A program made the translations under genes and the position numbers. 32,491 nucleotides of DNA, taken from positions 4,207-36,697 of the forward strand of contig PMWT01000167.1 of NCBI GenBank assembly GCA_003166025.1, written 5' to 3'. The notes below the pieces were generated by a model that was given only the letters and a program-made list of their open reading frames with translations, searched no databases and was not told the origin of the DNA. Source of the DNA: Acidimicrobiaceae bacterium. Its GTDB lineage: Bacteria > Actinomycetota > Acidimicrobiia > Acidimicrobiales > Palsa-688. Of the stretch, positions 1-32,491 are shown one piece after another; the stretch's first letter is position 1; each line of letters starts with the position of its first letter.

Positions 1-698
1 CGTACTTCTGCCAGGTGCAGGACAGCGACTACTACTCCTACACCGAGCTGATCCCGGACGGTCCCACCACGCAGCTGATGCGCGAGGTTGCCCGGCGGCA
101 TGGCGTGGTGCTGATCGTGCCGATGTTCGAGGAGGAGCTGCCCGGTCTCTACTACAACACCGCAGCGGTGATCGACGCGGACGGCAGCTATCTCGGCAAG
201 TACCGCAAGACGCATATCCCGCACGTCGCGGGGTTCTGGGAGAAGTTCTACTTCCGGCCGGGCAACCTGGGCTATCCGGTCTTCGACACCGCGGTCGGCC
301 GGATCGGCGTCTATATCTGTTACGACCGGCATTTCCCGGAGGGCTGGCGGGCCCTCGGCCTGGCCGGCGCGCGGATCGTGTTCAACCCGTCGGCCACCAG
401 CCGCGGCCTGGCGCAGTACTTGTGGCGGCTTGAGCAGCCGGCCGCGGCGGTTGCCAATGAGTACTTCGTCGGCGCGATCAACCGGGTGGGCGTCGAGCCG
501 CTGGGTGACGATGACTTCTACGGCCAGTCCTACTTCGCCGATCCGCGCGGCCAGCTGATCGGCGACGGCGCGTTGGATGCCGCCGACGACGTCGTGGTCC
601 GGGACCTGGACATGGACCAGCTTGAGGAAGTCCGCCATCTGTGGGCTTTTTACCGCGACCGGCGGCCGGACGCCTACGGGCCGCTGACCGAGCCGTAG
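1..698 (+). CDS. Nitrilase-fold amidohydrolase, beta-ureidopropionase-like (5' end missing)
   Basis: Probably hydrolyses an N-carbamoyl amino acid (N-carbamoyl-beta-alanine to beta-alanine, CO2 and ammonia), the last ring-derived step of reductive pyrimidine breakdown. The reading frame is open from base 3 (YFCQVQDSDYYSYTE), so the true start and the catalytic Glu lie upstream of the window; the GTG at 15 is not the start. The nitrilase Lys is seen in GKYRKTHIPH and the nucleophilic Cys in GVYICYDRHFPEGW, followed by the conserved FNPSATS segment. About 230 residues remain of a protein that is usually near 280-330. The next gene is a dihydropyrimidinase 70 bp downstream on the same strand, which supports the assignment. 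Another carbamoyl-amino-acid amidase of the same fold is the main alternative. Confidence 0.85.
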   Translation, partial: YFCQVQDSDYYSYTELIPDGPTTQLMREVARRHGVVLIVPMFEEELPGLYYNTAAVIDADGSYLGKYRKTHIPHVAGFWEKFYFRPGNLGYPVFDTAVGRIGVYICYDRHFPEGWRALGLAGARIVFNPSATSRGLAQYLWRLEQPAAAVANEYFVGAINRVGVEPLGDDDFYGQSYFADPRGQLIGDGALDAADDVVVRDLDMDQLEEVRHLWAFYRDRRPDAYGPLTEP

Positions 699-710
699 GC
701 CGTCGGGCAG

Positions 711-742
711 TGCAGACCGCAGGCAGCGCAGACCGGGGGCAG
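711..742 (+). repeat. Two-copy 16-bp tandem repeat upstream of the dihydropyrimidinase
   Basis: TGCAGACCGCAGGCAG is followed directly by CGCAGACCGGGGGCAG (3 mismatches). It fills most of the 69-bp gap between the amidase stop and the next gene and creates the GGGGG run nearest the start. Seen directly; no function is known. Confidence 0.7.
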
Positions 743-767
743 TGAGGGCATCCTGATCAGCGGCGGC

Positions 768-2147
768 ATGGTTATCAGCGCGAGCGGCGCCGCACCGCTG
801 GACGTGCTGACGGACGGTGAGCGAATTGCCGCGCTTGCCGCGCCGGGAACCGAGGTTGCCGCTTCCTGGGCGGCGAGTGCCGACCGGGTGATCAGCGCCG
901 CGGGCAAGTACGTGCTGCCTGGCGGGATAGACGCGCACACGCACATGGAGATGCCGTTCGGCGGTACGTTCGCCGCCGATACTTTCGAGACCGGGACCCG
1001 CGCGGCGGCCTGGGGCGGCACTACGACGATCATCGACTTCGCCGTGCAGGCCAAGGGCGCCTCGCTGCTATCGACGCTGGACAACTGGCACCGCAAGGCG
1101 GACGGTCAGTGCGCGATCGACTACGGATTCCACATGATCGTGTCCGATGTCAACGATGCGACCCTGAAGGAGATGGACGCTTGCATCGGGGCCGGCGTGA
1201 ACAGCTTCAAGATGTTCATGGCCTATCCCGGCGTCTTTTACGCGACCGATGGCGAGATCCTGCGCGCGATGCAGCAGGCCGCGCAGACCGGCGCGCTGGT
1301 CATGATGCATGCGGAAAATGGCATCGCGATCGATCAGCTCGTCGCGCAGGCCGTAGCGGCCGGGAAGACCGACCCGGTCCAGCACGGCCTGACCCGGCCG
1401 CCCGAGCTGGAAGCCGAAGCCACCTCGCGGGCGATTGCGCTGGCCAGGGTGACCGGCTCGCCGCTGTATATCGTGCACCTGTCCGCTGCGCAGGCGCTGG
1501 ATGCCGTCACGGCGGCACGCGACACCGGCCAGAATGTGTTCGCCGAGACCTGTCCGCAGTACCTGTACCTGTCGATCGAAGATCTGGCCAGGCCCGGCTT
1601 CGACGGCGCCAAATTCGTCGCCTCCCCGCCGCTGCGGCCCAGGGAGCACCAGGGGTCGCTGTGGCGCGGGCTGCGCACTAATGACCTGTCGGTCGTGTCC
1701 ACCGATCATTGCCCGTTCTGCTTTGCCGAGCAGAAAGAACTTGGCCGCGGCGACTTCAGCAAGATTCCAAACGGGATTCCCGGCGTGGAGCACCGCATGG
1801 ACCTGCTGCATCAGGGCGTGACTGGCGGAGAGCTCTCCCTGGCGCGCTGGGTCGAGGTGGCCTCGACGACGCCCGCGCGGATGTTCGGCCTTTATCCAGG
1901 CAAGGGCACGATTCAGCCGGGCGCGGACGCCGACATCGTGGTCTACGACCCGGCCGCCCGCCAAGTGCTCTCGGTCGCTACCCACCACATGAACGTGGAC
2001 TACTCGGCGTATGAGGGTATGGAGATCACCGGGAGAGTGCAGACGGTGCTGTCACGCGGCCGGGTCATAATCGACGCCGGCCAGTATCACGGCGTGACCG
2101 GCCACGGCCGCTTCCTGCAGCGGGAGCTGTGCCAGTATCTGAGCTGA
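768..2147 (+). CDS. Dihydropyrimidinase / D-hydantoinase family amidohydrolase
   Basis: Cyclic amidohydrolase that opens dihydropyrimidine (or hydantoin) rings to N-carbamoyl amino acids in the cytoplasm. The binuclear metal site is complete: His57 and His59 in GGIDAHTHMEMPFGG, the Lys148 to be carboxylated in GVNSFKMFMAYPG, His181 in MMHAENG, His237 in YIVHLSA and Asp313 in VSTDHCPF. The 459 residues match the family. The first beta strand, expected before MVISASG, is encoded upstream in the same frame (ILISGG), but no ATG, GTG or TTG lies between the previous stop (696-698) and 768; only a CTG at 753 is available. The start is therefore uncertain. It sits between a beta-ureidopropionase-like amidase and an LLM oxidoreductase. 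E. coli HyuA in the ygeW-xdhD region belongs to the same superfamily, so a purine-derived hydantoin or ureide is a possible alternative substrate. Confidence 0.92.
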   Translation: MVISASGAAPLDVLTDGERIAALAAPGTEVAASWAASADRVISAAGKYVLPGGIDAHTHMEMPFGGTFAADTFETGTRAAAWGGTTTIIDFAVQAKGASLLSTLDNWHRKADGQCAIDYGFHMIVSDVNDATLKEMDACIGAGVNSFKMFMAYPGVFYATDGEILRAMQQAAQTGALVMMHAENGIAIDQLVAQAVAAGKTDPVQHGLTRPPELEAEATSRAIALARVTGSPLYIVHLSAAQALDAVTAARDTGQNVFAETCPQYLYLSIEDLARPGFDGAKFVASPPLRPREHQGSLWRGLRTNDLSVVSTDHCPFCFAEQKELGRGDFSKIPNGIPGVEHRMDLLHQGVTGGELSLARWVEVASTTPARMFGLYPGKGTIQPGADADIVVYDPAARQVLSVATHHMNVDYSAYEGMEITGRVQTVLSRGRVIIDAGQYHGVTGHGRFLQRELCQYLS

Positions 2148-2200
2148 TGCAGCAGTAGCAGAGCTGATGGGGCAGTCGCGGAGCTGAACGGCCGGTAGGG
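2141..2200 (+). repeat. Degenerate 20-bp tandem repeat after the dihydropyrimidinase
   Basis: Three 20-bp units start GAGCTGA at 2141, 2161 and 2181. The first unit overlaps the stop codon region of the dihydropyrimidinase gene and the last decays after about 8 bp. Seen directly. Confidence 0.7.
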
Positions 2201-2229
2201 CCGCTGCGCAAGGAACGGGGAGACAACCG

Positions 2230-3225
2230 ATGGATTTCGGCTTGGTTCTGCAGACTGATCCGCCGGCCAGCGGTGTCGTCAGCGCGATGCGCGAGGCCGA
2301 GAACCTGGGCTTCCGCTACGGCTGGACTTTCGACTCGCATGTCCTGTGGCAGGAGCCGTTCGTCATCTACTCGCAGATACTCGCGTCGACGTCGGCATTG
2401 GTCGTCGGCCCGATGGTGACCAACCCGGGTACCCGCGACTGGTCGGTCACCGCCTCGCTGTTCGCCACGCTCAACGACATGTTCGGCAACCGGACGATCT
2501 GCGGAATCGGCCGCGGCGATTCCTCCCGGCGGGTCATCGGCCAGCAGTCGGCTTCGCTGGCCACGCTGGCCGAGGCGATGCGGGTGATCAAGGACCTGGC
2601 CGAGGGCCGGGAAGCGACGCTGCACGGGACCGTGGTGCAGATCCCGTGGGTACGCGACGGTAAGCTGGAGATCTGGATGGCGGCCTACGGGCCGAAGGCG
2701 CTTGCGCTGGCCGGCGAGCAGGCCGACGGGTTCATCCTGCAGACGGCCGACCCCGACATCGCCCGGTGGACCATCGGCGCGGTGCGCGACGCGGCCAGGG
2801 CGGCGGGACGCCCCGCCGATGCCGTCACCATCTGCGTGGCCGCGCCCGCCTATGTCGGCACCGACCTGGCCCATCAGCGGGATCAGCTCCGCTGGTTCGG
2901 CGGGATGGTGGGCAACCACGTGGCGGATCTGGTGCGCCGGTACGGCATCGACGGCCCGGTGCCGACGGCGCTGACCGACTACATCTCCGGGCGGCAGGGC
3001 TACGACTACTCTCATCATGGGCGGGCCGGGAACCCGGACACCGAGTTCGTGCCCGACGACATCGTGGACCGGTTCTGCCTGACCGGGCCGCCGTCCGCGC
3101 ATGTCGACCGGCTGCGCGAGCTGGCCGGCCTCGGCGTCGACCAGTTCGCCGTCTACCTGATGCACGACCAGCCCGAAGCCACCATGGCCGCCTACGGCGC
3201 CGACATCATCGCGGCGCTGAGCTGA
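2230..3225 (+). CDS. LLM-class flavin/F420-dependent oxidoreductase (TIGR03842-like)
   Basis: Luciferase-like monooxygenase-fold protein of 331 residues, starting MDFGLVLQTDPPASGVV, with an internal GIGRGDSS motif and the IWMAAYGPKALALAG segment typical of the family. Start ATG 2230 has GGGGAG at 2217-2222, 7 nt upstream. The sequence resembles, from memory, the TIGR03842 group of F420-type oxidoreductases; the cofactor (F420 or FMN) cannot be told from sequence alone. It follows the dihydropyrimidinase by 82 bp and ends 2 bp before the aminotransferase remnant, so it belongs to the pyrimidine-catabolic operon. A redox step on the pyrimidine or its ring-opened product is an inference from position. 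The substrate is unknown. Confidence 0.85.
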   Translation: MDFGLVLQTDPPASGVVSAMREAENLGFRYGWTFDSHVLWQEPFVIYSQILASTSALVVGPMVTNPGTRDWSVTASLFATLNDMFGNRTICGIGRGDSSRRVIGQQSASLATLAEAMRVIKDLAEGREATLHGTVVQIPWVRDGKLEIWMAAYGPKALALAGEQADGFILQTADPDIARWTIGAVRDAARAAGRPADAVTICVAAPAYVGTDLAHQRDQLRWFGGMVGNHVADLVRRYGIDGPVPTALTDYISGRQGYDYSHHGRAGNPDTEFVPDDIVDRFCLTGPPSAHVDRLRELAGLGVDQFAVYLMHDQPEATMAAYGADIIAALS

Positions 3226-3227
3226 GC

Positions 3228-3470
3228 ATGTACCGGTCCGCGGTTGAGCTGGTCAGCGGCAAGGGCAGCCGCGTCACTGACGCGTCGCGCCGCAGCTACC
3301 TCGACTTCTTCGGCGGCATCCGCACCAGCATGCTGGGCTACGACGTGGCCGAGGTGCGCGAGGCGCTCGAGCGGCAGCTCGCCGCCGGCGTCACGCACAC
3401 CTCCGCGCTGTACCTAATCCGCAACCAGGTAGAGCGGGCGGAGAAGATCGCCCGGCGGCTGACCGCGCGG
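3228..3470 (+). pseudogene. Class III aminotransferase, N-terminal remnant
   Basis: The frame opened by ATG 3228 encodes about 80 residues of an omega-amino-acid/class III PLP aminotransferase N-terminus (MYRSAVELVSG, YLDFFGGIRTSMLGYD, TSALYLIRN). Similarity stops after ARRLTARD near 3470; the frame stays open to 3896 but reads through the next gene out of phase. The PLP Lys and all of the catalytic domain are absent. In an intact operon it would transaminate beta-alanine or beta-aminoisobutyrate to the semialdehyde used by the adjacent dehydrogenase. A deletion of about 1 kb is the simplest explanation; an assembly artefact is possible. Confidence 0.75.
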
Positions 3471-3534
3471 GATTCTCCGCGGGGGGCCGCCGGAACCAGC
3501 CATGATCACGGGACACAGGAGAACGGAACGGGCA

Positions 3535-3761
3535 ATGAGGCACATATCGCACTGGATCGGCGGCAAGCCGTGGTCAGGGGAGGCCGCCCGGCGTGGCGAT
3601 GTCTACAACCCGGCGACCGGGCAGGTGACCGGCACCGTGGACTTCGCCGGCCGAGGCGAGGTGGCGGCCGCGGCTGCGGCCGCAGCGGCGGCGCTGCCAG
3701 GCTGGCGGGAGACCTCGCTGGTCAAGCGGGCCAGCGTGATGTTCGCCTTTCGCGAGCTGCT
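3535..3761 (+). pseudogene. mmsA: Methylmalonate-semialdehyde dehydrogenase, N-terminal remnant cut by an IS
   Basis: ATG 3535 opens MRHISHWIGGKPWSG and continues with DVYNPATGQVTGTVDF and RASVMFAFRELL, a clear N-terminus of (methyl)malonate-semialdehyde dehydrogenase. After about 76 codons the reading frame enters the inverted repeat of an insertion sequence at 3762. The NAD-binding and catalytic Cys regions (over 400 residues) are absent and do not reappear beyond the element. The intact enzyme would convert the semialdehyde from beta-alanine or beta-aminoisobutyrate to acetyl- or propionyl-CoA, completing pyrimidine breakdown. Not functional as it stands. Confidence 0.85.
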
Positions 3762-3789
3762 GCTGTGGGTGCCGAAAACCTATGCCACC
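3762..3789 (+). repeat. Left terminal inverted repeat of the IS
   Basis: 28 bp, beginning GCTGTGGGTGCCGAAAACCT, exact reverse complement of 4966-4993. It interrupts mmsA immediately after the FRELL codons. Confidence 0.93.
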
Positions 3790-3886
3790 TGGGCAGATGC
3801 CCTAGGATCGCGGTCGGTTCGGTCAAGCGGCTCGGCGTCGGCCGGGCCGGTCTTGGCTCGGCCGGAGGTGGGATGATCTTCGGCTT

Positions 3887-4975
3887 ATGGGCTTGAAGCT
3901 GGTCTTCCTGGTCGTGTCCCGTGTCATGTCGCTGCTCAGGCTGTCGCGCCGGGAGTCGTGGTGGAAGGATGCCGAGATCTTGATGCTGCGCCATCAGCTC
4001 GCTGTCGCCGAGCGTGAGCGGCCGAAGGCGCGCGCCCGGTTGGCGTGGCCGGACTGGGCGTGGCTGGCGCTGCTCGCCGGGACGGTGCCGGCCGGGAGGC
4101 TGGCCGGGATGCGGCTGCTCGTCACTCCGGGCACTATCTTGCGCTGGCATCGCGACATCGTCCGCCGCCGGTGGGGGCACCTGTCGCAGCGTGGCCGGTC
4201 CGGGCGGCCAGCCACGCACCGCAAGGTGCGGTCGGTAGTGCTGCGGCTCGCCCGGGAGAACGAGTCCTGGGGCTACCGGCGGATCCACGGCGAGCTCGCG
4301 GGACTGGGCATCACCGTGGCGCCGTCCACGGTCTGGGAGATCCTCAAGAACGCCGGGATCGACCCGGCGCCGCGCCGCGACGGTCCAGGGTGGGCCGAGT
4401 TCCTGCGATCACAGGCACAGGGGATCTTGGCCCTGGACTTCTTCACCGCCGACCTCCTCAACGGCGCCAAGGTGAACGTCCTTGCCGTGATCGAGCACGG
4501 TACCCGCCGCGTCCGGATCCTGGGCGCCACGGAGCATCCCGTCCAGGCGTGGGTCGTGCAGCAGGCCCGGAACGTGCTCATGGACCTGGCGGACGCCGGG
4601 ACGCGGGTCAAGTTCATGATTCATGACCGGGACGCCAGCTTCACCACCGCGTTCGATGAGGTCTTCCGTGCCGCGGGCACCAGGATCGTCCGCTCCGCCA
4701 TCCAGGCGCCCCGAATGAACTCGGTCATGCAACGGTGGATCGGCAGCTGCCGCCGCGAACTGCTCGACCGGACTCTGGTATGGAACCAACGCCACCTTAT
4801 GACCGTGCTGCGGGAGTACGAAGACTTCTACAACACCCACCGGCCGCACCGAGCCCTGAAACAGGCCGCGCCGCTGCGCCGGCTGCCCGGCAACGTCACC
4901 GACCTTGATCGGATCCGGGTTCAGCGACGTGACCGCGTCGGCGGCGTGATTCATGAGTATCGCCTGGTGGCATAG
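3887..4975 (+). CDS. Transposase with rve integrase core, catalytic Glu replaced by Gln
   Basis: 362-residue transposase of the retroviral-integrase fold. An N-terminal helical region (WWKDAEILMLRHQLAV) precedes the helix-turn-helix-like ESWGYRRIHGELAGLG, then the catalytic core with Asp184 (LALDFF) and Asp247 (IHDRD). Family members continue with a MERW-type motif supplying Glu; here codon 282 (4730-4732, CAA) is Gln in MNSVMQRWIG, exactly 35 residues after Asp247. The C-terminal HRPHRALKQ motif is intact. The stop codon lies inside the right inverted repeat. The copy is full length but predicted to be unable to catalyse strand transfer. A sequencing error at one base would be the alternative. 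Confidence 0.9.
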   Translation: MGLKLVFLVVSRVMSLLRLSRRESWWKDAEILMLRHQLAVAERERPKARARLAWPDWAWLALLAGTVPAGRLAGMRLLVTPGTILRWHRDIVRRRWGHLSQRGRSGRPATHRKVRSVVLRLARENESWGYRRIHGELAGLGITVAPSTVWEILKNAGIDPAPRRDGPGWAEFLRSQAQGILALDFFTADLLNGAKVNVLAVIEHGTRRVRILGATEHPVQAWVVQQARNVLMDLADAGTRVKFMIHDRDASFTTAFDEVFRAAGTRIVRSAIQAPRMNSVMQRWIGSCRRELLDRTLVWNQRHLMTVLREYEDFYNTHRPHRALKQAAPLRRLPGNVTDLDRIRVQRRDRVGGVIHEYRLVA

Positions 4976-4993
4976 GTTTTCGGCACCCACAGC
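4966..4993 (+). repeat. Right terminal inverted repeat of the IS
   Basis: 28 bp, exact reverse complement of 3762-3789; contains the last codons and the stop of the transposase. Confidence 0.93.
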
Positions 4994-5267
4994 GCCCGTT
5001 ACGAGGCCGCGCATCTGCCACTCACGCACGTCCGTGCTGAGCCGGTTCGGGGGAGTCCTGCGTCCCTTTTCCGGGCTGGCCGGCGGCTGTTGCTGGTGAC
5101 CTTGCGGCCGCCGTTATCGGTCCCGTCAAGGTCGGGCGCGTGCGCCCTGGGATTTGTGATCGCCCGCGCCAGGGCACCGGCCGCATGGCGGGAACTCTCG
5201 GTCGGCCCGTGGCTACCGTGGCGAGGGCCGCAGACCCGCTGTCCTCGCTCGTCGTTCGCTGCGGCCG
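4994..5267. other. Unassigned segment between the IS and the D-aminoacylase gene
   Basis: 274 bp with no recognisable gene. Neither strand gives a product with a familiar motif, and no remainder of mmsA is present. A short palindrome (GGGCGC-GT-GCGCCC, 5134-5147) lies 120 bp past the stop of the - strand operon and might act as its terminator, but no T run follows it. This is the junction of a rearrangement next to the IS. Confidence 0.6.
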
Positions 5268-6818
5268 TCACTGTGGGTGAGGGAGGTCCGGTTCAAGGAC
5301 GTCGCGCCCGGCGACCAGGACCCGGCGCACCCCTGGCGGTGCCTGGCAGGGCCGCTCATAGGTGGCGGTGTCGATGAAGCTGTCCGGGTCAAGCAGGACG
5401 AGATCGGCGCGCAACCCGGGAGCGACGCGGCCGCGGTCACGCAGGCCCAGCCGGTCCGCGGCCCGGCTGGTCAGCCTCACCACAGCTTCCTCGGTCGTGA
5501 CCAAGCCGTCCCGCAGCGCGTAGCGGCCTAGCACCCGGGCTGCGGTTCCGTACAGGCGGGGATGCGGACGAGCGTTGAAGATCCCGTCGGAGCCGACGAG
5601 CGCCCCGGGCAGGGTGAAGATCGCCCGGACTACCTCCTCAGTGGCGTAGTGATCGACCATGCCGGCATTCAGATCTGTGTCGGTGAGAAGGTCCAGCACC
5701 GCAACTGATGGCTCGGCACATCGCTCGGCGGCTATCTGCTCAATAGTCATGCCGACATCGGCGGCACGCGGCCGGCCCGCCTCGGTGATCGTGATCTGGG
5801 CCGGACCGCACGCGGCGAAGAGGTTTTCCCACCCCGGCAGGCCGTTTTCGATGTCCCGCAAGATCCGCAGCCGTTCGGCTCTGTCGCGTAGCCGGCCCAG
5901 GATCGCCGCCGGGCCTCCATCGAAGGCCCACGGCGGCAGCAAGGCGCTGAGCAGGGTGCTTCCCGCACCATAGGGGTAGTGGTCGAAACTGAGATCGATG
6001 CGCTGCGCGGCATCGGCTATCAGGAGCAGAAGAGAGTCCAGCAGATGGGGTGACCCGACGAGTTTGAGGTGAGACAGGTGCAGGGCCGCCCCAGTGCGCT
6101 CGGCAATGCGCACAAACTCCCCGATAGCGTCGAGCACTCCGGCCCCCTCGTTGCGGACGTGCGGCATAAGCGGGACACGCTCGTCCGCGGCGACCTGTGC
6201 CAGGGCGATGAGTTCGCCCGTATCGGCGTACAGGCCTGGTGCGTAGATGAGCCCGAAAGAAAGCATCCGGGCTCCGGCCCTGAAGCCCGCCGTAACCTCG
6301 TCCTGCATTCGCCGCAGCTCAGTGTCGTCAGGGGGGCGCTTGGCGGGCCCGAGGACGACCTCCCGCACTGCTGAGTGCGGCACGCTTGCCACCAGGCTGG
6401 TTACGGCGTGCGTCGCCTCCAGCGCGGCCAGGTAGTCAGCCAGGGAGCCCCACGGCCACTCTTCGGGGCCAGGACCTTCGAGCGCCGACAGGTAACGGCG
6501 GCGCTCCGCACGCCCATCCGGGGTTACCGGCGCGGGACCCAGACCGTCTGGGCAGATCACCTCGGTGGTAAAGCCCTGGGCCACCTTCGGCGCCTGCCGC
6601 GGATCCAGGAAAGGGTGCAGCGCCGAGTGGGCGTGCATGTCGATGAATCCCGGGCACAGCAGCAGACCGCGAGCGTCAACCTCCTCCCCGCACGACTCAA
6701 CCGGCAGCCGCTCGCCGATGGCGGCAATTCTCCCCTCCGCTACGGCAACATCGCTGGTGCGCACCAGTTGCTCTCCGTCGGCCAGCTGTGCGGCCCGGAA
6801 GACGAGATCAGCGTGCAT
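5268..6818 (-). CDS. N-acyl-D-amino-acid deacylase / D-aminoacylase-like amidohydrolase
   Basis: Amidohydrolase-3 family protein of 516 residues, predicted to cleave an N-acyl or N-carbamoyl amide. The start is ATG 6818, sharing one base with the TAA of the upstream oxidoreductase gene (TAATG); the frame is open further upstream but lacks family sequence. Metal-site motifs are GFIDMHAHSALHP, LSHLKLVG, FDHYPYGAGSTLLSALLPPW and LVGSDGIFNARPHPR, and the C-terminal composite strand GRVAPGLRADLVLLD is present. The family's GNCG/GQDG loop reads CPDGLGPAPV here. It is the last gene of the - strand operon running from 11875. In that context it may act on a carbamoyl or acyl amino acid left after ring opening; a true D-amino acid substrate is equally possible. 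Confidence 0.85.
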   Translation of the reverse strand: MHADLVFRAAQLADGEQLVRTSDVAVAEGRIAAIGERLPVESCGEEVDARGLLLCPGFIDMHAHSALHPFLDPRQAPKVAQGFTTEVICPDGLGPAPVTPDGRAERRRYLSALEGPGPEEWPWGSLADYLAALEATHAVTSLVASVPHSAVREVVLGPAKRPPDDTELRRMQDEVTAGFRAGARMLSFGLIYAPGLYADTGELIALAQVAADERVPLMPHVRNEGAGVLDAIGEFVRIAERTGAALHLSHLKLVGSPHLLDSLLLLIADAAQRIDLSFDHYPYGAGSTLLSALLPPWAFDGGPAAILGRLRDRAERLRILRDIENGLPGWENLFAACGPAQITITEAGRPRAADVGMTIEQIAAERCAEPSVAVLDLLTDTDLNAGMVDHYATEEVVRAIFTLPGALVGSDGIFNARPHPRLYGTAARVLGRYALRDGLVTTEEAVVRLTSRAADRLGLRDRGRVAPGLRADLVLLDPDSFIDTATYERPCQAPPGVRRVLVAGRDVLEPDLPHPQ

Positions 6819-7819
6819 TACCGTGCCTCTCCCGCGCCGAAGGTGTCGATCATGAGCCGCACGTCGTCGCCGAGCGGGTAGAGGACCGGGCAGGTCGCCC
6901 CGTTGGCGATGTACTCCCCGACCTTGGCCCGGCATTCCTCCGGCGTCCCGGTCGCCGAGACGGCCTGCACCGCGTCGTCGGGAATGAGCTTCATGGCCGC
7001 GCGGATCTCCTCCGGGCCGGCCGGCCAGGTCAGCACCTTGCCAATGGCCTCGATCAGCGCCGGATCCACGCCGCTGGCCGCCATGATGTGCGGCTGCTGG
7101 CCGAGGTACTGGGTGAGCAGCTCGCGGGCGCGGTCCAGGGCGAGATCCCGGTCGTGGTCCATCGAGCAGACGATCAGCTGCGGCCGGTCAATGTCGCCGG
7201 CCGTTCGCCCGGCCCGCGCCGCGCCGGCGCTCAGGGCCTCCAGGGCCCGCGCGGTGTACTGCGGGGTCACCATGTAGTTGAGCAGTACGCCGTCGCCGAT
7301 CTGCCCGGCCAGCTCCATCATCCGCATGCCGGTGGCGCCGATGTAGATGGGCACCTGCCGCGGCGACCGGTCGCCGTGCACGATGTCCAGCGCGACGTCG
7401 TCGAGGTGGACGTACTCGCCGTGATAGGTGACATGCTGCAGCGCGAGCAGCTGCCGGGTGGCCTCGACGATCTCCCGCATCGCGCGCAGTGGCTTGCGCC
7501 GGTCCACGCCTACCTTGGCGGCCAGCGGCTCCCACCACGCGCCGAGCCCGAGGATGACCCGGCCAGGGGCCAGCTCATCCAGGGTGGAGAACGTGGCGGC
7601 GAGCAGCGCGACATTGCGCGTCCACATCGAGACCACCCCGGAGCCGATCTTGATCCGGCTGGTCACGCCGGCGTACGCGGCCATCGGCACCGTGGCCTCG
7701 CGGGCCAGCCTGCTCTCGGCCTGCCAGACCGCCTCGAAGCCGCGTGCCTCGGCGTAGCGGGCGTACTCCATGCTCTCGGCGATCGAGTGCTTGTCCTGCA
7801 GGTAGAGCGCGACCCTCAT
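6818..7819 (-). CDS. LLM-class flavin/F420-dependent oxidoreductase
   Basis: 333-residue luciferase-like protein starting [21 protein letters not shown], with [10 protein letters not shown], a [21 protein letters not shown] segment and [13 protein letters not shown], resembling methylenetetrahydromethanopterin reductase-like enzymes. Its ATG overlaps the TGA of the SsnA-like gene by four bases (ATGA), and its stop overlaps the next ATG, so translation of the three genes is coupled. Cofactor F420 is likely for an actinomycete but FMN is not excluded. Its substrate is unknown. It differs clearly from the LLM protein at 2230-3225, so the two are not a recent duplication. Confidence 0.87.
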
Positions 7820-9144
7820 CTGCTCCTCCGTCCGCCGGGCGCATACGTATGCGGCGCAATGCCCTCAAGCCGCGCCCACAGGCGCGCGGCTTCCGCCGAG
7901 CTCCCGGCCGCCAGCGCGGCCGCGTCCAGCCGGGTGGACTGGCCGCCGGCGACCACCCGGTCCCCGGCAACGTAGACGTCCCGGACGCAGCGGGCGGTCA
8001 GGCCGAAGATCCAGTGCCCGGCCAGCCCTGCGGCGGTCAGCGGAGCAGGCGCCGGATAGTCCAGGATCACCAGGTCCGCGGGAGCGCCCGGCTGCAGCGT
8101 GCCGAGCAGCGGCTCGCCGGACGCCCGGCCCGCGAAGGCGGCCCCGGCCGCGAGCCGGGTTAGCGGCCAGCGGGGCGGCACGGCCAGTGACTCCTCCCTG
8201 GCCCGGAAGAAGCCGGCCTGCGACTCGGCGATCATGTCGCCGCCGATCCCGTCGGTGCCGAGGGCGACCCGGCCGGACCGGAGGGTGAACGGGGAGTGCC
8301 CGACGGCGTTGTTCATGTTGCTGCGCGGATTGCAGACGACCGTGGCGCCGGCCCTGCCCGCCAGCTCGATCTCCGGCCCGGTGACGTGCACGCAGTGCGC
8401 GAGCAGTGCCTGCCCGGTGATGACCCCGGCACGATGCAGCCGGGCGGCGGCGGTGCGGCCGCAGCGGGCCAGCGCGTCGCGGTTGTCGGCGGCGTCCTCC
8501 GCGACGTGGATGTGGATACCCACCGCTGCCTGCCGGGCGCCGTCGACGCAGGCCGCGAGGGTTTCGTCGGACATCGTGAAGGAGGCGTGCGCGCCCATCA
8601 TGCCGCGCGCCAGCGGCCGGTTTGCGGCCAGGAACCGCAGGTTCTCGGCGATCCCGGCGCGGGCCCGCCGCGAGCCATCCCGGTCGGTGACCTCGTAGCA
8701 CAGAACGCAGCGCAGCCCCAGGCTGGCGAGCGCGTCCGCGATGATGTCCAGCGACCCGTCGATCGCGTTCGGCGACGCGTGATGGTCCACGATCGTCGTC
8801 GTCCCGGCCAGCAGTGCCTCAAGCCCGGCGGTCAGTGCGGAGGCGCGGATCGACGCCTCGTCAAGCGCCCGGTCCAGCCGCCACCACACCCGCTGCAGGA
8901 TCTCGGTGAAGTCGGCCGGCGCCGCGAGCCGGAACGGCATCCCCCGCGCCAGTGCGGAGTACAGGTGATGGTGCGCGCAGACCGCGCCGGGCACGATCAG
9001 GGTGCCGGTGGCATCGCGCCGCACCGCGCCGCGCGGGGCGGTGCCGGCCGCGAGCACCCGGTCCCCGGCCAGTACCAGATCCGCGTCGGTGACCTCCGGC
9101 GGGTCCAGGGACGTCACGATCGTGCCGCCGCACAGCGCGAGCAT
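7816..9144 (-). CDS. ssnA: SsnA-like amidohydrolase (8-oxoguanine/aminohydrolase family)
   Basis: Cytosine/guanine-deaminase-type amidohydrolase. With ATG 9144 the product has 442 residues, the length I recall for E. coli SsnA, and begins at the first beta strand ([15 protein letters not shown]). The frame is open upstream to 9276, overlapping the hydroxylase gene through a run of VTANGP repeats, so an earlier GTG or ATG start is possible. Motifs: [82 protein letters not shown] and GTDGIGGDM. The family deaminates or opens a purine-type ring; E. coli ssnA lies beside ygfK and xdhD. Here it directly follows an XdhD-like gene. The exact substrate is not known. Confidence 0.87.
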
Positions 9145-9163
9145 GGTCTGGCCGGGCGCCACC

Positions 9164-9217
9164 GGCCCGTTCGCTGTTACTGGCCCGTTCGCTGTCACCG
9201 GCCCGCCGGCGGTCACG
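9164..9217 (+). repeat. Three-unit 18-bp tandem repeat at the xdhD-like/ssnA-like junction
   Basis: Units at 9164-9181, 9182-9199 and 9200-9217, the first two differing at two positions (GGCCCGTTCGCTGTTACT / GGCCCGTTCGCTGTCACC), the third more diverged. Read on the - strand in the SsnA frame they encode VTANGP-type hexapeptides. They lie between the hydroxylase stop (9242) and the likely SsnA start (9144). Confidence 0.8.
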
Positions 9218-9241
9218 GCACGGCCGGCTCGTCGGCGGTCA

Positions 9242-11875
<2,634 letters not shown>

Positions 11876-12094
11876 CGCGCGCTCCCTTCCGTTTTGAGCG
11901 ACCCAACATCTTCTCCGGGGCTGCCGCCTAGGGTCAAAGGTCCAGAAGCGAGGGCGCAGAGATTCCCCGCGGCCGGTCCTGCGGGCAGCGGCCTAACGCC
12001 CGTAATCTCCCGCAATCTCCCGGAAATGCCCGCGCCCTAAGCTCGCCAGCATTCAGCCCGCGGGTCTGCTGCCGCGGGGGACCGGGGAGGGGCG
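11876..12094. promoter_or_regulatory. Divergent control region between the hydroxylase operon and the ABC importer
   Basis: 219 bp without a gene, serving both strands. It holds two direct repeats of AATCTCCCG at 12004-12012 and 12014-12022, exactly 10 bp (one helical turn) apart, and an inverted repeat CCCGCGG-N8-CCGCGGG at 12057-12078 just before the importer's Shine-Dalgarno (GGGGAGG). The repeats are seen; that they are operators is inference. No clear -35/-10 pair was assigned. Confidence 0.4.
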
Positions 12095-13408
12095 ATGAGC
12101 CAGCCCGAGGGAGCGTCCCGCGGCAGGGCGCTGGCGGCAGCCGCGCCGTTAGGCGGCTGGCGGGCGGTGTTCAATCGCTGGCTGATCCTGCCGGCCGCCG
12201 CCATCGGGGCGCTGGTCATCGGGGCCGTGATCATCGCGGCGATGGGCGCCAATCCCCTGACCGGCTACCACGCGCTGATCAGCGGCGCCTTCGGCGGCTC
12301 CTACCAGCTGGCGAGCACCGCGGTCAAGGCGGTGCCGCTGCTGCTGGTCGGCGTGGGCATCTGCATCTCGTTCCGGGCCAATGTGCTCAACATCGGCGGC
12401 GAAGGACAGCTCGTCATGGGCGGCCTGGCCAGCGCCGCGACCGCGCTCGTGCTGCCGAACCTGCCGGGCTTCGTGCTCATTCCGCTGGTGCTGCTGGCCG
12501 GGGCCGCCGGCGGGGCGATCTGGGGTGCCATCCCCGGCGCGTTCAAGGCCTACCGGGGCGTCAACGAGGTCCTGTCCACGATCATGCTCAACCTGGTTGC
12601 GGTCCAGCTGATGAACTACCTGCTGGCCGGCCCGATGATCGACAGGACGGAGTCGTTCGCGGTCGTCGGCCGGATCCCGCAGACCCGGCTGCTGTCGCCG
12701 AACTCGTGGCTGCCGATCATCGTTCCCGGCACCCAGCTGCACCTGGGCGTGGTCATCGCGGTGCTGGTCGCGGTGGCGGCATGGGTACTGCTCCGGCAGA
12801 CCGGGTTCGGGTTCCGCATCCGCGCCGTCGGGCTGTCCACCGACGCGGCCAGCTACGCGGGGATGGCCGTCAAGCGGACCACGATGCTGGCCCTGACCCT
12901 GTCCGGGGCGATGTGCGGGCTGGCCGGCACGATGCTCGTGTTCGGCAGCATCAGCCACCGGATGGTGACCGACGGCTCGCTCACCGGGTTCACCGGCAGC
13001 GACGGCTACTACGGGATCGTCGTCGCGCTGTTCGCGGGCCTCAGCCCGCTGTGGACGATCCTGTCCGCGTTCCTGTTCGGCGGCCTGCTGGTCGGCGGCG
13101 TCTCGATGGGCATCGCACTGAACGTGCCCTACTCCTCCGACCTGGTCACCACGATCGTCGGCCTGATCGTCTGCTTTGTCGTCGCGCTCGATGCCGTCCG
13201 GCGGCGGTCCGGCCTGCCGGCCGGGGCCGCCGGTCCCGCCAGCGTGCGCGAGCTGCTCACCAGAGGCTGGTTGCGGCGAGATGATGCCCGCGCGACGGCC
13301 GTGGCCCAGGCGGCGTCCGGCCAGGGCGCCGCTGAGCAGCCCGTTCCTGGACAGGCCAGCCCTGAGCCGGCCGCCGCCGCGGACCAGGCCGGGGAGGCGC
13401 AGCCGTGA
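12095..13408 (+). CDS. Nucleoside-type ABC transporter permease (BmpC/YufP-like)
   Basis: 437-residue inner-membrane permease of the BPD_transp_2 type used by guanosine/nucleoside importers. About nine hydrophobic segments are visible, starting LILPAAAIGALVIGAVIIAAMG after a cytoplasmic tail. The family signatures FRANVLNIGGEGQLVMGG and YRGVNEVLSTIMLNLVA are present. The C-terminal 60 residues are an Ala/Pro/Gln-rich hydrophilic tail without a known role. ATG 12095 has GGGGAGG four to five bases upstream. The stop overlaps the next permease start by four bases (GTGA), so the two are translated together and presumably form a heterodimer. Confidence 0.9.
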   Translation: MSQPEGASRGRALAAAAPLGGWRAVFNRWLILPAAAIGALVIGAVIIAAMGANPLTGYHALISGAFGGSYQLASTAVKAVPLLLVGVGICISFRANVLNIGGEGQLVMGGLASAATALVLPNLPGFVLIPLVLLAGAAGGAIWGAIPGAFKAYRGVNEVLSTIMLNLVAVQLMNYLLAGPMIDRTESFAVVGRIPQTRLLSPNSWLPIIVPGTQLHLGVVIAVLVAVAAWVLLRQTGFGFRIRAVGLSTDAASYAGMAVKRTTMLALTLSGAMCGLAGTMLVFGSISHRMVTDGSLTGFTGSDGYYGIVVALFAGLSPLWTILSAFLFGGLLVGGVSMGIALNVPYSSDLVTTIVGLIVCFVVALDAVRRRSGLPAGAAGPASVRELLTRGWLRRDDARATAVAQAASGQGAAEQPVPGQASPEPAAAADQAGEAQP

Positions 13409-14346
13409 GCCACTTCTTCACCGCGGCCGTCCTGTCGGCCACCATCGCGTCCGGCATCGCCCTCGGCGCACCGCTGCTGCTGGCCGCCCTCGGGGAGACG
13501 GTCGGGCAGCGCAGCGGCGTGCTGAACCTGGGTGTCGACGGCATCATGCTGCTCGCCGCGTTCGGCGCCTACCTGGTCGCGCTGCGGACCGGCAGTATCG
13601 GGTGGGGGGTCCTCGTCGCCCTGGCCATCGGCGTGGTGATGGGCCTGATCACCGCGTTCATCAACGTGACAATCGGCGCCGAGCAGGGTATCAGCGGTAT
13701 CGGGATCTACATCGCCGCGCTCGGCCTGTCCGGGCTGCTCTTCGAACGGTACGTCGGCACCCCGACGCCGATCACCAACAGCCGCGGGCCGTTCGTGGCG
13801 GTGCACATCCCGCTGCTGGACCGGATTCCCTACCTCGGCACCATGCTGTTCAAGCAGAACATCCTGGTCTACGCCGCGCTGCTGCTGGTCCCCGCGCTCA
13901 CCTACGTGCTGCACCACACCACGTACGGGATGAACGTGCACGCGGCCGGGGAGAACCCGGCGGCCGCCGACAGCCTCGGCGTCAGCGTGACCCGGGTGCG
14001 CTACACCGCGGTCATCTTCGGCAGCACGATGGCCGGCCTGGCCGGGGCCTCGCTGCTCATCCTGGACGGCATCTTCCAGGAGAACCTCACCCAGGGGGCC
14101 GGGTTCATCGCTGTCGCGCTGGTGTACTTCGGCGGCTGGCGGCCGGCCGGGGTCGCCCTCGGTGCCCTCCTCTACGGGCTGACCGGATCGGTCATCCTCA
14201 CCTGGAAGACGCTCGGCATCATCCCGCTGTCCCTTTCCGACCTCGCGGCGACGGCCCCGGCGGTGATCGTCGTGCTGGCCCTGCTCTTCCTGGTCGGGCG
14301 GTACCGGCAGCCCGCCGCGCTCGGCAAACCGTACCGGCGGCAGTGA
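13405..14346 (+). CDS. Nucleoside-type ABC transporter permease, second subunit (YufQ-like)
   Basis: 313-residue membrane protein, partner of the preceding permease. It begins with MSHFFTAAVLSATIASGIAL and carries the signature GQRSGVLNLGVDGIMLLAAF, the equivalent of the EGQ loop in the other subunit, and ALVYFGGWRPAGVALGALLYGL near the C-terminus. The GTG start overlaps the upstream stop. The set is followed by a BMP-type binding protein and a double ATPase, an unusual order (permeases first), but all four parts of an importer are present. Confidence 0.9.
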   Translation: MSHFFTAAVLSATIASGIALGAPLLLAALGETVGQRSGVLNLGVDGIMLLAAFGAYLVALRTGSIGWGVLVALAIGVVMGLITAFINVTIGAEQGISGIGIYIAALGLSGLLFERYVGTPTPITNSRGPFVAVHIPLLDRIPYLGTMLFKQNILVYAALLLVPALTYVLHHTTYGMNVHAAGENPAAADSLGVSVTRVRYTAVIFGSTMAGLAGASLLILDGIFQENLTQGAGFIAVALVYFGGWRPAGVALGALLYGLTGSVILTWKTLGIIPLSLSDLAATAPAVIVVLALLFLVGRYRQPAALGKPYRRQ

Positions 14347-14399
14347 CCTGGCCGCTGGCTGTCACGGCACGCAATAAAGCAGATAAGAGAGGCAAGACA

Positions 14400-15407
14400 A
14401 TGAACATATCCTTCACCAGGACGCGGTGGCTGGCCGCAGGAGCTGCGGTCCTGATCCTGGCCGCCGGGTGCGGCAGCAGCAGTGCCACGCCCACGGCGGC
14501 CTCCAGCCACGCCCCCCCGGTACTCAAGGTCGCGCTGATCACCCCCAGCGCCACCAACGACCTGGCGTTCAGCCAGGCCATGTACGCCGCCCTGCAGTCG
14601 CTGCAGGCCAAGGACGACCTGAAGATCTCGGTCCAGGACAACATGTTCGTGGTATCGGACGCGGCCAACGCGATGCAGGAGTTCGCGTCGCAGGGCTACA
14701 ACCTCATCATTGCCAACGGATCGCAGTACGGCAGCACGGTTCAGCAGCTGGCCGCCAAGTATCCCAAGGTGTCGTTCGCCTGGGGCACGGCCGGGTCGAC
14801 GTACGGCCTGAAGAACGTGTTCGCCTACCAGGCCGCGGCCAATGAGGGCGGCTATGTGCAGGGCTACATGGCCGGGCTGCTGAGCAAGAAGAAGGTGATC
14901 GGGGTCATCGGCCCGATCAACGTGGGTGACGCCCAGCTGTACACCGGGGGCTTCAAGGCCGGTGCCCTCGCCGCCGACCAGCACGCCACCGTGCACCTGT
15001 CGTTCACCGGCTCGTTCAGCGACGTATCCCTGATGGCCAGCGCGGCCAAGTCCTATGTGTCCGAGGGCGCAGACGTGCTCACCGGCAGTTCCCAGTCGGT
15101 GGTCGGCGCGATCGGCGTGGCCAAGTCCGACAACGTGGCCTGGTTCGGCACCCAGTGGGATCAGTCGTCGCTGGCCCCCGCGGACGTGGTCTCCAGCCAG
15201 GCTTACAACTGGGTTCCGGTGCTGTCGCAGATTTTCACCGCGATCCGGGCGGGCAAGCTGGGCGGTGCGACCTACACGATCACGCTGAAGAACGGTGGGG
15301 AGAAGATCGAGTTCAACCCGGGCTACCAGCTGCCCGCCTCGGTCAAGGCCGCGGGCGAATCGGTGGCCGGGAAGATCGAGTCCGGCGCGATCACGCCGCC
15401 TCAATGA
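14400..15407 (+). CDS. BMP-family substrate-binding lipoprotein (nucleoside-type ABC importer)
   Basis: 335-residue binding protein. A lipoprotein signal peptide with lipobox LAAGC places the acylated Cys at residue 24, followed by a Ser/Thr/Ala linker, so the mature protein is tethered outside the membrane. The BMP/PnrA-like domain follows: KVALITPSATNDLAFSQAMY, NLIIANGSQYGSTVQQLA, NVFAYQAAANEGGYVQGYMAG and VIGVIGPINV. ATG 14400 has AGAGAGG 7 nt upstream. BMP proteins bind purine nucleosides in characterised cases; other ligands (riboflavin, autoinducer-like molecules) are known in the fold, so the nucleoside assignment rests on the neighbouring purine-type enzymes as well. Confidence 0.9.
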   Translation: MNISFTRTRWLAAGAAVLILAAGCGSSSATPTAASSHAPPVLKVALITPSATNDLAFSQAMYAALQSLQAKDDLKISVQDNMFVVSDAANAMQEFASQGYNLIIANGSQYGSTVQQLAAKYPKVSFAWGTAGSTYGLKNVFAYQAAANEGGYVQGYMAGLLSKKKVIGVIGPINVGDAQLYTGGFKAGALAADQHATVHLSFTGSFSDVSLMASAAKSYVSEGADVLTGSSQSVVGAIGVAKSDNVAWFGTQWDQSSLAPADVVSSQAYNWVPVLSQIFTAIRAGKLGGATYTITLKNGGEKIEFNPGYQLPASVKAAGESVAGKIESGAITPPQ

Positions 15408-15437
15408 GACCAGCACGGTAGCGACCAGCACAGGGAG
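15408..15437 (+). repeat. Two-copy 15-bp tandem repeat upstream of the ABC ATPase
   Basis: GACCAGCACGGTAGC followed by GACCAGCACAGGGAG, occupying the gap right after the binding-protein stop. The second copy merges into the GGGAG-rich ribosome binding region. Confidence 0.65.
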
Positions 15438-15449
15438 AGGGAGACGGCG

Positions 15450-17000
15450 TTGGCGAGTACCCCCGCGGCGGCCGGCCCGCTGCTCGAGATGCGCGGGATC
15501 ACCAAGCGCTTCCCGGGGGTGCTCGCCAGCGACCGGGTTGACTTCGATGTCCGGGCCGGTGAGGTGCATGCCCTGTTCGGCGAGAACGGCGCCGGCAAGA
15601 GCACGCTCATGCGGATCCTGTACGGCCTCTGCCCGCCGGACGAAGGCGAGATCCTGCTGCGCGGGGAGCCCGTCGCCATCCGGTCCCCCGCGACGGCCAT
15701 CGCCCGCGGCATCGGCATGATTCACCAGCACTTCATGCTGGTGCCCACGATGACCGTGGCGCAGAACGTGGCGCTCGGGCTGAAGTCCTCCCGCGGCCCG
15801 CTCATCGACCCGGGCCGGGTCAGCGTCCGCATCCGGGAGCTGTCCGACCGCTACGGGCTCTGGATCGATCCGGACGCCCTGGTCCGGCAGCTGTCGGTCG
15901 GTGAGCGCCAGCGAGTGGAGATCATCAAGACGCTCTACCGCGACGTCTCGCTGCTCGTGCTCGACGAGCCCACGGCGGTGCTGACGCCAGGCGAGGTGCG
16001 CGACCTGTTCGGCGTGCTGACGGTGATGATCAGCAACGGCCTGGGCGTGGTCTTCATCTCGCACAAGATGAACGAAGTGCTCGAGCTGTCGAACCGGATC
16101 ACCGTGCTGCGCGGCGGCCGGAAGATCGCCACCGTCGACGCCGCGAGCACGTCCAAGGCCGAGCTCGCCACGATGATGGTCGGGCACGAAGTCGCGCCGC
16201 TGCCCGTGCCGCCCGGGAGGCGGGACGGGGCGGTCCGGCTCGCGGTGACCGGCCTGCGCGCGGCCGGTGATCGCGGCACTGAGGCGGTCCGCGGGCTGTC
16301 GCTGACGGCCCGGTCAGGCGAGATCCTCGGCATCGCCGGCGTCTCCGGCAACGGACAGCGCGAACTGGCCGAGACCATCGCTGGGCTGCGCCCGGTGACC
16401 GGCGGCAGCATCGTCCTGGACGGCACAAACGTGACCGGCCGCAAGCCGGCCGCTGTGCGCGGCGCGGGCCTGGGCTACGTCCCCGAGGAGCGGATGCGGG
16501 ACGGGGTCATCGGGGATTTCACCGTCGCCGAGAACCTGCTGCTGGTGGACAGCACCAGCCCCGCCTTCTTTCGGCGGGGGTTCCTGCGCCGGGAAGCCGT
16601 CCGGCGGTATTGCGCCGGTCTGGTCGCCGATTTCAGCATCCGGACGCCGCGCCTGGAGACGCCCGCACGTAACCTGTCCGGCGGCAACATCCAGAAGCTG
16701 ATCATGGCGCGCGAGCTGTCCCGCTCGCCGGCGGTGCTGCTGGTGGCGCAGCCCACCCGCGGCATCGACGTCGCCTCCTCGCGGTACATCCACCAGCGGC
16801 TGCTGGGCCAGCGCGTCGCGGGCACCGCCGTCGTGGTCATCTCCGAGGACCTGGAAGAGGTGATGACGATCTGCGACCGGCTGCTCGTCGTATACGAGGG
16901 CCGTATCGCCGGCGAGGCCGACCCGCGCACGGTCAGCCGTGAGGCGATAGGCCTGCTGATGGCCGGGACCACGGCCGGCCCGGCGCGGCCCAGCGGCTAG
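15450..17000 (+). CDS. ABC transporter ATP-binding protein, two fused ATPase domains (nucleoside importer)
   Basis: 516-residue cytoplasmic ATPase energising the importer. The first domain has Walker A GENGAGKST (residues 44-52), signature LSVGERQRVEI and Walker B LLVLDEPTAVLTP. The second has a degenerate P-loop (GVSGNGQRE), signature NLSGGNIQKLIMARE and VAQPTRGID, the usual asymmetry of the sugar/nucleoside MglA/YufO group. The start is TTG 15450, chosen because AGGGAG lies 6 nt upstream and the alternative ATG (LLEMRGITKRF) would cut into the first strand. It is the last gene of the importer operon and converges on the PLP-enzyme operon. Confidence 0.92.
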   Translation: MASTPAAAGPLLEMRGITKRFPGVLASDRVDFDVRAGEVHALFGENGAGKSTLMRILYGLCPPDEGEILLRGEPVAIRSPATAIARGIGMIHQHFMLVPTMTVAQNVALGLKSSRGPLIDPGRVSVRIRELSDRYGLWIDPDALVRQLSVGERQRVEIIKTLYRDVSLLVLDEPTAVLTPGEVRDLFGVLTVMISNGLGVVFISHKMNEVLELSNRITVLRGGRKIATVDAASTSKAELATMMVGHEVAPLPVPPGRRDGAVRLAVTGLRAAGDRGTEAVRGLSLTARSGEILGIAGVSGNGQRELAETIAGLRPVTGGSIVLDGTNVTGRKPAAVRGAGLGYVPEERMRDGVIGDFTVAENLLLVDSTSPAFFRRGFLRREAVRRYCAGLVADFSIRTPRLETPARNLSGGNIQKLIMARELSRSPAVLLVAQPTRGIDVASSRYIHQRLLGQRVAGTAVVVISEDLEEVMTICDRLLVVYEGRIAGEADPRTVSREAIGLLMAGTTAGPARPSG

Positions 17001-17022
17001 CCCGGTACGCGGAACCCGGGCT
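16999..17022. terminator. Possible bidirectional hairpin between convergent operons
   Basis: AGCCCGG and CCGGGCT form a perfect 7-bp stem around a 10-base loop directly at the ATPase stop and 27 bp before the end of the convergent gene. There is no T tract on either strand, so it is only a candidate. Confidence 0.4.
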
Positions 17023-17048
17023 GACCGTGCGCAGCGCGGTGTGCCTGG

Positions 17049-18404
17049 TCATGTGCCTGATCGCTGTATGCCGGTGAACAGCACCGCTACCGTGTGCTCC
17101 GGCGCGATGGCACCGGATTCGAGCAGTTCAGGCAGCCCGGCCAGGCCCGCGGTACCCGTCGCGTCGGCGGGGTAACCAGCCTGCACGCCGAGCCGGTACG
17201 CCGCGCCGAGCTGATCCTCGGACACCACTACCGGCCTCCCGCCGGTGCGGAGCATGCCTTCCACCACGGCACGCCAGTCGTACGTCTCGTCGTCAAGGAT
17301 CCCGGCGGCCAGGCTCTTCGGCTCGCTCTCCCACGGCCACATGAAATCCGACCGGTGCCGGGCCGCGGCGGCGACCGCGGCCCGGATATCAGCCGCCGCC
17401 GGGTCGGCGGGCAGCGTGCCGCGGACCAGCTCGTAGGCGCGTTCCAGCGGGTGGGCGCCCTCGGTCTGCACGGTGTGGACCTGTGGCACGCCGGCTGCGG
17501 CGCCGAGTGCCGCGGCCTCGGTGCACGCGTTGATACAGGCGGTGGCGAGGGCTCCGCCGCCGACCTGGACGACGAGGTGGTCCAGGGCCACGCCGGCCGC
17601 GCTCAGCCCGGCGACCAGCTCGAAGCCGAGCGTCTCGCCGCCCTCGATGGCCAGGCCGTTCAGGTTGCCCTGGCAGGTGAACGGGATCGCCCCGCCGGCC
17701 AGCTCGGCGCGCAGCCGGTGACAGGACGGGTCGCCCGGCTGGCCTGGCCGCCGGGGACAGGTGCTGACGTCGGCCCCCAGGTCAGCGAGCCGCGCCACGG
17801 TGCCGGACGCGGCGTCCGAGGGCACGAACACCCGCAGCGGCCAGTCCGCGGCCCGGGCCAGCACGGCGGCGGCAAGCGCGGCGTTGCCGCAGCTGGCGAT
17901 GGCCAGCTCCGGGCGGCGGGCCGGGTCGGTGCTGCCGATCCGCTCGGCCACCAGCAGGTGCAGCAGCACGCCCATCAGGTGACGGCCCTTATGCGAGCCC
18001 GCCACGTTGCCGGTCTCGTCCTTCACCCAGACCCCGCCGGGCGCGCGGAATCCGAGCACGTCGCTGAGCCGTTCATCGCGCCGCAGCGGGGTACGCCGGA
18101 AGCCGTGCCCGTCGACCGAGGCGATCCGCTCGTCGAGCCGGCCGGCCAGGGCGCAGAAGTCCTCGTCGGCCAGGCCGCCGTTGATGGCCCGGTGGTAGCT
18201 GTGCAGCAGGCCGCGGTAGGCGGCGAATGGCTCGGCCCGGCCGCCGGCGGCCGGGAAGCGTACCTGGCCGGGATCCAGGACCCGGACGATCACGTGGTCG
18301 ACGTCGTCGTCCCCGGCGTTGCGGCAGGCGAACGGATAGGGCTCGGACCGCTCAGGTGCGGTCCCGCAGCCCGCGCAGACCAGGGTGGACGCGCCCTGGC
18401 TCAC
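17049..18404 (-). CDS. PLP-dependent fold-type II enzyme with N-terminal Zn-ribbon-like Cys motif
   Basis: 451-residue relative of threonine synthase/cysteine synthase. The start GTG 18404 overlaps the upstream TGA (GTGA), placing a Cys motif (Cys10, Cys13, Cys27) at the N-terminus as in threonine-synthase-like proteins. The PLP Lys is Lys139 in [13 protein letters not shown]. The substrate-carboxylate loop is [10 protein letters not shown], and the phosphate-binding glycines are in [13 protein letters not shown]. It is clearly an intact enzyme but too diverged to name. It is translationally coupled to a second fold-type II enzyme, suggesting a complex or consecutive reactions. Beta-elimination releasing ammonia would fit the adjacent glutamate dehydrogenase, but this is inference. 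Confidence 0.8.
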
Positions 18405-19894
18405 GGGGTGACCCCGGTCCGCCCGTTGAACTGGCGGATCATCTCGTCCCACGCGTCCGTCTTGCTGCGCAGGCCGGTCCAGAACGACGGCTCCCAGCGT
18501 GCGGCGAACGACTCGACCGGCACGCCCTGCTGCTCGACCCAGGTGAAGTAGCCGAGGTCGAAGATCCGCCGGCGGTCTGTGCGCGTGGTCTCCAGCAGCT
18601 CATCGGTGCCCGCGCCGAGCATCCACCGGCCGAACGCCTCGGCTGCGGCGATCTCGTCGAAGCCGCGGGGGAAGTCACGGGCCGCGATCCGGGCCCGCTC
18701 GCTGCCGTACATGCTGGCCCCGTCGGTGGCGACCGTGGCGATCACGTCGTCCGGCCCGAGGTCGAGGTACTTCGCGAGCTTCACGCTCGCCAGGATGTTG
18801 CAGATGGACGACAGCCCGAACAGTGGCAGCGCGGCGATGACGGCCTCGCTCACGCCGCGCCGGCCGCGCAGGTAGGACAGGCCGGCCGGCTCAGCGAACA
18901 GCAGCGCCAGGTGATCGGTCGCCTGGTCGGACACCGCGGCCACGAAGTCGGTGCTGGCCACGTTGTGGATCAGCGGGATGTGCTTGTCCCCGATGCCCTG
19001 GATGTTGTGCTCGCCGAACCCGTTGTAAAGCATGGTCGGGCACTCCAGGGCCTCGACGGCTACGATGCGGGCGCCGTGATCTTGCTTCAGACGGTCGCCG
19101 GCACCCAGCGTCCCGGCCGACCCCGAGGCCGAGACGAAGGCGCGCAGGCGAAGATCGGCCTCGTCCTCCCGTAGGTGTTCGAACACGTCGCCCAGGGCCG
19201 CCCCGGTGCACTGGTAGTGCACCAGGTAGTTGCCAAACTCGGAGAACTGGTTGAAGATCACGTTGGCGGGGTCCTGCGAGAGCTCCGCGCACTTGTCGTA
19301 GATCTCCTTCACGTTGCTCTCCGACCCCGGAGTGGCGATCACGTCGGCCGGGTCGGTGACCCAGTCTTCGAGCCAAGCGAAGCGTTCCCGGCTCATCCCT
19401 TCGGGGAGCACCGCCACGCCCCGGCAGCCCATTAGCCGCGAGATGGCCACACCGCCTCGGCAGTAATTACCAGTGGAAGGCCATACGGCCCGGTGGGACG
19501 TGGGGTCGAACTGGCCGGTGACGACCCGGGGCGCCAGGCAGGCATAGGCTGCCAGCACCTTGTGGGCACGGATCATGGGGAACCGGTCGCCGATGGCCAC
19601 CACTATCTTGGCGTCCACACCGGTCAGTTGCTTCCCAAGCACCACGTGCCCAGGGACGGCGACCTGCTCGCTCCGATCGGCGCCGTTGTACCAGTGCACC
19701 CGGAACAGGTTGAGCGGGTGCGCCTCGTCCGGCTTCACCGCGGCGAGAGCTTGGCGGACCGCCCCCGGGATCTTGTGCGGCTCAGCCAGCTCGGCGAAGG
19801 TCGGCAACAGTACCTGAGCGTCGCGGAAACGTCGCACGGCGCGGTCGTAGACGCCGCGGTCGACAATGTGGTCCTCTAGTCCCGAAGTTGGCAT
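18401..19894 (-). CDS. PLP-dependent fold-type II enzyme, cysteine-synthase-like, long form
   Basis: 497-residue protein of the tryptophan-synthase-beta superfamily. The probable Schiff-base Lys is Lys112 in [12 protein letters not shown], followed by [13 protein letters not shown] (the S-x-G-N substrate loop) and [15 protein letters not shown] (phosphate-binding glycines). It has an unusually long N-terminal part before the Lys ([19 protein letters not shown]) and a long C-terminal tail, making it about 150 residues longer than ordinary cysteine synthases. ATG 19894 is preceded by AGGAG about ten nt upstream. It lies 60 bp after glutamate dehydrogenase and overlaps the second PLP enzyme. Related proteins are usually annotated only as PLP-dependent subunit beta. 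The reaction is unknown. Confidence 0.8.
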
Positions 19895-19954
19895 GGTCCT
19901 GCCGCTCCTAAGTTGTCTCTTTGCCGTCGGTGTGACTGCGCGCCGTGGCGGCGA

Positions 19955-21313
19955 CTATACGACGTCCTCGTCCAGCATGGCGGTGGCAACCCTCAAGAAC
20001 CCCGCGATGTTGGCGCCGAGGACGTAGTTGCCAGGCTGGCCGTACTCGGCGGCGACGGTGCTCACCCTGGTGTGGATCGACTTCATGATCGACTTCAGCC
20101 GCTCATCGACCTGCTCGCGGGCCCACTGCAAGTGCCCGGAGTCCTGGGCCATCTCCAGGCACGAGACGGCGACCCCTCCGGCGTTGGCGGCCTTTCCGGG
20201 ACCGTAGAGAAGGCCCGAGGCTATGAACAGTTCGGCCCCGTCCGGGGTCGTCGGCATGTTGGCACCTTCGGTGACCACCCTGACCCCCGAGGAGATCAAG
20301 TTGGCCGCGTCCTTGCCGTTTATCTCGTTCTGCGTCGCGCTTGGGAAGGCGCAGTCGGCGGGGATGCTCCAAAGCGGGTTCGAGTCGCCCGCGGCGACCG
20401 GTACGAACTCCGAGCCAGGGAACTGCTCCGCGTACTGGCGGATCCTTCCTCGCCGCACGTTTTTCAGCTCCATGACCCAATCGAGCTTTTCGCGATCGAT
20501 CCCATCGGGGTCGTGGACGAACCCACCGGAATCAGACAGTGTGACTGGTCGGGCGCCCACATCTATCAGCTTCTCGGCCGTGAACTGGGCCACGTTCCCG
20601 CTGCCCGAAACCAGGCATGTCTTGCCCTCCAGGCTGTCGCTCCGTGTGGCCAACATCTCCTGTGCGAAGTAGACCGCCCCGTACCCTGTCGCCTCGGGCC
20701 GGATAGCCGACCCTCCCCACTCCAGGCCTTTGCCTGTAAGTACGCCAGAAAATTGGTTGGTGATGCGCTTGTACTGGCCGAAAAGGTAGCCGATCTCCCT
20801 GGCGCCCACGCCGATGTCCCCGGCGGGCACGTCGGTGAACTGACCGATGTGCCGGTACAGCTCGGTCATGAACGATTGGCAGAAGCGCCTCACTTCGCCC
20901 GAGCTGCGGTGCTTCGGGTCGAAGTCCGAGCCGCCTTTGGCCCCGCCTATAGGCAGCATCGTCAGAGCGTTCTTGAAGACCTGCTCGAAGGCGAGGAACT
21001 TGAGCACGCCCAGGTAGACCGTCGGGTGGAAGCGGAGCCCGCCCTTGTAAGGCCCTATAGCGCTGTTCATCTGGACGCGAAACCCACGGTTGATGTGGAC
21101 CTCGCCGTTGTCGTCGACCCAGGGGACCCTAAAGATGATCACCCTTTCGGGCTCAGCCATGCGTTCGAGGATTTTCGCCCGCCGGAACTCCGGGCGGCTA
21201 TCGACTACAGGGGCCAGGCACGGGTACACCTCGCGTACGGCTTGGAGGAACTCCGTTTCACCGGGGTTTTTGTCCTCGACCGCGGCTATCACCGAATCGA
21301 CGTAAGTCCTCAC
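19955..21313 (-). CDS. gdhA: Glutamate dehydrogenase, hexameric NADP-type
   Basis: Interconverts 2-oxoglutarate plus ammonia and glutamate. The 452-residue length fits the hexameric GdhA class. Signature segments: VQMNSAIGPYKGGLRFHP, MLPIGGAKGGSDFDPK (catalytic Lys region), DVPAGDIGVGAREIGYLFGQYK, the Rossmann motif VSGSGNVAQFTAEKL and TEGANMPTT. The start is GTG 21313, nine nt from AAGGAG (21323-21328); a TTG six bases upstream is only 3 nt from the same site, and the open frame further upstream has no family sequence. It follows the aminotransferase by 31 bp and precedes two PLP enzymes, forming a - strand operon for amino nitrogen. Confidence 0.93.
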   Translation of the reverse strand: MRTYVDSVIAAVEDKNPGETEFLQAVREVYPCLAPVVDSRPEFRRAKILERMAEPERVIIFRVPWVDDNGEVHINRGFRVQMNSAIGPYKGGLRFHPTVYLGVLKFLAFEQVFKNALTMLPIGGAKGGSDFDPKHRSSGEVRRFCQSFMTELYRHIGQFTDVPAGDIGVGAREIGYLFGQYKRITNQFSGVLTGKGLEWGGSAIRPEATGYGAVYFAQEMLATRSDSLEGKTCLVSGSGNVAQFTAEKLIDVGARPVTLSDSGGFVHDPDGIDREKLDWVMELKNVRRGRIRQYAEQFPGSEFVPVAAGDSNPLWSIPADCAFPSATQNEINGKDAANLISSGVRVVTEGANMPTTPDGAELFIASGLLYGPGKAANAGGVAVSCLEMAQDSGHLQWAREQVDERLKSIMKSIHTRVSTVAAEYGQPGNYVLGANIAGFLRVATAMLDEDVV

Positions 21314-21344
21314 AGTCAAGTGCTCCTTTTTAGACCTGCCAGGG

Positions 21345-22514
21345 CTAGCGCAAGGTACGGCAGAAATCCTCGATCCATCCGAGCGCTGTCCGGATGTTGT
21401 CGACCGAGTTGGCATAGGAAAAGCGTAGGTAGCCTTCTCCCCAGGATCCGAACGCGGTGCCGGACAGGCAAGCCACACCGGCTTCGTCGAGCAGACGTGA
21501 GGCGAGGACCGACGACGTCAAGCCGAGGTCCTTCACGTTGGGGAAGACGTAGAAAGCGCCCTGCGGAGTTGCGCACGAGATCCCCGGGATACCCTCGAGG
21601 CCCTCGACGATCACGTCGCGCCGGACGCGGAACTCCGCCACCATGTCCTCGATCGGCTTCCAGGGCCCTTCGAGGGCCGCTACCGCAGCGTCCTGGCTGA
21701 AGGCGGAAGTACAAGAGACAGAGTTCACGATCAACCGGGTTACCGGCTCCACGAGGTCCGGCGGGAACACGCCGAAGCCCAACCGCCAGCCCGTCATGGC
21801 AAAGGGCTTGGACCAGCCGTCCAGCAGGACCGTGCGCTCGGGCATGCCATCGAAATCGAGGACGCTGCAGTGCTTCCCGTCGTACCGGGTCGCCCAGTAG
21901 ACCTCGTCGGTCAGGACGATCAGGTCGTGGCGGACGGCGATCTCGGCTATCGCGGCACAGTCGCCCGGGGTCAATGCACTACCGCACGGGTTATGCGGCG
22001 AGTTGAGGATGAGCAGCCTCGTGCGCGGCGTGATGAGGTGCTCGACCTCTTCGGGGTCCATCCGGAAGTCGTTTGCCTCCCGGAGGGGTACCGGCACGGG
22101 GACGGCTCCGACGAACCCGGCGATCGACTCGTACATCGGGAACCCGGGATTGGGGTACAGCACTTCGTCGCCTTCCTCGCACAATGCGAGCATGGTGAAG
22201 AACATGATCGGCTTGGCCCCCGGCGTGATCAGCACCCTGTCGGGCGAGGCGCGCAGCCTTCCGTTGCGCTCGAGGTAGGCGCTGACGGCCTCGCGGAGCC
22301 GCAGTGTGCCCGGGGCGGGTACATAATGGGTGTGACCGGCCTTGAGCCCGGCCTGGGCCGCTTCGACGATGTGAGCGGGAGTGGCGAAATCCGGCTCCCC
22401 TATCTCGAGGTGCACTACGCGGCGCCCCGTGCGCTCCAGCGCCTGGGCCTGGGCCAGGACGGCGAACGCGGATTCGGTACCCAGCCGCTTCATTCTTGAT
22501 GCGAGCCTTGTCAT
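21345..22514 (-). CDS. Class I/II aminotransferase, aspartate/alanine type
   Basis: 389-residue PLP enzyme of the AspC/AlaT subfamily moving an amino group between an amino acid and 2-oxoglutarate. Motifs: HLEIGEPDFATP, HYVPAPGTLRLREAV, NSPHNPCGSALT, LTDEVYWATRYDG, the PLP Lys in LDGWSKPFAMTGWRLGF and LRFSYANS with the carboxylate-binding Arg. The likely start is ATG 22514, with ATG 22493 as alternative; neither has a strong ribosome site. It heads the operon with glutamate dehydrogenase, which would recycle the glutamate. A much longer open frame upstream on this strand is antisense to the transketolase gene and was ignored. Confidence 0.9.
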   Translation of the reverse strand: MTRLASRMKRLGTESAFAVLAQAQALERTGRRVVHLEIGEPDFATPAHIVEAAQAGLKAGHTHYVPAPGTLRLREAVSAYLERNGRLRASPDRVLITPGAKPIMFFTMLALCEEGDEVLYPNPGFPMYESIAGFVGAVPVPVPLREANDFRMDPEEVEHLITPRTRLLILNSPHNPCGSALTPGDCAAIAEIAVRHDLIVLTDEVYWATRYDGKHCSVLDFDGMPERTVLLDGWSKPFAMTGWRLGFGVFPPDLVEPVTRLIVNSVSCTSAFSQDAAVAALEGPWKPIEDMVAEFRVRRDVIVEGLEGIPGISCATPQGAFYVFPNVKDLGLTSSVLASRLLDEAGVACLSGTAFGSWGEGYLRFSYANSVDNIRTALGWIEDFCRTLR

Positions 22515-22679
22515 AGCCCGGAAGATAATATCTCGACCGGCACGCGAACCAGGGCCAAAGGACCCGGTCTCGGACCGTCTGGGCGGCGTCATGACCAAAG
22601 GCTCTAGTGATGCAGTTGTGTAGCTTGCATCATGTTGCCACAACCGAGCGACATTCGTAGTCGGGGCCGGAGGTTTCAA
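22515..22679. promoter_or_regulatory. Divergent control region with a nested inverted repeat
   Basis: 165 bp between the aminotransferase and transketolase-like genes. It contains TGATGCA-N11-TGCATCA (22608-22632, perfect 7-bp arms) interleaved with GTTGTG-N18-CACAAC (22615-22644). Such dyads are typical operator shapes for dimeric regulators. Identity of the regulator is unknown and no regulator gene is present in the window. Confidence 0.45.
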
Positions 22680-25091
22680 ATGACGCCAGCTGTTGCCGCC
22701 GAGCACCTGTCCGTGGCGGGCAGGGCGCATCCTTCCAGCGAGGCCGAGGTGGGGCGCCTTTTTGCCGCCGCCGAGCCTGACTTCACTCGCTATGAGGTGC
22801 TGAAGGACCTTGTCGACGAGTGCATAGACCTGTCCCTCAATTACCGCCAGAGCGGGCACCCGGGCGGGTCGCGCTCGAAGGTCCACATGGTACTGGCGCT
22901 CGCCCTGTCGGGGGCGATGAGATGGGACGTGCGCCGGCCGTGGCTGCGCTTCTCCGACCGCTTCATCCTGTCCGCCGGGCACACCGTCCCCCTCGTCTAC
23001 GCCACGCTGGCCGTGCTCAACGAAGGGCTCCGGGCCCGGCACGAACGGACTGGCCTCGAGCGTTACGCGTTCCCAAACGACGGTAAGTTCGCTCTCACAT
23101 GGGAGATGTTGCCGGAGCTCCGTCATCGCGGCGGACTGCCCGGGCACGCCGAGATGGCGGGGAAAAGCCTGTTCCTCAAGTACAACACCGGCCCATCGGC
23201 CCACGGCGTCGGCCCCGCGGTCGGAGAGGCTCTGGCGCTGAAGCTGGCGGGTGCCGGCGAGGTAAAAGTCTTCGCCGTCGAGGGTGAGGGAGGGCTCACG
23301 CCCGGGGGCGCTCACGAGGCCAAAAACACGGCATGGGGGCTTGGGCTGTCCAATCTCGTCTTCCTCATCGACTGGAACGACTTCGGCATCGACTCCCGGC
23401 CGGCCTCGAGCGTTGTCAACGGCTCGCCGGTGGACTGGTTTGCTCCGTACGGATGGAGGGTCACTGGCACTGAGGAGGGCTCGGAATGGGGCCCGGTGAC
23501 CCGGGCCGTGCTCGATGCGACTTGCGGGGCTAATCCCGGCGACGTCCCGAGCGTGTCGTGGTTCAAGACCCGCAAAGGCCGCGGCTACGGGAAGTATGAC
23601 GCCTCCAGTCACGGCGTCCCTTGGCCCATCAACTCTGAGCAGTTCTGGGCGGTTCGCAAGCAGTTCATGGCCCGCTACGGGGTGGAGTACGAGGGGGTGG
23701 ACGCCCCGGCCCCGGCGGGGCCTGAGGCGTTGCGGGCCCAGGAAGAAGCCAACCTGCAAGTGGTCATGGAGGTCCTGCGCCGCGACGACGACCTCGTCGA
23801 GTGGCTTTCGGACCGGTTGGTGGCCATCGCCGCCACGGTCCCCGAAGCCATCGAGGGGTTCCGGCTGGGCGACAAGGCCGCCGGCGTCTTCACCGACAAG
23901 CGGATTTTCGACTTCGAGCACTACCCCGAACAGATATGGAAGCGTCCCGGCGACAAAGCCCCTAACCGCGCCGCCCTCGGGACCTGGGGGTCCTACGTCA
24001 ACGCGCTGGCCAAGCGCGACTACGGGCGGCCGCTGTTCATCGCCTGCTCCGCTGACCTGGCCGACTCCACCAACATCTCCGGCTTCGCGGCCGACTTCGA
24101 GGATATGAAGGGCTTCGGGTGGTACGAGAGGAGCTCTAACCCCTTCGGGGCCCTGCTCCCGACCGAGATCACCGAGTTCACGAACGCCGGCTTGATGGCG
24201 GGCCTGGCCTCGGTAGACCTGGCCGAGGACCCGTTCAGCGCGTTCGACGGTTTCTGGGGGGCGTGCTCGACCTACGGCTCGTTCTCGTACCTCAAGTACG
24301 GCCCCATGAGGCTCTTCAGCCAGCTCGCCCAGGATTGCGACCTCAAGGTCGGGAAGCTCTTGTGGGTCGCGGGCCACTCCGGGCCCGAGACCGCCGAGGA
24401 CTCGCGTACTCATTTCGGCATCATCGAGACGGGCGTGACCCAGCTGTTCCCCGAGGGCCGGGTGATCGACCTGCACCCGTGGGAGTACAACGAGGTCCCA
24501 GTCGTCCTCGCAGCGGCGCTGGCGCTGGACGTGCCGATCGTGGCCCTGCACCTGACCAGACCGCCGATCGAGATCCCTGACCGAGCGGCCCTGGGCATGC
24601 CGTCGCATTTCGCCGCCGCCGGGGGGGCCTATGTCCTGCGGGCCTTCGACGAGTACAAGCCCAAAGCCGGCACCGTCTTTGTGCGCGGCACCATGTCGAC
24701 CCACAACCTGGTCAAAGTCCTGCCCGAGCTCGAGCGGGCCGGTCTCAACGTGAAGGTCGTCGCCGCCATCAGCCCACAGCTGTTCCGGTCCCAGGACAGT
24801 GCCTACCGCGAGTCAGTGATATCTCCCGCTGACTCGGTCGACTCCATGGTGGTCACCAGCGGAGCGTTCAAGCTGATGCGTGACTGGGCGGACGGCCCGA
24901 TCACCAGGGAGTACTCGCTGTCGGCGGACTTCGATGACCGGTGGCGGACGGGCGGGAGCGTGGACGAGGTGATCTCCGAGGCTCACCTTGGCCCCGAGAG
25001 CATCCTCGTGGCGATCGAGCGCTTCGTCGCTGAGCGCGCCCAGCGGCTGCGTCGCTGGCAGGCTTACCTGGACGCGGCGTCGCTCCGGTAG
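22680..25091 (+). CDS. Transketolase-like enzyme, divergent and enlarged
   Basis: 803-residue thiamine-diphosphate enzyme. The N-terminal domain shows SGHPGGSRSK, FILSAGHTVPLVYATL, YNTGPSAHGVGPAVGEAL and the ThDP/Mg motif GEGG with a downstream IDWND. The pyrimidine-binding domain carries the catalytic Glu in PTEITEFTNAGLMAG, with GPETAEDSRTHFG matching the family's GEDGPTH loop. Ordinary transketolases have about 650-700 residues; the extra length lies mainly in a charged linker between domains (about residues 335-430). ATG 22680 was chosen because GGAGG is 6 nt upstream; an ATG at 22632 lies inside the inverted repeat and lacks a ribosome site. Role in the non-oxidative pentose phosphate pathway is likely. 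A dihydroxyacetone/formaldehyde-type transketolase is an alternative. Confidence 0.82.
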   Translation: MTPAVAAEHLSVAGRAHPSSEAEVGRLFAAAEPDFTRYEVLKDLVDECIDLSLNYRQSGHPGGSRSKVHMVLALALSGAMRWDVRRPWLRFSDRFILSAGHTVPLVYATLAVLNEGLRARHERTGLERYAFPNDGKFALTWEMLPELRHRGGLPGHAEMAGKSLFLKYNTGPSAHGVGPAVGEALALKLAGAGEVKVFAVEGEGGLTPGGAHEAKNTAWGLGLSNLVFLIDWNDFGIDSRPASSVVNGSPVDWFAPYGWRVTGTEEGSEWGPVTRAVLDATCGANPGDVPSVSWFKTRKGRGYGKYDASSHGVPWPINSEQFWAVRKQFMARYGVEYEGVDAPAPAGPEALRAQEEANLQVVMEVLRRDDDLVEWLSDRLVAIAATVPEAIEGFRLGDKAAGVFTDKRIFDFEHYPEQIWKRPGDKAPNRAALGTWGSYVNALAKRDYGRPLFIACSADLADSTNISGFAADFEDMKGFGWYERSSNPFGALLPTEITEFTNAGLMAGLASVDLAEDPFSAFDGFWGACSTYGSFSYLKYGPMRLFSQLAQDCDLKVGKLLWVAGHSGPETAEDSRTHFGIIETGVTQLFPEGRVIDLHPWEYNEVPVVLAAALALDVPIVALHLTRPPIEIPDRAALGMPSHFAAAGGAYVLRAFDEYKPKAGTVFVRGTMSTHNLVKVLPELERAGLNVKVVAAISPQLFRSQDSAYRESVISPADSVDSMVVTSGAFKLMRDWADGPITREYSLSADFDDRWRTGGSVDEVISEAHLGPESILVAIERFVAERAQRLRRWQAYLDAASLR

Positions 25092-25129
25092 CCTTGGGCG
25101 CGCTGGCGAGGATGACAGGCTTTGGTTAG

Positions 25130-26458
<1,329 letters not shown>

Positions 26459-26532
26459 GCGCTGCCGGTCCGGGATCTCGCACCAGAGGGCAATGGGGCG
26501 CTGACCCGCAGGCGAGCATGGCCTGTCTGGGC

Positions 26533-29148
26533 TCAATCGTCGGCGCCAGCCGCGTGAGCGGTCCGGGGCGGTCGCATGGGCAGAGTGGTCCGCCATTGCC
26601 CGTCGGCGGCGTGCAGGGCGGCGGCCACGGCACCGGCCGTCGGCACCAGGCCGATCTCGCCTACGCCCTTGATCCCGTAGGGCGAACGGGGTTGGGGCAC
26701 TTCCACCAGGATGACGTCGATCGGGGGGACGTCCTTGGCCCGCAGGATGCCGAGGGACCGCAGGGTGGTCTTGGTCGGCATGCCCATCTCGTCTGAAGGG
26801 AACTCCTCGGTGAGGGCGTAACCAAGGCCCATGTGCACCGAACCCTCGACCTGGCCCTCGCACAGCGTCGGGTTCACCGCCCGGCCCACGTCGTGGGCGG
26901 CCACCACCCGCTCGATGGCGCCCGACTCCGGGTCGGCGATCACCAGCTGCGCGGCGTAGCCGAACGCCGAGTGGATGATGGGGCTCTCCACCTCGCCCAG
27001 GTGGTGGGTCCAGTCCACCCGGTGCACGCCGACATAGTCGACGTCGTACTGGCACCCGCCCTGCTTGGCGGCCCGGCACGCGTCGCGCACGGCCCCGGCG
27101 CCCATCAAAGTGCCCCGGCTGCCGGTTGTCTGCCCCTGGCCGAGCTCGCGGCTCGTGTCGACAAGCACCACGATGCGGTCCGGGTCGAGGCCCAGTTCCT
27201 CGACCGCCACCTGCAAGGCCACCGTGTTGATGCCCTGGCCCATCTCGGTCCACCCGTGGCGGACCTCGACGCGGCCGTCTGTCCTGAAGCGCACGACGGC
27301 CTTGGTGACCTCCTTGAAACCGTTGCCCAAACCGGAGTTCTTCAGCGCCAGCCCGAGGCCGACGGCCTTGCCCGCCCGGCGCGCCTCGTCGTAACAGGAG
27401 GCGAGGACGTCCAGGCAGCGCTCGGCGCCGGCGCAGCCGTCGTCCATCACCTGCCCGGGCCCCCAGAGATCGCCGGGGTGGATGACGTTGCGCTTGCGGA
27501 TCTCCCAGCCGGTGACCCCCACCAATTCGGCCAGGCGGTCCATGACCCCTTCCATGGCGAACTGGGCCTGGTTCGCCCCGAAGCCGCGGAACGCGCCACA
27601 GATCGGGTTGTTGGTCCGCACGGCGATCGACTCGACGTCCACGGCGGGGACGCGGTAGGGCCCCGTGGCGTGGCCGGCCGCCCGCTCGAGCACCTTCATC
27701 CCGACGCTGGCGTACGCCCCCGAATCGCCGACCATGCGGGCCCGCACGCCCGTCAACCGGCCCTCTTGGTCGCACCCGGCCCAGTATTCGAGTTGCACTG
27801 GATGGCGCTTGGGGTGCAGAAGGAAGCTCTCTTCGCGTGACAGGGTGCACTTGACAGGACGGCGCAGGAGCCAGGCCGCCAGTGCCGTCTGGGCCTGGTT
27901 CGACATGTCCTCCTTACCGCCGAAGGCCCCGCCGTTGGACACCAGTTCGACGCTGACTTGGTCCTGGTCGGTGCCGAGCACGGCGGCGATCTGGTCACGG
28001 TCGTCCCAGATCCCCTGGCCCCCCGAGTAGACGTGCAGGCCGCCGTCGGGGCGGGGCACGGCCAGGCTCGACTCGGGCTCGAGGAAGGCGTGCTCGACGC
28101 GCTGGGTCTGGAAGACCTCGTGTACCACGTGGGCGCTGGCGGCCAGGGCTGCACCCACGTCACCGCGGGCGTAGGCGGAGCGCGACAGCACGTTCCCGTC
28201 GGTACCCCACACAGCGACCTGGTCAGATGCCATGGCCGCCATCGGGTCGGTCAACGGCGGCAGCGGCTCGTACGTCACGTCTACGAGCCCGGTGGCAGCT
28301 CTGGCGGCCTGGCGGCTCTCGGCGACCACTACCGCCAACACGTCGCCGGCATAAGAAGTGCGCCCGCCTTGGGGGATGAGCACCGGCCAGTCCTTATGGA
28401 TGATCCCCACCCGCAGGGCGCCGGGGACGTCGGCGGCCGTGAAAACAGCCACCACGCCGGGCGCGGCCAAGGCCCTGGCGGTGTCGATACGGACGATATC
28501 GGCGCGGGCGTGGTCGGTAAGGCGGAGCGCGGCGTGCAGCATGCCCGGAATCCGCAGGTCGTCCACGTAGCCCCTGTCGCCCAAGGCCAGCGCCTCCGCC
28601 TGGTACCTGGGCCCCCGGCTGCCCACGCCGCCCCTGGGGACGGGGACGACCTCTCGGCCGGAGGCGACCATCTCGATGGCGTCGAGGACCTTGACGTACC
28701 CGGTACAGCGGCACAGATGGGCGCCGAGGTGGCGGGACATGTCCTCACGGGTCAAGGCCGCGCCTTTGCGGTCCACTTGCGCCTTGGCCCGCATGACGAT
28801 GCCGGGGATGCAAAAGCCGCACTGGAGCCCGCCACAAGCGGCAAAGGCCTGGGCGTAGCGTTGGCGTTCGGCGGCGACGAGCCCCTCGAGGGTGGTCACA
28901 GAGCGGCCTTCGACCTTGGCCAGGGGGGTCTGGCACGCCACCTGCGCCTTGCCGTCCAGCATCACCGTGCAGCACCCGCACTGGCCGCTCGGCGAGCAGC
29001 CGTCCTTGGGCGAAGTCACGTCGAGCTCCTCGCGCAGCGCGGCCAGCAGGTGGGGGTGGTCGGCGCGGACCGTCGCCGGGGACCCGTTCAGCGTGAAAGT
29101 GATCGTCCCGCTGTTGACCAGGGCCGAGGGCTCAGTCGTCGTAACCAC
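26533..29148 (-). CDS. XdhD-like molybdenum hydroxylase, second copy
   Basis: 871-residue paralogue of the enzyme at 9242-11875 with the same fusion: ferredoxin domain with Cys51, 57, 60 and 72, second cluster Cys110, 113, 146 and 148 (CGFCIPG, CRCTGYVKVLD), then the two molybdopterin domains (GQGIWDDRDQ, SNGGAFGGKED, CGAFRGFGANQAQFAMEG, WTEMGQGINTV and catalytic Glu in SPYGIKGVGEIGLVP). No FAD domain. Start GTG 29148; GGTGGAG is only 2 nt away, so ribosome binding looks suboptimal. It lies 113 bp after the short SsnA-like gene on the same strand and converges on argG. The two copies differ throughout, so this is an old duplication or separate acquisition, probably with another substrate. Confidence 0.88.
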   Translation of the reverse strand: MVTTTEPSALVNSGTITFTLNGSPATVRADHPHLLAALREELDVTSPKDGCSPSGQCGCCTVMLDGKAQVACQTPLAKVEGRSVTTLEGLVAAERQRYAQAFAACGGLQCGFCIPGIVMRAKAQVDRKGAALTREDMSRHLGAHLCRCTGYVKVLDAIEMVASGREVVPVPRGGVGSRGPRYQAEALALGDRGYVDDLRIPGMLHAALRLTDHARADIVRIDTARALAAPGVVAVFTAADVPGALRVGIIHKDWPVLIPQGGRTSYAGDVLAVVVAESRQAARAATGLVDVTYEPLPPLTDPMAAMASDQVAVWGTDGNVLSRSAYARGDVGAALAASAHVVHEVFQTQRVEHAFLEPESSLAVPRPDGGLHVYSGGQGIWDDRDQIAAVLGTDQDQVSVELVSNGGAFGGKEDMSNQAQTALAAWLLRRPVKCTLSREESFLLHPKRHPVQLEYWAGCDQEGRLTGVRARMVGDSGAYASVGMKVLERAAGHATGPYRVPAVDVESIAVRTNNPICGAFRGFGANQAQFAMEGVMDRLAELVGVTGWEIRKRNVIHPGDLWGPGQVMDDGCAGAERCLDVLASCYDEARRAGKAVGLGLALKNSGLGNGFKEVTKAVVRFRTDGRVEVRHGWTEMGQGINTVALQVAVEELGLDPDRIVVLVDTSRELGQGQTTGSRGTLMGAGAVRDACRAAKQGGCQYDVDYVGVHRVDWTHHLGEVESPIIHSAFGYAAQLVIADPESGAIERVVAAHDVGRAVNPTLCEGQVEGSVHMGLGYALTEEFPSDEMGMPTKTTLRSLGILRAKDVPPIDVILVEVPQPRSPYGIKGVGEIGLVPTAGAVAAALHAADGQWRTTLPMRPPRTAHAAGADD

Positions 29149-29261
29149 GACTCCACCATTACCCCTGGAGCTATGAATGTCAATAAAAGTTCAACCAGTT
29201 CACGGGCCGGGAACCGACCGCGCCGGCTCTTGCGGCGGGCCCGTGGCCGGTCCCGCAGCTG

Positions 29262-30281
29262 CTAGAGACGGGCGAAGAGGCGAGCGGCTTGCTCGGCGGC
29301 GTGCCTTCTCACCTCGTCCGGGTCAACTCTCGTAGGTTTGGCAGCGCTGAGGACCTGCTCTGCGCCTACCCAGACGTCCTGAGCACGGATGCCGGGCGTG
29401 AAAGCCGACCGCCACGGGTCGTCCGTTCCGTCGTACGACCACCGGACGCGGTCCTCGAGAGCGTCGGGCACCAGTTCCCAGCCGGCCCGGGCCCAGGCCC
29501 AAGCCTGAGGTGGCTCGTTCGCCAGGTCGGCCTCCCGGGAACGGGCATAGGCCAAGCGGAACTCTTCGAGCATGTCGGCCCCGATACCGTCGCTGCCGAG
29601 CACGACACGGCCTGGCCACGCGGCCGGGTTGGCATAACCGACGCTGTTGTTCATGTTGGAGCGGGGGTTGTGCGCCAGTGTGCCGGGCAGAGGCCGGTCG
29701 AGGTGCACGCCGTGGGCCAGCAGCCAGTCCGGCTTGGCCAAGCCTTCCAACCGGGCACCGGCGTCGGCGTCAACCACGCCCTCGGCGACGTGGATGTGCA
29801 CGCCGACCCTCAGCTCCTCGGCCAGGCCGGCGGCGGCGGCCAGGGTGTCGTCGCTGCAAGTGAAGGCGGCGTGGACCCCGACCATCCCGCGCCGGCCGGT
29901 CCGGATGAAGCGCTCGTTTTCCTCCAGGCCCCGTCGCGCCCCGTCCTCGCCGTGGCGGTCGGTGACGCCATAGGCGCAGACGACCCTTACCCCCACCTCC
30001 TGGCAGGCGTCGGCGATCACGTCCAGGCTCCCCTCGATGGCGCCCGGGCTCTCATGGTGGTCGACGATGGCGGTCGTGCCGCACTCCAGCGCCTCCAGCG
30101 CCCCGAGGCGTGCCGACGCCCTGATCATCTCCAGGTCGAGGGCCAAGTCGAGGCGCCACCAGATCTGTTCGAGGATCTCGATGAACGTGGTCGGCCGGAC
30201 CGGCGGCGCCGGCATCCCCCGGGCCAGGGTCGAATAGAGGTGGTGGTGACAGCAGACCATCCCCGGCGTCACGTCACCCAT
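29262..30281 (-). CDS. Short SsnA-like amidohydrolase lacking most of the composite beta-domain
   Basis: 339-residue relative of the SsnA-like protein at 7816-9144. It starts MGDVTPGMVCCHHHLYSTLARGMP, so the metal-binding HHH occurs at residues 12-14 and the usual N-terminal 50-60 residues of beta strands are absent. The barrel motifs are kept: [60 protein letters not shown] and GSDGIGADM. The C-terminal PGAPADLVI-type strand is also missing. ATG 30281 has AAGGTGG four nt upstream; the open frame further upstream shows no family sequence, so the short form is real rather than misannotated. It precedes the second XdhD-like gene. Activity is plausible but folding without the beta-domain is unusual. 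Confidence 0.82.
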   Translation of the reverse strand: MGDVTPGMVCCHHHLYSTLARGMPAPPVRPTTFIEILEQIWWRLDLALDLEMIRASARLGALEALECGTTAIVDHHESPGAIEGSLDVIADACQEVGVRVVCAYGVTDRHGEDGARRGLEENERFIRTGRRGMVGVHAAFTCSDDTLAAAAGLAEELRVGVHIHVAEGVVDADAGARLEGLAKPDWLLAHGVHLDRPLPGTLAHNPRSNMNNSVGYANPAAWPGRVVLGSDGIGADMLEEFRLAYARSREADLANEPPQAWAWARAGWELVPDALEDRVRWSYDGTDDPWRSAFTPGIRAQDVWVGAEQVLSAAKPTRVDPDEVRRHAAEQAARLFARL

Positions 30282-30428
30282 TAGTCCACCTTGCTCGGGC
30301 GGGCACGACAAGTCAAGGGCGGGGCCGGGGCGGCCCTTTGTTACGCGGGAATTAATGTTTGACCCAGGAGGCGCGAATGGTGCCCGGCCAGGGCTCCTTG
30401 GGGGGGCCGGCGTGGCTACCATCCGAAG
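30282..30428. promoter_or_regulatory. Divergent intergenic region before the ABC ATPase
   Basis: 147 bp between the short SsnA-like gene (-) and the ATPase (+). On the + strand AGGAGG (30366-30371) lies five nt before an ATG at 30377 that opens a 32-codon ORF. No convincing promoter hexamers were assigned. Confidence 0.35.
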
Positions 30429-30475
30429 ATGGCTGTGATCGAGAACAGCGGTCGGTCGATGCAAGGAAGCGCTGA
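30377..30475 (+). CDS. Possible 32-residue upstream ORF overlapping the ABC ATPase start
   Basis: ATG 30377 with a near-perfect Shine-Dalgarno (AGGAGG, 5-nt spacing) opens [19 protein letters not shown] and ends at TGA 30473-30475. It overlaps the ATPase gene in another frame. The ATPase ATG at 30429 has only a weak GAAG before it, so this ORF may deliver ribosomes to the ATPase start (candidates 30429, 30459 or GTG 30480). No similarity recognised; the peptide itself may have no function. Confidence 0.4.
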
Positions 30476-31340
30476 CCCTGTGGTACGTTCCGGCGTGGCA
30501 ATTTCCGTACCATCGGCCGACGGGCCCGCCGACGGTATCGCCATTACCGGCCTGAGCAAGGAGTTCCGGATCCGGCGCACGACGGTGTGCGCGCTGGACG
30601 GGGTCGACCTTCACGCCGGTCGTGGCTCGTTTGTGGCGTTGCTGGGGCCGTCGGGCTGCGGCAAGTCGACGGTGCTGCGGATCCTCGCCGACCTCGAGCG
30701 CCCGACCGAGGGGAGCGTCCTGGTCCACGGGGAGACGCCCGATGCCCTCCGGGCCGCTCACCGCCTGGGCATCGCCTTCCAGGACGCCGCCCTCCTGCCG
30801 TGGAGGTCGGTGGTGGCCAATATCCGCCTGCCGCTCGAGATCAGCGGCATGAAGGTCAACGATGCTGCCATTTCCGACCTGATCTCTCTCGTAGGGCTCA
30901 AGGGTTTCGAGCAAGCCCGGCCGGCTCAGCTCTCCGGTGGCATGCGCCAGCGGGTCGCCATCGCCCGGTCTCTGGTGGTTGAGCCCGAGATCCTCCTGCT
31001 CGACGAGCCCTTCGGTGCCCTCGACGAGATGACCCGCCAGCGCCTCAACATCGAACTTCTGCGGATCTGGGCCGAGCGGGCGTCCACCACCCTGCTGGTG
31101 ACGCACTCGATCAGCGAGGCCGTCTTCCTGGCCGACGCCGTCGCGGTCATGACCGCCCGGCCCGGCCGCATGCGGGCCGTGGTCGAGGTCGACCTGCCCC
31201 GGCCGCGCACGCCGGACATGGTACGCACGCCGAAGTTCCACGCACATTGCGACGAGCTGAGCGAGCTGCTGTTCAATGACGGGTTACCTCCGAGTGGCGA
31301 TGACGTCAGCGGCGACGGGCTCGGCGGGGAAGAGATCTGA
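30429..31340 (+). CDS. ABC transporter ATP-binding protein, SsuB/TauB/ThiZ type
   Basis: 303-residue ATPase of the nitrate/sulfonate/taurine/hydroxymethylpyrimidine importer family. Walker [10 protein letters not shown] (about residues 73-81), Q-loop [13 protein letters not shown], signature [16 protein letters not shown], Walker [17 protein letters not shown] and switch His in [15 protein letters not shown]. The first 35 residues are not conserved and the start is uncertain (30429, 30459 or 30480). The downstream permease is of the matching type and is preceded by a TPP riboswitch, so the importer probably carries a thiamine precursor. This gene lies upstream of the riboswitch and so need not be controlled by it. 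Confidence 0.88.
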
Positions 31341-31445
31341 ACGCCGGCAGCTAAGCGGTTGACCTGGCGTTCGCCGGGCTAATGACGGCCCCCCAAGTCC
31401 TAGTACCCGAGCGGGGGTATGCTGTGGCGAAGTACCAACCCGCAA

Positions 31446-31532
31446 ATGACAGGGGAGCGCTTCGGCGCTGAGAGTGCGGCAAGACCGCAGACCCTTGTAC
31501 CTGATCTGGGTAATGCCAGCGAAGGGAGTCAG
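31446..31532 (+). promoter_or_regulatory. TPP riboswitch (THI element)
   Basis: Conserved aptamer parts occur in order: GGGG at the 5' P2 side, a TTCG-capped hairpin, CTGAGA (31468-31473), a variable hairpin (TGCGG/CCGCA), ACCCTT, then ACCTGATCTGGGTAATGCCA and GCGAAGGGAGTCA. P1 closes as TGAC (31447-31450) with GTCA (31528-31531). The aptamer's 3' AGGGAG (31523-31528) is also the ribosome binding site of an ATG at 31537, so ligand binding would hide it; control is probably translational. It marks the downstream transporter as thiamine-related. Confidence 0.95.
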
Positions 31533-31536
31533 TCTC

Positions 31537-31590
31537 ATGGCCAGCACCAGGATCCTCGGGCGGAGCACTCGCGCCGGTGACGGCAAGTGA
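31537..31590 (+). CDS. 17-residue leader ORF between TPP riboswitch and permease
   Basis: ATG 31537, 8 nt after the AGGGAG of the riboswitch, encodes MASTRILGRSTRAGDGK and ends at TGA 31588-31590. That stop overlaps the GTG start of the permease (GTGA). The permease start itself has no good Shine-Dalgarno, so translation through this ORF could transmit riboswitch control. Seen: frame, spacing and overlap. Inferred: coupling. Confidence 0.6.
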   Translation: MASTRILGRSTRAGDGK

Positions 31591-32491
31591 CCGTTTTAGA
31601 CGCGCCCAGGCGAGCCAAGCCCAGACGAGCCAAGCCCAGACGAGGCCAGCCCAGACGAGGCCAGCTCAGGCGGGCCCAGCCCACCGGCTTCCCGGCGCTG
31701 GGACAGCTGGTGCCGGCCCCGTCGGCGGCGCGTTCGGCCCGCAGGTGGTTGCGCACCGCTACCCCCCCGTCCCTGCTCATCGCCGCCGGCCTCGCTCTGT
31801 GGCAGCTAGTGGTGACCGCCGACAGCATCAACCCCCAGCTTCTCCCCGGCCCGTGGCTGATCGTCCGGTCCACTTGGGACGACCGGGCCGACATCTGGCC
31901 GGCCATCGGTGTGACCACCGAAGAGGCCGTCCTAGGTATGGCCGTCGCCGTCGTGGTGGCGGTGCTCATAGCGGTGTCGATCGACTCGTTCCGTAGCGTG
32001 CGGGGGAGCTTCTACCCGGTAATAGTCGCCTCTCAGACGGTCCCGATAATCGCTTTGGCGCCGCTCGTGCTGGTGTGGTGGGGTTTCGGCCTGCTCCCCA
32101 AGATCGTCCTGGTCGCCCTGTTCAGCTTCTTCCCGATCACCGTGGGGCTGGTGCAGGGGCTGGGGTCGGCCGACCCTGACGCCATCAACCTGCTGCGCAC
32201 GATGCGTGCCGGGCGGTGGCAGCTCCTGACCCGGGTGAAATTGCCAAACGCCCTGCCTCAGTTCTTCACCGGCCTAAAAATCTCGGTGACCTACGCCTAC
32301 AGCGCGGCCATCGTCGCCGAGTTCGTCGGTGGCATGCAGGGTTTAGGGGTCTACATGACCGAGGCCATACACAATGCACCGGTCCGGATGGACCTGGTGC
32401 TGGGGGCCGTGTTCGTGATCGCCTTGCTCACCATCGCGCTCTTCGCCCTCGTGGGCGTCATCGAGCGCCTGGCCACGCCGTGGCGGGCCCG
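31587..32491 (+). CDS. ABC transporter permease, SsuC/TauC/ThiX type (3' end beyond window)
   Basis: At least 301 residues, open to the window end. After a basic N-terminal tail come hydrophobic segments starting LLIAAGLALWQLVVTADSI, then the family sequence QLLPGPWLIVRSTWDD, YPVIVASQTVPIIALAPLVLVWWGFG and the EAA-type loop LRTMRAGRWQLLTRVKLPNALPQFFTGLKI, and GVIERLATPWR, near the usual C-terminus. GTG 31587 is used because it overlaps the leader stop and is the first start in frame. The tail holds five 5-residue repeats (PRRAK/PRRGQ). With the TPP riboswitch upstream this is most likely the membrane part of a hydroxymethylpyrimidine/thiamine-precursor importer; the binding protein should follow outside the window. 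Confidence 0.88.
   Translation, partial: MTVLDAPRRAKPRRAKPRRGQPRRGQLRRAQPTGFPALGQLVPAPSAARSARRWLRTATPPSLLIAAGLALWQLVVTADSINPQLLPGPWLIVRSTWDDRADIWPAIGVTTEEAVLGMAVAVVVAVLIAVSIDSFRSVRGSFYPVIVASQTVPIIALAPLVLVWWGFGLLPKIVLVALFSFFPITVGLVQGLGSADPDAINLLRTMRAGRWQLLTRVKLPNALPQFFTGLKISVTYAYSAAIVAEFVGGMQGLGVYMTEAIHNAPVRMDLVLGAVFVIALLTIALFALVGVIERLATPWRA
31605..31679 (+). repeat. Five-unit 15-bp tandem repeat inside the permease N-terminus
   Basis: Units such as CCCAGACGAGCCAAG and CCCAGACGAGGCCAG repeat in frame five times, encoding PRRAK, PRRAK, PRRGQ, PRRGQ and LRRAQ. Seen directly. Confidence 0.9.

Follow-up and report, generated by a model that had tools for sequence, protein, structure and literature searches.

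The locus examined here raises the question of how a TPP riboswitch may control a transporter gene when the sole Shine-Dalgarno (SD) sequence under its control belongs to something else, namely a leader open reading frame (ORF) of 17 codons lying between the two. The window, i.e., the whole stretch of 32,491 nucleotides analyzed, ends within the gene concerned, which encodes an ABC transporter permease. The first-pass annotation of this DNA had proposed that control of the transporter passes through translation of a short leader peptide. Below, we discuss the riboswitch, the origin of the leader, the gene cassette behind it, and the start of the permease, and weigh the other explanations as the evidence on them appears.

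The Riboswitch and Its Ribosome-Binding Site

The elements at the upstream side of the locus are the following.

31441 to 31544, plus strand: TPP riboswitch (RF00059), with the aptamer core from P1 to P1' at 31446 to 31532; from cmscan and mapped Rfam pairs.
31522 to 31528, plus strand: SD sequence AAGGGAG, covering the 3' strand of P4, J4/1, and the first P1 base; from the mapping and the anti-SD duplex.
31418 to 31424, plus strand: possible -10 element TATGCTG just 5' of the aptamer, proposed from the sequence.

The riboswitch matches RF00059 over the full length of the model (positions 1-105) and scores 68.4 bits in cmscan (E 1.3e-11), where the gathering cut-off is 54.3; a genome search finds no other TPP riboswitch in the source genome. 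With the Rfam structure mapped onto the sequence, P1 falls at 31446-31450/31528-31532 and P4 at 31500-31503/31522-31525; helices P1 to P5 have standard pairs, apart from A-G as the outer pair of P1, G-A as the final pair of P4, and a pair of which one partner is deleted. By the same mapping, AAGG (31522-31525) forms the 3' side of P4 and GUCAG (31528-31532) that of P1, and the SD thus lies within the aptamer. Its duplex with the standard anti-SD amounts to -8.2 kcal/mol, and AGGGAG (31523-31528) stands 8 nt from ATG 31537, exactly where the first-pass annotation had placed it within the riboswitch 3' strand; all its coordinates are right.

A ribosome-binding site (RBS) in the aptamer core (AAGGGAG in P4/P1) with a start codon 8 nt further on assigns the riboswitch to direct translation attenuation. 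Actinobacteria are the group in which control through an SD inside the aptamer occurs most often, and many TPP riboswitches use it, the purine-rich 3' part of the aptamer being the RBS (Barrick and Breaker 2007, PMC2258182). From the structure, TPP binding and a ligand-dependent accessibility of the RBS are predicted. Transcriptional control via a terminator was rejected, as the search found no intrinsic terminator in 31330-31800. On the promoter side, TATGCTG also stands 5' of the riboswitch in a genome of the same family (G018), and the 33 nt preceding the aptamer share 25 of 33 positions with a genome of the same genus (G001); a scan for the sigma-70 consensus gave no match. From 31441 to the ATG, identity with the G001 riboswitch reaches 92%. 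The riboswitch itself is ordinary, and it is the arrangement of a stub followed by a permease that is unusual.

TPP Riboswitches Across the Order

This can be appreciated from a survey of 89 TPP riboswitches of the order, aligned by position, in which we classed together all loci where an ORF of 100 aa or more starts no further than 18 nt from the SD in the aptamer, or runs off the locus. By script, 80 of the 89 belong to this class, and L010 (98 aa) and L024 were added by eye, so that in about 82 of 89 TPP loci the in-aptamer SD directly starts a full gene. Nearly all TPP riboswitches in the order carry the SD at this same place inside the aptamer, and the shortest ORF found at such an SD is the 17-codon leader of the window.

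Two further loci deserve mention. On the minus strand of L028 (1395-1517, genome G058), the SD of a TPP riboswitch serves an ORF of 38 codons from its ATG (40 from an in-frame GTG), whose TGA overlaps, as GTGA, the GTG of the next ORF (by eye thiO-like), and this GTG has a strong AGGAGG of its own; the same architecture may have arisen here independently. In G002, again of the same genus, a riboswitch piece at a contig end (L147, 1-1474) is directly followed by the GTG of a 474-aa membrane transporter, which by look resembles a cytosine/purine permease and may be another B1-type transporter under a TPP switch within the genus.

The Leader as a Remnant of ykoE

The small ORF behind the riboswitch comprises two overlapping features.

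31537 to 31590, plus strand: leader ORF, MASTRILGRSTRAGDGK, 17 codons followed by TGA at 31588-31590.
31537 to 31582, plus strand: remnant of the ykoE 5' end, 46 nt; from blastn and ungapped matches with G001.

In G001, a full-length ykoE gene, with the N-terminus MASTSTTGQRTRRG, begins at the corresponding ATG behind the same riboswitch and SD. The G001 protein at the homologous ATG (MASTSTTGQRTRRGRRWRTVDIVVAS) belongs to PF09819 (E 1.4e-37), and its gene is followed by a second ORF that overlaps it as GTGA and by a third, at the positions of ykoD and ykoC. We take the names ykoE, ykoD, and ykoC from the Pfam family, the gene positions, and general knowledge. The same riboswitch also starts ykoE in two genomes of the family (G004 and G018), with proteins that are 80-82% identical.

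The homology extends into the window's leader and then breaks off. By blastn, window positions 31408-31582 are 84% identical to G001 over 176 nt, and the similarity stops at 31582. Of the ungapped bases after the ATG, 28 of 39 match G001, a level that none of the 64,661 other window positions (both strands) reaches. The leader scores +0.25 bit per codon in its own frame, the other frames being negative. Elsewhere in the source genome, ykoE was found neither by a single-protein search nor with the PF09819 profile; because the assembly is 92% complete, the case for its absence is strong but not absolute.

As for the peptide itself, the substitutions between the leader and the G001 ykoE are distributed 2/3/3 over the codon positions (12 codons), and this lack of a third-position bias gives no sign of selection on the leader peptide. 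The first-pass annotation had named leader conservation in related genomes as a check and a leader that is not conserved as counting against its idea, and the latter is what is seen: none of the genomes searched has the leader as a uORF, and the homologous start, which in the same genus opens the full-length gene, belongs to ykoE. With this start being that of ykoE and the peptide without a selection signal, a dedicated conserved leader peptide is ruled out. To judge by its homology, the leader ORF is a stub of ykoE and not an evolved leader peptide; its amino acid sequence is probably irrelevant, and its role would be that of a landing pad for ribosomes.

Operon Replacement Beneath the Riboswitch

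Synteny with G001 resumes downstream (L002:4656 = L083:7330), just behind the last ORF of the G001 transporter operon, which stands at the ykoC position and ends at 7309. Between the two shared blocks, the source genome carries genes for the permease, an ATPase, and an NMT1/THI5-like SBP. These are 80%, 76%, and 79% identical, respectively, to the cassette of L062, a locus of an Acidimicrobiaceae MAG that has no TPP riboswitch at this place and none found in its genome. The source SBP matches binding proteins of its own kind in PDB, 4nmy and 3ix1, the latter being a formylaminopyrimidine-binding protein. The simplest history is a replacement of ykoEDC by an ABC cassette for thiamine or pyrimidine precursors, in which the initiation region and about 15 codons were kept; the left join lies about 46 nt into ykoE.

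Two other origins of the junction were considered. That the riboswitch was carried along with the permease is ruled out, as the closest relative of the permease (L062, 78-80%) lacks a riboswitch and G001 has the riboswitch without a close permease. An assembly chimera is thought unlikely: the flanking blocks match a single contig of G001, and the sequence is interrupted at one place only (2 N), 3' of the permease, at a point where permease and ATPase follow each other in L062 as well. Among 397 genomes of the order, no second copy of a close permease was found, and the junction is known from one assembly, which is incomplete and 6.6% contaminated.

Some observations on the surroundings can be added. 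The two N (L002 2199-2200) lie just beyond the window end at the permease/ATPase border and represent a scaffold gap, leaving the permease end and the ATPase start incompletely known. A further ABC ATPase gene lies just 5' of the riboswitch, at 30429-31340 of the window, and shares about 50% identity with the L062 cassette ATPase; the riboswitch-permease unit thus has a related ATPase gene on either side. The neighborhood upstream of the riboswitch is not common to the window and G001.

Where the Permease Starts

Three features bear on the start of the permease.

31587 to 32489, plus strand: ABC transporter permease, start uncertain, extending past the window end; PF00528 (BPD_transp_1), E 5.4e-29.
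31573 to 31584, plus strand: hairpin GCCG-GUGA-CGGC, GNRA-type, -6.0 kcal/mol, partly hiding GGTGA; found after the fact.
31604 to 31683, plus strand: 15-nt tandem repeat, 5.3 copies (TRF), the junction filler that separates the ykoE remnant from the conserved part of the permease.

The permease is 80% identical to L062 from 31749 onward and runs to the gap, after which ATPase and SBP follow. In its frame, a TGA at 31578-31580 makes GTG 31587 the first possible start. This GTG (31587-31589) overlaps the TGA of the leader as GTGA (31587-31590), exactly the overlap with a 17-codon ORF that had been described at first pass. The permease start at 31587 is itself uncertain. An overlap of 4 nt makes termination-reinitiation the simplest route into the permease. 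In two relatives, G015 and G031, the start codon of the related permease gene shares bases with the stop codon of an SBP gene in front of it (GTGA and ATGA, respectively); elsewhere, therefore, the permease is a coupled second gene, and the stub here takes the place of the first.

On one point the first-pass annotation went too far. It had called the leader SD the only good ribosome site and the permease a gene lacking its own, yet GGTGA (31576-31580), 6 nt 5' of GTG 31587, reaches -7.4 kcal/mol in a duplex with the standard anti-SD, almost as much as the leader SD with its -8.2. These values refer to the standard anti-SD, the 16S 3' end pattern of the host not having been found in the source assembly. 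The former statement is overstated and the latter doubtful. This SD-like element also counts against coupling, which may be dispensable. It is conceivable, if unlikely, that the leader is translated as an irrelevant passenger while the permease initiates independently at GTG 31587 via GGTGA, with riboswitch control being weak or exerted only through mRNA stability or Rho. Besides the spacing and strength of GGTGA, the missing selection signal on the leader would suit such a situation, as would the total opening energy over -11 to +2 at the permease start, which is ordinary for the window. However, GGTGA sits within the hairpin at 31573-31584, a structure matched in stability by 18 of the 32,479 12-mers of the window, and would have to be melted. 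Moreover, the leader start is the only one inherited from a riboswitch-controlled gene, and the permeases of G015 and G031 again speak for coupling.

A different doubt concerns the stretch behind the overlap. None of the frames shows a coding signature across 31587-31709, which consists largely of the 15-nt tandem repeat, and GTG 31710, 13 codons 5' of the conserved block, may therefore be the start of the permease. In that event, 31590-31709 would be untranslated tandem-repeat filler, and the overlap, accidental, would drop out of the initiation of the permease. The stretch contains TTA and AGA, codons seldom used by the genes nearby, the in-frame coding signal turns positive from 31710, and candidate starts of homologous permeases lie 0-43 codons before the conserved block. 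If it is translated, the repeat would yield PRRAKP/PRRGQ repeats at the permease N-terminus. We nonetheless consider the later start rather improbable: its SD is very weak (-3.9 kcal/mol, equaled or bettered by 44% of the AUG/GUG of the window), a promoter search was negative, and the permease frame is open from 31587.

Finally, the leader and permease frames differ by one base in a G+C-rich, repetitive region, and a sequencing error or a programmed frameshift might join them into a permease with a YkoE-derived N-terminal tail from ATG 31537. A fusion product has in fact been found as a minor share for uPPE2-PPE2 (PMC11260477). Here, such a hidden fusion appears very improbable, as TGA 31578 (in the permease frame) and TGA 31588 restrict the possible shift sites, no slippery sequence was noted, and the assembled sequence runs from riboswitch to permease without an N.

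Proposed Mechanism and Significance

The best explanation, to which we assign a probability of roughly 55%, is direct translational control of the leader by the riboswitch, followed by termination-reinitiation into the permease, in the wake of the ykoEDC replacement. Ancestrally, a TPP riboswitch with its SD in the aptamer would have driven ykoE, the first gene of the ykoEDC transporter operon. An ABC cassette (permease, ATPase, and NMT1/THI5 SBP) then replaced ykoEDC, and the riboswitch would still gate the old ykoE ATG. When TPP is bound, P4 and P1 would mask AAGGGAG, and when it is absent, ribosomes would load. These would read the 17 codons, open the hairpin at 31573-31584 en route, stop at TGA 31588-31590, and reinitiate at the overlapping GTG 31587, so that the permease is made. 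The sequence itself establishes the riboswitch, the SD position, the homology of the leader to ykoE, the lack of ykoE in the assembly, the exchange of the operon, and the GTGA overlap, whereas the response to TPP, the translation of the leader, and reinitiation are inferred.

The earlier idea of control via the leader thus survives in part. The riboswitch SD serves the small ORF first, the GTGA overlap is present, and the uPPE2-ppe2 pair offers a precedent; the dedicated leader peptide has to be given up. More tentatively, and with the balance tipped slightly against it, one may see here a regulatory uORF caught at birth, in which the initiation region and first codons of a lost gene have become a riboswitch-gated pad handing ribosomes to an unrelated transporter gene.

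Physiologically, thiC/ThiC was not found in the source genome, nor in G001, G002, G004, G018, and the genome of L062 (G099); 13 of 14 control genomes were positive. These six organisms are probably auxotrophs for the thiamine pyrimidine, and without thiC the source organism would need uptake.

Riboswitches with the SD in the aptamer are hard to give a new gene, because the start codon must remain a few nucleotides away. If our reading is true, a stub with reinitiation solves this without rebuilding the switch. It would also explain in a simple way how uORFs linked to riboswitches, uPPE2 among them, can originate, showing the birth of a regulatory leader ORF from known parts, and it would supply a rule for annotation, namely that a short ORF behind a riboswitch may be what is left of a gene that was replaced. 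As far as the literature searched goes, no earlier report describes a TPP riboswitch that works via a uORF, and the present one would be the first.

Comparison with Known Systems

The closest parallel is found in Mycobacterium tuberculosis, where the uORF uPPE2 behind a B12 riboswitch, with an AUGA overlap, is required for PPE2, mainly by termination-reinitiation (Kipkorir et al. 2024, PMC11260477). In both cases, the riboswitch-controlled SD serves a short uORF whose stop overlaps the main start (AUGA there and GTGA here). We also count as a likeness the translational OFF riboswitch and termination-reinitiation, both of which are presumed for the present locus; the main gene there has no strong SD, which may also apply here, where GGTGA pairs at -7.4 kcal/mol but lies partly in a hairpin. 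The ligands differ (B12 versus TPP), as does the position of the masked SD, which lies in the expression platform there and inside the aptamer core here. Furthermore, uPPE2 is partially conserved, whereas the uORF discussed here is the remnant of a replaced gene.

With the direct translation-attenuation TPP riboswitches of Actinobacteria (PMC2258182), the locus shares the RBS in the 3' part of the aptamer, a start within about 10 nt, and the lack of a terminator. Their first ORF is normally the structural gene, however, while here it has 17 codons and the structural gene comes next.

The TPP riboswitch-ykoE(DC) units of G001, G004, and G018 have the same aptamer, SD, and start, and the 5' end of the G001 ykoE is homologous to the leader DNA. 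In contrast to these units, the locus retains ykoE only to about codon 15; everything beyond, including the remainder of ykoEDC, has been lost and replaced. A related transporter under a TPP riboswitch, on the other hand, occurs in the riboswitch-SBP-permease operons (ThiXYZ/NMT1-THI5-like) of G005, G015, G031, and G017. There, the SBP gene comes first and is initiated at the riboswitch SD, whereas in the source genome it comes last, with a gene stub in its place.
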